From: Paracrocinitomix mangrovi
GTDB lineage: Bacteria > Bacteroidota > Bacteroidia > Flavobacteriales_D > Crocinitomicaceae
Assembly (NCBI RefSeq): GCF_019740355.2
Contig: NZ_CP091819.1
Location: 1,612,001-1,676,000, forward strand
DNA: 64,000 bases
Reading direction: 5' to 3'
This document shows, piece by piece, positions 1 through 64,000 of this stretch (its first letter is position 1; each line of letters begins with the position of its first letter). Both the position numbers and the translations under genes were made by a program. The notes below the pieces were generated by a model, which was given only the letters and a program-made list of their open reading frames with translations, had not been told where the DNA came from and ran no database searches.

Positions 1-249
1 AATACTTTTATTAAGTGCGGGCGGCACAATTCTATCAGGATTCTCAATTAACTGTAAATTGAGTTGCGGGTGATCCGATTGAAACCTTTTAATTTCATTG
101 ACTGTGTCATCATCACTCAATCCATCCGCTATAACAACATCAATAAGATCAGTTGGATAATCTTGCTCAAGGATATTCTCAAGAACCTTGTAGATAAACT
201 TTTCTTCATTTCTACAGGGTATAATAAGTGAGACTGTTTTTTTATCCAT
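1..249 (-). CDS. Glycosyltransferase family 2 (partial, 3' end outside window)
   Basis: The first 83 codons of a glycosyltransferase that runs off the left edge of the window. The translation begins MDKKTVSLIIPCRN and shows the GT-A pattern of family 2: a hydrophobic first strand, the NEE segment after it, and the DGLSDDDT segment around residues 45-52 that corresponds to the nucleotide-sugar binding aspartates. Its ATG overlaps the last 8 bases of the upstream O-antigen ligase-like gene (ATGGATAA), so translation is probably coupled. By context it should add a sugar to a lipid-linked surface glycan at the cytoplasmic face. Donor and acceptor cannot be told from this fragment. Confidence 0.85.
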   Translation of the reverse strand, partial: MDKKTVSLIIPCRNEEKFIYKVLENILEQDYPTDLIDVVIADGLSDDDTVNEIKRFQSDHPQLNLQLIENPDRIVPPALNKSI

Positions 250-1501
250 GTTTGAGCTTATAATTAGAATAGCTATCCAAAATTAAGGTAAAGAAGACCA
301 CGAAGAATATCCCTACCTGCAATTCAAGAATACTTTCAAAAAGTGCGTTAAACAAAATTAATAGGCCAAAAACAATAGACAACAAAGATTTACGCCTAAT
401 TCCTGAAAAAAGCGAATATCCAAAAATACATAGCAAGAGAACCAAACCTGGTATTCCGATTCCAAAAGCTGTTTGTAAGTACTGTGAATGGGGATTTAAT
501 TCCTTTTCTCTAAGCTTGACATAACCAAACTCTTCATACTTCTGATTTAGTTTTTGTTGTACATCACCCGGACCTACACCAAAAGGATTTTCAGCTATCA
601 ATTTTAAAGATGTATCCCAAACTAATACTCTTGCGACATCACTTTGGATTTGGTCTTTATTTTCATTCCTAAAAGCATCTGAGTCTGAAATGTAAGCCTT
701 TAATGAGGCAGTAGTTTTGGCAAACTTGGCAGTTGTTAGAATATAGCTTACACCTAACAATCCTGTAAGGAAGAAAAAAATCAAGAAAACATTAAATGTT
801 CTTCGTTTAAGTACTTTAAAAGCCAAGGCTCCCAAAACAAACATAACACCCAATAACAAACCTAAAATTCCGGCTTTAGAACTCACCATATACACATAAG
901 TTGAGTTACCTATGAAAAACAAGAGCCACAGATATTTTGTCCAACTCCATTTTGAAAGCACAGAATTTTCCACCTTAAATACAAATTGATAAAATGCAAT
1001 AATGGCAGCAAAACCAGCATACATCCCCATATAAGTTGGATGAATATTCATGGCATTTGATTCATAAGAAAACCAACCCCATGAAAGTTCGTGAATCACA
1101 ATAAAATCAAATAAATTCTTTAAAAAGATGCCAAAGATTACCAGGTTGAAAAACAGAAAGAAAAATTCCAAATCTCTTTTTTTCCAATTGATAAAAGTAA
1201 AAATCAAAGGTGCCGCTAACAACAATAATTTAAATTCCAGATCTCTTTGACCAAGTTTTAAATTGTCCGTCCATAAAAGGGATAATCCAAACAATAAATA
1301 CAGGGCAATAAAAAACAGATAAAACTTAGGAAAGTGAATTCGCTCTTTATTTACTCTATCTAGTGTAATTGTGCTTAATGCATATCCTAAAGTTCCAAAA
1401 AACAGATATGGAGGAAAAATTAAAACAACTCCAATAAGCAATGCGAAAAGAATTCCTTTCAAGCCTATATTGTCTATATTATTTGATTTAATCCCTGTCA
1501 T
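242..1501 (-). CDS. O-antigen ligase / Wzy-type polymerase family membrane protein
   Basis: A 419-residue protein with about a dozen hydrophobic segments and one larger periplasmic loop (about residues 255-345). The loop ends in NPHSQYLQTAFGIGIPG at about 336-352, the signature of the Wzy_C/WaaL family, with the histidine at about 338. These proteins act at the periplasmic face of the inner membrane, either polymerising glycan repeats or ligating glycan to an acceptor, and sequence alone does not separate the two. It lies between another protein of the same family and a GT2 gene whose start overlaps its stop. Start is the ATG at 1501; the neighbouring upstream gene ends 63 bases earlier. Confidence 0.85.
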   Translation of the reverse strand: MTGIKSNNIDNIGLKGILFALLIGVVLIFPPYLFFGTLGYALSTITLDRVNKERIHFPKFYLFFIALYLLFGLSLLWTDNLKLGQRDLEFKLLLLAAPLIFTFINWKKRDLEFFFLFFNLVIFGIFLKNLFDFIVIHELSWGWFSYESNAMNIHPTYMGMYAGFAAIIAFYQFVFKVENSVLSKWSWTKYLWLLFFIGNSTYVYMVSSKAGILGLLLGVMFVLGALAFKVLKRRTFNVFLIFFFLTGLLGVSYILTTAKFAKTTASLKAYISDSDAFRNENKDQIQSDVARVLVWDTSLKLIAENPFGVGPGDVQQKLNQKYEEFGYVKLREKELNPHSQYLQTAFGIGIPGLVLLLCIFGYSLFSGIRRKSLLSIVFGLLILFNALFESILELQVGIFFVVFFTLILDSYSNYKLKHG

Positions 1502-1564
1502 AATCTACTTTGGGCAGCATAGATTAAAACCCTATTACTTAATGCAATTGGGAACATCACTACT

Positions 1565-2902
1565 TTATTGTGTGTTCTTTTGTTGAGAGGTGGTTATACC
1601 ATACAACAATACATATAAACCAATAGTAGTCCATACATATGCTTGCATGAGAAACTCGCTTGGTCCAAATGAGTTGATAAATAAAATGGCAATGAAAGTA
1701 AGGTGATAAAGCAATTCTAATGTAAACTTAAATTGTTTGATTAAAATTGACAACCAACCAACAACTAAAAAGAGCAACAATGTTAAACCGGGAATGCCAT
1801 AATTGGCAACAATTTTCCATAAGAACCCGTGCGGAGACTGAATTCCTTCAACGTCATACTCCAACTCTTCTGAAACTAATTTAGATTTAAATTGACCAGG
1901 ACCAAGTCCAAGGTAATTTGATTCTTTCATTGCATTGAATGAGTTTTTCACAATACCCACTCTAATATTGGCTGATTTGTCAGGATTTACCAGTGAATCT
2001 TGCATAAGTGAATCTAGTTCTAACTCTCCCAATAAGGCATTTTCAACAGAATCTTTCACTCTGTGATACTCTAATATTTCCTCACTGGGCTCTAACTGTT
2101 TAATACCTGTAGTAAATACAGAAACAACTAGAACACCCACAACAGAACCTATTACAACAATATCTTTTTTGATTTTACTTAAATAAGGAAGAACCAAAAT
2201 TATTGTCAATAAACCAAGGCTGATGATATTTAATCTAGACTCAGTTATTCCCAACAACAAAGCAGCACTGCAGAACATGAACAATCTGGATGCAAAAGAT
2301 TTATCTCTGTAAAATAGCAAGATTAAACTGGTAGTTGTTAGTGTATAAAATGCAAGATTGTTAGGATTAATAAAAGTGAAAAAAGGCGAGTAAATTATTC
2401 TATTAGGGTCATTTTTAAATAAGCGATCCGTGAATCTTACTTGCATCCCAAAATGGTATGCCGTGATCATTTCAAACAGCACAAAAACAAAGATGATTGC
2501 CAGTAAATACAGATGGACGCGGTAAATCAGATCTTTTAATTCTACCTTATTTTCAAAAAAGGCTCTGAACTTAAACGTGACGAATAGAATACACAACGCT
2601 ATCGCCCAATAAAACATTTCTTTGACAAAAAATCCTTTTGAAGTAATCACAGGAAGATAGAAAACACCAAGAACTACATAACTTCCGACAAACAGCAAGA
2701 ACAGTCTTTCTAATTTGTTGAAGTTTAACAGCTTTTTTTCTTTAAAACCTACATAAATAAAATAGGCTACCAATGCCACCAATAAAACTCTAAAACCATA
2801 TACTGAAAACCCTTTTAGCTTAAACAAGTTTATAGCAGAAGTATAAACACCAAGTGTAAAAAACAGGGTTAATATGACCGACTTTAGTTTATCGTTTGGC
2901 AC
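1565..2902 (-). CDS. O-antigen ligase / Wzy-type polymerase family membrane protein (second copy)
   Basis: A 445-residue polytopic membrane protein with the same architecture as the next gene: many membrane segments, a long periplasmic loop (about residues 270-355) and the family signature SPHGFLWKIVANYGIPG at about 356-372, histidine at about 358. It is clearly diverged from its neighbour rather than a fresh duplicate. Two such proteins side by side suggest a division of labour, for example a repeat-unit polymerase and a ligase, but this is inference. A TAATTTTG -7-type box sits about 50 bases upstream of the ATG, so it may start its own transcript within the cluster. Confidence 0.85.
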   Translation of the reverse strand: MPNDKLKSVILTLFFTLGVYTSAINLFKLKGFSVYGFRVLLVALVAYFIYVGFKEKKLLNFNKLERLFLLFVGSYVVLGVFYLPVITSKGFFVKEMFYWAIALCILFVTFKFRAFFENKVELKDLIYRVHLYLLAIIFVFVLFEMITAYHFGMQVRFTDRLFKNDPNRIIYSPFFTFINPNNLAFYTLTTTSLILLFYRDKSFASRLFMFCSAALLLGITESRLNIISLGLLTIILVLPYLSKIKKDIVVIGSVVGVLVVSVFTTGIKQLEPSEEILEYHRVKDSVENALLGELELDSLMQDSLVNPDKSANIRVGIVKNSFNAMKESNYLGLGPGQFKSKLVSEELEYDVEGIQSPHGFLWKIVANYGIPGLTLLLFLVVGWLSILIKQFKFTLELLYHLTFIAILFINSFGPSEFLMQAYVWTTIGLYVLLYGITTSQQKNTQ

Positions 2903-2949
2903 TTTCTTGAAATTATTTCTGTCTTCCTCTTAATATATTGTCTGAGACG

Positions 2950-2957
2950 CAAAATTA
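2950..2957 (-). promoter_or_regulatory. Candidate -7 promoter box for the O-antigen ligase-like gene
   Basis: On the minus strand the sequence reads TAATTTTG, matching the Bacteroidota -7 consensus TAnnTTTG, in the 125-base gap between the GT4 gene and the ligase-like gene. The start codon lies 47 bases downstream. No convincing -33 TTTG box was found at the usual spacing, so this is a single-box call in AT-rich DNA. Confidence 0.35.
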
Positions 2958-3027
2958 TATTAAAAGGTTATGTATTTGTATTTGAAATGACTTATTTATT
3001 AAGAAACTTTAAAGATTGAATTAAGGA

Positions 3028-4137
3028 TTATTTTAACTTTTCATAGCAGCCTACCAGCCTATCTAATTCTGCTGACCAGCTATACTTTTCAACAGCTATT
3101 CTCTTTCCTTCTTCTCCCATTTCTCTTATTTTATCTTGATTTTCGTAACACCATTTAATTTTTTCTCTGATATCATCCACATTTACAGGATTGACGAACA
3201 CTGCACAATCTGAATAAATTTCTTTCCAATAAGGAAACTCAGACATCAGCATTGGTAAACTGCAAATCATGTACTCAAATGATTTTACCGGTAATGAGGT
3301 TAAATAATTATCTACAAAATACAGATTACAAACCCCAACGTCTGCATTGATCATCTTCTCATAAACCTGCTCTAATTTGAGTAAACCGTAATCCTTTACT
3401 TTATCATTTCCTTCAGTACAGGCTTTTCTATATTCTTCATCCTGCCATTTACCCATCACTTCAAATTCAACCGGAAGATCCAAATCTTTTACCGCATCAC
3501 ACACTTCCTTAATTCCCCTGATTTTTGTTAATCCCCCGGCATAAGTAAGGATCATTTTATTTTGATTTTGTCTATCTCTTTTATAAGATAAAATCACATC
3601 AATCATTGGGTAATTTCTGATGAAAACTATTTTATGCAAACGCTTTTTATAGTGCTTATCAAAATAATCTTTATAACCATCTTCTGCTAAAACGATATAG
3701 TCAAAAAACCGAACTGCTAAGGATTCATATCCTTTATAGATTCCTCTAACAATTCGTCTTACAAACTTTCCACCTAACCAATTTTTATCTGATATCTGAT
3801 GATACACCAACTCATGCATATCATAGACAACTTTTTTTCCAAAACACTTTAAAATTAGTCCTGAATAGATTAATTCAGGGTCGTGTAAATGAAAGATCTT
3901 TGATTTTGTTCGTAGTGCCTTTATCCAGGCAAAATTCGAGTTTAAAAGCAAACGTGCAATTCGAGATTTCCTCTTTTTAAAAGGAACTATGTTTACACCA
4001 TCAATTTTTTCTGCCTTATCATTTGTAATCAACAGATACACATCAAATCCTCTACTAGCCACTGTTTTACATTCTTTGTAAAACACTCTGGTATCAGAAA
4101 TGTGATGAACTGTAGATATGTGACAAACTTTTTGCAT
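3028..4137 (-). CDS. Glycosyltransferase family 4 (GT-B fold)
   Basis: A 369-residue soluble glycosyltransferase. The N-terminal half carries the acceptor-side Rossmann domain (HISTVHHISDTRVFYKE near the start and the HLHDPEL segment near residue 85). The C-terminal half has the GT4 donor-binding pattern around SFEYMICSLPMLMSE and ends with the usual KYSWSAELDRL helix. It should transfer a sugar from a nucleotide-sugar donor with retention of configuration during assembly of the surface polysaccharide. It follows another GT4 gene with a 6-base gap, so the two are co-transcribed. The specific sugar cannot be predicted. Confidence 0.88.
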   Translation of the reverse strand: MQKVCHISTVHHISDTRVFYKECKTVASRGFDVYLLITNDKAEKIDGVNIVPFKKRKSRIARLLLNSNFAWIKALRTKSKIFHLHDPELIYSGLILKCFGKKVVYDMHELVYHQISDKNWLGGKFVRRIVRGIYKGYESLAVRFFDYIVLAEDGYKDYFDKHYKKRLHKIVFIRNYPMIDVILSYKRDRQNQNKMILTYAGGLTKIRGIKEVCDAVKDLDLPVEFEVMGKWQDEEYRKACTEGNDKVKDYGLLKLEQVYEKMINADVGVCNLYFVDNYLTSLPVKSFEYMICSLPMLMSEFPYWKEIYSDCAVFVNPVNVDDIREKIKWCYENQDKIREMGEEGKRIAVEKYSWSAELDRLVGCYEKLK

Positions 4138-4143
4138 TAAACT

Positions 4144-5289
4144 CTAATTTTTAATTGAATCCCTATAAACACTTCTTATTTTTTCTCCCACAACCTCAAA
4201 AGAAAATTGACTAACAACTTGTTTTCTTATGTCCTCTGGCTTGTAATTTTCTATTTGACGAATAGCCTTTATCATTTGTTTCGCTATTTCAGTACTTTCC
4301 CATTTTTCGCAAAGTAAGCCGTTGCTTTCATTTATAAGCATTTGTGCACCACCGGTATTAGTAGCAACACAGGGCAAGCCAACCGCCATTGCTTCAATGT
4401 AAACTACACCAAAAGTCTCTACTTCACTACAATGAGCAAATAGTTTGGCTTTACTTAAAATTCCCGTAATTTCTTGATGTGTTTTGGGTCCAGGTAAATT
4501 TACAGCATCTTGCAAACCTAATTTTTGAATCAACTTTTCTAGGTTACTTCTTTCAGGACCCTGACCAATTATCTCCAATTTGTAATCTGGAAAGTCATTC
4601 TTCAAAATTGAAAAAGCCTCAATTAACAGATCAAATCTTTTTAATTTCCTCAATTGTCCAATATCTACAATGAGATTTTCTTTTTGTACATCAATCGGCT
4701 TAAACAAGTTAGTATCTACGACATTTGGAATATAATTAACTTGATTCAAGTTGAATTTCTTCTCCAATTTATCTTTCAGTTCTGTACCTACAACAATTAC
4801 AGATGCTGCATTGTCATACAATTTCTGCAATTTCTTCTTAGTAGAGGATGAATAGGAGTCTTTCAATAAATGACTTGAATGTTCGGTAATGATATAAGGC
4901 ACATTAAATTTCTTACCAATTTTATAGGCTGCCCATCCGGCCCATATGCCAAAATGTGCATGAATAAGGTCCGGCTTTCCATGCTCTTTTACATACTTTT
5001 TATAAAGTCTAATGGCAATTTGTACAAACTTTTTCTCTTGATAGATTTCAAATCTACCCCCATAATTTGTAGCACCTTTAGTAAGAACATTAATTCCGGA
5101 TTTTTCTTCAAACGATTTTAATTGAAAATCTTCTTTGACTACTTTGTCCTTTACACTAAATAAAATTGGACTGATAATATCAACCGAAACTTCTTGATTG
5201 GCTACTGCTTTTGCTTGCTCTCTGAAAAAAGCTCCTCTATATGGCTGCGTTGTATTTGGATAAAAATTAGCTAGAAACAGCACTTTCAT
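4144..5289 (-). CDS. Glycosyltransferase family 4 (GT-B fold)
   Basis: A 381-residue GT4 enzyme. The N-terminus MKVLFLANFYPNTTQPYRGAF is typical of exopolysaccharide GT4 enzymes that recognise a lipid-linked acceptor, and HAHFGIWAGWAA and ITEHSS follow. The donor-binding half contains EVETFGVVYIEAMAVGLP, the E-x7-E-like region of the family, near residues 290-307. The ATG lies 23 bases inside the end of the wzx gene, so translation is likely coupled to flippase synthesis. Role: cytoplasmic addition of one residue to the polysaccharide repeat unit. Substrate unknown. Confidence 0.88.
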   Translation of the reverse strand: MKVLFLANFYPNTTQPYRGAFFREQAKAVANQEVSVDIISPILFSVKDKVVKEDFQLKSFEEKSGINVLTKGATNYGGRFEIYQEKKFVQIAIRLYKKYVKEHGKPDLIHAHFGIWAGWAAYKIGKKFNVPYIITEHSSHLLKDSYSSSTKKKLQKLYDNAASVIVVGTELKDKLEKKFNLNQVNYIPNVVDTNLFKPIDVQKENLIVDIGQLRKLKRFDLLIEAFSILKNDFPDYKLEIIGQGPERSNLEKLIQKLGLQDAVNLPGPKTHQEITGILSKAKLFAHCSEVETFGVVYIEAMAVGLPCVATNTGGAQMLINESNGLLCEKWESTEIAKQMIKAIRQIENYKPEDIRKQVVSQFSFEVVGEKIRSVYRDSIKN

Positions 5290-6571
5290 CTTTCAACAGT
5301 TTTGAACGGTTAATAAAAATCACAGCCAAAGTTATAGCTAATAAATAGAAGATGATTTGAACTATGGTATATCCCCACAGCATACCTTCAAGCGTTGCTG
5401 TAAAATACTTTCCTAACATCAAACCGGATACTACCATTATGATATGTATAATGTCAAAAATCAGCATTACTCTTTGCTTATTCAATCTAGCATAAATCAA
5501 TGACAAAGCTGAAGAAACAAATTGAACGCTCAAGCCCCAAATTAAAATTCGGGATACCGGCATAAAAGTACTCCACTCATCACCTAAAAATTGAACTACC
5601 CAGTTTTGTGGTATTAAATAGATCACTACAACTGCAAATCCGGCAGGTATAAATAATCTTTTTGCCCAACTTATATAAACTCTTCTCAATTCAGATCTGA
5701 TCTCAATTTTGGAAATGCGGTTAAAAAACACTTGTGAAAATGAAACACTTAAAACACCAAATAAAGCTGCAATATATTGCAGAGATACCGCAAAGTTACC
5801 AGCCTCATCCTTGCCAAAGCTATCTATAACTATCGCCAGTGTCACAAATGAAATGACAGTAGCAGATAAAGTAGAAGGAGTAGAGAAATATGCAAAATCC
5901 TTTTGTCTACTAAAGGCAACTTTTCTTTGCTCCTTTGTAGATTTTACTGTAAATACTTGATCTTTTGACTTGAAGAATGGGAAAATGATATAGATAAAAG
6001 CAGCAACAATCCCTAAAATTCTTCCTAAAATCAATCCTATAACTGACAAACCAAAAACTCCACCCAACACCTTAACAGTTTCTGCAGACACTGTTTGAAT
6101 CACTTTGGATCTTGCCATGAATCCAAATTTCCCTTCTTTGTTCAAATAATAATAAGCAGTAATATAGATTCCGTAAGCAAATACCATCAATGGTACCAGG
6201 TAAAGAAAATCTCCTATCCTATCTTCATCTAAAAACTCCTCAATGTAACTGTTAAAGAAGACAACCAACAACAAGCTGATTACCGACATAGCCAATAACA
6301 AGCGTTTGATTAGTCCAAATATTCCTATCAGTTCCGATCGATCTTTTGTCAAGACGATACCTTGTTCAAGCCTGAAAACAGCTATTGTCATGAATAAATC
6401 CCCTATTCTACTAAATGCAGCAAATGCGGCAAACTCTGCCGGCGAGTAAAAATATTTTTGCAGGAATGGCAGTACTAAAAATGGAATAGCCTGAGCAATA
6501 AATGTCCCTGTAAATAACTTAAGAACATTTTTAGAAAAATCAGACTTCTTTATTTTTTGATAAATACTCAT
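5267..6571 (-). CDS. Wzx-type oligosaccharide flippase (MATE/MVF superfamily)
   Basis: About 434 residues with some twelve hydrophobic segments and no large soluble domain, in the pattern of the polysaccharide biosynthesis (Wzx) transporters. It would move the completed undecaprenyl-linked repeat unit across the inner membrane to the Wzy-type proteins encoded downstream. I place the start at the ATG at 6571 (MSIYQKIKKSDF); a TTG eight codons upstream is open but adds residues with no family support. Its 3' end overlaps the next GT4 gene by 23 bases. With the two glycosyltransferases and the polymerase/ligase genes it forms one assembly module. Confidence 0.85.
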   Translation of the reverse strand: MSIYQKIKKSDFSKNVLKLFTGTFIAQAIPFLVLPFLQKYFYSPAEFAAFAAFSRIGDLFMTIAVFRLEQGIVLTKDRSELIGIFGLIKRLLLAMSVISLLLVVFFNSYIEEFLDEDRIGDFLYLVPLMVFAYGIYITAYYYLNKEGKFGFMARSKVIQTVSAETVKVLGGVFGLSVIGLILGRILGIVAAFIYIIFPFFKSKDQVFTVKSTKEQRKVAFSRQKDFAYFSTPSTLSATVISFVTLAIVIDSFGKDEAGNFAVSLQYIAALFGVLSVSFSQVFFNRISKIEIRSELRRVYISWAKRLFIPAGFAVVVIYLIPQNWVVQFLGDEWSTFMPVSRILIWGLSVQFVSSALSLIYARLNKQRVMLIFDIIHIIMVVSGLMLGKYFTATLEGMLWGYTIVQIIFYLLAITLAVIFINRSKLLKDESAVSS

Positions 6572-6689
6572 GAAATCTCGACAAAGATAGATCAATTAAG
6601 CAGCCATAAAATTGATAAATAACAAAAATGCACACCACTTATTGTTCATGAAGAAATAATCTAAAAGTTATTTGATGAATAAAAGCATA

Positions 6690-6697
6690 TATTTTTG
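6690..6697 (+). promoter_or_regulatory. -7 promoter box very close to a start codon
   Basis: TATTTTTG matches the Bacteroidota TAnnTTTG box exactly. Only six bases separate it from the ATG at 6704, so a transcript started from it would have essentially no leader. A TTTG at 6671-6674 could serve as a weak -33 element, although the 15-base spacer is short. Confidence 0.45.
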
Positions 6698-6703
6698 CAC
6701 ACA

Positions 6704-7789
6704 ATGAGTACTACTTACGACAGGATATACATTGGCTCAGGTCCTATAAATATTATAGATACCCATTTACACGCAAAAAAGGGGCAAAAAATACTTATTG
6801 TTGATGATAAGCAACAAATTGGAGGTGCCTGGGTTGCAATACCTGTCGGAGAATATGGAAATTTAGAAATAGGATGTCATATTTGGTCTTATAACCAAAA
6901 TGTCTACAAATTTTTAAATGACATTTTAGAAATTGAATTGGTTCCTTTAAAACCTCAACCCTATTTTAAGACAGGAAATTCAAAACTTATTTACGATCAC
7001 AAGAATTTGCTTCTAACTTCCAAAAGGGTAACCAAGGATATTATTACCGGGAAGTTTAAACAAGCATCCGCATTTATAAAAACTAATCCTGCTGCAAGAT
7101 TCCCCTTGGTGCCAAAAACATATTTATATCCAAAAGGAGGGGCCAGAGAATTTCAAGAGGCACTTCAGGCATTAGTTGCTAACAATAGTAATATTCAATT
7201 CAAGTTTGGTGAAAAGGTAAATACAATTGAATTTGATCAAGGAAATTGGAATTTAATTACCTCATCTGGAGAAACCTACCAAACCAAATCATTGATCTTA
7301 ACTTCTACTTCCAACATAAATGTTGTTAAATATGGAGACACGACCATAGCTATTAAACATAGAAACCTTAATTACACACATTATCATTTGGTTTTTAAAG
7401 GACAAGTAAAAAAGAAAGTTTCTTATGTAAGAGTATTAAAAGATGATCTTATACATAGAGTAAGTGACATCACCAATCAACTTTCTGATGCATCAAAGGA
7501 TATTTCAGTTTTACTGGTGGGTGTTTTTGATTCAAAAATCAAAGATTACTCGTCAGAAGAGGAAGTAAAAACTGCTGTTCACAAATACCTTAGGGATAAT
7601 AAAATTATTTCTGATGATAACGAATTGCTATTCGCACAATTGAACCGCTTTCCAACAGAATACATCAATAAAGAGCAACGTGTTCAAATCAACAATTTAG
7701 AAGACAGTATTGAGCTCATTCATACCACTGATTTGATTTACGGCTTTTATTACCGCATGCAAGATTGGAAAAAGAAAGGGCTTATTTAG
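6704..7789 (+). CDS. FAD/NAD(P)-binding oxidoreductase-like protein
   Basis: A 361-residue protein opening with a dinucleotide-binding beta-alpha-beta (DRIYIGSGPINIIDTHL) in which the third glycine of GxGxxG is replaced by asparagine. A second strand ends in acidic residues (ILIVDD), and GGAW follows at about residue 40, as in the flavin amine-oxidase and UDP-galactopyranose mutase group. YPKGGAREFQEAL near 145 resembles the FAD-contacting loop of the same superfamily. ATG at 6704 is preferred to an in-frame TTG three codons upstream. It stands alone next to the polysaccharide cluster, so a role in sugar or lipid modification is possible but unproven. Its stop overlaps the convergent methyltransferase gene by 8 bases. 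Confidence 0.6.
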   Translation: MSTTYDRIYIGSGPINIIDTHLHAKKGQKILIVDDKQQIGGAWVAIPVGEYGNLEIGCHIWSYNQNVYKFLNDILEIELVPLKPQPYFKTGNSKLIYDHKNLLLTSKRVTKDIITGKFKQASAFIKTNPAARFPLVPKTYLYPKGGAREFQEALQALVANNSNIQFKFGEKVNTIEFDQGNWNLITSSGETYQTKSLILTSTSNINVVKYGDTTIAIKHRNLNYTHYHLVFKGQVKKKVSYVRVLKDDLIHRVSDITNQLSDASKDISVLLVGVFDSKIKDYSSEEEVKTAVHKYLRDNKIISDDNELLFAQLNRFPTEYINKEQRVQINNLEDSIELIHTTDLIYGFYYRMQDWKKKGLI

Positions 7790-8474
7790 TCAGAACTCCC
7801 ATTAATACATATCGCCAGGATTTAGGCGTCATCCATTTTACGCTTTTATCAAAACCTGCCAAAAGAGAACGTTGTTTTTCGCTTCTACCAAAATTTGATA
7901 AAAATCCTTCTGTTTTATAAATACGTTTTTGGAATTTGGAAAATAAATCCATGTCATCCTTTAAATGCAAATATCTCCAGTAATGATTCCAACGAATGAA
8001 TTTTTTACGCAACCATCCATGTAATTTAGTTGCCTTTAAGTTTTCTGCAAAAATCAGTGAACCTCCGTCCTTGAGCACTCGATAAATTTCATCTAACGCT
8101 TTTTGCTGCCTATCCTTTTCTGACAATACACCAATTACGCTTTTGAAAACAACAAAGTCAAAATGGTTATCGGGATATCTTGATAAATCAGTTACATCAA
8201 CTTTATTGTGATATTCAATCAAATCTGAAACACCATAATCCTGATGCATCTTCTCTGTAGTACTGGGAAAATCATTGTAATCTGTGCAAGTTACCTTCAG
8301 TCCTTTTTGCGCAAGCCAAAGCGACAACCCTCCTTCTCTTTCACCAATTGCTAATACCGTTTTACCTGCCGATAAATCTGCGTTTTGCTCCCAAAAATTC
8401 AATGCCCTACTCCAGGTTTTAACATCCCATTGAATGATGTCATGTAATTCCTTTTTTGAAAGGTTACTTGGCAT
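7782..8474 (-). CDS. Class I SAM-dependent methyltransferase
   Basis: A 230-residue protein with the Rossmann-like methyltransferase fold. Motif I is [13 protein letters not shown] (a variant of the glycine-rich SAM loop), followed by CTDYN at the end of strand 2, [13 protein letters not shown] as motif IV, and a [12 protein letters not shown] strand after it. The C-terminal third is basic and aromatic and may bind substrate. It overlaps the end of rny by 11 bases, so it is probably expressed from the zapA-rny transcript. Nothing in the sequence identifies the substrate; surface glycan or small-molecule methylation would both fit. Confidence 0.75.
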
Positions 8475-10005
8475 AATGCACTGCTCTTTTCTCTCTTATC
8501 ACGGTAACTTTTACTTGTCCCGGATAAGTCATCTCATTTTGGATTTTTTGTGAAATAATGAATGACAATTCATCAGCTCTTTGGTCATTTACTTTTTCAG
8601 CTTCAACCATAACACGTAGCTCTCTACCTGCTTGAATTGCATATGACTTAATTACACCCTCAAAACCAAGAGCTGTTGTCTCTAATTCTTTAATACGTTT
8701 GATATAAGATTCGGCTATCTCTCTACGCGCTCCCGGACGTGCTCCTGAAATGGCATCACAAACCTGAACAATTGGAGAAATTAAATTAGTCATTTCAATT
8801 TCATCATGGTGAGCTCCGATTGCATTGCAAACCTCTTCTTTTTCACCATTTTTTTCAGCCAATTTCATACCTAAAATAGCGTGAGGCAATTCCGGCTCAT
8901 CTTCAGGCACTTTACCTATATCATGCAGTAAACCTGCTCTTTTAGCTAGCTTAACATTCAAACCAAGTTCAGAAGCCATTATTGCACATAAATTAGCTAC
9001 TTCTCTAGAGTGTTGTAATAGATTTTGTCCGTATGACGAACGATACTTCATTCTACCAACCATCTTCATCAACTCAGGATGCAACCCATGAATTCCAAGA
9101 TCAATACAAGTTCTTCTTCCTGTTTCAATGATCTCTTCGTTCAATGACTTCTTAGTTTTAGCAACAACTTCTTCAATTCTTGCCGGGTGGATTCTCCCAT
9201 CCGAAACTAACTGGTGTAACGCCAATCTTGCTACTTCTCTTCTTACAGCATCAAAGCATGAAAGAATAATAGCTTCAGGAGTATCATCAACAATAATTTC
9301 AACTCCGGTTGCAGCTTCTAATGCTCTAATATTTCTTCCTTCTCTACCAATAATTCTACCTTTCATTTCATCTGACTCAATATTGAATACAGATACTGAA
9401 TTCTCGATTGCTTGTTCGGTAGCTACTCTTTGGATAGATTGAACTACAATTTTCTTAGCTTCCTTGTTTGCGTTAATTTTCGCTTCATCAACTATTTCTT
9501 TGATGTAAGCCATAGCATCAGTTCTCGCCTCTTCTTTTAAAGCTTCCATTAACTGAGTTTTAGCTTCATCAACTTGTAAACCTGAAATATTAGATAATTC
9601 TACTACTTGTTTTTGGTGCAACTTTTCAATCTCTTTCTTTTTGTTTTCAATCAATTCCATCTGATCATCCAACTCTTGTTTTAAGTTGTCTACTTCTTTA
9701 TTTTTTCGATTGATATCACCTAATTTCTGATTCAGACTTTTCTCTTTATTCTTAGTTTTATCTTCTAAACTTTGAATATTTCTCTCACGCTTTCTAACCT
9801 TGCTTTCGTGTTCTTCTTTTAATTGTAAGAACTTTTCTTTAGCCTGAATTATTTTGTCCTTTTTAATCGCTTCACCTTCGGCCTCTGCCTCTTTCAATAT
9901 GCTTTGCGACTTAGATTTTAAAGCAGTTTTTTGTAGAATAAAAACAACTATTGCTCCCACTGCAAGGCCAATAGCTGATCCAATAATAATACTTGTAATG
10001 TCCAT
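8464..10005 (-). CDS. rny: Ribonuclease Y
   Basis: A 513-residue membrane-anchored endoribonuclease. One N-terminal transmembrane helix (about 4-24) is followed by a long charged coiled coil (about 30-160), a KH domain with [10 protein letters not shown] at about 216-225, and an HD domain with the metal-binding HD pair at about 361-362 ([12 protein letters not shown]). RNase Y starts mRNA decay and processing at the inner membrane in bacteria that use it. Length and domain order match the family. It is preceded by zapA with a 46-base gap and followed by an overlapping methyltransferase gene. Confidence 0.96.
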
Positions 10006-10051
10006 AATTTTTTTATTTGCTCACACATGTGAGTATATGAACAGGCAAGAA

Positions 10052-10342
10052 CTACAAAGCTTTGTCTAGCTTTTCTATAATTTTCTGAATGTCTTCGCTA
10101 AAGTCAGGTTGACTTTGTACAGAAACATTAGTATTTCCACTATTGTTAGACTGTACTGCTAATTGTAAAGAAGTCATGGCCAACAAATCCTGCATATCTT
10201 TTACAGCATAGCTTCCCTGTAGCTTCTTTATATTAGAGTTTATTCTTTCGGCGGCAGCTTTAATAATAGCTTCCTCCTCCTTTTTTATCGTCAAAGGATA
10301 AGTTCTTCCAGCAATAATTATTTTTAAAGGGATCTTATCCAT
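10052..10342 (-). CDS. zapA: Cell division protein ZapA
   Basis: A 96-residue protein with the ZapA pattern: a short beta-rich head (IPLKIIIAGRTYPLTIKKEEE), then a long helix with AAERINSNIKKL and LLAMTSLQLAVQ that forms the tetrameric coiled coil. ZapA binds and cross-links FtsZ filaments at the division site. The gene follows a small coiled-coil gene with a 4-base gap and precedes rny, an order found in many Bacteroidota. It lies far from the dcw cluster at the other end of the window. The last 25 residues are polar and poorly conserved. Confidence 0.88.
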   Translation of the reverse strand: MDKIPLKIIIAGRTYPLTIKKEEEAIIKAAAERINSNIKKLQGSYAVKDMQDLLAMTSLQLAVQSNNSGNTNVSVQSQPDFSEDIQKIIEKLDKAL

Positions 10343-10346
10343 TTTT

Positions 10347-10631
10347 TTAAACCTTAAGTAGCGAGATACATTCGTCTATCTCTCTTACCAATTCATTAAT
10401 TCTTCCCTTCATCTCATCTGCATCTTTTTCAGATGCTGAAGGACGATTCTTTAAACTTTCATTTTCAGCTTTTAACTGATTAATCGTTTCCTCCTTCTCA
10501 GACAATTTGTTTTCTAAACTACTCACTTTTTCCTTTTCCGTATTAAGCTTTTCTTGTTGATCTTTAATATTTTTCAACAATAGCTCTACCTTTTGGTCAA
10601 GTGTCTCAATAAGTTGTTTAGTATCTGACAT
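10347..10631 (-). CDS. Small coiled-coil protein upstream of zapA (ZapB-like candidate)
   Basis: A 94-residue, almost entirely helical protein with heptad-like spacing of leucines (LIETLDQKVELLLKNI; VSSLENKLSEKEETINQLKAEN) and a C-terminal amphipathic helix (INELVREIDECISLLKV). It has no signal peptide or membrane segment. It is the first gene of a transcript with a good promoter and is followed 4 bases later by zapA. Size and coiled-coil nature resemble ZapB, the partner of ZapA in other bacteria, but that assignment is inference from context and shape, not from recognised homology. Confidence 0.7.
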   Translation of the reverse strand: MSDTKQLIETLDQKVELLLKNIKDQQEKLNTEKEKVSSLENKLSEKEETINQLKAENESLKNRPSASEKDADEMKGRINELVREIDECISLLKV

Positions 10632-10674
10632 AAGATGTCGTTCAAAAATTGTTATTCCGATTGTTATCGTAATA

Positions 10675-10705
10675 CAAAATTAGCATACTATAGAAATTAT
10701 AACAA
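10675..10705 (-). promoter_or_regulatory. Promoter of the coiled-coil-zapA-rny transcript
   Basis: On the minus strand TTG (10705-10703) is followed after exactly 20 bases by TAATTTTG (10682-10675), a full match to the -33/-7 arrangement of Bacteroidota housekeeping promoters (TTTG, about 17-23 bases, TAnnTTTG). The start codon of the coiled-coil gene lies 43 bases downstream. Confidence 0.6.
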
Positions 10706-10782
10706 GATTCTTAACCGTTTTATTAACAATGAATTTTTTGATAAGATGTGCGAATAATAAATTTATGTGGTTTTCAAGGCAT

Positions 10783-10790
10783 TAAATTTG
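10783..10790 (+). promoter_or_regulatory. Candidate -7 box for the M23 peptidase gene
   Basis: TAAATTTG, an exact TAnnTTTG match, lies 77 bases upstream of the ATG at 10868. No clear -33 box was found at the expected distance. Confidence 0.35.
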
Positions 10791-10867
10791 CTATCAAATA
10801 AGGGAAGTGACAATTTTGAATGAATTATTCAAATTAGTTGCCATACAAACAACAAAGGGAGATACAA

Positions 10868-12622
10868 ATGAAATTTATTCTTAGTCTATTATTTTTTTCA
10901 GCATTCATTGGATATGCTCAACCTTATGCCGAAAAACAAATTGATTTTGAAAATATCGATTTGCTTCCTCCAATGAAGATTCCTTTGATATTGGCCGGAA
11001 ACTTTGGTGAAATGAGAAGTAATCACTTTCACACAGGCTTAGACATCAAAACCCAAGGAGTTGAAGGTCAAAAATTGTATAGTATTGATGAAGGAACTGT
11101 TTCAAGAGTTAGAGTATCTCCTTGGGGCTATGGATTAGCAGTGTACATTGATCACCCTAATGGATTGACATCAGTTTATGCGCATATGCAGTCTTTTTCA
11201 AAACAAATAGACTCCTTAGTATTTGCCTTACAAGAATCTAATGAAACATATATTTTGGATGAAGCAGTATTGGACAAGGGAATCAAAGTTAACAGGGGAC
11301 AACTCATTGGTTTATCCGGAAATTCAGGAAGTTCAAGTGCACCTCATCTCCATTTTGAAGTAAGAGAAACTAAAACAGAACATGCCCTTAATCCTTTATT
11401 ATTTAGTTGCTATCAGAAAAGAATTCATGACAAAACTAAACCTACTTTAAAAGGACTTAAAGTTTATGCTGTTACAGAAAAGGGCTATATGATTCCAGGT
11501 AAATCAAAGTATTTTTATGTAAAGTTCATCAATGGTAATCATTTAGTAAATGATGGTGCACCAATTGATGTTAGTGAGTTTATTACTGAAAATTCATTTA
11601 TGGCATTTGCCTTTCATGTTACTGACAGATTGGATGGAGCAGGAAACGTTTGTGGTGTTCACAACACTTTTTTATCCAAAGGCGAAGACGTATTACATGA
11701 GCAAAAAACCGACTATATCAATTTTGATCACAACAGATTCTTGAACTCTCATCAGGACTACTATGAATTTGATCAAAATAGAAGAAACATTCATAAAAAC
11801 TTTAAGACTGTTGTAAATCCATTGCCTATTTATCCAAAAGCAGGAGGATTAGTAAAATGGAAAGATTGCAAAGGCAAGTACAGCTTTAAGGCTATAGATG
11901 TTCATGGAAATTGGATCAGACTCAATTTTGAAATTACTATTTCTGATAATGCAACAAAAGCCAATAACCCTTTTGACACTCCTAATAATTATTACTTCCC
12001 GGATTCTGTCAACACTTTACTTCAAGATGATTTTCAAGTACTAATGGAGCCGGGCACATTTTATGAACCGCTTCAAAAAATATTCAAAGTGAATGAAGAA
12101 AGCCAGTACATGAGTAATGAATTTCAATTTAGCGAATCAGAAATTCCCGTACAAAAACGATTTGATGTTAGAATCAAAACTCCGCAATTGAGAAGCGATT
12201 TTCCGGTAAGCAAATTGGGAATTGGAGTTATATCTGACAAGGGATGGATGAGCTTTTTAGGAGGAGATTATATTAATGGATGGGTAGAGTCTTCATCCAG
12301 ATCATTTGGAACTTTTGTTTTAACTGTTGATTCAGTAGCCCCGGTAATAACACCTTTAGATTTTAATGAAGGTAAGATTGTGAGCAGATACAGCAACGTT
12401 CAGTTAACTATTGAAGACAATCTATCCGGAGTAAGTAAATACAAGGCCTATTTCAATGATCATTGGGTGTTAATGGAATACAACAGACGTAAAAAGAGAT
12501 ACGTTATCAACTTTGATGAACGAACCAAAAAACATATGCTCAAAGGAGATAATAAACTTAGAATCTGGGCAAGCGACAGTAAGGGCAATGAAATTGAAAA
12601 AACCTGGACCATTCAGTACTAG
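10868..12622 (+). CDS. Secreted M23 (LytM-type) metallopeptidase
   Basis: A 584-residue exported protein. A signal peptide (MKFILSLLFFSAFIGYAQ) is followed directly by an M23 domain: HTGLD at about 55-59 gives the first zinc histidine and aspartate, YAHM at about 104-107, and HLHFE at about 160-164 the last histidines. All ligands expected of an active enzyme are present. The remaining 400 residues are beta-rich and end in a segment like an extracellular Ig-type domain (SVAPVITPLDFNEGKI onwards). It should cleave peptidoglycan cross-links in the periplasm or bind cell wall during growth. I start at the ATG at 10868, where the signal peptide begins, rather than at a TTG ten codons upstream. 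Confidence 0.9.
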   Translation: MKFILSLLFFSAFIGYAQPYAEKQIDFENIDLLPPMKIPLILAGNFGEMRSNHFHTGLDIKTQGVEGQKLYSIDEGTVSRVRVSPWGYGLAVYIDHPNGLTSVYAHMQSFSKQIDSLVFALQESNETYILDEAVLDKGIKVNRGQLIGLSGNSGSSSAPHLHFEVRETKTEHALNPLLFSCYQKRIHDKTKPTLKGLKVYAVTEKGYMIPGKSKYFYVKFINGNHLVNDGAPIDVSEFITENSFMAFAFHVTDRLDGAGNVCGVHNTFLSKGEDVLHEQKTDYINFDHNRFLNSHQDYYEFDQNRRNIHKNFKTVVNPLPIYPKAGGLVKWKDCKGKYSFKAIDVHGNWIRLNFEITISDNATKANNPFDTPNNYYFPDSVNTLLQDDFQVLMEPGTFYEPLQKIFKVNEESQYMSNEFQFSESEIPVQKRFDVRIKTPQLRSDFPVSKLGIGVISDKGWMSFLGGDYINGWVESSSRSFGTFVLTVDSVAPVITPLDFNEGKIVSRYSNVQLTIEDNLSGVSKYKAYFNDHWVLMEYNRRKKRYVINFDERTKKHMLKGDNKLRIWASDSKGNEIEKTWTIQY

Positions 12623-12694
12623 GAAAATTTGGGCAAAAAAATTCTAATACCAGCTATTTCTAACCAGTTCATTCCTAGTAAAAAAATCAATTAA

Positions 12695-13069
12695 TTAAAT
12701 ACGAACGGCTTTCTTGTCTAGATTGATATCATCAACAATCTGATCAATAAATCCGTAGTGACCTTTGTGAGAAATAACTCTAAAACCTCTATTTTTCATT
12801 TGAGCCAAGGTCTTTAAAAACTTCCATTTGGTTTTTAAATAAACAGGATTTTCTGTTTTCACTCCAACTTCAATATACTGCACTTTTCCATTTGCCGAAG
12901 TGGCTACAATATCCGGAGTAATTTCATCTCCGGTACTTTTCATAATAAAGGATTTTGGATCTTCATAACCTTCCAAACCTGCTTTGATTTCAGAATAGCC
13001 ATTGCTTTCTAAATATTCAATTGTCTTTTCAATAATTGCTTCGTCTACTTGTCTTTTAATATTATCCAT
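12695..13069 (-). CDS. Hypothetical protein, possible restriction-endonuclease-like fold
   Basis: A 124-residue soluble protein not assigned to a family. An N-terminal helix (about 4-24) is followed by strands and the segment ITPDIVATSANGKVQYIEVGV, then a basic helix (LKTKWKFLKTLAQMKNRG). An aspartate (about 53) followed by a strand with glutamate (about 67) and lysine (about 71) is reminiscent of PD-(D/E)xK nucleases, but the E-to-K spacing (four rather than two residues) does not fit the canonical motif. It is a single gene, convergent with the M23 gene (72-base gap). A real gene is likely from its length, ATG start and coherent composition. Confidence 0.6.
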   Translation of the reverse strand: MDNIKRQVDEAIIEKTIEYLESNGYSEIKAGLEGYEDPKSFIMKSTGDEITPDIVATSANGKVQYIEVGVKTENPVYLKTKWKFLKTLAQMKNRGFRVISHKGHYGFIDQIVDDINLDKKAVRI

Positions 13070-13202
13070 AACATGGTATTATAATAATAAAAATGCAGAA
13101 AGTCAAGTTTTTAGGTCAAAATCAGAACAAATCAATTCTGAAATAAGGTTTTCACAAATTTTTAACAGCTGCATATCCTTATTAAAATTAAATTAGCTAT
13201 TC

Positions 13203-14561
13203 ATGAGCAACAGAAGGATTAGGACAGTAATCATTTTTGGGATAATTTCTATTATCTCTATCCTTACTATTCAAATTTTTTGGATTGAGAAAAATATCCA
13301 GTTTCAGGAAACAAACATTAGAATACAAAAGCAACAAGACAGCCTTAATACCGCTCAATTCAATGACAAAGTCATCATTGCTCTTAAAAAAGTTGCTGAT
13401 GATATTCAAAAGCTGAACAATGCTGACATCAATCTTTATGGGAATGTCCAGCAAAGATCTAATAGTTATTTCACGGTTGAAATGCAGGACACTGTGCATC
13501 CATTTTTATTGGAACAATTGTTAAAATGGGAATTTGATGACAAAAACCTAAGAGAAGATTTTCAATTCGGCATATATGATTGCTGGAGTGATAGCATCAT
13601 TTATGGAAATTACATGAATTTTGAGGCTGATTCAATATACACAGCAGATCATTCAATAGATTTTTCAAATTTTATCATAGACGAGGTTGCCTTAAAACTG
13701 AATACAGACCTACACTATTTTGGAGTTTATTTCCCCAGTCGGGGACATTCTCATTTGATGCAAATACCTAATCCCGTCACACCCTGGGCTTATCTGATAA
13801 CTATCATTTTGTTTGTGATTGCCTTTTTCATTTTTGCCGTTAATATCATATTCAGACAAAAGAGATTATCTGAAATAAAAAATGATTTCATCAACAATAT
13901 GACTCATGAATTGAAAACGCCTATTGCCACAATAAGAATTTCAAGTGAGACATTATTGAATATGGATGAAAATGCAGATCTAGATAAAAGATTGCGTTAT
14001 GCCGGAATCATTTACAAGGAAAATAAAAGACTTGAACAACAAGTTGAAAGGGTATTGAATATTGCTAAATTAGACAAGAAGGAATTGAAATTTAAAATTC
14101 AAAACTTTGATATGGTTGATATCATAGAAGAAGCTAAAGAGAATTTTGAATTTTCACAACTTGAGGACATTGGAGGCTCAATATCTTTGAATTTAAATGC
14201 AGAAAATCATATTGTTACAGGCGATATAGTTCACATAACAAATGTGATCAACAACCTTATTGACAATGCGATTAAATACTGTGATAAAATACCTGAAATT
14301 AGCATATCAACTCAAAATGAAAAACGCAAATTATACATCACAGTAGCCGATAACGGAAAAGGTATTTCAAAGGACGATATCAAATTTATATTTGATAAAT
14401 TTTATAGAGTTCCAACCGGCAACTTACATGATGTTAAAGGATTTGGACTAGGCCTTTACTATGTTAAAACCATCCTTGAAGAATTGGGAGGAAGCATTAA
14501 TGTAAAAAGTGAACCAGGAAAAGGATCTGCTTTTACCATAACACTTCCATTAAAAGACTAA
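13203..14561 (+). CDS. Membrane sensor histidine kinase
   Basis: A 452-residue two-component kinase. Membrane segments at about 8-28 and 194-216 flank an extracytoplasmic sensor region of about 165 residues with no recognised domain. The phosphoacceptor is H235 in NNMTHELKTP. The ATPase domain shows the N box (NNLIDNAIKY), G1 (DNGKGI), F box (FDKFYRV) and G2 (GFGLGLYYVK). The HAMP domain seems absent or very short. It is followed after 4 bases by its OmpR-type regulator, so signal and output are encoded together. The stimulus is unknown. Confidence 0.93.
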   Translation: MSNRRIRTVIIFGIISIISILTIQIFWIEKNIQFQETNIRIQKQQDSLNTAQFNDKVIIALKKVADDIQKLNNADINLYGNVQQRSNSYFTVEMQDTVHPFLLEQLLKWEFDDKNLREDFQFGIYDCWSDSIIYGNYMNFEADSIYTADHSIDFSNFIIDEVALKLNTDLHYFGVYFPSRGHSHLMQIPNPVTPWAYLITIILFVIAFFIFAVNIIFRQKRLSEIKNDFINNMTHELKTPIATIRISSETLLNMDENADLDKRLRYAGIIYKENKRLEQQVERVLNIAKLDKKELKFKIQNFDMVDIIEEAKENFEFSQLEDIGGSISLNLNAENHIVTGDIVHITNVINNLIDNAIKYCDKIPEISISTQNEKRKLYITVADNGKGISKDDIKFIFDKFYRVPTGNLHDVKGFGLGLYYVKTILEELGGSINVKSEPGKGSAFTITLPLKD

Positions 14562-14565
14562 AATT

Positions 14566-15264
14566 ATGAGCGACAAAATTAAACTACTACTTGTTGAAGA
14601 TGATTATAACCTGGGATTTGTTGTACAAGACCAACTTAAGGAAGAAGGGTATGATGTTGTCTTTGCTTCAGATGGTGTAGAAGGATTAAAAAAATTCAAT
14701 GATAATGAAATTCATATGTGCATCTTGGATGTCATGATGCCTAAGAAAGATGGATTTACCCTGGCTAAGGATATTAGAAAATTAAACACTGATGTTCCTA
14801 TTTTGTTTTTAACCGCAAAAAATCAAACTGAAGACAAGATTGAAGGATTCAAAGTTGGGGCAGATGATTATTTGACCAAACCCTTTTCAACAGAAGAATT
14901 TTTGCTTCGTGTTAAAGCTATACTGAAACGAGTAAATCTAGTTGAATCGGAGGTTATGCAAACTACTTTTCAATTAGGGAAAATTGAATTTGATTCAGAA
15001 AATTACAATTTGGTCTATGAAAATGGGGAAGAAAAAAAGCTAACCAAAAAGGAAGCTAAAATTCTTTTATTGCTCGTTCAAAACATTGACAAAGTATTAC
15101 CAAGAGACGTTGTTTTAAATGCCGTTTGGGGACAGGACGATTATTTTGTAGGTAGATCTTTGGATGTATTCATTACCAAACTAAGAAAGTATCTTAAGGA
15201 TGATGAATCTGTCAAGATAAACAACATACATGGTGTTGGATTCAAATTGACAGTTGGTGAATAA
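14566..15264 (+). CDS. OmpR-family response regulator
   Basis: A 232-residue regulator with a receiver domain (acidic pair E11/D12, phosphoacceptor D55 in CILDVMMP, conserved lysine at about 105 in YLTKPF) and a C-terminal winged-helix DNA-binding domain (about 130-230; LTKKEAKILLLL and RSLDVFITKLRKYL, the latter containing the recognition helix). It should be phosphorylated by the kinase encoded 4 bases upstream. The stop codon overlaps the beginning of the CsaA-like gene, so all three may be one transcript. Targets unknown. Confidence 0.94.
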   Translation: MSDKIKLLLVEDDYNLGFVVQDQLKEEGYDVVFASDGVEGLKKFNDNEIHMCILDVMMPKKDGFTLAKDIRKLNTDVPILFLTAKNQTEDKIEGFKVGADDYLTKPFSTEEFLLRVKAILKRVNLVESEVMQTTFQLGKIEFDSENYNLVYENGEEKKLTKKEAKILLLLVQNIDKVLPRDVVLNAVWGQDDYFVGRSLDVFITKLRKYLKDDESVKINNIHGVGFKLTVGE

Positions 15265-15595
15265 TATTATTAGTTGGAACGACTTTATTAAGGTAGACAT
15301 CCGTGTAGGAACCATAATAGAAGTGCTTCCTTTTCCTGAAGCCAGAAACCCATCTTACAAGCTTATTATTGACTTCGGTCCTTTGGGACAAAGGAAGTCG
15401 TCCGCTCAGATTACTGCATTATATCAAATTGAGGATTTAATTTCAAAGCAAATCATAGCAGTAGTTAATTTTCCCAAGAAGCAAATTGGTCCTTTTATGA
15501 GTGAATGCCTTGTTTTAGGTGTTTATGGAGAACAAAGCGAAATTATTTTACTTGCACCTGAAAGGCAAGTTCCTAACGGAAGTAAAATAGGATAA
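15257..15595 (+). CDS. tRNA-binding-domain protein, CsaA-like
   Basis: About 112 residues forming a single OB-fold EMAP/tRNA-binding domain: WNDFIKVDIRVGTI at the N-terminus, SYKLIIDFG, then KSSAQIT and VVNFPKKQIGPFMSE, all typical of CsaA, a small protein described as an export chaperone and structurally related to tRNA-binding domains. No ATG is available near the family's usual start. Translation must begin at GTG 15257 (or TTG 15254), inside the last codons of the response-regulator gene, which suggests coupling. A strong terminator follows within 6 bases of the stop. Confidence 0.82.
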   Translation: MNNIISWNDFIKVDIRVGTIIEVLPFPEARNPSYKLIIDFGPLGQRKSSAQITALYQIEDLISKQIIAVVNFPKKQIGPFMSECLVLGVYGEQSEIILLAPERQVPNGSKIG

Positions 15596-15600
15596 AAATA

Positions 15601-15632
15601 AAAAGCCCGGATTCTGATGAACCCGGGCTTTT
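15601..15632. terminator. Bidirectional intrinsic terminator
   Basis: A perfect 10-bp stem (AAAAGCCCGG with CCGGGCTTTT) around a 12-base loop. T-rich tracts follow on both strands, so it can end both the CsaA-like gene on plus and the T9SS cargo gene on minus. Confidence 0.9.
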
Positions 15633-15654
15633 CAATTTTATTTTACTAATCAGA

Positions 15655-17445
15655 TTAGTGCTGAACTACAAATTTCTTTGTTTGTTGGAAGTCTCCTACA
15701 GTCAAAGTGTAGAAATAAACTCCGTCAGCAAGATCTGCAGTATTAACATTTACCTGGTATTGTCCAGCTACTTGTGAACCAAAGTTCTCAGTGCTAACAA
15801 CTTTACCACTTAAATCAGTTAAAGTCAATGCAACATTTCCTTCTGTAATAACATTGTAAGTCAATTGAGTTGACAAGTTAGCAGGATTTGGATACATGTG
15901 AATTCCGTTAGCTGCTTCTACCTCATCAATTCCAACTGAAGTTGGCTCAGTGCTCAATCTACAAATGATTGCAGAAGGAGTTGAAGAACCAATAGTTCCA
16001 CTTGAGTGAATAGCTAATACAGTATTTGCTTGAGTAGCTTGAGCTTCAGCAATTGCTAAATCATCAGTATATCTACCAGCTAATACTAATAAAATTTCAC
16101 CAGCACTAGCATTGTAGTTAGAAGGCAATTCCAAAGTTACCAATGTTCCTATGTCAGCAGCAGTAACTGTGTAATCAGCAGTTTGCATTACATAATCAAA
16201 TTCTTGTGTTCCAGAATTATAAATGTAAATAGCTCCATACATTAATTGGTTTTCTGAAGTAGTTGCCGAACTTAAACCAATTTGGATTTTACCAAATGAT
16301 TCAGCTTGGAAAATTTCAAATGTATTTCCAATAGCAATTGGATCACCAGCAGTTGAAACAAACCCAGAGAAAGAACCACTTATAATTCCATTATCTCTAG
16401 CATATACGTTACCACCAACTACGATTGGCTCAAAACTTACTGTATCATTAGCTGTATACTCTTCTGTTTCAGTAGCTGAAACATAGATATCAAGATCATA
16501 AGATCCTGATCCTGCAGGAGTCCATCCATTTGGAGACTCAACAGAGAAAGTATCAACTTGTCCTTCGTTCAAAGAAACAACTTGAGATGAGTTAGCAGTA
16601 AAAGTTGTACCACCATCTACGTTTGCAGTCATTTGAACATTTGTTTGCTGTACACTACCATTTTGAGTAGCTAAAGCACCAAAAGTAATTTCTGTAATTT
16701 GAGAAGTAGGAACTGCATAGTAATCAGCCATCTCAGTACCTGAACTAAAGTAAGCAGATGAAGTTTCCAATTCGTTTGAATAAGCCTCAACTAAAGCGAA
16801 ATCGTCAATTTGCCATGACCATCCCCATCCACCTACGTAGTGGAATCTAATCATTACATTTGATTGTCCTCCAGCAAGAGAAGAGATATTTACCTGCTCA
16901 ACAACCGGATTAGTTGGACTACCTGCATTTGGTAAATAGTTTTCATTTACTGCATATTGCGTCCAGTTAGTACCACCATCAATAGATACTTCAACATAAG
17001 TATCTTCATAATAGTCTCTGTAGAACTGTTCAAATTGAACCATTACCGCAGGATTAGATGTCAAGTTAAAACTTGTAGCATATGTCAAAGTTGCGTCAAC
17101 AGTTGAACCACTTCCTTGAGCATCACAATCATACCATGCGAAATTACCTCCTGAAGTTGAATTCAAAATATTGTTTGGCTCTGAAGCAGGACCAACACTA
17201 CTAATAGTGAAATTTGTAGAAGGTGAACCTGTATTAGCCAACGTCCAGTTTCCAGGAGTTGAGAAATCATCAGTATAACTTCCGATTACGTCTCCAGGCG
17301 CTCTATCATGAGCAGAGTTACCAGGACGAACATTGTTTACTGTCAATTCTTCATTTGCTGCACGCATTACCAGCGAAGATTGAATTTGCGCTGTAGCTGC
17401 AGACCCCATTAATAGCATTGAAGCTAAAAAGTAGATTTTTTTCAT
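15655..17445 (-). CDS. Secreted T9SS type A sorting-domain protein
   Basis: A 596-residue secreted protein. It has a signal peptide (MKKIYFLASMLLMGSAATAQ) and an N-terminal beta-sandwich region of the kind seen in choice-of-anchor/cleaved-adhesin domains (DDFSTPGNWTLANTG; the WQIDDFALVE strand near residue 215). The middle part is Thr/Ser-rich, and the C-terminal 80 residues form a type A sorting domain (MYPNPANLSTQL ... LADGVYFYTLTV ... KKFVVQH). The last domain directs export through the type IX system and attachment or release at the surface. It is a single-gene unit with its own promoter and shared terminator. The binding partner or enzymatic role is not visible. Confidence 0.9.
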   Translation of the reverse strand: MKKIYFLASMLLMGSAATAQIQSSLVMRAANEELTVNNVRPGNSAHDRAPGDVIGSYTDDFSTPGNWTLANTGSPSTNFTISSVGPASEPNNILNSTSGGNFAWYDCDAQGSGSTVDATLTYATSFNLTSNPAVMVQFEQFYRDYYEDTYVEVSIDGGTNWTQYAVNENYLPNAGSPTNPVVEQVNISSLAGGQSNVMIRFHYVGGWGWSWQIDDFALVEAYSNELETSSAYFSSGTEMADYYAVPTSQITEITFGALATQNGSVQQTNVQMTANVDGGTTFTANSSQVVSLNEGQVDTFSVESPNGWTPAGSGSYDLDIYVSATETEEYTANDTVSFEPIVVGGNVYARDNGIISGSFSGFVSTAGDPIAIGNTFEIFQAESFGKIQIGLSSATTSENQLMYGAIYIYNSGTQEFDYVMQTADYTVTAADIGTLVTLELPSNYNASAGEILLVLAGRYTDDLAIAEAQATQANTVLAIHSSGTIGSSTPSAIICRLSTEPTSVGIDEVEAANGIHMYPNPANLSTQLTYNVITEGNVALTLTDLSGKVVSTENFGSQVAGQYQVNVNTADLADGVYFYTLTVGDFQQTKKFVVQH

Positions 17446-17458
17446 AATAATTTATTTA

Positions 17459-17480
17459 TTAATTCGAGATTAATTCGAGA
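17459..17480. repeat. Two tandem copies of an 11-bp sequence
   Basis: TTAATTCGAGA is present twice without gap. The repeat lies between promoter and start codon of the T9SS cargo gene, so it would be transcribed in that gene's 5' leader. Confidence 0.9.
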
Positions 17481-17484
17481 GGCG

Positions 17485-17516
17485 TAAAATTACGTCTTTT
17501 ATTCCATTGTTCCAAA
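17485..17516 (-). promoter_or_regulatory. Promoter of the T9SS cargo gene
   Basis: On the minus strand TTTG (17516-17513) is followed after 20 bases by TAATTTTA (17492-17485), one base from the TAnnTTTG consensus at the ideal spacing. The ATG at 17445 is 39 bases downstream. Confidence 0.5.
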
Positions 17517-17569
17517 TTTAACAGAAATAGAAAGTTGCATTAATTATAGAATACATTTAAAGGAATAAC

Positions 17570-17577
17570 TATTTTTG
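17570..17577 (+). promoter_or_regulatory. Candidate -7 box for the DUF4920 lipoprotein gene
   Basis: TATTTTTG matches TAnnTTTG exactly and lies 20 bases upstream of the ATG at 17598. There is no clear -33 element. Confidence 0.45.
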
Positions 17578-17597
17578 CCAAAAAAATTTAAACTGTT

Positions 17598-18179
17598 ATG
17601 AAGAAATTATTTTTAATCCCTTTTGCAGCTTCTGCTTTATTTATGACTTCTTGTGGAGGTGGCGAAGGTGAAAACGAAAATGCAGATTCAACTGAAGACA
17701 CAACTGCAGTAGAAGAGCATCATGAAGAAGAAGGTGCTGAAATCGCCTTCAACGGTGAAGAAAGAGAAGGATACAAATTGTACGGGCACACAGATATGAA
17801 TGCTGCAGATGCAATTGGTATGGATGCCATGATGACTGAGTATGAATCAAATGGCTCATGGAATGGTAAAGTAAACGTTGCTATAGATCAAGTTTGTCAA
17901 AAAGCTGGATGTTGGATTACTTTTAAAGATCCTAGTGAAAATGAAATCAGAGTTGTTTTCAGAGATCATTATACTATTCCAATTGAAACAGCAAGTGGAA
18001 CAGAAGCTATTTTAATGGGTGCATTAGTATCTGATACAATTTCTGTTGATATGCAAAAGCATTACTTGGATGACGCTAAAGAAGCAGGTCAAGAAGTAAG
18101 CCAGGAAGAGTATGATGCAATTACTGAAGATAAAATTGAATTGTCTTTTGATTGCGAATCAATTCTTGTAAAAAACTAA
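17598..18179 (+). CDS. DUF4920-type lipoprotein
   Basis: A 193-residue lipoprotein: signal peptide with a lipobox-like MTSC and the lipidated cysteine at about 19, then an acidic linker rich in Glu, Asp and His (about 24-55). A compact domain with VCQKAGCWITF at about 103-113 follows, the conserved Cys-x4-Cys-Trp pattern of the DUF4920 family, and a third cysteine stands near the C-terminus. The family is common in Bacteroidota and has no established function; the paired cysteines could bind metal or form a disulfide. Likely anchored in the outer membrane facing the periplasm. Monocistronic, with a promoter box upstream and a terminator downstream. Confidence 0.8.
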   Translation: MKKLFLIPFAASALFMTSCGGGEGENENADSTEDTTAVEEHHEEEGAEIAFNGEEREGYKLYGHTDMNAADAIGMDAMMTEYESNGSWNGKVNVAIDQVCQKAGCWITFKDPSENEIRVVFRDHYTIPIETASGTEAILMGALVSDTISVDMQKHYLDDAKEAGQEVSQEEYDAITEDKIELSFDCESILVKN

Positions 18180-18200
18180 GATTACTACAATCTAAAATTG

Positions 18201-18226
18201 AAAGGCGGGCTTTGCTCGCCTTTTTT
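18201..18226 (+). terminator. Intrinsic terminator of the lipoprotein gene
   Basis: AAAGGCGGGC, a TTT loop and GCTCGCCTTT form a 10-bp stem with one G-T pair, followed by further T residues. It lies 21 bases after the stop and just before the convergent OmpA-like gene ends. Confidence 0.9.
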
Positions 18227-20492
18227 ATTTCACTTCAGCCGTTAAGGTCAGTTCTTTTTTACCGCCTTTTATATTGGAATTTATGGTGACTCTTGAATAA
18301 GTAATTCCCTGAGCATTTTCAGTATTCCAGCTCACCAAAATTTTACCTGACTCTCCCGGCTGAAAAACAGATTTTGACAGGTCAAAAGTTAAATAATCTG
18401 AAGTTGTAGTAATCTCTCCAATTTCTAAAACTTCATCCCCATTATTAGTAAACGAAAATTCCCAACTTAGATTATCTCCTTTAGATACTGGACCAAAATC
18501 ATGTGCCTGCTCTGCGAACAACATTTTTGCGTATGCTGAATCTTTGGTAACCAAACTAACAGATTGAATCTCTATTTTTCTTTCCAAAGCCGCCTTTCTC
18601 GCATAAATTGAATTTTTGGCATCATTTGGATTATCTGAAATAAGTTGATCTGCAGTGTATTCACCAAAAGGTATTTTTACAAAAGTTAATTTACCTCCAT
18701 TGCTCGCCGTTCCATTCATATAATCCCACAATTTAGCTCCGTCGTATATCTCCATATACTTTAGTAAACTATTAATTCTTCTTTTGGTTAATGGAACATT
18801 GTAATCTGTTTTTGCAAGTGGACTAGCAAATCCTTGAATGGTCACTTCTATTTCATAACCTTTGTCCAATTCAATTATTAAAAGACGTAAAAACTCTTTC
18901 AGATCTAAAACGCCTTGTTCTACATACTGCACAAAAAAGTCATCAATATCCTCTTTTGCAGATTCGGCATCATCTCCACTCAATCCTTTTGCATACTCTT
19001 TTTTATACTTGGTTTTAAGGTCAACATACTTGTAATAAGATTCAATATAATCCTGAGTTGATAAAGTATCTTTGGTTTTTGGATCGGGTTCATCATTATG
19101 AAAGTATAGCGTAACAGGAAGTTTTTTATTTAAGTCTGCCAAGGATTCAAATCTGTTTTCAACTTTTGGTTCTTCAGGTTTAGTGGCAACAAAAATATCG
19201 CTGCAACAATTTGGATTTTTTGAATATTGCACCCCTTCTCTATTAGACGAAAAATACATTTTTCCGTCTCTTTTGTCAATCATAAAGTAAGTGTCGTGCT
19301 TTGTTGAATTGATAGGTAGTCCAACATTTACCGGGTTTTTAAATGTGTAGTTATAATTTTTAGCATAAAAAATATCCTGCCCACCAAAACCTTCATGCCA
19401 ACTTGATGAAAAATATAATACTTGCTCAACCGTATCGTAATATGGACAAATTTCATCATCCATTGTATTAATGTCCGGCCCTAATGACTTAGGTAAAGAA
19501 TATTGATTCCCATCTTTGATCACACTGTACCAAATGTCTAGCCCACCAAAATTATGCTTGATATTTGAAGCAAAAAACAACACTTCATACTCACCCATTT
19601 TTGTGCAATGAGGCATTGTACTTATGTATCCTGGCTCGTTAATTACATCACCTAAACTATCGATATCATAAATTCTATCTCCATCTACTTTACCAACATA
19701 AATTTTGCATTCATAGTTAGTGTTACATCTACTGAAATAAAATCTTTTGCCATCCGGACTAAAAGAACCATTAGCAGTATTCCATCCTTTTTTGGTTACA
19801 TTTTTTTGTACGGCCACATTGTTAAAAATACTGTCTTGCTGATCTGCTGTGTAAATCTGGATAGAATAATCAGTAGTAAAAACTTCTTCATCAAAGTTGA
19901 TCGAATCAGCTTTAAGTGAGCTATAGTAAAGTTTATTACCGTGAATTGTTCCGGCAAACTCTGAATTTTCTGTATTAACATCCCCTCCAAGTAAACCTAC
20001 ATTAAAATCCAAAGTATCATTAACAGCACGTTTTGCCCAAAGACATGACTTAATCATTTGTGCCGATTTTAGATACTCATAACTATCCCGATCTTTTTTA
20101 TAGACTTTTTTGGCTTTCTTCCAGTTCTCCAATGATTCATTATACTTTCCATTATAATGTTGCATTGTGGCTAGCCATAAAATGGATAACTTATATATTT
20201 TGGCGTTCTCCTTCTTGTAAACTTTGTCGTAGTAATATTCAGCTTTTGGATAATCTTTATACAATCGCAAAGCTTCTGCCATTTTCCAATTAATCTCTAC
20301 AGAATTACTGTCAGACTGCATGGCTTGATTGTACATTTTGATAGCAAAGTAGTAATCTCTTTCTTCCATCTTCTTATCTCCCAACTCTACTAATTGAGAA
20401 TATGTCTGCGCTTTGCTGCCATGCGACAACAAGACAAACATAAGCAACAGCACCAGCGGTTGAGTGATAAGATTTAATTTCCTTTGCATCAT
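18225..20492 (-). CDS. TPR - PD40 propeller - OmpA-like - DUF1573 envelope protein
   Basis: A 755-residue exported protein (signal peptide to about residue 28). In order: TPR-like helices (about 30-150), a PD40/WD40-like beta-propeller (about 165-420; repeated SPDGKRFYFSR and YFSSSWHEG-type blades), a helical stretch, and an OmpA-type peptidoglycan-association domain (about 530-650; VTIQGFASPLA and LTKRRINSLLKY). A C-terminal DUF1573 Ig-like domain (about 660-755; HDFGPVSKGD) ends it. TPR-propeller-OmpA proteins are partners of PorP in Bacteroidota (PorE-like), linking the outer-membrane complex to peptidoglycan. The DUF1573 tail is an addition to that plan. Its ATG overlaps the stop of the PorP/SprF gene by 4 bases. 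Confidence 0.85.
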   Translation of the reverse strand: MMQRKLNLITQPLVLLLMFVLLSHGSKAQTYSQLVELGDKKMEERDYYFAIKMYNQAMQSDSNSVEINWKMAEALRLYKDYPKAEYYYDKVYKKENAKIYKLSILWLATMQHYNGKYNESLENWKKAKKVYKKDRDSYEYLKSAQMIKSCLWAKRAVNDTLDFNVGLLGGDVNTENSEFAGTIHGNKLYYSSLKADSINFDEEVFTTDYSIQIYTADQQDSIFNNVAVQKNVTKKGWNTANGSFSPDGKRFYFSRCNTNYECKIYVGKVDGDRIYDIDSLGDVINEPGYISTMPHCTKMGEYEVLFFASNIKHNFGGLDIWYSVIKDGNQYSLPKSLGPDINTMDDEICPYYDTVEQVLYFSSSWHEGFGGQDIFYAKNYNYTFKNPVNVGLPINSTKHDTYFMIDKRDGKMYFSSNREGVQYSKNPNCCSDIFVATKPEEPKVENRFESLADLNKKLPVTLYFHNDEPDPKTKDTLSTQDYIESYYKYVDLKTKYKKEYAKGLSGDDAESAKEDIDDFFVQYVEQGVLDLKEFLRLLIIELDKGYEIEVTIQGFASPLAKTDYNVPLTKRRINSLLKYMEIYDGAKLWDYMNGTASNGGKLTFVKIPFGEYTADQLISDNPNDAKNSIYARKAALERKIEIQSVSLVTKDSAYAKMLFAEQAHDFGPVSKGDNLSWEFSFTNNGDEVLEIGEITTTSDYLTFDLSKSVFQPGESGKILVSWNTENAQGITYSRVTINSNIKGGKKELTLTAEVK

Positions 20493-21499
20493 AAATAATC
20501 AGGACAAACTCTGTATTGCGCATCCTTTGGCTTGAATATACACAATACATATTGAAGAGAAAATTCAATCCCTCCTCTTAAGTTACTTGCAGGAACCAAC
20601 TTTGAAAAATTCAAATCATAGGAAATCCCTGCTGTCCATTTGTTATAATAAATTCCTGCTGTTAGATAAGCTGCGTCTCTATTTCTCATCCAAACTCCAC
20701 CATAAGGTGCAATGTATTCTCCTTTTTTATCAATTATTATATATCTGGCATTTGCTCCAACAATAATCTCATTGTATTTACCTTGAAACTGTGCTAAAAC
20801 GGCAGGCTGAATATCCCATTCATAATTCAAAGGCCAAGTACCTTTTGCATGAAAGACATAGCGCATATCTCTTTTAATCAGGTCATCTCCATAAAAGCTT
20901 TGTTTAGCCTGAGGAATATTAAACCAGGCCACTCCGGCAACTATTTCTTTTCTGTTTTCTGGCTTGTACTTATATATGGCACCAACATTCGCATTAAAAC
21001 CGGTACGTTTATTCACTCCAAAATTTTCTAGTGAGGGCAAAGCAGCATCATAGTAATAACCATTGTATTGATTATCCCAACTCAGCAAATCAAAATTTAT
21101 ATTTCTATGATTTACTCCAAGCTGAATTCCTGGAGTAATTGAATGAATTGAATCTTTTCCCAGGTAGATTTCATATGCCGTAGATATATTAAACTCAATC
21201 GTTCTAAAATTACCATCACCCGCCGCATCATGAAATAAATTTATCCCATGATAAAGATTGGGCAATATCCATCCCGATCTGTTCTCTGCTGAAATGGCTA
21301 TGGTATTATAGGGTCTTGAAACTGCTTTCCATTGACTTCTTTGATTAGCTGAAAATCGCCAATCACATTCATGATTACCGGTAAGCGCAGGGTTTAAATA
21401 AACAGGATTCATATTGAATTGAGAAAAGTGAATATCCTGTGCAATCAGCTGATTACCCGAAAACAAGCTTAATATCACTAACAATTTTCTCAACCTCAT
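20489..21499 (-). CDS. PorP/SprF family type IX secretion outer-membrane protein
   Basis: A 336-residue beta-barrel protein with a signal peptide (to about residue 20, LIAQ) followed at once by the family hallmark DIHFSQFNMNPVYLNPALTG, then alternating barrel strands up to a C-terminus rich in aromatic residues. PorP/SprF proteins sit in the outer membrane and, in the cases studied, are needed to export or anchor a particular gliding adhesin or type-B cargo. Here it lies 2 bases after a type-B cargo gene and overlaps a TPR-OmpA gene, the classic trio, so the cargo is most likely the product of the upstream gene. Confidence 0.92.
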   Translation of the reverse strand: MRLRKLLVILSLFSGNQLIAQDIHFSQFNMNPVYLNPALTGNHECDWRFSANQRSQWKAVSRPYNTIAISAENRSGWILPNLYHGINLFHDAAGDGNFRTIEFNISTAYEIYLGKDSIHSITPGIQLGVNHRNINFDLLSWDNQYNGYYYDAALPSLENFGVNKRTGFNANVGAIYKYKPENRKEIVAGVAWFNIPQAKQSFYGDDLIKRDMRYVFHAKGTWPLNYEWDIQPAVLAQFQGKYNEIIVGANARYIIIDKKGEYIAPYGGVWMRNRDAAYLTAGIYYNKWTAGISYDLNFSKLVPASNLRGGIEFSLQYVLCIFKPKDAQYRVCPDYL

Positions 21500-21501
21500 A
21501 A

Positions 21502-24500
21502 TTATCTAAGCAAGGAGATATTTCCTTTAATCAAAGACTCTTGTCCATCATAGCAAACAGCTGTAAGATGATAAACATACACATCCGGATCTAAGGGTTT
21601 GCCTTTAAATGTCCCATCCCATCCTATAGATTGATCATTTGTTTCAAACACCAATTCTCCCCAACGATCAAAAATTTTAAGATTCACTTCCTCCAAATAT
21701 TGTCCTCTCACAAAAACTTTGTCATTTTCTCCATCACCATTAGGCGTAAAAGCAGAAGGAATAAAAATGTAAATATCCCCACAAATAAATTCCAAGACCG
21801 TTATTAGAACTTGTGTTTTTTGCTCACATCCATCTCCTAAAATTGTTACTTCATATAAGAAATCATCATCCAAACCAGAAGATGTAACAGACTGTCCTGT
21901 TGTAGGGTTTAACCCTATTGTCGGATACCATATATATTGATATCCCGGAACATTTGGAAAGGCTTCTAAAATAGTTGTTCCTCCTTCAGGAATAGAATCA
22001 GGAGTTGCAGTAGCGTAAACCGAATTTGGATCAATCCAGTTAACATTTACCCAAACCGAATCAACAAATACACATCCTGATCCAGTAACACCTGTAACAT
22101 AATAATACATAGACCCTGGTGGTGAAACTAAAACTGTAGAGTCACCTGTTTGAATAATACCAGTAGATGGTGACCAGCTAAAAGTCATTGTTTCTGATGG
22201 AATAAGGTTATGAGCCATCAACATAGTAGTATCTCCTAAACATAAGGTATCTCCACCGGAGACATCCATTGCTCCATCTGCCATAATTATAGTAACTGAA
22301 TCAATTTTATTACACAATGCCCAGCCATTAGAAGCTTCTACATAATATGTGGTAGTAACTACCGGATTTACTGTAATTGAAGAATCCAACCCTCCGCCAT
22401 TTATTTGGTTTGTCAGATTTGGATCATCATACCAATTAAAAGTAGTTCCTGTTCCGAACGAATTTGCCCAAATATTAACAGCTGAAGTATTACATAAAGC
22501 GGTATCCGGTGAAACCTCAAGCGCTAATGAATCATACACATTGATCACTTTTATTGCTGTATCCTGAAGATTACAAATTGTATCGGTAATAGATAAAATA
22601 ATTTCGTACTGTCCTGGTGACTCAAACATTATTTGCGGATTTACTCCACCTTGCACCACAATTGCTTCAGTAGGAAAAGTCCAAACAGAATTAATTGTAT
22701 CATTACTTTCATTGTCAAGAATAAAAGTAAAAGGCGCACATCCTTCAAGGTCTGATATTTGAAATTCGGCATCAGGCACAATTTCAAAATCATACTTAAA
22801 TACCAGATTATTACAATTAGAACTCAGATTTTGTGAAGACCATGCCCCAGGTGTAGTAGGAAAATCACTATTTCCTCCACATCCTCCACATACAGATTGA
22901 TAAACTACTCCAAACTTATCAAATCGTGAAGTCCCTCCATCCACATGTTCATGGGCTTGAGCTCCTCCCATATAACTTCCGTATAACATGCTTTGGGCAT
23001 CTCTTTCTAAAACAAAAAGGTAAAAATCAAATCCGTCAGGTGGTGTTTGTTGATATGCATCCACAGTAGTTGGCATCCCGCTCAATGGTACTGATTGTAA
23101 AATATTAGCTCCCCATCCTGAAACGTATACATTTCCGCAAACATCTACTAAAAATGCTGATGGTGAAATATTAGGAATACCGTTACCATTTCCGAAAACT
23201 GTTGAATACTCAATTGCACTTAAGTCTGGCAGCAACTTCATAATAAACTGACCGCTATTTGGATTTGAATATGGGGCATTTATAACAGGCATACTTCCTT
23301 CAGATTGCCCTACCAAATAAACGTTATCCCAACGATCAATTTCAACAAAAATAGCCTGATCATAAACTGAAGTTCCTATGTAAGTTGTTTGTGTTAAAGT
23401 AGAACCATCAGGAGTTAATTTAAAAACATACCCATCTGTTTCCCCTCCTTGATAAGTTGGATTCAAAGCACCTGTTGTATTGGGCAGATCATTTGAACTT
23501 GTTCCACCGGCAACTAAAATGTTGAAAGAAGAGTCAATTTTCACTGAGTAACAAGCGTCATTTTGAGTACCACCAAAATAGCTCGACCATAAGAGAGTTG
23601 AAAAGTCTTCAGAAACTTTAAAAACCACACCATCTTGTTGTCCAGCATTTGCAGCTTGAAAAGGAGAAGCTGTAGGAAAATCTGTTGATCTGGTACTAGA
23701 CGCTATCAAAATATTATTGGCAGAATCCAACATGATTTCTCCTCTAAATTGATCACCATAGTTAGAAGTTAAAGAATCATAAGATGCAACACTATTATAG
23801 GTACCTCCATTAATTCTATAATTAACCCCATCATTAGATGAACCTCCTATATAAGTAGAGCCTAATAAACTGGTTCCATTCTCACTTAATTTAGCAATGT
23901 AAATATCAGTACCCTGAGCAGAGTAATATACTCCGTTGTAATAATAATTTGAATTCGGAATCCCACCGGCGTGAGAAGTTTGGAATCCTCCCTGAATAGG
24001 AAAATCTGTACTAGATGTAGCTCCGTATAAATAAATATTATTTAAAGTGTCGCAAATTAAACTATGTACCGTTTCAGTTCCCTGAACATCATTTCCTCCT
24101 CCTAGGAAAGAGGTCCACAACATGGATGTACCATCAGCAGAATATTTTGATATAAACACGTCTGTGATTCCATAATTTGCACTACTTGGCCCGGTAAAAT
24201 TTGAATTAATATCATAAGCCGGAGCAGGTGTAGGATATGCATTTCCATAAACTGTACCTCCAGAATAAGCTTTGCCATCATAAGCGTATGTCGCTGTCAT
24301 ACCAAAATTATCAGTAACTGACCCACTATAAGTTGCAAAAATGAGCAATGGATCTATCACTAATTCAAGTGATTTATCATAAGCACCAACATTATAGCTT
24401 ATCTCTCCCTCTTTAGTCAATTGAAAGCTGCAATCTACATTCAGTACTTTTCCATTTTTAATTTGATAGACATAAGGTTTCTGTTCAATAATTTTACCCA

Positions 24501-25086
24501 GGGTGGTTTCTATTTCAATATTCCCATCCTTTGTCAGTTTAATTTTGTCTTGACCGTGATAGTGGATTTTAATTTGGTTTGGATTTGCGTTAGGCGCTAC
24601 AATAAATTCATATTTCAAATCCTGTTGCTTTTCGTAAAATCTTAGATTAATCCCTTGATACAAATCATTATATACGATTTCATTGTAAGCATGTAAGTTA
24701 CTCGCCCAACGGCTTTTATCTTGTCCTATGTAATAATTATAATACTCTTTTGTAGGATGATAATTATCAAAAGTTGTTACATCATTTGCTCCAACAAATT
24801 CAGCAAAAACTAAATACTGCGGAATAGTTTCCTTTTGTTCTTTATGCTCTTTTGTAAGGTGTTGGACATGCGCTTGTGAATGATCTCTAAACTGATATAA
24901 AACACCACCGTTCTCTAACCAGATTTTCCCTCCAAATATATCCGCTCTGTACTTTACATGATCCGGCCATTGACCACCATTAGGTATAAACTTATATACT
25001 CCGGGATCATGATCAACATCTTGTCCAAATGAAATAACAGACAAGGTTGTAAACAAAAAAAGTAGATATGATTTAATTTTAAGCAT
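21502..25086 (-). CDS. Large secreted protein with T9SS type B (gliding-motility C-terminal) sorting domain
   Basis: A protein of about 1194 residues. It has a signal peptide (MLKIKSYLLFLFTTLSVISFGQ), an N-terminal domain starting FIPNGGQWPDHVKYRAD of the kind found before SBBP repeats, and a long series of beta-propeller-like SBBP repeats (about 250-750; repeated STYIGGSSNDG and SSYFGGTQNDA). PKD/Ig-like domains follow, then a C-terminal 85-residue type B sorting domain (IPSAFTPNGDGEND ... IFDRWGELVFE ... LDPDVYVYHLTAVC). I place the start at the ATG at 25086, in front of the signal peptide, rather than at a TTG twelve codons upstream. It is a candidate cell-surface adhesin exported by the type IX system with the PorP/SprF protein encoded next to it. 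Confidence 0.9.
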   Translation of the reverse strand: MLKIKSYLLFLFTTLSVISFGQDVDHDPGVYKFIPNGGQWPDHVKYRADIFGGKIWLENGGVLYQFRDHSQAHVQHLTKEHKEQKETIPQYLVFAEFVGANDVTTFDNYHPTKEYYNYYIGQDKSRWASNLHAYNEIVYNDLYQGINLRFYEKQQDLKYEFIVAPNANPNQIKIHYHGQDKIKLTKDGNIEIETTLGKIIEQKPYVYQIKNGKVLNVDCSFQLTKEGEISYNVGAYDKSLELVIDPLLIFATYSGSVTDNFGMTATYAYDGKAYSGGTVYGNAYPTPAPAYDINSNFTGPSSANYGITDVFISKYSADGTSMLWTSFLGGGNDVQGTETVHSLICDTLNNIYLYGATSSTDFPIQGGFQTSHAGGIPNSNYYYNGVYYSAQGTDIYIAKLSENGTSLLGSTYIGGSSNDGVNYRINGGTYNSVASYDSLTSNYGDQFRGEIMLDSANNILIASSTRSTDFPTASPFQAANAGQQDGVVFKVSEDFSTLLWSSYFGGTQNDACYSVKIDSSFNILVAGGTSSNDLPNTTGALNPTYQGGETDGYVFKLTPDGSTLTQTTYIGTSVYDQAIFVEIDRWDNVYLVGQSEGSMPVINAPYSNPNSGQFIMKLLPDLSAIEYSTVFGNGNGIPNISPSAFLVDVCGNVYVSGWGANILQSVPLSGMPTTVDAYQQTPPDGFDFYLFVLERDAQSMLYGSYMGGAQAHEHVDGGTSRFDKFGVVYQSVCGGCGGNSDFPTTPGAWSSQNLSSNCNNLVFKYDFEIVPDAEFQISDLEGCAPFTFILDNESNDTINSVWTFPTEAIVVQGGVNPQIMFESPGQYEIILSITDTICNLQDTAIKVINVYDSLALEVSPDTALCNTSAVNIWANSFGTGTTFNWYDDPNLTNQINGGGLDSSITVNPVVTTTYYVEASNGWALCNKIDSVTIIMADGAMDVSGGDTLCLGDTTMLMAHNLIPSETMTFSWSPSTGIIQTGDSTVLVSPPGSMYYYVTGVTGSGCVFVDSVWVNVNWIDPNSVYATATPDSIPEGGTTILEAFPNVPGYQYIWYPTIGLNPTTGQSVTSSGLDDDFLYEVTILGDGCEQKTQVLITVLEFICGDIYIFIPSAFTPNGDGENDKVFVRGQYLEEVNLKIFDRWGELVFETNDQSIGWDGTFKGKPLDPDVYVYHLTAVCYDGQESLIKGNISLLR

Positions 25087-25268
25087 CACTGCAAGATAAG
25101 AATTATATATTATTTGAATCAACTAAAGCATAGACGAAATAGCTTGCTGAATAGTTGACTTTCATAGTATTTAAGGTAGCATTCCTATACTGAGATTAAC
25201 ATTTGTTTTATAACTGTTATTTCTTAATTAAAAATAGTTACTTTTACCACCTATTACAGGAAAAATAA

Positions 25269-26636
<1,368 letters not shown>

Positions 26637-26678
26637 TCACTACCAAATAGGTAATTCAACTTACCGAATAATAACTTT

Positions 26679-26712
26679 AAAAGGCGATTCTTTGATTAGA
26701 GTCGCCTTTTTT
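26679..26712 (+). terminator. Intrinsic terminator of gdhA
   Basis: AAAAGGCGATTC pairs with GAGTCGCCTTTT (12 bp, one G-T) around an 8-base loop, followed by further T residues. It lies about 40 bases after the gdhA stop. Confidence 0.9.
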
Positions 26713-26743
26713 GTATCCTGTAGATTACTAATCAGTCTTTTAA

Positions 26744-28033
26744 GTGGGATTTTACAGGACCATATTGAGTTTACTACTTTTATTTGTGCTAAATCATGCA
26801 CAAGCACAAACTACTTTTGCAACTGAAACATTTGGAACAGGTGCAGCTAAAGGTACGCTTGCTAATGGTTTTAATGCCGACTTAGGAACTTGGACTGTTC
26901 AAAACACAGGAACTAATGGTTCTGACGCCAATAATTGGTATGTCAGTGGTGAAGAATGTGGAAATGCGGCCGGAACTTGTGGCTCAGCTTGCCCCGGAGG
27001 AGACAATTCCCTTCATGTTTCTGCCATTGGAGGTTTATGTGGAACACCTGATTGTGGAGCGGCTTACAATGAAACATCTGCACTCAATCAAACCAATCAA
27101 CGAGCCATTTCACCAGTTATTGATTGCTCATCTTATAGCACAATTACACTCAATTTTAATTACATAGCCGCACAAGGAGATGATGGTTTTTGGGTAGAAT
27201 ACAGTACAGATGCGGGAAGCACCTGGAGCACCTTTACAGGAGGAAATGTTGCTGCAACCCAATGTTGTTCTTGCCTTGATGCATTTTATTGTAGTTTTCT
27301 TGGATTGTGTTGTCCTCCGCAAACAACTCAATCTTGCGCAGGTGGCGGACAGGGATTTTGGACTGCAGTGAGTTTAAGTTTTCCTGCAACAGCTGATGGA
27401 AATCCAAATGTTAGATTCGCTTTTCATTGGTCAAATGATGGAAATGGATTTGGATCAGACCCATCAGTGGCTATTGATGATATTACTTTGACTTATGATG
27501 GAGTTGTATTATCAGTGAAAATGAAAGATTTTTCATGTGAATCAGAAGGAAATATAAATTACCTCCATTGGACAACTTTATCAGAAAGTTCTTCAAGCCA
27601 TTTTGAAATTGAGCATTCTTTAGATGGATATCAATTCAGAAAAGTTGGAGCGGTAAATGCTGCAGGCAATTCATCTTCCGCTAAAGACTATAATTTCGTT
27701 CACACCGTAGATCAACATCAAAACATCTATCGAATAAAATCGGTTGATACGGACGGTTCATTCCAATACTCTAAAACCATAACAGTATTCAATGATGTAA
27801 GCAAAGCAACAATATCTCATGCAAATGGCCAATTTCAAATCAAAAATCTAGAAAATGAAAACGGAATAATTACTGTTTATAACCTGAGCGGTCAAGAAGT
27901 GATTTCACCCATTAGTTTCTCATTTGCTGACAATCAAGTAAAACTTCCTATTAACAACTTAAAAGCCGGTATTTATTTTGTGAAAGTGAATTCCAATATT
28001 GGAAGTAAGAAATTTAAGATTGTTCTTCAATAA
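26744..28033 (+). CDS. Cysteine-rich T9SS type A cargo protein
   Basis: A 429-residue secreted protein. GTG at 26744 opens a good signal peptide (TILSLLLLFVLNHAQAQ) and no in-frame ATG fits. Residues about 25-250 form a jelly-roll-like region (VIDCSSYSTITLNFNY; VAIDDITLTYDG) of the choice-of-anchor type, unusually rich in cysteine, including a cluster near 172-195 (CCSCLDAFYCSF and LGLCCPP). A fibronectin-like part follows (about 262-345; HWTTLSESSSSHFEIE, a frequent Bacteroidota segment), then a type A sorting domain (ITVYNLSGQEV ... LKAGIYFVKV ... KKFKIVLQ). Exported by the type IX system. Its stop lies 20 bases inside the convergent kdtA gene. Confidence 0.85.
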   Translation: MGFYRTILSLLLLFVLNHAQAQTTFATETFGTGAAKGTLANGFNADLGTWTVQNTGTNGSDANNWYVSGEECGNAAGTCGSACPGGDNSLHVSAIGGLCGTPDCGAAYNETSALNQTNQRAISPVIDCSSYSTITLNFNYIAAQGDDGFWVEYSTDAGSTWSTFTGGNVAATQCCSCLDAFYCSFLGLCCPPQTTQSCAGGGQGFWTAVSLSFPATADGNPNVRFAFHWSNDGNGFGSDPSVAIDDITLTYDGVVLSVKMKDFSCESEGNINYLHWTTLSESSSSHFEIEHSLDGYQFRKVGAVNAAGNSSSAKDYNFVHTVDQHQNIYRIKSVDTDGSFQYSKTITVFNDVSKATISHANGQFQIKNLENENGIITVYNLSGQEVISPISFSFADNQVKLPINNLKAGIYFVKVNSNIGSKKFKIVLQ

Positions 28034-29228
28034 TTTTATTAAGAATCTTCTCAGTTGCTCCCTGATTTTCTTTCATAAAACTCAACACTTTGCCATTGAT
28101 TTCTTTAAGGCTTTTTACTTTTTGAAATGTGTTTTCAAAACTTGCGGCATCATCCACGGAGAAACCTATACCTGCTTCAATAAAAGAAAAAGCTTCAGGA
28201 AATTTTTCGAACTTATTTCCAAAAATAACAGGCAATCCAAATGATGCAGGCTCCAATATATTATGCAAACCGGTTTTAAAAGCCCCTCCCACATAGGCTA
28301 TTGAACCATATTGATATAAATTCATCAACATACCAATATTGTCAATAATCAACAACTGAGGGCTACCCTGAAAATCATCTTTTACGAATTGAGAATATCT
28401 TACACTGTCCAGCTTAATTTCACTTTCTATTTTTCTAATAAATGAATCAGAGATTTCATGAGGAGCAATGATCACTTTTTGGTCAGTCAGATTTGATAAA
28501 CTAGATTTTACCACATCTAAATCTTCTGACCAAATAGAACCCAGTATAAAAACTTCATTTCCAAAATATTTTTCAATTTTTGGATACTGCTGAACCTTGC
28601 TAGCATTTTGCATTACCCTATCATACCTTGTATCTCCACAAACTGTTGAATCAATTTGAATACTGGAAAGCAGTTTTTGTGAGTGTTCATTTTGCACGAA
28701 AATATGATTGAAAGCACCTAAAACTTTTCTCATATAACCACCATACCATGTAAAAAATGATTGGTTTTTTCTAAACAAAGCTGCAACAGAATAAACTGGA
28801 ATCCCTTCTTGCTTGCAAGTTAAAATGTAATTAGCCCAGAATTCATACTTGATAAAAAACACAAATTTAGGCTGTACACATTTTATAAATCTCCTTGCAT
28901 TTTTACTGGAATCTTTAGGCAAATAGACCACTAAATCAGCACCTTCATAGTTCTTTCTAATCTCATATCCAGAAGGAGAAAAAAATGTGACTACAATTTG
29001 GCAATTTTGATTTTGCTTGATGGCCTCCATAAGTGGCCTACCTTGTTCAAACTCTCCTAAACTGGCACAATGAAACCAATATACCATTTGAGAAGGATTG
29101 AATTTTTCTAATTTTTCCCAAACATCTTTTCTACCCTTCACCCATTTTTTCGCTTTCGGACTCCATAAGGATGCCAAGCGAACGGCAAAAGTGTACATAT
29201 TTACACCGAGATTATAGAAAAGTTTCAT
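28014..29228 (-). CDS. kdtA: 3-deoxy-D-manno-octulosonic acid transferase
   Basis: A 404-residue family GT30 enzyme that adds Kdo from CMP-Kdo to lipid IVA at the inner face of the cytoplasmic membrane. It has an N-terminal membrane anchor, the FHCASLGEFEQGRP segment with the conserved glutamate near residue 58, FFSPSGYEIRKN, and the C-terminal half with YVGGAFKTGLHNILEPASFGLPV, the family's donor-site signature. It lies 4 bases after a gene for an outer-membrane-like protein and is probably co-transcribed with it. Its presence shows a Gram-negative lipopolysaccharide core. Confidence 0.94.
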   Translation of the reverse strand: MKLFYNLGVNMYTFAVRLASLWSPKAKKWVKGRKDVWEKLEKFNPSQMVYWFHCASLGEFEQGRPLMEAIKQNQNCQIVVTFFSPSGYEIRKNYEGADLVVYLPKDSSKNARRFIKCVQPKFVFFIKYEFWANYILTCKQEGIPVYSVAALFRKNQSFFTWYGGYMRKVLGAFNHIFVQNEHSQKLLSSIQIDSTVCGDTRYDRVMQNASKVQQYPKIEKYFGNEVFILGSIWSEDLDVVKSSLSNLTDQKVIIAPHEISDSFIRKIESEIKLDSVRYSQFVKDDFQGSPQLLIIDNIGMLMNLYQYGSIAYVGGAFKTGLHNILEPASFGLPVIFGNKFEKFPEAFSFIEAGIGFSVDDAASFENTFQKVKSLKEINGKVLSFMKENQGATEKILNKIIEEQS

Positions 29229-29232
29229 TCTG

Positions 29233-29979
29233 CTAATCTACATAATACTGTTTAGCTGAGCGCTTATAAATTGGAATTAACCATCCAACTTTAATACCGT
29301 AGAAATAATCTTGTTTAATACCCGGATCCGGTCCACCAAGATCAAAGTTATAAAGGCGTTGATTCTGTGTAAAACCCTGAATAAATTCAAAACCGGCATA
29401 AAAATTCAAGAAACGCCTGTCCGCCTGAAACAAATAACCTATAAATTCTCGTGCCTCAAACCCCATATGCAAACGGTCATAACCTTTTCTGTATTCGCCT
29501 TCTAATTGAGGGACATCATCATACAAACTCTCGATTCTAATTTTATGCATCAAAAATCCACCTCCCAATTGAATCCATAATCCGGAATTTGGATTATTCC
29601 CCAGTTTACTCCAAACAAATCCAACATTGGCATTTGCTGTCATCCCTCTCATTAAGAATAAAATTTGAGCAGGTGAGCCACCCATACTGGTAATTTGACC
29701 AAAATCGTTCACAATACCTGCAAAAATTGTCGTGTCTCTGAATTGATTTCCGAAAATAAATCCAGAGTTAATACCAACCGTTAAATTGTTCTTGAACTTA
29801 TAATCCACACTCAAACCGATTTCGTGATTGAATCCCCACAAATCTCCTACATCTCCATCAGTCAAATTAAACTTGTAATTAAGTGCACTTACAAATGTGC
29901 TGATACTAGAATCTCTTAAATTACGTTGACCAAATACAACAGAACCAGATAATAGAAAAATTAAAACTACAATTCGCAT
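29233..29979 (-). CDS. Predicted outer-membrane beta-barrel protein
   Basis: A 248-residue protein with a signal peptide (MRIVVLIFLLSGSVVFGQ) and alternating hydrophobic/polar strands with aromatic ends (LSVDYKFKNNLTVGINSGFIFG; FLNFYAGFEFIQGF; FYGIKVGWLIPIYKR), consistent with a small barrel of 8-10 strands. I do not recognise a named family. It precedes kdtA by 4 bases, so a role in the envelope or lipopolysaccharide layer is plausible, but this rests on position only. A -7 box lies 5 bases before the ATG, giving a nearly leaderless transcript. Confidence 0.75.
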   Translation of the reverse strand: MRIVVLIFLLSGSVVFGQRNLRDSSISTFVSALNYKFNLTDGDVGDLWGFNHEIGLSVDYKFKNNLTVGINSGFIFGNQFRDTTIFAGIVNDFGQITSMGGSPAQILFLMRGMTANANVGFVWSKLGNNPNSGLWIQLGGGFLMHKIRIESLYDDVPQLEGEYRKGYDRLHMGFEAREFIGYLFQADRRFLNFYAGFEFIQGFTQNQRLYNFDLGGPDPGIKQDYFYGIKVGWLIPIYKRSAKQYYVD

Positions 29980-29984
29980 AAGTA

Positions 29985-29992
29985 CAAAATTA
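29985..29992 (-). promoter_or_regulatory. -7 promoter box abutting a start codon
   Basis: The minus strand reads TAATTTTG, a full TAnnTTTG match, with 5 bases between it and the ATG at 29979. The divergent aminotransferase operon has its own box 45 bases away. Confidence 0.45.
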
Positions 29993-30036
29993 GTAAATGA
30001 TAACAGAAACTAGCCTCCACACACTAGATAATTGGT

Positions 30037-30044
30037 TATATTTG
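30037..30044 (+). promoter_or_regulatory. -7 box of the nucleotide-sugar operon
   Basis: TATATTTG, an exact TAnnTTTG match, lies 35 bases upstream of the ATG at 30080, the first gene of a seven-gene plus-strand operon. Confidence 0.5.
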
Positions 30045-30079
30045 CACATTCATTTTACTACTTTAAGAAGTTAAAAATC

Positions 30080-31213
30080 ATGAAGCAAATTCAAATGGTC
30101 GACTTGAAAACTCAATATGAGGAAATCAAATCAGAAGTCGACCGAGCTGTGATAGATGTAATCGCCTCATCTGCTTTTGTAAACGGACCAGATGTTAAAG
30201 CTTTTCAATCTGAATTAGAATCTTACCTAGATGTTAAACACGTAATTCCTTGTGCCAACGGAACTGATGCTTTGCAAATTGCACTAATGGCACTTGATTT
30301 AAAGCCTGGAGATGAAGTCATCACTTCGGACTTTACTTTTGCGGCTACTGTAGAGGTTGTTGGTTTACTTCAACTAAAACATGTTTTAGTAGATGTTGAT
30401 CCAGATACTTTTAATATTTCTCTTGAAGCAATTGAAGCTGCGATTACTCCAAAAACTAGGGTGATAATTCCTGTTCATTTGTTTGGTCAAGCCGCTAATA
30501 TGGAAGAAATATTAGCACTTGCCAATAAACACAATATCCATGTGGTAGAAGACAATGCTCAAGCTATTGGTGGAAGTTATACTTTCAGCAATGGTGTCAC
30601 CAAGAAAAATGGAACAATGGGTGTTATTGGAACAACATCATTTTTCCCATCTAAAAATTTAGGATGTTATGGTGATGGAGGTGCAATCTTCACCAATAAT
30701 GATGAAATAGCGGTTAAAATTAGATCTATTGTCAATCATGGAATGGGTGAAAGATATCACTATGAGCGTTTAGGTGTCAATTCCAGATTGGATTCAATTC
30801 AAGCTGCTGTGTTGAGAATAAAATTGAGAAAGCTAGATGAATACATTGCAAAAAGACAAGCTGCCGCTCAACACTACAATGAATTTTTTAGTCAAATTGA
30901 TGGTGTAACTACGCCTGCTTTAAATCCAAAAGCTGATCACGTATTCCATCAGTACACTCTTAAAATTGAAGGTTTAGATCAATTTAAACTTCAAAACTAC
31001 CTTAATGAACAAGGTATTCCGGCAATGATCTATTACCCTATTCCTTTACATTCACAAGAAGCTTATGAAGCTGACAGGTACAATGATGAGGATTTTGCTG
31101 TTACAAATAGCCTTTGTAAACAAGTGATTTCCTTGCCAATGCATACCGAATTAGATAAAGAACAATTAGATTACATTTGTGATCACCTTAAAAAATATCT
31201 TTCACAAAATTAA
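30080..31213 (+). CDS. DegT/DnrJ/EryC1/StrS-type sugar aminotransferase (WbpE-like)
   Basis: A 377-residue PLP enzyme. PLP-binding features are visible: NGTDALQIAL near 60-69, D158 in VVEDNAQA, and the Schiff-base lysine K192 in FFPSKNLGCYGDGGA. The family transaminates keto-sugar nucleotides with glutamate. In this operon an acetyltransferase, a Gfo/Idh oxidoreductase and a UDP-HexNAc dehydrogenase follow, the same four activities as Pseudomonas WbpA/B/E/D, which points to 3-amination of UDP-2-acetamido-3-keto-glucuronate. I use the ATG at 30080; a TTG 16 codons upstream overlaps the promoter box and adds unrelated residues. Confidence 0.88.
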   Translation: MKQIQMVDLKTQYEEIKSEVDRAVIDVIASSAFVNGPDVKAFQSELESYLDVKHVIPCANGTDALQIALMALDLKPGDEVITSDFTFAATVEVVGLLQLKHVLVDVDPDTFNISLEAIEAAITPKTRVIIPVHLFGQAANMEEILALANKHNIHVVEDNAQAIGGSYTFSNGVTKKNGTMGVIGTTSFFPSKNLGCYGDGGAIFTNNDEIAVKIRSIVNHGMGERYHYERLGVNSRLDSIQAAVLRIKLRKLDEYIAKRQAAAQHYNEFFSQIDGVTTPALNPKADHVFHQYTLKIEGLDQFKLQNYLNEQGIPAMIYYPIPLHSQEAYEADRYNDEDFAVTNSLCKQVISLPMHTELDKEQLDYICDHLKKYLSQN

Positions 31214-31216
31214 TAG

Positions 31217-32530
31217 ATGAAAAAAATTGCAGTAATAGGATCAGGTTATGTTGGATTGGTAACGGGAACATGTTTTGCCGAAACTGGTAACAATGTAATC
31301 TGCGTAGACATTGATGAGAAAAAAGTTGATAAAATGAGAAATGGTGAGGTACCAATTTACGAACCTCATCTTGACGTTATTTTTGAAAGAAATATTAAAC
31401 AAAATAGATTGTCTTTTACCACGGATTTAAAATCTGCGGTTGATGCTTCTGAAATAATTTTCTTAGCGTTACCAACACCTCCGGGAGAAGATGGATCTGC
31501 TGACTTAAGCTATGTACTTGGAGTGGCAGAAGAACTAGGAAAGATTATTACTGAATACAAAGTAATTGTAGATAAATCAACTGTTCCTGTAGGAACTGCA
31601 GAAAAAGTTCATGCCGCAGTTGCAAAAAATGCTCAATGTGACTTTGACATAGTTTCAAATCCTGAATTTTTGAGAGAAGGGTTTGCGGTTGATGATTTTT
31701 TAAAACCAGACAGAGTAGTTATTGGTAGTAGTTCTGAAAGAGCTAGAAAAATCATGAAAGAATTATACAAGCCATTCGTAAGACAAGGAAATCCTATCAT
31801 TTTTATGGATGAAAAATCAGCTGAACTAACTAAATATGCTGCCAATTCATTCCTTGCTACTAAGATTACATTCATGAATGAAATTGCCAATTTTTGTGAG
31901 AAGGTTGGAGCCAATGTAGATGATGTAAGAATTGGAATGGGTTCAGATTCTAGAATCGGAAAGAGATTTTTATTCCCTGGAATTGGATTCGGAGGAAGTT
32001 GTTTCCCTAAAGATGTTCAAGCGCTTGTTCGTTCAGGTAAAGAAGTGAATTATAAATTCAATATTATTGATGCCGTTTTAAGTGTAAATGATCAACAAAA
32101 GTTGAAACTAATAGATAAAATCCGCAACCATTATGGTGATTTGAATGGTTTACACTTTGGTTTATGGGGACTAGCTTTTAAACCAGATACGGATGATATC
32201 AGAGAAGCACCAGCTCTTTACATGATTGAAGAGTTACTTCAAGCTGGAGCAAAAATTACAGCTTACGATCCGGAAGCAATGGAAAATGTAAAACAACAGT
32301 TTGGAGACAAAATTGAGTTTTCATCAAGTGCTTACGAAGCTTTAAAAGACAAAGATGCATTGTTGATTGCCACAGAATGGGGTGCTTTTAGAAATCCTGA
32401 TTTTGACAAAATCAAGGAACAATTAAAGTCACCAAAAATATTTGATGGTAGAAATCTATTTGATCTGGAAGAAATGGAAGGAAAAGGTTTTTACTACGAA
32501 AGTATTGGAAGACAAACCATCACAGGATAA
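31217..32530 (+). CDS. ugd: UDP-glucose 6-dehydrogenase
   Basis: A 437-residue enzyme that oxidises UDP-glucose twice to UDP-glucuronate with NAD. Features: N-terminal dinucleotide fold (IGSGYVGLVTG at about 7-17), NPEFLREGFA near 148-157, K216 and N221 in the substrate-binding helix, catalytic C262 in GFGGSCFPKD, and the C-terminal UDP-binding domain. It starts 3 bases after the aminotransferase and ends directly before the next gene, which decarboxylates its product. Confidence 0.95.
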   Translation: MKKIAVIGSGYVGLVTGTCFAETGNNVICVDIDEKKVDKMRNGEVPIYEPHLDVIFERNIKQNRLSFTTDLKSAVDASEIIFLALPTPPGEDGSADLSYVLGVAEELGKIITEYKVIVDKSTVPVGTAEKVHAAVAKNAQCDFDIVSNPEFLREGFAVDDFLKPDRVVIGSSSERARKIMKELYKPFVRQGNPIIFMDEKSAELTKYAANSFLATKITFMNEIANFCEKVGANVDDVRIGMGSDSRIGKRFLFPGIGFGGSCFPKDVQALVRSGKEVNYKFNIIDAVLSVNDQQKLKLIDKIRNHYGDLNGLHFGLWGLAFKPDTDDIREAPALYMIEELLQAGAKITAYDPEAMENVKQQFGDKIEFSSSAYEALKDKDALLIATEWGAFRNPDFDKIKEQLKSPKIFDGRNLFDLEEMEGKGFYYESIGRQTITG

Positions 32531-33526
32531 ATGGACAAGAGAAAGAAGATACTTATAACCGGAGCAGCAGGATTCCTGGGATCTCACTTATGTGACAGAT
32601 TTATTAAAGAAGGATTCCATGTCATTGCTATGGATAATCTAATTACCGGTAGACTTAAAAATATAGAGCATCTTTTTCCGCTTGAAAATTTTGAGTTCTA
32701 TCACCATGATGTAAGTAAATTCATCCACATTCCTGGACATTTAGATTACATTCTACACTTTGCTTCGCCTGCAAGTCCGATTGATTATTTGAAAATTCCG
32801 ATTCAAACCTTAAAAGTAGGTTCTTTAGGAATTCACAATTGTTTAGGATTGGCCAAAGCAAAGAATGCTACATTGATGATTGCATCAACTTCGGAAGTTT
32901 ATGGTGATCCCGAAGTACATCCTCAAACAGAAGATTATTGGGGTCATGTTAATCCAATTGGGCCAAGAGGAGTATATGACGAAGCCAAGAGATTTCAGGA
33001 GGCAATGACAATGGCTTATCATACATATCATAATGTAGATACTAGAATCGTTAGAATATTTAATACCTACGGTCCAAGAATGAGATTAAATGACGGTAGA
33101 GTTTTACCTGCATTTATTGGACAGGCCTTAAGAGGAGAAGATTTAACCGTATTTGGTGATGGTTCACAAACCAGATCATTCTGTTATGTGGACGATTTGG
33201 TTGAAGGAATTTACAGACTGTTAATGTCTGATTACAATTACCCTGTTAATATTGGAAACCCGGATGAAATAAGCATTAAAGATTTTGCAGAGGAGATTAT
33301 TCAGTTAACAGGAACTTCTCAAAAAATAATTTACAAAGATTTACCTGTAAATGATCCAAAGCAAAGACAACCTGACATCACTAGAGCAAAAGAAATTTTG
33401 GGTTGGGAACCAAAGGTTGGACGTAAAGAAGGTTTAGAAAAAACTTATGCCTACTTTAAAAGTCTTTCACCTGAAGAATTAAACGAGAAAGATCACTATA
33501 ATTTTGACAAGTACATTGTAAAGTAA
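32531..33526 (+). CDS. UDP-glucuronate decarboxylase (UDP-xylose synthase) type SDR
   Basis: A 331-residue extended short-chain dehydrogenase/epimerase. Glycine motif [11 protein letters not shown] at about 10-20, the TSEVYGDP segment at about 120-127, catalytic Y149/K153 in VYDEAKR, and the [10 protein letters not shown] segment with DGRVLPAF and [18 protein letters not shown] are all highly typical of UXS. It converts UDP-glucuronate to UDP-xylose with bound NAD and fits immediately after ugd (no gap). Its stop shares a base with the next start (TAATG). Confidence 0.9.
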
Positions 33527-34101
33527 TGAGCGCGTATTTTGCACATGAGACGGCTATTATTGATGAAGGATGTGAAATAGGATCCGGAACAAAAATCTGG
33601 CATTTTAGTCATATTATGCCAAACTGCCATATAGGTCAAAATTGTAACATTGGTCAAAATGTTGTTGTAAGCCCTGAAGTAGTTTTAGGAAACAATGTTA
33701 AGGTTCAAAATAATGTATCTATATACACCGGTGTAATATGTGAAAATGATGTTTTTTTAGGACCTTCAATGGTTTTCACGAATGTCATAAACCCTCGCTC
33801 AGCAGTTTCCAGAAAAGATGAATATAAACAAACGCTGGTAGGTGAAGGGGCTTCCATTGGAGCCAACGCTACAATAGTTTGCGGAAACCCTATTGGAAAA
33901 TTTGCGTTTATTGGTGCAGGTGCTGTAATTACTAAGGAAGTTAAACCATATGAACTTTGGGTTGGAAATCCCGCTAAAAGAATTGGTTGGATGAGTGAGT
34001 TTGGTCAGAGATTAAATTTTGACGCAAATGGTGAAGCGAAATGCACTGAATCAGATGAGAAGTATATTTTAGCAGATGATAATGTAATAAAAGTGCAATG
34101 A
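33526..34101 (+). CDS. Hexapeptide-repeat acetyltransferase (WbpD-like)
   Basis: A 191-residue left-handed beta-helix acyltransferase. Hexapeptide turns run through the whole N-terminal two thirds ([39 protein letters not shown]), with the FTNVINPRS loop and the [28 protein letters not shown] coil. The closest known activity is N-acetylation of the 3-amino group of UDP-2-acetamido-3-amino-uronate using acetyl-CoA, as in WbpD. The aminotransferase and oxidoreductase in the same operon support this, but substrate identity is inferred. The next gene overlaps its stop by 4 bases (ATGA). Confidence 0.88.
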
Positions 34102-35138
34102 GTGAAGAAAAAAAAATCAAATTCGCTGTTTTAGGTTGTGGACATATTGGAAAACGACATGCAACCATGATTACTCTTAACCCAGAATCAGAATTGGTTG
34201 CTTTAGTAGATGTTGCTCCGAAAGAAAACCTTGGACTTGGAGAATTTCAAGATATTCCATTTTTTAAAAGTGAAGATGATCTGTTAATTTCAGGTATTGA
34301 ATTTGACGTTTTAAGCATCTGCACTCCAAATGGCCTTCATTCTGATCAAGCAAACAAAGCACTAGACGCGGGTTATCATGTCGTGTGCGAAAAACCTATG
34401 GGCTTATCAAAAGACAAATGTGAAGGAGTAATATTTAAAGCACTACAAAACTCCAAACAAGTTTTTTGTGTAATGCAAAACAGATACTCCCCTCCTTCTG
34501 TATGGCTTAAAGATATAGTGGAAAGGAAATTAATGGGTGATATTTACATGGTTCAAATAAATTGCTATTGGAACAGAGACGAGCGCTACTATACAGGTAA
34601 AACATGGAAAGGAACTCAGGATTTGGACGGTGGAACCCTGTTTACTCAATTTTCACATTTTATTGACATCATGTATTGGCTATTTGGTGACATTAAAAAT
34701 ATTCAGGGGAAATTTGCAGATTTTAATCACAAAAACCTTACAGATTTTGAGGATTCAGGCTTTGTGAATTTTGAGTTTGTTAATGGCGGAATGGGCAGTA
34801 TCAACTATTCAACTGCCATTTGGAACTCAAACTTAGAAAGTTCCATAACAATTGTTGGTGAAAAAGGAAGCGTGAAGGTTGGTGGTCAGTATATGAACGA
34901 AATTGAAGTTTGTAACATTGAAAATTATGAACTTCCTGAATTACCACCGTCTAATCCACCAAACGATTATGGCGCGTACAAAGGCTCTGCCGCTAACCAT
35001 CATTATATAATTGAAAACGTGGTTGATTCATTAAAAAATAGAACCACTGCAACTACCAATGCTTTGGAAGGACTAAAAGTTGTTGAAATTATTGAGAGAA
35101 TATACAAAGTAAGAGATACTTATTTGAAAAGAAACTAG
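34098..35138 (+). CDS. Gfo/Idh/MocA oxidoreductase (WbpB-like)
   Basis: A 346-residue NAD-dependent sugar oxidoreductase: Rossmann motif GCGHIG at 13-18, the family EKP at about 98-100 in VVCEKPMG, and a C-terminal alpha/beta domain with [23 protein letters not shown]. WbpB-type enzymes oxidise C3 of UDP-N-acetylglucosaminuronate, giving the keto-sugar used by a WbpE-type aminotransferase. Both partner genes are present in this operon. It overlaps the acetyltransferase gene by 4 bases. Confidence 0.88.
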
Positions 35139-35143
35139 TTACT

Positions 35144-36445
35144 ATGAAAAACATCTACGAACAATTATTGAATAAAGAAGCAAAACTAGCGGTCATTGGT
35201 TTAGGTTATGTTGGTTTACCTATCGCATTAGAATTTGCAAGAAAAATTAAAGTGATAGGTTTTGACATCAATGCTAAACGTGTTGAAATGATGCGTAACA
35301 ACATTGATCCAAGTGACGAATTAGAGGCTTCTGATTTCGAAGGATGTGACATACATTTTACACATAAAATTGACGAATTGGCTGAAGCAACATTTTTTAT
35401 TGTTGCTGTACCAACTCCAATTGACAGTAGTAAGGAGCCAGATTTAACCCCATTATTAGGCGCAAGTTCAACTGTAGGACAAGTACTCAAAAAAGGTGAT
35501 TATGTAGTTTATGAATCAACTGTTTACCCTGGTTGTACAGAAGAAGATTGCATTCCGGTTTTAGAAGCAGAATCTGGCTTAAAATTCATGGAGGATTTCA
35601 AAGTTGGATATTCACCGGAAAGAATTAATCCAGGAGATAAAGTAAATACCTTAGCTACAATCGTAAAAGTTTCTTCTGGTTGTGATCCTGAATCTGCAGA
35701 ACACATTGCAAAAACATATGAATTAGTAGTTGAAGCAGGAGTTCATAGAGCACCGTCAATTAAGGTCGCAGAAGCTGCTAAAATTATTGAAAACACGCAA
35801 AGAGATGTAAATATCGCTTTGATAAATGAACTTTCTATCATCTTTAATCGACTTGGCATTAATACCTATGATGTATTAGAGGCGGCAGGAACTAAATGGA
35901 ACTTTTTACCATTCCGTCCAGGTTTGGTAGGTGGACACTGCATTGGAGTTGACCCCTATTATTTAACACATAAGGCTAAGCAATTAGGTTACCATGCTAA
36001 AATCATCAATTCAGGAAGATATGTAAATGACTCAATGGGATTTTATGTTGCCAAACAAACTGTAAAAATGATGATTGGTCATGGAAAAAACCCAATGGAA
36101 GCTAGAGTTTTAATCATGGGAGCAACTTTTAAAGAAGACGTTTCTGATATTAGAAATTCTAAAATTGTTGATGTAGTGAATGAATTACAATCATTTGCTT
36201 GTAAAGTTGATGTAATAGACCCACATGCTGATGCAACAGAACTTTTTGAAGAGTATGGATTTGAATTAACGGCAAATCCAACTAATGATTATGATGCAAT
36301 AATTGTTGCGGTAAATCATAAAGAGTATGCCAATAAAACTGAAGCTGAATTTAGAAGCATGATGGCTGATGACAAAGGACTAATTGTCGATATTAAAGGG
36401 ATATACAAAGGTAAAATAGCCAATATTGATTATTGGTCATTATAA
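35144..36445 (+). CDS. UDP-N-acetylhexosamine 6-dehydrogenase (WbpA/WbpO/TviB type)
   Basis: A 433-residue nucleotide-sugar dehydrogenase distinct from the ugd two genes upstream. GLGYVGLP at about 19-26, SPERINPGD near 157-165, and catalytic C266 in VGGHCIGVDPYYLTHKA, a signature of the enzymes acting on UDP-GlcNAc or UDP-GalNAc. It oxidises C6 to the uronic acid. GlcNAc versus GalNAc specificity cannot be decided here. With the WbpB-, WbpE- and WbpD-like genes it completes a route to UDP-2,3-diacetamido-2,3-dideoxy-uronate. Confidence 0.92.
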   Translation: MKNIYEQLLNKEAKLAVIGLGYVGLPIALEFARKIKVIGFDINAKRVEMMRNNIDPSDELEASDFEGCDIHFTHKIDELAEATFFIVAVPTPIDSSKEPDLTPLLGASSTVGQVLKKGDYVVYESTVYPGCTEEDCIPVLEAESGLKFMEDFKVGYSPERINPGDKVNTLATIVKVSSGCDPESAEHIAKTYELVVEAGVHRAPSIKVAEAAKIIENTQRDVNIALINELSIIFNRLGINTYDVLEAAGTKWNFLPFRPGLVGGHCIGVDPYYLTHKAKQLGYHAKIINSGRYVNDSMGFYVAKQTVKMMIGHGKNPMEARVLIMGATFKEDVSDIRNSKIVDVVNELQSFACKVDVIDPHADATELFEEYGFELTANPTNDYDAIIVAVNHKEYANKTEAEFRSMMADDKGLIVDIKGIYKGKIANIDYWSL

Positions 36446-36457
36446 ACTCACTTTAAA

Positions 36458-37504
36458 ATGTCAAATAGAAATATTTTAATAACCGGTGGAGCAGGATTTA
36501 TAGGTTCTCATGTCGTTAGATTATTTGTGAATAAATACAAAGACGACAGAATCATTAACCTTGATAAACTTACTTATGCCGGGAATCTTAAAAATTTGAC
36601 TGACATTGAGAATGAACCTAACTATAAGTTTGTCAAAGGAGATATTCAAGACAAAGCTTTTTTAGCAGATGTTTTTGAAAAGGAACAAATTACAGATGTA
36701 ATTCATTTAGCAGCAGAATCTCATGTTGATAGATCAATTTCAGGTCCAATGGAATTTATCATCACCAATATTGTGGGAACAGCCAATTTGTTGGAAGTAG
36801 CCAGATCAAAATGGACGGATGACAATCATGTATTTTATCATATTTCTACAGATGAAGTGTACGGTTCATTAGGTGAAGAAGGATTTTTCACTGAAGAGAC
36901 ATCATACGATCCAAGAAGCCCTTATTCAGCTTCAAAAGCAAGCTCAGACCATTTGGTGAGAGCATATTTTCACACTTACAAATTACCAGTTAAATTGTCC
37001 AATTGTTCAAACAATTATGGTTCACATCAATTTCCTGAGAAACTAATCCCTTTGATGATTAACAACATCAAAAACAACAAACCCTTACCAATTTATGGTA
37101 CTGGTGAAAATGTAAGAGATTGGTTGTGGGTTGAAGATCATGCAAGAGCTATTGATGTAATTTTTCACAAAGGAGAGATTGGAGAAACATACAACATTGG
37201 TGGATGGAATGAATGGACCAACATTGACTTGGTTAATAAGCTTTGTGAAATTATGGATGAAAAATTAGGTAGAGCATCAGGGACATCTGCTCAACTTATT
37301 ACTTATGTAAAAGACAGAGCCGGACACGATATGCGATACGCCATAGATGCCACTAAAATAAAGAATGAATTGGGTTGGGTGCCTTCATTAGAATTTGAAG
37401 AAGGATTAGACAAAACAGTTGATTGGTATCTTGACAATGAAGAATGGATCAACAATGTGACTTCAGGAGATTACCAAAAGTATTATTCTGAACACTACTC
37501 ATAA
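36458..37504 (+). CDS. rfbB: dTDP-glucose 4,6-dehydratase
   Basis: A 348-residue SDR enzyme. TGGAGFIGSHVV at about 9-20, HLAAESHVDRSI, STDEVYGSLG with D132/E133 (the dehydratase acid-base pair), Y156/K160 in YSASK, and NNYGSHQFPEKLIP are the full RmlB pattern. It makes dTDP-4-keto-6-deoxyglucose, the branch point to dTDP-rhamnose and other deoxy sugars. The rmlA, rmlC and rmlD genes are not in this window. It is the last gene of the operon and overlaps the convergent secreted-protein gene by 10 bases. Confidence 0.95.
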   Translation: MSNRNILITGGAGFIGSHVVRLFVNKYKDDRIINLDKLTYAGNLKNLTDIENEPNYKFVKGDIQDKAFLADVFEKEQITDVIHLAAESHVDRSISGPMEFIITNIVGTANLLEVARSKWTDDNHVFYHISTDEVYGSLGEEGFFTEETSYDPRSPYSASKASSDHLVRAYFHTYKLPVKLSNCSNNYGSHQFPEKLIPLMINNIKNNKPLPIYGTGENVRDWLWVEDHARAIDVIFHKGEIGETYNIGGWNEWTNIDLVNKLCEIMDEKLGRASGTSAQLITYVKDRAGHDMRYAIDATKIKNELGWVPSLEFEEGLDKTVDWYLDNEEWINNVTSGDYQKYYSEHYS

Positions 37505-38277
37505 GACTTATCCATTTGAACAAGCCTTTCAAGTCTATCTTTTTTCTTTACTCCAATATTTTGTTTACCTGCTATAATTAGCACTACAGACATTTTAGGA
37601 CGCTTCTTGCACAAAAGTGACGTTTCATCCATTTTTACCGCGATCCCTATTCTTGAGAATTCTCTGGAATATAGTTCGTTCATAACTCGGCTTCGTTCAA
37701 TTCGATTAAAAAACTCGTCTACCATTTGTAGTTCAGTTTTAGCATAAATTGGCAAAGGCTCTTCATAATCATCATGTTCTGGATCTTTTACTTTTGGATA
37801 TTCACCTTCATATAACTGTAAAGGATTATCCTCATTCTTACGATCAAAATAATACTTGTGGCCTGGACTAAAATCAAGTAAATCTACTTGAAAGGCATAT
37901 GAATAAAACCTCCTATACTTTACTTCTTGCAATTTCAAAGCATAATTAATAATCCTTTGTTCTTTATTCCATTGATGTCTTTTTTTAAACTTAGAAGAGC
38001 TATAATTTAAGACAGCCGAATTGCAAATTTTGTTCAGTAATGTGTCTTGTTCAAAATCAGTAATCAACTTCTTATTCAATTTGTCTTTAAAAGAACTCAA
38101 TATAAATCCGGATATTTCCTCCCTATCTAAATGGAATAGGTCCAACCTTTGATTCGTTCCATCTAACAACTTATACTCAATTCCTTCAGACTGATTAAGA
38201 TGAACTAAAAAGTTGCGATACTGTGGAAAAGCTACAACAGATAACAAAAGTGATATGTAGACTAAACTAAATCTCAT
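37495..38277 (-). CDS. Secreted protein of unknown function, coupled to LRR gene
   Basis: A 260-residue exported protein (signal peptide to about residue 18). No family is recognised with confidence. Residues about 50-110 and 185-235 (VDEFFNRIERSRVMNEL, FSRIGIAVKMDETSLL and MSVVLIIAG) faintly recall the helix plus IGIAV-strand arrangement of CAP/SCP domains, but the catalytic-type histidines are not evident. The centre is charged with many Tyr and Glu. Its ATG overlaps the stop of the LRR gene (ATGA), so the pair is translated together and may act together at the cell surface or in the periplasm. Confidence 0.65.
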   Translation of the reverse strand: MRFSLVYISLLLSVVAFPQYRNFLVHLNQSEGIEYKLLDGTNQRLDLFHLDREEISGFILSSFKDKLNKKLITDFEQDTLLNKICNSAVLNYSSSKFKKRHQWNKEQRIINYALKLQEVKYRRFYSYAFQVDLLDFSPGHKYYFDRKNEDNPLQLYEGEYPKVKDPEHDDYEEPLPIYAKTELQMVDEFFNRIERSRVMNELYSREFSRIGIAVKMDETSLLCKKRPKMSVVLIIAGKQNIGVKKKDRLERLVQMDKSYE

Positions 38278-40856
38278 TCTTCACTCGTAAATATTTCTCT
38301 TAAATTATCGTCTTCTGTTTGAGGATCTAGCATTTGAACCTCCATTCTACCCTCACGTATTTTTTGTACCCAAGATTTAAACACACCAATACCAGCTGAG
38401 GCAAAAAATACTACAATGATATTTTTTGAATTCTTATCAAAATAAGGTTTGTTTTCCTGATCAGGATCAAAGGTTAGTACTCCATTTTGCGATTTATCAA
38501 CTAACACAATTTTCTCCACCTCATCATTGATCATTCCGCCGGCTACTGAGCTAAATTCAGAAGCCATCTCTGTTGGAGCTACCATTCTAGTTCTTGCATC
38601 ACAATTCCACAAACCAAAACCTCTAATTTCTATACTTCTCTTTACACTTCCCAAATCCACAATTCTTGGGTCTGATTGTCTGATTTCAAACACTCTTTTT
38701 TGGCGAGCAACTTCTGCAGCTAATGCTCTTTCTTTCATCCCTTTTTTTAATCGCTCTAATTTTGGTTTGATCTTAAAAAAGTTTTTTCTCTTTTCTCTCA
38801 CATACCTTTTATAACTCAATTGATACCTGTTAAACTTGGATACTATCTCCTTATGAATTGCAGATTGAGAATTAGTTCTTGTTTTAAATAAGACAGGAAT
38901 ATTTACCAATGAATCTTTAAACTTAAAAGTCAGATCCATATTGTCATTTTCATAATCCGGGCTTAATTTAAGCTCAGTTATATAATGAGGACCTTCTTTA
39001 GTATACATTCTAGATTTAGATTTTTTAGACTTTAATTTACTGTATTGACCATTGCAATAAGCTCCCAAATTCTCTATAAAATCATGATAATGATCTGCAC
39101 TGTCTCCATCATATACAAAGCGCATATTTGACATGTATTCATTATGAAAAGTTCTGTTGTAAACCATTAGTTTGTCACCATTATCAATGATCTTACTTTT
39201 ATCATCCCAAAATGTATATAACTGGGTAAAACCTATTTCAAAATCTTTGAAGCGCTCTCCTTTTTTCACGTACGGAACAAACCTGTCAGCAATATATTCT
39301 ACCTGAACATTTTGTAAATCACCATAATCAATCAGCATTATTGAATCCAACTTAGATTGATCTAATTGAAATACCTTTTTAACATTATCCGTTGAAGCTG
39401 TTGCTTGCCATGAACCTTCCTGATCCATTTGCCAAACTTGCATGTCTTGATTTCCATTTTGAGAGATTAAAGTGGCATTGATAGGCTGATTTGGATTAAC
39501 TTCCAACTTTTCACCATCATTTGTTTCTGCCTCTAACTTAAACATCCCACCAGAAGACAACATAAAAGGCTCATCATCAAATGAAGTTGTCATAGTTATT
39601 CCAGATAAAAATATATCTACAGGATCAAAATACTCTGTATATGACATTTTCACTTCTCCGTCATAAACCTCTCCATTTGAAGTGACAAATGCATTTTCAG
39701 GAATGTCAAAAATTGTTTTTCCCATTTTTAAATTTTGGGGAACTCCTGCTTTAATTGTAGCGATTTGCGGCTTTGGTTCTAATCCGGGAATAGGAGGTTT
39801 AATTCCTTTAGATTCTTGAATAGGTTCAGAATAAACCAGATTGAGATCAGGTTTGATACTAAGCACATGATCAATACTTTTTTGACTCACATTATTCCCT
39901 CTAACATCTACCCATTTAACATTTTCCAATTCTGTAATTTGATCTATTGAACTTAACTCATTTCCTCTTATGTCAATTGAGTCAACATCAATGTTTAAAA
40001 AAGACCTCAGGAATAGCGGATCAGTTCTTCTAAATGCAATTTTTTCAAGAGAAGTTGAATTAAGCTCCTCTACCACTTCTAAAGGTTTATTGAAAACACA
40101 ATTATCAAAAGTAATTCGCTTTAAACGCGAAGATTTTCCACTTGTTGGAAACTCACTGATCATGCTATTTTTAATTACCACTTCAGTACCCATGTAATAT
40201 TGAAAAGCATCAGGAATCATTGACAAATCTGAAATGATTAATTTATCAATCTTGTCCAGATAGCTTATATTCAGCATTAAACCCTCCGTTTCTAAATCCT
40301 TATTTCCAGAAACATCCAAATACTTTAAAGACCACCATTTAGATACCAACCAACTAATACTTCTTAGTTTATTATTAGAAAAGTTAGCCTCTTCCAATTT
40401 TGTTAAATGCATCATTTTATATGGCAGCACACTTATGTAATTGTTTGAAGCATTAATTCTCTCCAATTTCTCATGTCTTGCCACACCTTCTGGCAAATAA
40501 AACAAAGCACAATTCTCAAGATTAACTTCTCTGAGCTGAAATTTTGCACTATCTAACAATGCATCTAACGATCTGGGACTAATATTTTGATTTTCTGATA
40601 AATCAAGAACTTTTAGATTTGCCAGTTTACCAACTTGCCAAGGAATTGTAACAAAACCATTGTTACTCAAATTCAAAACCTGTAAATTTTTACATGCCAG
40701 AATCTCATTTGGAAATTCCACTATTCCTTTATTGGATAAATCTATTTCAGTAACACTTACAGAATTACCTTTTATTTGTTCAATTGAAGTTACTTTGATT
40801 GCTTTTGAAGTGGACACCAAGCAAACTACAAATAAAGTGAATGCGACTTTTTTCAT
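38274..40856 (-). CDS. Leucine-rich-repeat envelope protein
   Basis: An 860-residue exported protein (signal peptide MKKVAFTLFVVCLVSTSKA). Leucine-rich repeats fill about 25-340, with clear repeats such as NLQVLNLSNNGFVTIPWQVGKL and NLKVLDLSENQNI. A beta-rich domain follows at about 370-500 (GKTIFDIPENAFVTSNGE; VKMSYTEYFDPVDIFLSGI), a type often seen in Bacteroidota surface proteins. The C-terminal 350 residues are charged with helical stretches (KRYVREKRKNFFKIKPKLERL) and are not recognised. There is no sorting domain, so it may stay in the periplasm or be held by another route. Probably binds protein ligands through the LRR part. Confidence 0.8.
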   Translation of the reverse strand: MKKVAFTLFVVCLVSTSKAIKVTSIEQIKGNSVSVTEIDLSNKGIVEFPNEILACKNLQVLNLSNNGFVTIPWQVGKLANLKVLDLSENQNISPRSLDALLDSAKFQLREVNLENCALFYLPEGVARHEKLERINASNNYISVLPYKMMHLTKLEEANFSNNKLRSISWLVSKWWSLKYLDVSGNKDLETEGLMLNISYLDKIDKLIISDLSMIPDAFQYYMGTEVVIKNSMISEFPTSGKSSRLKRITFDNCVFNKPLEVVEELNSTSLEKIAFRRTDPLFLRSFLNIDVDSIDIRGNELSSIDQITELENVKWVDVRGNNVSQKSIDHVLSIKPDLNLVYSEPIQESKGIKPPIPGLEPKPQIATIKAGVPQNLKMGKTIFDIPENAFVTSNGEVYDGEVKMSYTEYFDPVDIFLSGITMTTSFDDEPFMLSSGGMFKLEAETNDGEKLEVNPNQPINATLISQNGNQDMQVWQMDQEGSWQATASTDNVKKVFQLDQSKLDSIMLIDYGDLQNVQVEYIADRFVPYVKKGERFKDFEIGFTQLYTFWDDKSKIIDNGDKLMVYNRTFHNEYMSNMRFVYDGDSADHYHDFIENLGAYCNGQYSKLKSKKSKSRMYTKEGPHYITELKLSPDYENDNMDLTFKFKDSLVNIPVLFKTRTNSQSAIHKEIVSKFNRYQLSYKRYVREKRKNFFKIKPKLERLKKGMKERALAAEVARQKRVFEIRQSDPRIVDLGSVKRSIEIRGFGLWNCDARTRMVAPTEMASEFSSVAGGMINDEVEKIVLVDKSQNGVLTFDPDQENKPYFDKNSKNIIVVFFASAGIGVFKSWVQKIREGRMEVQMLDPQTEDDNLREIFTSEE

Positions 40857-41005
40857 AATGTACCGATTAGTTCAGTTTTATCTGTTTAGATCAGTTCCGG
40901 GGAAATCTCTATTATGTAATGTAAAACATCCTAAAAGGTAACCTTGTTACATATGAAATATTAATTAGTGTTAAACATGAACGGCAAATAAAAGCCAATA
41001 TTACT

Positions 41006-42061
41006 TTATTGACAAATTAATGCGTAAACCAGAAAACTGGCCAGCCAATGACTGCCCATATAATCACTACCTAACACCTGCTCTTTAGATGAATTGATAT
41101 GCTCATCACCTATTTTGTTTAGATGATTTAACTTTTTAGGCAGCTTTTTAGCAATATTGTAAAGACACCATGCTCTAGAAAAATTTAATCCATCCAAATG
41201 AACAAGTTTACCGTCTGTTCTATCCAACACTTTTCCGGGTTCTAAAGTAAATTCACTATCAAACAATTGGGGCATAAAAGATTCAAGCCATTTTTTAAAA
41301 TCTTTTTCATCAAGCACTTTTGACATAAGTTCTGCTTCTTGCAAACAAGGAGATATAAAATCAAACCCACTTGGCTCCCAGCTAATTGGGCAACCATTAT
41401 CAGAGAGATAAAAATCTTTAGCCCTTTTGATTATCAATTCTTCAAATTCTTTATCACCAATTTCTCTTGCATAATCCAGGGCGAAGGACAACCCAAAAGC
41501 TGTATTGGTGTGTTCACCTACTCTGATTGGATAAACCATTTTTGGTAAAAATGTCTTATAATTTTTGACTATTTCATCTACCAAGGATTGTAAATTTTCA
41601 GACAATTTATGAGTGGAATTGTGCTTTGATTTTTTCAATTCAACTTGTAGTTTTAATATCCATGCCCAACCATAAGTGCGTTCAAAAGATTTATTGAGTT
41701 TTGGCATAAAATACAGTAATTCTTTCTGAACTTTAGGAATCTGAAACTGTTCATCAAACAAATCAATCACCTCTTTTTCAAGCGTTGTTCCAGGATACTT
41801 ATTCAATAAACTCGCTAGTAGCCAATGACCGTGTACAGAAGAATGCCAGTCAAAACATCCATAAAAAATTGGGTGCAGTTCACTTGGTGATTGCAAATGA
41901 GAAGAGTCTGTTAATGTTTGATTGAGTTTGTTTGGATACTCCTTATGGATACATTCTATGGGAACTTTTGCCAGTTTATACATCTTTTCATATGAAGTAT
42001 CTACTTGTCCAAAAACAGTTTTAAGCCCAACAGCAAATACAAAAAATAAAATCCTTTTCAT
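41006..42061 (-). CDS. DUF2891 family protein
   Basis: A 351-residue protein with a signal peptide (to about residue 19, TVFGQ) and the DUF2891 pattern: HPIFYGCFDWHSSVHGHWLLA at about 64-84, FERTYGWAWILKL near 128, HTNTAFGLSFALDYA near 185, and SGFDFISPCLQEAELM. The family is predicted to fold as an alpha/alpha toroid like glycan-processing enzymes, and the conserved His and Glu residues would suit catalysis, but no activity is established to my knowledge. Single gene, divergent from the CpsB-type phosphatase. Confidence 0.85.
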   Translation of the reverse strand: MKRILFFVFAVGLKTVFGQVDTSYEKMYKLAKVPIECIHKEYPNKLNQTLTDSSHLQSPSELHPIFYGCFDWHSSVHGHWLLASLLNKYPGTTLEKEVIDLFDEQFQIPKVQKELLYFMPKLNKSFERTYGWAWILKLQVELKKSKHNSTHKLSENLQSLVDEIVKNYKTFLPKMVYPIRVGEHTNTAFGLSFALDYAREIGDKEFEELIIKRAKDFYLSDNGCPISWEPSGFDFISPCLQEAELMSKVLDEKDFKKWLESFMPQLFDSEFTLEPGKVLDRTDGKLVHLDGLNFSRAWCLYNIAKKLPKKLNHLNKIGDEHINSSKEQVLGSDYMGSHWLASFLVYALICQ

Positions 42062-42101
42062 ACCATAAAGTTAATAAGCTAAGTAATACCAAAATGCATC
42101 T

Positions 42102-42109
42102 TATATTTG
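42102..42109 (+). promoter_or_regulatory. -7 box of the CpsB-type phosphatase gene
   Basis: TATATTTG, an exact TAnnTTTG match, is 18 bases upstream of the ATG at 42128 in the short gap between two divergent genes. Confidence 0.45.
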
Positions 42110-42127
42110 TAGAAACTTCCCTTGAAG

Positions 42128-42871
42128 ATGAGCCTCTTTAAAAAATTATTCGGTGGAACTAAGCTTGAGCCTATAGACTTGAGCATTATAAAAACAGACC
42201 TTCACTCTCATCTTATACCTGGGATTGATGATGGATCAAAAAGCATGGAAGACAGTTTAGCCATGCTTAGAAAATTCAAATCACTTGGTTACCAAAAGGT
42301 AATTACCACACCACATATAATGATAGATTATTATAAAAATAATCCGGAAATTATATTGGGTGGTCTTGAAAAGGTAAGGGAAGCCTTGAAAACCGAAAAC
42401 ATAGACATTGAAATAGAGGCTGCAGCAGAATATTATTTGGACCCACATTTTGAAGAGCTTATCGCCAAAAAGGAACTATTGACTTTTGGTGATAATCATA
42501 TATTATTTGAGCTTTCATTCATGGAAGAGCCTCCAAGGGTAAAAGACACTATTTTTTCTTTAATAACTGAAGGTTACAAACCCATTTTGGCTCATGTAGA
42601 AAGATATCCTTTTTATCATAGTAAATGGGACATTATAGAAGAGCTTAAATCAAGGGATTGTTTATTACAATTAAACATCAATTCATTATCCGGACAGTAT
42701 GGTCCACAGGTTAAAAAGATGGCTGAACAGCTTATTGAAAAGGAACTTATTGATGTTATTGGCTCAGACTGTCATCACATGGGACATTTAGAGATGATGG
42801 ACGGACTGAGAACCAATAAACATTTGCATACCATTGCCTCAAAAACCAATCTTTTAAATAAGACTTTATAA
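42128..42871 (+). CDS. CpsB/YwqE-type tyrosine-protein phosphatase (PHP fold)
   Basis: A 247-residue metal-dependent phosphatase. DLHSHLIPGIDDG at about 24-36 carries the first metal ligands (H26, H28) and is the family signature; TTPH near 58-61, the glutamate in EAAAEYYLD, HVERYP, and SDCHHMGH near the C-terminus provide the rest. CpsB-type enzymes dephosphorylate the tyrosine kinase (Wzc/CpsD) that controls capsule or exopolysaccharide chain length. No such kinase is in this window. The ATG at 42128 is preferred to a TTG two codons earlier. It lies just before the tandem small-RNA array. Confidence 0.9.
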   Translation: MSLFKKLFGGTKLEPIDLSIIKTDLHSHLIPGIDDGSKSMEDSLAMLRKFKSLGYQKVITTPHIMIDYYKNNPEIILGGLEKVREALKTENIDIEIEAAAEYYLDPHFEELIAKKELLTFGDNHILFELSFMEEPPRVKDTIFSLITEGYKPILAHVERYPFYHSKWDIIEELKSRDCLLQLNINSLSGQYGPQVKKMAEQLIEKELIDVIGSDCHHMGHLEMMDGLRTNKHLHTIASKTNLLNKTL

Positions 42872-42903
42872 ACAGCTTCAATTCCACTCTTCGGAAAAAG
42901 CTG

Positions 42904-43105
42904 TTCATTCACCGATATTTTCGTACAACTCATCCAAATGGACAAACAAAAGCTACTCACTATTAGTATCTTAGGGTAAGAGCTACGGACGAGTAGCCGC
43001 ATTAAAACGAGATACATTTTTCATCATAATATTTAAGATAATCTATTTATAGATTGAGGTTCAAAAGGGAAAAGAAGGCTACCAAGACAACGGGTAGCCT
43101 TTTTT
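42904..43105 (+). ncRNA. Tandem small RNA candidate, unit 1
   Basis: CATTCACCGA starts at 42906 and ACAACTCATC at 42925. The middle carries a hairpin AGCTAC-GGACGA-GTAGC (42981-42997), different from that of the other units. The conserved block AGATTGAGGTTCAAAAGGGA starts at 43051. The terminator stem AAGGCTACC/GGTAGCCTT (43075-43083 with 43093-43101) differs in sequence from the other units but pairs perfectly, which supports selection for structure. Exact 5' end unknown. Confidence 0.6.
43075..43105 (+). terminator. Intrinsic terminator, array unit 1
   Basis: A 9-bp stem AAGGCTACC/GGTAGCCTT with a 9-base loop and a T6 tract. Confidence 0.88.
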
Positions 43106-43128
43106 ATTTCATTCTTATTTCAAAAGAT

Positions 43129-43328
43129 GTCATTCAACGAGTAAATTTTGCAACTTATCTGAATTAGATATTAAGACAAGTTGATGCTACCTATATTTGA
43201 ATTGTCACAAGGAAACAATGTGACATTTGAATAGAAAAGTATACAACAAAAATATTTAAGATTATCTTTTTATAGATTGAGGTTCAAAAGGGAAAAGAAG
43301 GCTGCGTGACATCACTGCAGCCTTTTTT
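43129..43328 (+). ncRNA. Tandem small RNA candidate, unit 2
   Basis: CATTCAACGAG starts at 43131 and the second block reads GCAACTTATCT at 43150-43160. A TATATTTG -7-like box lies at 43192-43199, followed by a 7-bp hairpin TGTCACA/TGTGACA (43203-43225). The conserved 3' block starts at 43274. Terminator stem AAGGCTGC/GCAGCCTT (43298-43305 with 43317-43324), then T residues to 43328. The internal box leaves open a shorter transcript of about 120 bases. Confidence 0.6.
43298..43328 (+). terminator. Intrinsic terminator, array unit 2
   Basis: An 8-bp stem AAGGCTGC/GCAGCCTT with an inner TGA/TCA pairing possibility in the loop, and T6. Confidence 0.88.
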
Positions 43329-43363
43329 ATTTGTATCAATTTTCACCTAAAATATCCATGGAT

Positions 43364-43566
43364 GTCATTCAACGAGAAATCATAACAACTCATCTGAAAA
43401 TCAAAAATTAATTAAAGATCTACCCTTAAATTTGAAGTAGTTATTTGAAAGAAGGGGAAGTGATGCTGTTTCCGGCAAAACTTTAAAAAATATTTAAAAT
43501 AATCTTTTTATAGATTGAGGTTCAAAAGGGAAAAGAAGGCTGCGTGACATCACTGCGGCCTTTTTT
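43364..43566 (+). ncRNA. Tandem small RNA candidate, unit 3
   Basis: CATTCAACGAG starts at 43366 and ACAACTCATCT at 43385. A TAAATTTG box lies at 43427-43434 in the position of the box in unit 2. A short stem GGAAG/TTTCC encloses TGATGCTG (43456-43473). The conserved 3' block starts at 43512, and the terminator stem is AAGGCTGC/GCGGCCTT (43536-43543 with 43555-43562). Nearly identical to unit 4 over more than 180 bases. Confidence 0.6.
43536..43566 (+). terminator. Intrinsic terminator, array unit 3
   Basis: An 8-bp stem AAGGCTGC/GCGGCCTT including one G-T pair, and T6. Same loop as unit 2. Confidence 0.88.
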
Positions 43567-43601
43567 ATTTGTATGCATTTTCAACTGAAATATTCTTAGA
43601 T

Positions 43602-43802
43602 GTCATTCAACGAGAAATCATAACAACTCATCTGAAAATCAAAATTTAATGAAGGATCTATCCTTAAATTTGAAGTAGTTATTTGAAAGAAAGGGAAGTG
43701 ATGCTGTTTCCGGCAAAACTTTAAAAAATATTTAAAATAATCTTTTTATAGATTGAGGTTCAAAAGGGAAAAGAAGGCTGCTCAGATTGGGTAGCCTTTT
43801 TT
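43602..43802 (+). ncRNA. Tandem small RNA candidate, unit 4
   Basis: CATTCAACGAG starts at 43604, ACAACTCATCT at 43623 and the conserved 3' block at 43750. It differs from unit 3 by only a handful of substitutions up to the terminator, whose loop and right arm are different: AAGGCTGC/GTAGCCTT (43774-43781 with 43791-43798), keeping the stem through a G-T pair. The TAAATTTG box is preserved. Confidence 0.6.
43774..43802 (+). terminator. Intrinsic terminator, array unit 4
   Basis: An 8-bp stem AAGGCTGC/GTAGCCTT including one G-T pair, with a loop unlike units 2 and 3, and T6. Confidence 0.88.
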
Positions 43803-43840
43803 ATTTTGAAGTATTTAAAACCTGATAAAGAGCATTTTTA

Positions 43841-44038
43841 TCCATTCACCGAGATTTTTTTACAACTCATCTTAAAACATAAAAAAATTCAAATAAGAGT
43901 AAGTAAATTGATATCAGTTAACCGCTTTGGGATTATGTGCGGAAAACCGAAATAACTCTAAAACATAACATAATTTATCTTTTTATAGATTGAGGTTCAA
44001 AAGGGAAAAGGGCTGCGTGACAAACTGCAGCCTTTTTT
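43841..44038 (+). ncRNA. Tandem small RNA candidate, unit 5
   Basis: CATTCACCGAG starts at 43843 and ACAACTCATCT at 43862. A hairpin CCGC/GCGG (43922-43942) occupies the middle. The conserved 3' block starts at 43987 and is followed by a shortened spacer (AAAAGGGCTGC). Terminator stem GGCTGC/GCAGCC (44011-44016 with 44027-44032) with six T residues. The convergent YqeY-like gene ends 7 bases after the T tract. Confidence 0.6.
44009..44038 (+). terminator. Intrinsic terminator, array unit 5
   Basis: A 6-bp GC-rich stem GGCTGC/GCAGCC with a 10-base loop and T6. It may also help end the convergent YqeY-like gene. Confidence 0.85.
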
Positions 44039-44044
44039 GTTTTT

Positions 44045-44491
44045 TTACTTATTAAGTTCTTGCTTAACGATATCTGAAATTACTTTACCATCAGCCTTTC
44101 CGTTCAACTGCCCCATTATTGGTCCCATTACTTTACCCATATCCTGAGGTCCGCTAGCTCCAACTGCTGCAATTTTTTCTTGCACTACTTTTCTAATTTC
44201 ATCCTCTGACATTTGCTCCGGCATATATGCGGCAATTACTTCAGCTTGAAATTTTTCATCTGCAGCTAAATCTTCTCGTCCTTCTTTGATATACAAATCA
44301 TAAGTATCCATTCTTTGCTTGTACAATTTCATGATGACTTTATTCTCTGTATCTTCTGTAACTTCTCCTCCTCCACTTGTTGCTTCTAATAGCAGTTTAG
44401 ATTTAATATCTCTTAATGCAGCTAACTTATCTGCCTCTTTGGCTTTCATTGCTGTCTTGATGTCTTCGTTGATTTGTTCTGTTAAACTCAT
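44045..44491 (-). CDS. GatB/YqeY domain protein
   Basis: A 148-residue cytoplasmic helical protein with the YqeY pattern: N-terminal helix LTEQINEDIKTAMKAKEADKLAALRDIKSKLL, the YIKEGREDLAADEKFQAEVIAAYMPEQMSEDEI middle, and the GPQDMGKVMGPIMGQLNGKADGK loop near the C-terminus. It resembles the tRNA-binding C-terminal domain of the GatB amidotransferase subunit, but the free-standing protein has no settled function. Single gene, ending against the last unit of the repeat array. Confidence 0.92.
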   Translation of the reverse strand: MSLTEQINEDIKTAMKAKEADKLAALRDIKSKLLLEATSGGGEVTEDTENKVIMKLYKQRMDTYDLYIKEGREDLAADEKFQAEVIAAYMPEQMSEDEIRKVVQEKIAAVGASGPQDMGKVMGPIMGQLNGKADGKVISDIVKQELNK

Positions 44492-44537
44492 TTGACTTCA
44501 ATTTGAATTTGAAGCTATAAAGTTCACCATTTTGAAA

Positions 44538-47474
44538 TTAATGATGGTTCTTTTTGTGCAATTTAATTCTCACCATTGTTCCAGAAGCTCCATCTGCCCT
44601 ATTTGTTATTGCAAAATCACCTTCCTTATAAAATTGAGCATTATATAGCCTGATTCGATCTTTGATAATAGACAATCCATACGAAGCGGATGTTTTATAC
44701 TTTGATGGCTCATTGGCTTTATATCCTTTTCCATTATCAATTAAAACAACTTCAAAATGATCTGAGTTATCAATAATATTGAGTGTAATCTCTCCCTGGT
44801 AATTTACATCCTTTAATCCATGTACTATAGCGTTTTCAATTACCGGCTGTAAAAGCAATGCGGGAAAAGCAATCCTATTGACGTCATGTTCTGCATTAAC
44901 ATTGACAACAAAATCTATATTACCCCCGAATCTCTTATTTTCAAGATTAACGTAAAGTTTCAAGAAATTTATTTCCTCCGCCAAAGTCACAAATTCTTTT
45001 TTGGCAAAATCCAATGACATTCTAATCAAACTTGCAAAATCAGCAAGGTAATTTAGGGCTTCTTTAGAATCCTTATTGGCAATGTAATTTTGGATAGAAT
45101 TAATAGTATTGAATGTAAAATGAGGATTCATTTGAGAAATTAGAGCCTTTAACTCTAGTTGTACTTTATCAATTTCAAGTTGTTTTCTGTTTTGAATTCT
45201 TCTTAAAAAATAAATAAATAATAAAACAACTACCCCCAAAGTAGTCAAAGCAAAAATCCCAATTGCCCACCAGGTTTTTTGCCAGGGTGTAAGAATTTTC
45301 AATTCAAGTGAGATTGGCTTACTATAATCTCCTTGGAAATAAGAACGCATCAATAATCTAAACTGACCACTTTCATAATTGGGTAGATTTAACTCACTTC
45401 CATTTAAATTTTTCCATTCAGATGACTCATTATCAATTTTATATTGATACTTAATTCCTTTTTTATTGTAATAAGACATTTGATTGAGGTAAACAACAAC
45501 TTGTTGGTTTTCAATAAATTCAATTTTATCATAAATGTAAGTTGTAGTAACTCCATCCACTTTAATTGAATCAATACCTAACAAATCATCATTTAGGAAT
45601 TCACCTTTAGTCAAAGCATCTTTGTGGAAATAACTTACTCCCAATTTTGATGCAACATATAATGTATCATTAAAAAGATAAATCGCATTAATTTCATTAT
45701 CAATCAAACCAGTAGTTTTAGTATAAGAATATACATCAACATTCTTTTGATGTTCATCCACTAAAACATGATTTAAGCCCATATTTGAACCCACCCAAAA
45801 ACTTGAATCGTTCTCAACAAAAATTGTATTAATGGCGGAAGAAAGTAATCCTTTTGTTTGATCGAGATTAATTGTATGCCCCTCTTCATAAAACACAACG
45901 CCTTCTCCTAATGTCCCTATTAAATATCCTCCTCTGAATGCTTCAATTTGATTCATTGTGGAACGAAGCAAGGGATTTAATGTATCAAGATGAGATAGCT
46001 GAGCGTCTTTGAATGCATAAAGTCCACTTTCTGTAGCAAGAAGAGCACTGTCTGGCGTTACTTTTATAAGATCATTTAATTTAGGAACCTCTAATCTAAC
46101 TTGCTCTATTTTATCATCTTTCACCTTATATATATAGGTTTTATCTACAAACCAATTTTGCCAAACACCTTTTGATTGATATAATGCTGAATTGTTTAAT
46201 GTATAATAATATAAGGCACCGGTATCTGACCAGTGATGAAATAAATCCGGAAGATCACTCAGTTCTTTTCGGGAAAAAATTTCTTGAACAGTTCTAAATT
46301 GATCCAATATCATTGTTTCACCAGATTCCCTATTAAGTAAAAAGGCTGAATTTCCCATTTCTGTAATTAACACATAATTGCTATCAACGTAAACCTTTTT
46401 AATGGCATCATCAATTGGTTTGATTAGTGGAAATTTATGAATGTCAATAGATGGTGCATAAAAAATACCGGAAGTACCGGTTGTTACCCATAAACCTTTA
46501 TTGTCATCCAATATCATAGAGGTAACTTGCTCACTTTCCAAAAATGTATATTGTAATTCTAGTTCTCTTGAAAAAACTTCTACTCCTTTTGAAGTTCCTA
46601 CGTAAATCAAATTGTCAAAGACCTCTACTTCATATCCCAAACTTTGTAATCTGGCTGATTTAATCCCTTTTTTAGACACTTCCAATAACAAGTCGCAAAA
46701 CAATATATAAGAAATTTCCTCACCGTAATATGAGTCTGAAATCCCCAATCTGTCATATGCAATAGTGCGTTTATCAATTTTTACTGAATATTTTTTTTGT
46801 TCATGGTAAAGATTATCCAGCACATACAATTCTCCGGGAGACTCAAAATCATCATAATATCCTGCGTAAAATGAATGATCTATCTTCTTATTAAATATTT
46901 CTACACTGAGAAAAATATCAATGTTTTCTCCAATTCCTTTTGATATTCTATCCGGATTGTATGCTGCACCTCTATAATTTATACTCCCGTTACCATCTTC
47001 ATCAATTATGTATAAGCCGGGTCTTTCTTTGGAACTGAAATAAAATCTATCCAAAGAGTCCCTCCAAATACTTCTTATATAATACTTTGAATCAATTAAA
47101 TGATTTATATCCTCATTATGTCGGTATGGTTCAAAAACAACATCAGTGGCAGTTGGATCAAACCAGTAGATGTGATTCTTGGTATCATTAAACCACACCT
47201 TGTGATTGTTTTCTGGATGAAACCTGAAGATTACAATATTTTCAAGACCATCACTATTAGTAAACACCTTAAAATCAACCCCATCAAATCTAACTAAACC
47301 ACGATCTGTAGCAAACCATAGATAACCATTAATGTCCAAGTAACTATCGTGAATTTCAGTTGTAGGCAAGCCATCATCTACGCCGTAATTTCTGAACACA
47401 AGCTCTTGACCAAACAGGCTAAAGCCGTTCATTGCAATTACAATGCACAACAGATATTTATAAGCATTATTCAA
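44538..47474 (-). CDS. Two-component propeller sensor with LytS-type histidine kinase domain
   Basis: A 978-residue membrane sensor. After a signal sequence (to about residue 22) comes a large periplasmic beta-propeller (about 25-640; GLPTTEIHDSYLDINGYLWFATDRG and many LWVTTGTSG-type blades), then a Y_Y_Y Ig-like domain (about 655-735). One transmembrane helix (about 740-760) precedes a coiled coil and a His_kinase domain with SQMNPHFTFNTINSI (H785) and IENAIVHG. The ATPase part has DNGKG and ASYGLSIIKDR. It signals to LytTR-type regulators; one is encoded directly upstream, though a terminator separates the two genes. The ligand is unknown. Confidence 0.92.
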   Translation of the reverse strand: MNNAYKYLLCIVIAMNGFSLFGQELVFRNYGVDDGLPTTEIHDSYLDINGYLWFATDRGLVRFDGVDFKVFTNSDGLENIVIFRFHPENNHKVWFNDTKNHIYWFDPTATDVVFEPYRHNEDINHLIDSKYYIRSIWRDSLDRFYFSSKERPGLYIIDEDGNGSINYRGAAYNPDRISKGIGENIDIFLSVEIFNKKIDHSFYAGYYDDFESPGELYVLDNLYHEQKKYSVKIDKRTIAYDRLGISDSYYGEEISYILFCDLLLEVSKKGIKSARLQSLGYEVEVFDNLIYVGTSKGVEVFSRELELQYTFLESEQVTSMILDDNKGLWVTTGTSGIFYAPSIDIHKFPLIKPIDDAIKKVYVDSNYVLITEMGNSAFLLNRESGETMILDQFRTVQEIFSRKELSDLPDLFHHWSDTGALYYYTLNNSALYQSKGVWQNWFVDKTYIYKVKDDKIEQVRLEVPKLNDLIKVTPDSALLATESGLYAFKDAQLSHLDTLNPLLRSTMNQIEAFRGGYLIGTLGEGVVFYEEGHTINLDQTKGLLSSAINTIFVENDSSFWVGSNMGLNHVLVDEHQKNVDVYSYTKTTGLIDNEINAIYLFNDTLYVASKLGVSYFHKDALTKGEFLNDDLLGIDSIKVDGVTTTYIYDKIEFIENQQVVVYLNQMSYYNKKGIKYQYKIDNESSEWKNLNGSELNLPNYESGQFRLLMRSYFQGDYSKPISLELKILTPWQKTWWAIGIFALTTLGVVVLLFIYFLRRIQNRKQLEIDKVQLELKALISQMNPHFTFNTINSIQNYIANKDSKEALNYLADFASLIRMSLDFAKKEFVTLAEEINFLKLYVNLENKRFGGNIDFVVNVNAEHDVNRIAFPALLLQPVIENAIVHGLKDVNYQGEITLNIIDNSDHFEVVLIDNGKGYKANEPSKYKTSASYGLSIIKDRIRLYNAQFYKEGDFAITNRADGASGTMVRIKLHKKNHH

Positions 47475-47491
47475 AACTTGGTAAATCTAAA

Positions 47492-47524
47492 AAAGAAAAG
47501 CCGTCCTAAGGACGACTTTTCTTT
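47492..47524 (-). terminator. Intrinsic terminator after the LytTR regulator
   Basis: AAAGAAAAG-C-CGTCC, a TAA loop, and GGACG-A-CTTTTCTTT form a long stem with one mismatch. In the minus direction it is followed by a T-rich tract. It separates the regulator gene from the kinase gene. Confidence 0.8.
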
Positions 47525-47687
47525 CGTTTTGGGTATTTTCAATCTCTACAATAGTATTTTTATAATGTTAAATCGTATAGATTCTATAAATCGTCTATTG
47601 TTTGAGCAAAGATAAATACTAAAACAGTGCACCAAAAACTGTAAAAAGCTAATGGACATTATATTTATTTAATGGTAGTTAAATTGA

Positions 47688-48434
47688 TTAAATGGTAAAC
47701 TTATCCAATGCAGATCTTTTTCTTCTGGATACCGGTAAAGTGGTTTGATTCTTTAAAATAAGCTCTCCTCCATTATCTGTAGAATAACGCTCAACGTGTT
47801 TCATATTCACAATAAAAGACTTGTGAATTCTAATGAATTGATCTTCATTCAGTGAACCAACAAAAGACTTAAGCGTTTTGGCGGTAGTATACTTTTTATC
47901 TACACAAAACACTGTTGTATAGTTTCCACTACCTTCAAGATAAATTATCTCATCAATTGTAAGAAATAACATACCGCCTTTATCTGCAATAGCTATTGTT
48001 TCCTGAGATTGCTTTTTTTGAACCAGATCAGACAAGAGTTCTTTTATGTCTAACTCTTGTTTTGGAGCCGTTTTGAATTTGTCAAGAATATAGGTATAAC
48101 ACTCTTCAAGGGAAGCAGGAGAAATTGGTTTAAGCAAATAATTAATAGCGTGATACTTGAATGCCTTGATGGCATACTCATCATAAGCTGTTGTAAACAC
48201 CAGGTGACCATTAAACCCTCCTAATTTATCAAGCATTTCAAATCCATTTAGCTCAGGCATATTGATATCTAAAAACAAAACATCCGGTTCAATTTGATTA
48301 ATGAGTTCGATTCCCTTAATTGGATTATCCGCGACGTAGACTTCTTTGATACCCGGACAGTACGTTTTTACAAGATTCTCCAGTAATTCGCGAGCATTTT
48401 GCTCATCATCCACGATCAAAGCAATCATTTCCAT
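47688..48434 (-). CDS. LytTR-family response regulator
   Basis: A 248-residue regulator: receiver domain with acidic pair near residues 9-10, phosphoacceptor D56 in VLFLDINMPE, and lysine in YLLKPISP near 109. A LytTR DNA-binding domain covers about 145-245 (IIYLEGSGNYTTVF; LNEDQFIRIHKSFIVNMKHVERY). It is the likely output of the propeller kinase encoded next to it. Two ATG codons two residues apart could start it; I use the first. A pair of TTTAAACC repeats lies 40-60 bases upstream and could be an operator. Confidence 0.94.
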   Translation of the reverse strand: MEMIALIVDDEQNARELLENLVKTYCPGIKEVYVADNPIKGIELINQIEPDVLFLDINMPELNGFEMLDKLGGFNGHLVFTTAYDEYAIKAFKYHAINYLLKPISPASLEECYTYILDKFKTAPKQELDIKELLSDLVQKKQSQETIAIADKGGMLFLTIDEIIYLEGSGNYTTVFCVDKKYTTAKTLKSFVGSLNEDQFIRIHKSFIVNMKHVERYSTDNGGELILKNQTTLPVSRRKRSALDKFTI

Positions 48435-48563
48435 AATTAGGTCTCTAAGGACTCTAAATATATTAAACTTTATTGGTTTAAACCTTTTAAACCGTGGAAC
48501 TCAGCTATTTCAATCAACTCCTACTCACATTTAAACATTGTTGATCAGTTAGTTACAATAAAA

Positions 48564-48591
48564 AATCCCCGAGCGCTGCTTCTCGGGGATT
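48564..48591 (-). terminator. Intrinsic terminator at the end of the dcw operon (after ftsZ)
   Basis: A perfect 10-bp stem AATCCCCGAG/CTCGGGGATT with an 8-base loop. On the minus strand it is followed by a run of T residues. It lies 38 bases after the ftsZ stop. Confidence 0.9.
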
Positions 48592-48629
48592 AGATAAATT
48601 TATATGCTGCTAAAATTTACCTCGAATAT

Positions 48630-50237
48630 CTAGTCAACGTTATCGTGTAAAAACGAATTGTTTTCTTTTAACTCAATTTTGCGTTGTCCATTCTCATCTT
48701 CTTCTCCTTCAGACAAAGTGAATTTACTCATGTTATCTTCTGAAGAGTGAGGAGTATCTTCTAATTCAATCTTTTTACGCTTGTACGCCGGCTCTTTTTC
48801 CAGATCCGTGATACCTTCAGCTGATTTCAACTTAGAAGTGTAAGACTGGATTCTCTCTAATCTTTCTTTAGCTTTTTGAGACTGCTCTTCTGGAGACAAT
48901 ATCGTTTTAGCTTCTACAGATTCATTGTAAGCAACTTCTTCATCTTCTAACTCATCAGTTAGATAATGTTTAATTACTTCCTCATCCTCTTGATTTGCTT
49001 CAACGTTATTATCAGTAGCCATTTCAGTTTCTTCCATGGCATTTAGTTCCCAATTAATCTCAGCTTGTTTAGAAACTTCCTCCTCATCTTTCACGATTAA
49101 GAACGGTTCGTCCTCATCTTCTTCAACTTCCATTTCAGCATTTACTTCATCCATACTTTTAGTTTCTAAAGTATTAGATTGTGTAGGAGAAGTAATTGGA
49201 GAAGTGATCATTGTAGGAACATTATCATCTTCTAAATCAACTACTTTTTTCTCAGGTGCTCTTTCAAAACCTGTAATTGGTGAAGAATTGAACCCTGTAG
49301 CAATAACTGTAATTGAAATGGCATCACCTAAGGACTCATCATATCCATGTCCCCAAATCACATCAGCCGTTGCTCCTGCTTCATCTTGAATGTAATCAGT
49401 GATATCACCAATTTCATCCATTAAAATTTCGCTATTACCATATGTGATATTCAGCAACACATAAGTAGCTCCTGAAATATCATTATCATTCAATAAAGGT
49501 GATGACAATGCATTTCTTACAGCATCTAAGGCTCTGTTTTCACCAGTTGCCTGAGCAGATCCCATAATCGCTACACCAGAATCTTTCATTACAGTACTAA
49601 CATCATTAAAGTCAACATTGATCATACCTGTAACAGAAATTACTTCAGCAATTCCTTTAGCTGCAGTTGCTAAAACGCCATCAGCCTGAGCAAAAGCATT
49701 TCCTAAAGAAAGATTACCAAACATCTCTCTTAATCTATCATTATTGATGATCAATAAAGTATCAACATTTTGTCTTAACTCTTCCAAACCTTCTTCAGCT
49801 TGCAACTTTCTTTTTCTACCTTCAAAAGCAAAAGGTACAGTTACAATACCAACTGTTAGGATATCCAATTCTTTTGCCACCTTAGCAATCACAGGAGCTG
49901 CACCAGTACCTGTACCACCACCCATTCCGGCAGTTATAAATACCATCTTGGTGTTTTTTGCAAGAATTGATTTTATATCGTCAATATTTTCAATGGCTGC
50001 ATTTTTTCCGATTTCAGGAATTGCACCGGCACCACGACCTTCAGTAAGGCTTTGGCCCAATTGAATTTTAATCGGAACAGGAGAAATATCTAAAGCCTGT
50101 TGATCGGTATTACAAATAACGAAATCAACACCTTTGATCCCTTCATTATACATGTGATTGACTGCGTTTCCTCCACCGCCTCCTATTCCAATCACTTTAA
50201 TGATCGAGGATGAATCTTTTGGCAAATCGAACTCCAT
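48630..50237 (-). CDS. ftsZ: Cell division GTPase FtsZ
   Basis: A 535-residue tubulin homologue that forms the division ring. Nucleotide-binding GIGGGGGNAV near 17-26 and the tubulin signature GGGTGTG at 106-112 are intact, as is the T7-loop region NVDFNDVS near 205 needed for GTP hydrolysis by the filament. The core ends near residue 320. The remaining 215 residues are a long, very acidic linker with short basic patches, ending in NSFLHDNVD, which resembles the C-terminal FtsA/ZipA-binding peptide. Last gene of the operon, preceded by ftsA (70-base gap). Confidence 0.98.
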   Translation of the reverse strand: MEFDLPKDSSSIIKVIGIGGGGGNAVNHMYNEGIKGVDFVICNTDQQALDISPVPIKIQLGQSLTEGRGAGAIPEIGKNAAIENIDDIKSILAKNTKMVFITAGMGGGTGTGAAPVIAKVAKELDILTVGIVTVPFAFEGRKRKLQAEEGLEELRQNVDTLLIINNDRLREMFGNLSLGNAFAQADGVLATAAKGIAEVISVTGMINVDFNDVSTVMKDSGVAIMGSAQATGENRALDAVRNALSSPLLNDNDISGATYVLLNITYGNSEILMDEIGDITDYIQDEAGATADVIWGHGYDESLGDAISITVIATGFNSSPITGFERAPEKKVVDLEDDNVPTMITSPITSPTQSNTLETKSMDEVNAEMEVEEDEDEPFLIVKDEEEVSKQAEINWELNAMEETEMATDNNVEANQEDEEVIKHYLTDELEDEEVAYNESVEAKTILSPEEQSQKAKERLERIQSYTSKLKSAEGITDLEKEPAYKRKKIELEDTPHSSEDNMSKFTLSEGEEDENGQRKIELKENNSFLHDNVD

Positions 50238-50307
50238 AATTGTTGTTTTTGGTTTGTTGTTGTTTACACTTACAAACTAAGTTGCAGGTGCATTAAGTTT
50301 TTTCTTA

Positions 50308-51594
50308 TTAATCTTCATCTTCTTCTTCGAACCAGGCTCTACTCTTAGTAAGAATCTTGTCAAAGAAGCTTCCTTTTCTTTTAGTTGAATGGTTTTTGGC
50401 TGCATTGAATTTATCCTCCACTTCAGTATTCATATAGCTATTATGTTTGAAGCCTTGGATTACTAATCCAATACCTGTGGCATACATTGGGCTTGTAATA
50501 TTATCTACCACAGTAGATGACGCCAAATGCTCATTAGGATAACCAATTCTTGTATCCATTCCGGTAATGTATTCAAACAGTTGAGTGATATGCTTTAATT
50601 GTGCTCCTCCACCTGTTACAACAATACCTCCTATCAATTTTTTCTCGTATCCAGAGTTTTTGATTTCGTAATAAACGTGCTCAATAATTTCTTCCATTCT
50701 TGCCTGGATAATTGCTGCCAGATTACGAATTGAAATTTCTTTAGGATCACGCCCTCTCAATCCAGGAATACAAACCACTTCATTATCCTGACATTCTGAA
50801 GCTAAAGCTGAACCAAATTTTTGTTTCAACTTCTCAGCATGTCTCTTCATGATGGTACATCCTTCTTTAATATCTTCAGTGATAACGTTTCCTCCAAAAG
50901 GAATAATTGCAGTATGTCTGATGATTCCATCCTGGAAAATGGCAACATCTGTAGTACCACCTCCTATATCAACCAACACTACTCCTGCTTCTTTTTCTTC
51001 TTCTGAAAGAACAGCTTCTGCAGATGCAATTGGCTCAAGGATTAACTCATCAACCTCTAAATCTGCTTTATCAACACATTTTTTAATGTTTTTAGCTGCA
51101 GCAACCTGACCCGTTATAATATGGAAATTAGCTTCCAATCTTACTCCGGCCATACCTATAGGATCTTTAATTCCTTTTTCGCTATCAACAATATATTCTT
51201 GCGGCAATACATGCACGATTTCTTCTCCCGGCTGCATCACCAATTTGTACATATCTTCAACTAAGGCATCAATGTCTTGTTGTGAGATTTCTTTATCTAA
51301 ATCATCTCTCATCAACATTCCTCTGTGTTGCAAACTACTAATGTGTTGACCTGCAATACCAACATTGACAACACGAACAGTTAAATCGCCTTTAGCTCTT
51401 TCTTGAGCCAACTCAACTGCTGCTTTAATTGAATGCACAGTTTTTTCAATGTTAGACACTACACCTCTAGTAACTCCAACACTTTCGAATTTACCCATTG
51501 ATAAAATCTCTATTTTACCGTGTTCGTTTCTACGTCCAACGATACAAGCGATTTTAGTGGTTCCGATATCTAATCCTACAACAATTTCTGCCAT
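50308..51594 (-). CDS. ftsA: Cell division protein FtsA
   Basis: A 428-residue actin-like protein that tethers FtsZ to the membrane. VGLDIGTTKIACIVGRRN at 5-22 is the phosphate-1 loop, VVLVDIGGGTTDVAIF near 205 phosphate-2, and GGIVVTGGGAQLKHI near 322-336 the adenosine motif. Subdomain 1C is present between phosphate-1 and the core (about 85-160). The C-terminal 40 residues form a charged stretch ending in an amphipathic segment (FFDKILTKSRAWFEEE) suitable for membrane binding. It lies between ftsQ and ftsZ in the usual order. Confidence 0.97.
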   Translation of the reverse strand: MAEIVVGLDIGTTKIACIVGRRNEHGKIEILSMGKFESVGVTRGVVSNIEKTVHSIKAAVELAQERAKGDLTVRVVNVGIAGQHISSLQHRGMLMRDDLDKEISQQDIDALVEDMYKLVMQPGEEIVHVLPQEYIVDSEKGIKDPIGMAGVRLEANFHIITGQVAAAKNIKKCVDKADLEVDELILEPIASAEAVLSEEEKEAGVVLVDIGGGTTDVAIFQDGIIRHTAIIPFGGNVITEDIKEGCTIMKRHAEKLKQKFGSALASECQDNEVVCIPGLRGRDPKEISIRNLAAIIQARMEEIIEHVYYEIKNSGYEKKLIGGIVVTGGGAQLKHITQLFEYITGMDTRIGYPNEHLASSTVVDNITSPMYATGIGLVIQGFKHNSYMNTEVEDKFNAAKNHSTKRKGSFFDKILTKSRAWFEEEDED

Positions 51595-51686
51595 ATCTTT
51601 CTTTAAAAAGACACTAGATTTTGGACATTAGACTTTTGATTTTGATCAAGGTCACAGTCCTCACCTGCTGTCAACATTTTTTAATC

Positions 51687-52475
51687 TTATCTTTTAGAGC
51701 ACACTACCTGGCTCTTATACATAATGTTAATTGTATCGTAATTCTCCCAGCCAACTCGGTTAATACCCTCTGAGTAGAAATACTCTAACTTTTTAAACTT
51801 CCCGGCTATTAACTCAGCCTTTCCAAACATGATCCGTTGATCTCCTACTCTCGGAATCAACTCAAACTCTTTATACTCATTGATGTGAATATGAGTAATT
51901 TGAGCAGAGAGACTCTTATCTAAACAAACATAATTTGAAATCGCGTACAAATCATCTAAGATTTCAATAGTTTTCAATGAATCATTGTTGATTATGTCGT
52001 TAACATTCTTGGAATAGTCCTCTTCATTAATATATCCATCAACGGTTAAAACATGTGCTGTATAGTTGGTAGACAAAGGCATTAACGTACCATCATTATC
52101 TAAATAACATGAAGAACCATTTTGATTAAAAATCCGAGCTATAGGTCTTCTTAAAACAACATCTATCTGCCATTCACCTCCCAAAAACGAATACACTTCG
52201 GCCGATTTAATTTCAGGCATTTCATTTAAAACCTGTTCTATTTTTTCAAGCTCAAGCAAAGTATAAGTTTTGTCATCACCCACTAGGTTTCTATCTTTTA
52301 ATCGCTGCACGATATCATCCTGCGTCAAGAATACCATATCCTCATACACCTCAATATTAACCAAAGGTACACCTACAATTCTTTCATCATGAGAATTATC
52401 CACAAAACTCATCATTACACCCACAAGTATGAAGAATACAATCCACAAGGTATTTTTGAGCCAGCGTTTCATCAT
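51687..52475 (-). CDS. ftsQ: Cell division protein FtsQ/DivIB
   Basis: A 262-residue bitopic membrane protein: a transmembrane helix at about 7-25, then a POTRA domain (about 35-110; VNIEVYEDMVFLTQDDIVQRLK) and a beta domain (PIARIFNQNGSSCYLDNDGTLM). FtsQ bridges early and late divisome proteins through its periplasmic part, with FtsL nearby in this operon. Divergent in sequence, as usual for the family, so position between murC and ftsA is part of the evidence. Its ATG overlaps the murC stop (ATGA). Confidence 0.9.
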   Translation of the reverse strand: MMKRWLKNTLWIVFFILVGVMMSFVDNSHDERIVGVPLVNIEVYEDMVFLTQDDIVQRLKDRNLVGDDKTYTLLELEKIEQVLNEMPEIKSAEVYSFLGGEWQIDVVLRRPIARIFNQNGSSCYLDNDGTLMPLSTNYTAHVLTVDGYINEEDYSKNVNDIINNDSLKTIEILDDLYAISNYVCLDKSLSAQITHIHINEYKEFELIPRVGDQRIMFGKAELIAGKFKKLEYFYSEGINRVGWENYDTINIMYKSQVVCSKR

Positions 52476-53842
52476 GAATAAAGTTGACTTATTGGTTCAA
52501 CAATAGTATCTATATCACCTGCTCCAAGAATGCAAATCACCTCATTATCTCTATCTTTTATTGTATCAACAATAGTGCTTAATGAAGACATTTCTTTATC
52601 ATCTAAGTTCACCATCTCCAACAATACTTCAGAGGTTACGCCTTCAATAGGTAGTTCTCTTGCCGGATAAATTGGTAATAAAAACAACTCGTCCGCCAAT
52701 CCTAAAGCATCAGCAAATCCATCCATAAAATCTCTTGTTCTGGAAAACAAATGAGGCTGGAAAATGACAGTTATTTTTTTGTTTGGATAAAGCTTTTTGA
52801 CAGATCTTAAAAAAGCATCAATTTCTGTTGGATGATGAGCATAATCATCAATCACTACTATATCTTCTTTTCTAACTCTAAAGTCAAATCTTCTTTTAAC
52901 ACCTTTAAATCCGGCAAAAGCTTTTCTAATTATTTCTTCAGGTACACCTAATTGGATGCATAAACCAAAAACAGCTGTTGCATTCTCAGCATTGTGTTGA
53001 CCAGGCAAACCAAACTCTACATTTCTGTAAATATCTGCCATACCCAAAATATCAAAATAAAAACGACCGTTTTCGTACTTTAAAGCATGTAATCTGTAGT
53101 CACTTCTATTCTCAACTCCATAGGTAATGATTCTTAAATCATTTTCAAATTCAAATTGATCAAGGTCAATACTAGAATTAATAATCAATGTTCCGGGATA
53201 CTTCATTAAATTGATAAAATCATTGAATGACTTTATTAAATGACTTCCGTCTCCATAAATATCCAGGTGATCTGAATCAATAGAAGTGATAATTGCATAA
53301 TTAGGACTTAAGTTCAAAAACGAACGATCAAATTCATCCGCCTCCACAACTATTCTATGCGACTCAGGATTTAATATAATATTTGAGTGATAGTTGGTTG
53401 AAATCCCTCCTATAAAAGCATTACATTTTTCTTCAGTTAGATTAAGAACATGCGCTAAAATGGTAGAAGTTGTTGTTTTCCCATGGGTTCCGGCCACAGC
53501 AAAAGTTTCAAACTCATCAGAGATAATCCCCAAAGCTTTGGCTCGTTTTATCACATTAAAATGATGTTCTTGAAAAGCCTTTAACTCACCAAATTCTGCA
53601 GGAATGGCCGGTGTATAAATTATCAAAGTATCAATGTGTGAATACCAATCCAAGACCTCAAGTCCTTTATCTTCATAATGAACCTTAATTCCTTCAGATT
53701 CTAACTGTCTGGTAAGTTCAGTACTGGTTTTATCGTAGCCCTCAACCTTTTTACCTTGAGAATGAAAATATCTAGCCAGTGCAGACATACCAATCCCACC
53801 AATTCCAATAAAATAGACGTTATTTATTTGATTAAAATTCAT
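52472..53842 (-). CDS. murC: UDP-N-acetylmuramate-L-alanine ligase
   Basis: A 456-residue Mur ligase adding the first amino acid (L-Ala) to UDP-MurNAc. The N-terminal Rossmann domain has the MurC-type GIGGIGMSALARY near 13-25, the ATP loop reads AGTHGKTTTS near 117-126, and the metal/carbamate-lysine region EADEFDRSFL and the C-terminal DDYAHHPTEI are present. Cytoplasmic. It overlaps ftsQ by 4 bases and follows murG after about 70 bases. Confidence 0.97.
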   Translation of the reverse strand: MNFNQINNVYFIGIGGIGMSALARYFHSQGKKVEGYDKTSTELTRQLESEGIKVHYEDKGLEVLDWYSHIDTLIIYTPAIPAEFGELKAFQEHHFNVIKRAKALGIISDEFETFAVAGTHGKTTTSTILAHVLNLTEEKCNAFIGGISTNYHSNIILNPESHRIVVEADEFDRSFLNLSPNYAIITSIDSDHLDIYGDGSHLIKSFNDFINLMKYPGTLIINSSIDLDQFEFENDLRIITYGVENRSDYRLHALKYENGRFYFDILGMADIYRNVEFGLPGQHNAENATAVFGLCIQLGVPEEIIRKAFAGFKGVKRRFDFRVRKEDIVVIDDYAHHPTEIDAFLRSVKKLYPNKKITVIFQPHLFSRTRDFMDGFADALGLADELFLLPIYPARELPIEGVTSEVLLEMVNLDDKEMSSLSTIVDTIKDRDNEVICILGAGDIDTIVEPISQLYS

Positions 53843-53913
53843 TTTATATAGTATCGAGTATTAAGTAGTCAGTATCAAGTTTTCCAGAACCATCAAATTG
53901 TACTTTACCCTCA

Positions 53914-55014
53914 TTACTTTACTAGCTTTTCAATTTCATTTAATATTCTATCTGTAGCATCTGCAATTCCCATTTTCAGGATATTTTGCGACAGTACTTT
54001 ACCCTTATCTTCAGACTTCATTATTTGGATAGCTTCATCCACCAACTTTTCTCTGGCCTCAACATCTTTTACTAAAACAGCCGCATCCTCTTTTACTAAA
54101 GCCATTGCGTTTTTAGTTTGATGATCTTCTGCCACATTAGGAGAAGGAACAAGAATGACCGGCTTCCCAATCAAACAAACTTCTGAAACTGAAATAGCAC
54201 CGGCTCTTGAAATAATTAAATCAGCAGCTGCATATGCATGATCCATATCAAATATGAAATCTGAGAAATATATGTTTTCACTTTTCAATTCATCCACAAA
54301 TGGTTGTAATTGATTCTTATAAAACGAACCACATTGCCAGATCAATTGAAAATCATTGTCCAGTATTTTTTGAATATCCTTTTGTATACTTTCATTCAAT
54401 GTTCTTGCACCCAAACTTCCACCAATCACCAAGATTGTTTTCTTATTAGGATTTAAGTTGTATCCTTTGAAAGCCGATTCACGCTTGCCTTCAATTTGAA
54501 CAACTTCTGCCCTTACCGGGTTTCCTGTTTTTACAATCTTTTCTTTTGGAAAAAATCTATCTAAATGATCATAGGCAACACAAATAGTTTGCACCCTTTT
54601 ACCCAAAATCTTATTCGTCACACCAGGATATCCATTTTGCTCTTGAATAAGGGTAGGTATTTTCATTTTAGATGCCACACGCAAAGTTGCCGCACTGGCA
54701 TATCCTCCAACTCCAATTGCAATATCAGGCTTAAAGTTTTTAATAATCTTTTTTGCCCTGCGCAAGCTTTGGATCAACTTAAATGGAACAGCCAAATTTT
54801 TTAAGGACAGTTTTCTTTGAATACCTCTAATAGGTAAACCAACAATCTTATAACCTGCCTTTGGCACTTTTTCCATTTCCATTTTGCCTTCTGCGCCCAC
54901 AAACAAAATTTCACAATCAGGATATTTTTCCTTGATTTTGTTTGCAATAGCGATAGCCGGAAAGATATGCCCTCCGGTTCCACCTCCTGATATAATTACT
55001 TTACGCAATGGCAT
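53914..55014 (-). CDS. murG: UDP-GlcNAc:lipid I N-acetylglucosaminyltransferase MurG
   Basis: A 366-residue GT28 enzyme that converts lipid I to lipid II on the inner face of the membrane. ISGGGTGGHIFPAIAIA at about 8-24 and the second glycine loop VIGGSLGARTLNE near 195, with the donor-binding IISRAGAISVSEVCLIGKP near 254-272, are the family's hallmarks. It starts 14 bases inside the end of ftsW, so translation is probably coupled. Confidence 0.96.
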   Translation of the reverse strand: MPLRKVIISGGGTGGHIFPAIAIANKIKEKYPDCEILFVGAEGKMEMEKVPKAGYKIVGLPIRGIQRKLSLKNLAVPFKLIQSLRRAKKIIKNFKPDIAIGVGGYASAATLRVASKMKIPTLIQEQNGYPGVTNKILGKRVQTICVAYDHLDRFFPKEKIVKTGNPVRAEVVQIEGKRESAFKGYNLNPNKKTILVIGGSLGARTLNESIQKDIQKILDNDFQLIWQCGSFYKNQLQPFVDELKSENIYFSDFIFDMDHAYAAADLIISRAGAISVSEVCLIGKPVILVPSPNVAEDHQTKNAMALVKEDAAVLVKDVEAREKLVDEAIQIMKSEDKGKVLSQNILKMGIADATDRILNEIEKLVK

Positions 55015-56197
55015 TTTGAGTTTCAGTTATAGTGTTTAATTCATTGTCAGGTTTATCTGACTTCTTTTCCTTCATTTGCTCACGACTTATGCTTAGCACA
55101 ATTCCAAAAGCAATACAAGTAAACCATGCGGATGTTCCTCCCATTGAAAGCAAGGGCATATTTTGACCGGTAACAGGCATCAACTTGGTACTTACCATCA
55201 TATTAACCATTACCTGAGACATCATCATCACCCCAATTCCAACCGCCAGATAAGTAGCGAATTCTGATTTGGCGCCAATAGACGTTTTAATAATCCGATA
55301 AAAGAGCCACATGTATAGCATGATGACCACAACGGCCATCAATAAGCCACCTTCTTCAATTAAAGCTGCAAAGTAAAAATCTGCATAAGCCTCCGGAATG
55401 TACTGTTTTAACACACCATTACCCGGACCTTTGGGAACTGCTCCATTTTTAATGGCAGCCAGGGCATTATTTACTTGCATATTTTTATTAGGATCCACTT
55501 CTCCTTCATCTGCAAAAGCATTTACAATTCTACTTCTCCAGGTATCTACCCTTGGCAAAGCCTCTGGATAAGCACTTGAGACTAACAAAAGGAGCGAAAA
55601 AATGAGTGTAACTCCACCCATTGAAAGAAAGATCCATTTAAAAGGAAACTTGGCCATGATCATCATCACAAATGCCAACAAACCAATCAACACAGCAGTG
55701 GATAAGTTTGATGGTAAAATCAAGAACATGGTTAAACCAGTTGGCAAAAGGATATACTTAAAAACCGTATTAAAATCATTGAAATCTTTTTCTCTTTTTA
55801 CGAGCTGTCTGGCTAAATAAATAACAAGTGCCAGTTTTGCAAAATCTGAGGTTTGAAAAGAAAAAGGTAAAAACGGAATTTTTAACCAACGATCTGCCCC
55901 ATTTACACTTTCTCCCATAAACATGGTAAGCACCAGTAATACAATAGAAATGTAAAAGAGGATTTTTGACAATTTTGAAAAAACGCGTACCGGGATCTTG
56001 TGCACGATATACATGATCACAAATCCCAATCCTAGCAGAATAAGATGCTTGAAAAACAGGTATGAATAACTCATCTCTTTAGTTTTAACCAGAATTGGAA
56101 TAAAACTAAATACCGAGACAACAGACAATATACCGAGCACTATTGAAAGTACCCAGATATTCTTATCACCTCCGAGATATTTAAACAAGTTTTTCAT
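55001..56197 (-). CDS. ftsW: SEDS glycosyltransferase FtsW
   Basis: A 398-residue polytopic SEDS protein with about ten membrane segments. ESVNGADRWLKI near 95, FQTSDFAKLALVIYLA near 114-129 (containing the conserved residues before the catalytic aspartate region) and the C-terminal GGTSAWFTCIAFGIVLSISRE match the FtsW/RodA family. It polymerises lipid II into septal glycan together with the FtsI-type protein from the same operon. Position between murD and murG identifies it as FtsW rather than RodA. Confidence 0.94.
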   Translation of the reverse strand: MKNLFKYLGGDKNIWVLSIVLGILSVVSVFSFIPILVKTKEMSYSYLFFKHLILLGLGFVIMYIVHKIPVRVFSKLSKILFYISIVLLVLTMFMGESVNGADRWLKIPFLPFSFQTSDFAKLALVIYLARQLVKREKDFNDFNTVFKYILLPTGLTMFLILPSNLSTAVLIGLLAFVMMIMAKFPFKWIFLSMGGVTLIFSLLLLVSSAYPEALPRVDTWRSRIVNAFADEGEVDPNKNMQVNNALAAIKNGAVPKGPGNGVLKQYIPEAYADFYFAALIEEGGLLMAVVVIMLYMWLFYRIIKTSIGAKSEFATYLAVGIGVMMMSQVMVNMMVSTKLMPVTGQNMPLLSMGGTSAWFTCIAFGIVLSISREQMKEKKSDKPDNELNTITETQNAIA

Positions 56198-56216
56198 CTT
56201 ATTTTAACCCATATAA

Positions 56217-57581
56217 TTAAAGTGCTCTTACAGCAGCTTTAAACTGAGCTCCTCTATCTTCGTAATTCTCAAATAAGTCAAATGAAGCACAAGCAGGAGA
56301 CAACAAAACTGTTTGTTTATCTTTTGCTAAACGGTACCCCATAGCAACAGCTTCTGCAGCCGAACCTGACTCAGCAATAACATCAACAGAACCAGCAAAT
56401 GCTTCTTTGATTTTTTCGTTATCAGTTCCAAGGCAAACAATTGCAGTAACTTTTTCTTGTACAAGCGGAATCAAAGTATCATAATCATTTCCTTTGTCCA
56501 CACCACCAACTATCCAAACTGTTGGTTTTTCCATGCACTCTAAAGCATACCAAGTAGAGTTTACATTTGTAGCTTTTGAATCATTAATGAATTCAATTCC
56601 ATTAACTTTTGCTACAAACTCAAGTCTGTGTTCTACATTTTTAAAGTCAGACAAACTTTCTTTGATTGACTCGTTACGGATTTGGATAATTTTTGACGTA
56701 ATCCCTGACGCCAATGAATTTTGGGTATTGTGTTTACCCTTCAGAGATAAATCGTGAATCGACATAATAAAATCTGGTTTTTCGTCTTCTTTTTCAGATG
56801 ACAGGTTAATATTGATTTGATTGTTGTTTACGTATCCAACCATCCCACTTGATTTCTCAATTGAGAATGGCGCCATTTGAGCTTTGATGTCTCTTTTGGC
56901 TATTTCCTCCATAATGATTGGGTCATCCGCGTTGTACACGAACCAATCTTCTGAAGTAAGGTTTTGAATGATGCGGAACTTTGAATTCACATAGTTCTGC
57001 ATTTCATAGTTGTATCGATCAAGGTGATCCGGAGTGATGTTTAATAAGACTGCCACATCAGCCTTAAAATCATACATTCCATCCAATTGAAAAGAGCTGA
57101 GCTCAACCACATAATAGTCAGCCTCATCTTCAATCACTTGCCTTGCCAATGATTCCCCAACATTTCCGGCCATTGCCACATTTAATCCTGCATTTTTTAG
57201 GATATGATGTGTCAACATAGTAGTTGTTGTTTTACCATTACTTCCAGTAATGCAGATCATTTTTTTTCCAGTGTAATAACCTGCAAATTCAATTTCCGAC
57301 ACAACAGGAATTCCTTTATTAATTGCATCTTGAATTAGTTGAACTTTTTCAGGAATTCCGGGACTCTTAACTATTAAATCTGCTGAAAGAATTCTATCAA
57401 CTGAATGACCACCTTCTTCAAACTCAATAGCCGCATCAGTCAATTCTTTTTTATAAGAATCTTTGATTTCTCCCTTATCTGAAACAAAAACTGACATGCC
57501 TTTTGCCACGGCAAGTAAAGCTGCTCCGACACCGCTTTCACCGGCACCTAGAATTGCGATATTTTGGTAATTGTTGTTCAT
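56217..57581 (-). CDS. murD: UDP-N-acetylmuramoylalanine-D-glutamate ligase
   Basis: A 454-residue Mur ligase that adds D-glutamate. ILGAGESGVGAALLA near 9-23, the ATP loop ITGSNGKTTTT near 115-125, NITPDHLDRY and INDSKATN in the catalytic part, and VLLSPACASFDLFENYEDRG at the C-terminus are diagnostic. Its start codon is preceded by AAGGAGG with a 4-base spacer, the only strong Shine-Dalgarno sequence noticed in the window, and by a large hairpin, so its translation may be controlled separately. Confidence 0.97.
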   Translation of the reverse strand: MNNNYQNIAILGAGESGVGAALLAVAKGMSVFVSDKGEIKDSYKKELTDAAIEFEEGGHSVDRILSADLIVKSPGIPEKVQLIQDAINKGIPVVSEIEFAGYYTGKKMICITGSNGKTTTTMLTHHILKNAGLNVAMAGNVGESLARQVIEDEADYYVVELSSFQLDGMYDFKADVAVLLNITPDHLDRYNYEMQNYVNSKFRIIQNLTSEDWFVYNADDPIIMEEIAKRDIKAQMAPFSIEKSSGMVGYVNNNQININLSSEKEDEKPDFIMSIHDLSLKGKHNTQNSLASGITSKIIQIRNESIKESLSDFKNVEHRLEFVAKVNGIEFINDSKATNVNSTWYALECMEKPTVWIVGGVDKGNDYDTLIPLVQEKVTAIVCLGTDNEKIKEAFAGSVDVIAESGSAAEAVAMGYRLAKDKQTVLLSPACASFDLFENYEDRGAQFKAAVRAL

Positions 57582-57627
57582 TTATCCTCCTTGATAAGGA
57601 CACTTCGAAAGCCTCAGTGTCCTTATC
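57582..57627 (-). promoter_or_regulatory. Intercistronic hairpin abutting a strong Shine-Dalgarno sequence before murD
   Basis: GATAAGGACACT and AGTGTCCTTATC (57593-57604 and 57616-57627) form a perfect 12-bp stem with an 11-base loop. On the minus-strand RNA it is followed without gap by AAGGAGG (57592-57586), four bases and the murD ATG. No T tract follows, so it is not a typical terminator. It may mask or expose the ribosome site, or be a processing or stability element between mraY and murD. Confidence 0.7.
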
Positions 57628-57655
57628 GTCAGGTTTTTGGTTTGTTGTTGTAGTC

Positions 57656-58894
57656 TTATCTTAATTTCAGTGTCACTATGGTCACTACCGCTAGTATCAC
57701 TCCTATTATCCAAAAGCGGGATACAATTTTTGCTTCATGCATTCCCTTCTTTTGAAAGTGATGGTGCAAAGGCGCCATCAAAAAAATTCTCTTTCCTTCT
57801 CCGTATTTCTTTTTGGTGTACTTAAACCAACCAACCTGCATCATTACTGACACATTTTCGATTAGGAAAACACCACATAAAACAGGGATCAATAATTCTT
57901 TTCTGATAATAATTGCGAAAGTGGCTATGATACCACCGATTGCTAATGAACCGGTATCACCCATGAATACTTTTGCAGGGTATGAGTTATGCCATAAAAA
58001 CCCGATACATGCACCCATAAATGCCGTAATAAAAATTACAAGCTCTGAAGAGTATGGGATATACATTACACCCAAATAATCTGCAAACTCAATGTGACCT
58101 GATACGTATGCAAAAATCGCCAAAGCAATACCGATTATTGCGGATACACCGGTAGCTAAACCATCCAATCCATCTGTCATATTGGCGCCATTAGAAACTG
58201 CCGTAACTATGATAATTACAATTGGAATAAATAATAACCATCCAAATTTTTTGTGATCATCTCCAATAATCCAGTTGTAGTTAAACTCATTTGATTTAAC
58301 AAAAGGAATAGTAGTAGTCATATCCTTTGTAACTACATACTTTGTCCCTTCCGGAACATTTTGGTGCTTATGAGAAACATCCTCACTATTAGCAACAACT
58401 TTGTCAATTGGCACATTTTCATGCACCTGAACATCAGGATGGAAATAGATGATTGCTCCAACCACACTTCCAACAAAGATTTGACCGACAATTTTAAACT
58501 TTCCGGCTAAACCTTTTTTGTTCTTTTTAAACACCTTGATGTAATCATCAATGAATCCTATCAAGCCAAACAAAACAGTTGCAATCAACATGGTGATCAC
58601 ATAGATATTATCCAGTTTAGCAAATAATAAGGTTGGAATCAAAACAGAAGCAAGAATGATTAAACCACCCATTGTAGGTGTTCCTTCTTTCTCTTTTTGA
58701 CCTTCTAAACCAAGATCTCTTACTGTTTCACCAACTTGTTGTTTTCTTAAAATATTGATAAGGCGATTACCAAATACCATGGAAATCAATAGTGAAGTAA
58801 TAATTGCCATTGCCGATCGGAATGAGATATAATCAAAAACTCCGGCTCCTGGAAAACCTAATTCATCTAGATATGTAAATAGATAGTATAACAT
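57656..58894 (-). CDS. mraY: Phospho-N-acetylmuramoyl-pentapeptide transferase MraY
   Basis: A 412-residue polytopic enzyme transferring phospho-MurNAc-pentapeptide to undecaprenyl phosphate to make lipid I. Features: EGTPTMGG near 70-77, [13 protein letters not shown] with the catalytic [14 protein letters not shown], and [12 protein letters not shown]; the HHH of [11 protein letters not shown] is present near 375. It is about 50 residues longer than the enterobacterial enzyme owing to an insert between about 160 and 210 with no membrane segment. One-base overlap with murE. Confidence 0.96.
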
Positions 58895-60357
58895 TACTTA
58901 TTAAGGGATTTAAGGGTTTCTTTAAGCGTTTCAAAGTCATCAAATGGAAATCGCTCACCATTGATTTCTTGATATTTTTCGTGACCTTTTCCGGCAATCA
59001 AAACGATATCACCAGGCATAGCCAATGAACAGGCCACTTTAATCGCTTCTTTTCTATTTGTAATCGACAAGGCTTTTGCTGTTTTCTCAACAGGAATACC
59101 TTGTTTCATTTCACCAATAATTACTTCAGGATCTTCTGATCTTGGATTGTCAGATGTCAAAATCACTTTATCAGACATATTAGCCGCAATCTCTGCCATT
59201 AAAGGACGTTTAGCCTTATCTCTATCTCCACCACAACCAACAATTGTCAATACCTGTTCATTTTTTGTTCTAACATCTTGAATAGTAGACAAGACATTTT
59301 TTAATGCATCAGGCGTATGCGCATAATCCACAATACCTATGATATTAGTTTCTGACTGCATGTATTCAAATCTTCCTTCAACAGCTTTTAGCTTGCTCAA
59401 CGAAGTCAACACTTCTACTTGATCTAAACCTAATTCACAAGCAATAGCATAAACCATTACGATATTATAAGCATTGAACCCACCTACCAACTTAGTCCAC
59501 AACTCCTGATTATTGATGTTCAACACTAAGCCGGAGAATGAATTCTCAATCACCTTTGCTTTGTAATCCGCTACATTTTTTACCGCGAAAGTCAACACCT
59601 TTGCTTTTGTATTCTGAACCATTACTAATCCATTGGCATCATCAACATTTACAATAGCCTTAGCATCACTATTCAAGTCATCAAAAAATCTCTTTTTAGC
59701 CTGGATATACTCTTTAAATGTCTTGTGATAATCTAAATGATCATGCGTGATATTGGTAAACCCGGCCATATCAAAATCAAGCCCTGCAATTCTTCTTTGA
59801 TGAATCGCATGTGACGAAACTTCCATGAAACAGAACTCGCATCCAGCATCCACCATTTCTCTCAACAGTTCATTTAAAGCAACCGGATTAGGAGTTGTAT
59901 GAGTTGAAGGAATCTCTGTTTTATTAATCTTATTTACTACGGTAGAAAGCAATCCTGCAGCATAACCCATATCCAAAACAAGATCATGCAACAATGTTGT
60001 CGTAGTTGTTTTACCATTAGTTCCGGTAATTCCAATCAGTTTAATTTCTTCAGAAGGATTGTCATAAAAGTTAGACGCCATGATCCCCAATGCATCAGCA
60101 GAATCTTTAACGACACAATAAGTAATTGTATCGATTAGATTTTCAGGAAGCTTTTCACACACTACAGCAATTGCTCCTTTTTCAACAGCAGCACCTATAT
60201 AGTCATGACCATTTACATGCGCGCCATCAACAGCCACAAACACGTTACCAGCTTCAACACTTCTTGAATCGAACTCAATTTTGTTCACTTCAATTTGTGT
60301 TGAACCATGCGTTTCTAGCAAAGCAGTTTTGTACAATATATCTTGTAGTAATTGCAT
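58894..60357 (-). CDS. murE: UDP-MurNAc-L-Ala-D-Glu:meso-diaminopimelate ligase
   Basis: A 487-residue Mur ligase adding the third amino acid. The ATP loop [12 protein letters not shown] near 109-120, HTTPNP, and DNPR at about 403-406 in SDNPRSEDP are clear; DNPR is the motif typical of the diaminopimelate-adding enzymes, so the peptidoglycan should contain meso-DAP. It sits between ftsI and mraY with one-base overlaps on both sides. The adjacent murF usual in other phyla is absent. Confidence 0.96.
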
Positions 60358-62441
60358 TATTTTAGCCCTATCTCTATTTGATTTCCTTTAATTAATTCTG
60401 TTCCAGGCAAAACAGATTGCGTAACCACTCTTCCCTGCCCACGATATTTTACTCTTAAGCCTAAATTCTCCAATAGATATACCGCATCATTTAGAGGCAT
60501 ACCTTTCACATCCGGCACTTTATTTCTATTGACTTTTTTCGGTTTTAAAGTCACCTTATCAGTACCATTTCCAGACAACCATTCTGCTCCTTGAGAATTA
60601 TCAGCAAAATCTACATTGGTAAAAGCTAGCGCAGTAGCGGTTTCAACATTGCTTCCATACTTTACCTTAGGCACAGTAGCAAGCGGTTGATTTTCCTTAT
60701 TGAAATCTATATGATACTGCATTGAAGAAGAATAAACCTTGTCTGCAATTGCAGAAAACACAGTTCCCGAAACCTGCGCACCATAAATCTGTTTGGTAGG
60801 TCCAGCAATAGAAACAATACATGAATACTTAGGCTCATCTGCCGGAAAATAACCGACAAAAGACGCCTGATAATCTTCACCATATCCAAGGTTTGTATTA
60901 ACCAAACGAGCCGTTCCTGTTTTACCGGCAATGTCAAAATTTGAAGATTGCAACATTTTACCAGTTCCATTTTTAACCACACCTTTTAAGCACAACTTCA
61001 ACTTTTCAAGCGTATTGTCAGAGCAAATTTTCTCTTTCAACACCACCTTATCGTACTCCAACACTGTACGATTACCCATTCTTACCTCTTTCACAAACTG
61101 AGGTTTAATCAACTCACCATCATTTGCTACTGCATTATAGAAAGCCAGAATCTGCAACGGCGTTAACTCCACCTCATAGCCAATTGCCATTTGAGCTAAC
61201 GTAATCCCTGACCATCCATCTTCTCCTTTATTTTTAATTACAGGAAATGGCTCACCAGCTATATCCAAACCAAGGGTATCTGCTAAACCAAATGACTTTA
61301 AACGGTCAACAAACTTTTGAGCATCACTGTAATAGGCATCATAAACTATTTTTGAAAAAACATTTGAAGAAACTTCAAAAGCTTCACGTACAGTTATTTT
61401 TCCGTAACCACCTTCATGCGAATCTTTAATGGTATGATCGTAAAAATGATACTCTCCATAAGCACCAACCACATCATCAATTGTCACTTTCCCATCCTCT
61501 AACAAAGCCATTAATGAAGCTAACTTAAAGGTAGACCCAGGATCTGTTTTTGTTCCTACCGCATGATTGTACAACTCATAATAACCGCCATCATCTCCCT
61601 TAGTAAGATTAGCAATTGCCTTAATGTAACCGGTTTCAACCTCCATTAAAACCACTGAACCATAGGCAGCATCCTGATTTACCAATTGGTTTCTCAGCTC
61701 ATTCTCTGCTACTTCTTGAATATTAACATCAATAGAAGTAACTATGTCTGCGCCCGGAACAGGATCTTTTAAATTATCAGCACTTATTGGCTTCCAACTA
61801 CCGTTTACCCATTGCTTGGTTCTTAAACCATATTCCCCGGCTAAATATTTGTCAAAAGCTCCTTCTAACCCAACGGGACGAGCACCCTCTCTTGTATATC
61901 CCAAGGTTCTTTTAGCTAAAGCACCATTAGGCAATTGTCTCACAAACTCATCCTCTACAATAAATCCACCTTTATATTGAGATTCTCTAAGAATTGGAAA
62001 AGTTCTCAACTGTTGTAATGTTGTGTATTTCACCTTATGTTGAATCAAAAGATATCTACTTGAATCAACCCTTCCTTTTCTCAGGTATGACTGCCACTGC
62101 TGCTCAGTTCTTTCTTTAAAAAGATTAGACAAATTATATGCAAGCGAATCCACCTCTTCAAACAAATTATCCGACATTACAGTCATATCAATATGCAGAT
62201 CATACAAGGGTACAGAAGTAACCAGATCACTACCATCATCTGCCAAAATTCGACCACGTTGAGCGGGAATCGAATCCACAATCACATCTAGAGACTCAGT
62301 AGAATCTGCAGACAAAGGAGCATCTTCCACAACATCCCCATATTGTATATTTACCACACGCACCAAAACAATCAACATCACGATTGCAACCAGCACATAT
62401 AACACATACGACTTAATTAATATTTGCTTGTCTTTACTCAC
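60357..62441 (-). CDS. ftsI: Septal penicillin-binding protein (FtsI/PBP3-type transpeptidase with PASTA)
   Basis: A 694-residue class B PBP that cross-links septal peptidoglycan in the periplasm. One N-terminal membrane helix (about 10-30) and the dimerisation domain (QRGRILADDG near 61) come first. The transpeptidase domain has catalytic S303 in GSTFK, SSN at 358-360 and KTG at 507-509. A C-terminal PASTA domain (about 628-694; VPDVKGMPLNDAVYLLENLGL) follows, more usual in Gram-positive PBPs but common in Bacteroidota FtsI. It starts 4 bases inside the ftsL-like gene. Confidence 0.96.
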   Translation of the reverse strand: MSKDKQILIKSYVLYVLVAIVMLIVLVRVVNIQYGDVVEDAPLSADSTESLDVIVDSIPAQRGRILADDGSDLVTSVPLYDLHIDMTVMSDNLFEEVDSLAYNLSNLFKERTEQQWQSYLRKGRVDSSRYLLIQHKVKYTTLQQLRTFPILRESQYKGGFIVEDEFVRQLPNGALAKRTLGYTREGARPVGLEGAFDKYLAGEYGLRTKQWVNGSWKPISADNLKDPVPGADIVTSIDVNIQEVAENELRNQLVNQDAAYGSVVLMEVETGYIKAIANLTKGDDGGYYELYNHAVGTKTDPGSTFKLASLMALLEDGKVTIDDVVGAYGEYHFYDHTIKDSHEGGYGKITVREAFEVSSNVFSKIVYDAYYSDAQKFVDRLKSFGLADTLGLDIAGEPFPVIKNKGEDGWSGITLAQMAIGYEVELTPLQILAFYNAVANDGELIKPQFVKEVRMGNRTVLEYDKVVLKEKICSDNTLEKLKLCLKGVVKNGTGKMLQSSNFDIAGKTGTARLVNTNLGYGEDYQASFVGYFPADEPKYSCIVSIAGPTKQIYGAQVSGTVFSAIADKVYSSSMQYHIDFNKENQPLATVPKVKYGSNVETATALAFTNVDFADNSQGAEWLSGNGTDKVTLKPKKVNRNKVPDVKGMPLNDAVYLLENLGLRVKYRGQGRVVTQSVLPGTELIKGNQIEIGLK

Positions 62442-62866
62442 TCTTCAAACAAGTACTTTTTTACTCTAATTTTCTTTGGAGATGTTCTACTCTCACTCAG
62501 CCCACTACTCTCCAACTTCACCTTTATTTGCCTTCTTCCCTTTTTTGAGATATACTCACTACTAAGGGTGTAATACTCAGAATTCAACTCTCCTAATTCT
62601 TCTTGCAACCTCACCTCTTTTTTAGTCATAGTCTCTCCGTAATAACCCCAGCCAATCAACAACACCATCAACAAAGCCACATAAAAAGTGAAAGGCAAAT
62701 TCTTGATAAACCAATCCTTTGTCAAAAACTCACCACTCATGATTTGAGCAATCACTCTTCCTCTCGGCGTTCCGGATTTTTTCTTTTTTCCGGCTACCTT
62801 TTTAGAAGAATCATTTACTTTTAACTCATCTACAGTATCTTGATCTATGTATTGATTTGAACTCAT
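62438..62866 (-). CDS. ftsL: FtsL-like cell division protein
   Basis: A 142-residue bitopic protein: a basic cytoplasmic N-terminus (KKVAGKKKKSGTPRGR), a transmembrane helix at about 66-84 (FTFYVALLMVLLIGWGYYG), and a short extracytoplasmic coiled coil (VRLQEELGELNSEYYTLSSEYISKKG). Sequence conservation is weak, as for all FtsL proteins, so the call rests on topology and on its place between rsmH and ftsI with 4-base overlaps on both sides. It would bind FtsQ and FtsI in the divisome. The cytoplasmic part is longer than in classical FtsL. Confidence 0.85.
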   Translation of the reverse strand: MSSNQYIDQDTVDELKVNDSSKKVAGKKKKSGTPRGRVIAQIMSGEFLTKDWFIKNLPFTFYVALLMVLLIGWGYYGETMTKKEVRLQEELGELNSEYYTLSSEYISKKGRRQIKVKLESSGLSESRTSPKKIRVKKYLFEE

Positions 62867-63777
62867 GTTCTAACAGCTACTCTTAATTTTGCACTTCTAG
62901 ATCTTGGGTTTCTCTCTATCTCTTCTGCCGTCGGAATAATTGGCTTTTTTGTAATTGCTTTCAAAGGAACGTTTGCCACACCAAACACATCAGTTTCCAC
63001 TTTTCCTTCAAAATTTCCGGCACGAATAAAATTTTTGACTAATCGATCTTCGATAGAGTGATAAGAAATCACCACCAGCTTACCTCCAGGTTTCAACACC
63101 TTCACAGACTGCTCTAACATCTCCATCAAAGCCCCCATCTCATCATTCACCTCTATTCTGATTGCTTGAAAAACCTGTGCTAAAAACTGATTCTTCTTTT
63201 TTGGAGGAACCAAATTTTCTAGCATTTTCACCAATTCACCGGTAGTTTCAACTTTATTTTTCTTTCTTTCTGAAACAATAGTTGTAACAACCCTCTTCAC
63301 ATTTTTCAGATCAGCATAAGCATTAAAAATTCGATACAATTCAGCCTCAGGATAATCATTTACCACTTTAGCAGCAGTTAAACGAGACTCCTGATTCATC
63401 CTCATATCAAGCGCTCCATTTTCTCTAATTGAAAAACCTCTTTCACCTACATCAAATTGATGAGAAGAAACTCCCAGATCAGCCAAAATTCCGTCTACAC
63501 CCAATAAATCATAGAACTTGATAAAATTGTATAGGAATCGGAAATTGGCTTCCACAAAGATCAAACGGCTATCATCTACCACATTCTGAATCGCATCCTC
63601 GTCCTGATCAAAAGCAACCAAAACCCCTTCATTTCCTAAACTCTTCAATATTTCTTTGGAATGCCCTCCACCGCCGAACGTCACATCCACTACGACACTG
63701 TCACTTTTAATATCTAGCGACTCAATCGACTCATTAAACAGGACCGGAACATGATACTCACTATTCAACATCTTCAT
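62863..63777 (-). CDS. rsmH: 16S rRNA (cytosine-1402-N4)-methyltransferase
   Basis: A 304-residue SAM-dependent rRNA methyltransferase. YHVPVLFNESIESL near 8-21, the SAM loop VDVTFGGGGHSKEIL near 29-43, ADLGVSSHQFD near 98 with DMRMNQE downstream, and PGGKLVVISYHSIEDRLVK near 242 fit the family closely. It overlaps mraZ by 17 bases and ftsL by 4, giving the conserved start of the dcw operon. Confidence 0.97.
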   Translation of the reverse strand: MKMLNSEYHVPVLFNESIESLDIKSDSVVVDVTFGGGGHSKEILKSLGNEGVLVAFDQDEDAIQNVVDDSRLIFVEANFRFLYNFIKFYDLLGVDGILADLGVSSHQFDVGERGFSIRENGALDMRMNQESRLTAAKVVNDYPEAELYRIFNAYADLKNVKRVVTTIVSERKKNKVETTGELVKMLENLVPPKKKNQFLAQVFQAIRIEVNDEMGALMEMLEQSVKVLKPGGKLVVISYHSIEDRLVKNFIRAGNFEGKVETDVFGVANVPLKAITKKPIIPTAEEIERNPRSRSAKLRVAVRT

Positions 63778-64000
63778 CTCCGATATCGCCCATCACTTCA
63801 TCTGCCAAATCAGAGAAATCAGCCATATTTTCATCCATCATAGCCATATACTCTGCTCTGTCCCAAATTTCAATCCTGTCATTGTAGGCGGTTAGCATTA
63901 CTTCTTTCTTCAATCCTATTCGCTCCATCAAAGCTGTAGGAATCAAAATCCTACCTGCATTATCCAAAGTCAATTGCTTGGCTCCTTGATGAAACAAACG
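63761..64000 (-). CDS. mraZ: Transcriptional regulator MraZ (partial, 5' end outside window)
   Basis: The last 79 codons of MraZ; the frame is open to the right edge, so the start lies beyond it. The visible part is the second AbrB-like swapped-hairpin repeat (LTLDNAGRILIPTALMERIGL, then VMLTAYNDRIEIWDRAEY) and an acidic C-terminal tail. MraZ heads the dcw operon and binds repeats in its own promoter in the bacteria studied. That promoter is outside this window. Confidence 0.93.
   Translation of the reverse strand, partial: RLFHQGAKQLTLDNAGRILIPTALMERIGLKKEVMLTAYNDRIEIWDRAEYMAMMDENMADFSDLADEVMGDIGDEDVE

Follow-up and report, generated by a model that had tools for sequence, protein, structure and literature searches.

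The window analysed here, a stretch of 64,000 nucleotides of the Paracrocinitomix mangrovi genome, carries five head-to-tail repeat units on the plus strand (42906-44038) that fill the interval between a CpsB/CapC-type gene and the convergent yqeY gene. Beyond yqeY, as seen from the array, lies a two-component system (TCS) consisting of a LytS-type sensor histidine kinase and a LytTR response regulator. A companion sRNA-like gene with a strong terminator stem sits between these two genes. The coordinates are given in Table 1.

Table 1. Features of the five-unit array and of the neighbouring LytS/LytTR locus (window positions; RNAs and promoter elements are predictions)
Feature	Position	Strand	Remarks
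CpsB/CapC-type gene	42122..42871	+	left neighbour of the array
Unit 1 two-block promoter box, CATTCACCGA-N9-ACAACTCATC	42906..42934	+	
Unit 1 -7-like element TATCTTAG	42967..42974	+	5/6 fixed letters of TAnnTTTG; 61 bp after box start
Unit 1 predicted sRNA, 127 nt	42979..43105	+	start inferred from the -7 element; end at T6
Unit 2 two-block box, CATTCAACGA-N9-GCAACTTATC	43131..43159	+	
Unit 2 -7 element TATATTTG	43192..43199	+	6/6 fixed letters
Unit 2 predicted sRNA, 125 nt	43204..43328	+	
Unit 3 two-block box	43366..43394	+	
Unit 3 -7 element TAAATTTG	43427..43434	+	6/6 fixed letters
Unit 3 predicted sRNA, 128 nt	43439..43566	+	
Unit 4 two-block box	43604..43632	+	
Unit 4 -7 element TAAATTTG	43665..43672	+	6/6 fixed letters
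Unit 4 predicted sRNA, 126 nt	43677..43802	+	recent duplicate of unit 3
Unit 5 two-block box	43843..43871	+	
Unit 5 weak -7-like element TAAATTGA	43904..43911	+	4/6 fixed letters; 61 bp after box start
Unit 5 predicted sRNA, 123 nt	43916..44038	+	
Invariant 25-nt core TAGATTGAGGTTCAAAAGGGAAAAG	unit 1 43050..43074; units 2-5 from 43273, 43511, 43749, 43986	+	
yqeY	44045..44491	-	right neighbour of the array, convergent
LytS-type sensor histidine kinase with propeller repeats	44538..47474	-	Pfam His_kinase 1.5e-21, Reg_prop 3.8e-08
Sixth, companion sRNA-like gene	47488..47602	-	directly downstream of the LytTR gene; fold z -6.1
Companion gene -7 element TATCTTTG	47607..47614	-	
CCATT direct repeats	47647..47695	-	20-bp period, three copies; first overlaps the LytTR stop codon
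LytTR response regulator	47688..48434	-	Pfam Response_reg 8.6e-19, LytTR 5e-25

The preliminary description of this DNA had placed the units at intervals of 235-240 bases, and three of the four steps between successive box starts agree with this (225, 235, 238 and 239 bases). Its other spacings hold throughout the array: blocks A and B of the box are offset by 19 bases in 5/5 units, and the AGATTGAGGTTCAAAAGGGAA block starts 124-127 bases after block B. Every unit closes with a stem and T6. Units 3 and 4 are a recent duplicate pair, with 187 identities, 12 mismatches and 2 gap positions from the box to T6. Among units 1, 2, 3 and 5, the identity is 93% for block A, 90% for block B and 43% for the 9 bases between them; it is 38% from block B to the -7 element, 69% in that element, 31% over +1 to +50, 76% in the 22 bases preceding the core, and the 25-base core itself is 100% identical. 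This segment-wise profile describes a unit composed of a promoter, a variable 5' domain and a fixed 3' part. The interiors are nearly random with respect to each other, as had been said of most units, with the exception of the duplicate pair. The five units have no ORF of at least 12 codons in common on either strand, which bears out the earlier remark that a shared reading frame is lacking; some short ones are common to units 2 and 3 or to units 3 and 4 only, and the DNA of each pair is nearly identical where they lie.

The repeats of the array go beyond what chance would give in the 4.37-Mb genome. An exact match to the box CATTCAMCGA-N9-RCAACTYATC is found only at the five units, no further site turns up at up to 2 mismatches, and at up to 3 mismatches there are six sites, the five units and one with 3 mismatches, compared with 4 for the reversed-pattern control. 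The 19-base core pattern has exactly five occurrences, with the next-best sites carrying 3 mismatches. A search for the exact box in named genomes gave 10 single matches in scattered taxa, which were put down to chance.

The preliminary description had treated the two blocks of the box as parts of a structured RNA. In 5/5 units, however, the distance from the box start to the start of a TAnnTTTG-type element is exactly 61 bp, and TAnnTTTG is the consensus of the sigma-A -7 box of Flavobacterium psychrophilum, located at -12 to -5 (PMC9723704). The predicted sRNA starts were placed from this position of the -7 box, which puts the two-block box at about -73 to -45, where an activator site would lie. 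Because the -7-type element sits at a fixed distance beyond the box start, the CATTCA/ACAACTCATC blocks most likely belong to the promoter DNA ahead of the start, as a binding site for a regulator, and not to a structured RNA. A sigma-70 promoter scan, whose consensus is that of E. coli, stayed at chance level, with 5 found and 5.5 expected.

The predicted array RNAs are 123-128 nt long and have folding z-scores of -2.1 to -4.5 relative to shuffles, a stability to which the terminator stem and a hairpin in the 5' part contribute most. The invariant GAGGUUCAAAAGGGAAAAG stretch is largely single-stranded in the predicted folds; the core is purine-rich (GAGG, AAGGGA) and lies just 5' of the terminator stem. 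An intrinsic terminator with T6 had been ascribed to every unit. By folding, stem and T6 are present in all of them, but the terminator scan (loop limit 3-8) accepts unit 5 only, 1 found compared with 0.9 expected by chance, and the stems of units 1-4 come from folding. The -7 elements and terminator stems, expected of trans-acting sRNA genes with their own promoters and ends, are predictions from sequence and folding. In the alignment of the five units with the sequence of a congener, G001, the terminator stem has 13 pairs, paired in every cell, two of them changed on both sides; 124/500 shuffles reach this count of changed pairs and 18/500 reach the other measures. The covariation support for the earlier idea of structured RNAs is thin. 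A coding reading of the core (TTG..LRFKREK) was rejected: its continuation varies among the units while no base of the core DNA does, which fits a constraint at the RNA or DNA level better than coding. In agreement with the earlier failure to name a family, Rfam 15 has no match in the window at gathering score (the best array score is 30 bits, the cut-off 55), and nothing credible for the array at E<=1.

Conservation in relatives had been proposed as a check, and the core is indeed present in two further species of the genus, G001 and G003. In G001, the same core and stem are found beside yqeY, and the 25-nt core is identical to that of all five units. Contigs C24 and C49 of this assembly both terminate in the cpsB-yqeY interval. 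The yqeY contig breaks off 10 bases ahead of a TAAATTTA, the array box would fall beyond the contig end, and the cpsB gene is at the end of another contig, as expected if repeats broke the assembly; the breaks suggest that a repeat array was the cause. Since the yqeY four-fold sites of the source genome and G001 agree at only 17/39 (0.436), the invariant 25-mer is under constraint. In G003, an exact TAGATTGAGGTTCAA followed by a stem-loop stands beside yqeY, directly after the stop codon of a 149-aa ORF that faces yqeY. It is a single copy (L055:4390-4897), there is no TCS and no promoter at the site, and the core hairpin is absent from the best fold. Possibly, this arrangement is the ancestral state of the array, an older 3' UTR form. 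The core was not found in G002, the yqeY of which was not located either.

Wider searches produced several candidates that were set aside. The 14-mer core has 18 matches outside the genus among 240 family genomes, 17 in long open frames and one without a visible terminator, and none was accepted as a homolog. In nine family genomes (L187, L188, L192, L193, L195-L197, L201, L206), an exact antisense match of the 14-base core falls on VEPQSE codons, in frames which we take to encode EF-G. The source genome has no exact core match antisense to VEPQSE, and the antisense match is taken as a coincidence of a conserved protein. A CM search (R1) of the 240 family genomes returned 33 at E<=0.01, with the source genome and G001 at 88 bits or more and the others at 38.1 bits or less; of the latter, G003 was inspected, and the other 30 are presumed terminator look-alikes. 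Three further weak matches from a DNA search of 99 relatives (G043, G011 and G030; E 1.6e-5 to 8.1e-4, query 4-48 only) have no core at the matching place.

G001 carries the kinase and LytTR pair at the same place as the source genome, with 35% and 49% identity, respectively, and in these two genomes TCS and core co-occur at one place. The stretch with ftsZ and yqeY has no kinase or LytTR match at E<=1e-8 in G003, G010, G013, G032 and G027 (5/5). Close orthologs of the LytTR regulator are confined to four genomes of two genera, the source genome and G001 in one and G009 and G164 in the other, among 240 family, 399 sampled order and 395 sampled class genomes. A more distant LytTR in G537 (5e-73) is without the companion architecture described below, and the repeats near the LytTR genes of G009 and G164 are short two-copy repeats only. 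The source genome has at least nine LytTR-type regulators (9 at E<=1e-40 among 11 scored of 40 candidates).

The companion gene deserves a closer look. Directly after the LytTR stop codon, 4/4 close orthologs have a 20-bp-period direct repeat (CC[AG]TTWAAT-like), a -7-like element and a terminator. In the source genome the second CCATT copy starts 61 bp before the companion -7; in the order G000 (the source genome), G001, G009 and G164, the distance from the start of copy 2 to the -7-like element is 61, 61, 61 and 60 bp, the elements are TATCTTTG, TACTTTTA, TAATTTTG and TATCTTTG, and the fold z-scores are -6.1, -4.2, -2.2 and -2.5. A comparison was made across 42 LytTR loci, 30 of which passed an ORF and duplicate filter (the four orthologs and 26 others). 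Repeat, spacing and terminator are combined in 0/26 of the others, one of which has a half-site at the right spacing without repeat or terminator and two a terminator only, and dinucleotide shuffles of the four downstream stretches yield repeat plus spacing in 0/5000 each (a lone half-site at the spacing in 15-63/5000); both figures overstate the architecture, since the rule was set post hoc from the same sequences and the significance is inflated. The equality of spacing between the array and the downstream promoters is the less circular part of the evidence. In G009 and G164, the LytTR gene follows the kinase gene, and beyond it comes a gene that points back towards it, so the downstream promoter cannot belong to the kinase in these two; the companion terminator could work for that convergent gene as well. 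No significant sequence likeness is seen among the four companion RNAs or between them and the array (10 pairs, best 0.055).

A LytTR site is described as a pair of repeats, each 9-11 nt long and 11-13 bp apart, for which there is no common consensus (PMC4847170); SilA uses two 9-bp direct repeats separated by 11 bp (PMC4162386), which makes a 20-bp period. The genes downstream of LytTR show this pattern, with about 9 nt repeated at a 20-bp period in 4/4 orthologs. The self-match of the array box peaks at 21 bp (0.421, versus 0.215-0.368 at the other offsets from 8 to 31), where only 4/6 comparable invariant columns agree; by this measure other offsets are no worse, with 2/2 at 10 and 3/4 at 13. 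Its half-sites, CATTCAMC and AACTYATC, are only loosely like the downstream CC[AG]TTWAAT, so a single regulator for both is not proven. Relative to the -7 element, the half-sites are at about -61 and -40 in the array and at about -81 and -61 downstream, with an additional one at -41 in the source genome and G001. The regulator of the array boxes, which the preliminary description did not name, is probably the adjacent LytTR two-component system.

We are inclined, with somewhat better than even confidence, to see in this locus a TCS-controlled array of sibling trans-acting sRNAs that resembles LhrC1-5 in its organisation and belongs to no known family. This reading draws on the anatomy, the fixed spacings and the invariance of the units, the TCS linkage in two species and the companion architecture in four genomes. 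A sibling sRNA array had already been proposed, and that proposal gains from the core and terminator in two further species, the fixed -7 elements, the absence of a common ORF and of an Rfam match; what most likely does not hold is the inclusion of the two blocks in the RNA. The phosphorylated LytTR protein of the adjacent pair would bind the two-block boxes and switch on five separate promoters with TAnnTTTG-type -7 elements, and the sixth gene, directly downstream of the LytTR gene, would be turned on by the same protein. Each array transcript would consist of its own 5' domain, a small A/U hairpin, the invariant GAGGUUCAAAAGGGAAAAG and the terminator. The RNAs most likely would base-pair with mRNAs, the invariant GAGGUUCAAAAGGGAAAAG core being the candidate pairing region for common targets and the 5' domains candidate private pairing regions for differing ones. 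If so, one signal could release RNAs with different targets together.

The Pfam Hfq model finds nothing in the source genome (0/1), a model that matches 5/14 control genomes. This fits Bacteroides, a genus without obvious Hfq in which the sRNA GibS acts by base pairing (PMC7366714). With no Hfq found, pairing by the array RNAs would be protein-free or use another chaperone. Complements of the core at up to 2 mismatches number 46 outside the array; five of the 25 checked are near an ORF start, two of which (L169 and L184) were dropped as antisense to longer ORFs, and the remaining three, compared with about 1.3 expected by a rough estimate, are not significant. At these three, L161, L173 and L175, the complementarity to the core is weak; the ORFs that start nearby have signal-peptide-like N-termini and are possible targets of the array core.

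There are other ways to account for the same units. A sibling sRNA array could obey another regulator, with the LytTR pair just a linked neighbour, which we regard as unlikely but worth serious thought: the half-sites of the array are not those of the repeat conserved behind the LytTR genes, the array box matches itself only modestly at 21 bp, and the genome has at least nine LytTR-type regulators to choose from. Yet both promoter types keep 60-61 bp to the -7 element and have half-sites that almost coincide in helical position, at about -61 and -40, array core and TCS are at one place in two species, and the genome offers the box no other site at up to 2 mismatches. There is a small chance that the RNAs pair with no mRNA at all and titrate an RNA-binding protein, in the manner of CsrB/RsmX-like sponges. 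Multiple copies, TCS linkage and a purine-rich core just before the terminator stem would suit such a role, and RsmX, with five copies under GacAS, provides a precedent (PMC4132741), but the core is present once per RNA and not many times.

Function in trans is dispensed with altogether if the units are a duplicated terminator or 3'-UTR element of the convergent cpsB-yqeY region which stops transcription both ways. The position of the G003 core and stem, directly after the stop codon of an ORF facing yqeY, speaks for such an element, and on the opposite strand the pyrimidine-rich run after the stem could serve yqeY. We still consider it improbable, as it leaves unexplained the box and -7 element at fixed spacing in every unit, the five copies, and the invariance of TAGATTGAGGTTCAA outside the stem and T-run. 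That the units are what is left of a mobile element, or of toxin-antitoxin repeats, is very improbable indeed. Tandem direct repeats may recall such elements, and 11 Pseudomonas phage records contain weak 47-bp pieces (85%, E 2e-3); these pieces are all that came of the check for mobile-element ends in phage, plasmid and viral collections. There is no plasmid match, no exact viral-contig match to the 21-base core pattern, and no short ORF common to the five units on either strand.

If the array is indeed a set of LytTR-controlled sRNAs, its construction invites a further and quite tentative thought, which we hold at well under even odds. The units may be cassettes for making new regulatory RNAs: the regulator-dependent promoter and the 3' scaffold, made up of core and terminator, are both fixed, and the 5' domain between them has been exchanged or diversified from one tandem copy to the next until almost random, so that one sensor would release differing specificities together. 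The 3' UTR of the congener might be an older form of the scaffold, and the companion genes in two genera would suggest a private small-RNA output of this LytTR lineage. The sRNA regulons of Hfq-less Bacteroidota are poorly understood, and the locus would offer a TCS-sRNA module complete in itself, for which starts and a regulator site are already predicted and near-duplicate units could act as internal controls. It would also illustrate one possible origin of sibling sRNAs, from a 3'-UTR element to a promoter-driven gene to a tandem array, with the diversification confined to the 5' domain. Further genes of this kind could be sought by the arrangement of LytTR and companion sRNA.

Searches of the open-licence literature turned up no array that combines LytTR control with five tandem units in which a fixed 3' half is joined to a mostly unrelated 5' half. 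Among the regulators of known sibling sets, LisR is an OmpR-type regulator, LuxO acts with sigma-54, and CiaR controls the streptococcal csRNAs. The array shares its phylum with two sRNAs of Bacteroidota, GibS and the Flavobacterium sRNA Rfp18, the latter with predicted mRNA targets (PMC9723704); the consulted portions of the reports describe no tandem TCS-controlled array for either (PMC7366714, PMC9723704). The Qrr RNAs of Vibrio, up to 4-5 siblings switched on by one phosphorylated response regulator (PMC4211561), resemble the array as a sibling set for which a single response regulator is proposed. Their loci are dispersed whereas the array units are in tandem, and the array has no Rfam match of any kind, which bears on Qrr if Rfam includes a model for it. 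OmrA and OmrB are tandem siblings with conserved ends and a divergent middle (PMC4211561); both the 5' and the 3' ends are common to them, in contrast to the 3' part only in the array. The streptococcal csRNAs, with 2-6 copies, distal or in tandem (PMC4211561), are multicopy siblings as well, under CiaR and not LytTR. The pairing of a LytTR-type regulator with a neighbouring RNA is known from RNAIII and AgrA of staphylococci, where the regulatory RNA lies beside the two-component system that governs it (PMC3673130), although RNAIII is one long transcript, with a peptide-coding frame in S. aureus, compared with five or six short RNAs without a common ORF here. LhrC1-5 of Listeria monocytogenes belong to a different phylum and a different class of regulator, they carry three CU-rich motifs and not one AG-rich core, and no Rfam match, at gathering score or E<=1, is LhrC, which bears on this family if Rfam includes a model for it. 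They are, nonetheless, five homologous sRNAs with their own promoters, all LisRK-dependent, and the nucleotides important for their induction lie between about -75 and -53 (PMC4132741, PMC5880928). This region is close to the position of the array box, and the same organisation is seen in the array, where the same candidate element stands upstream, 61 bp before the -7 element, in 5/5 predicted units.
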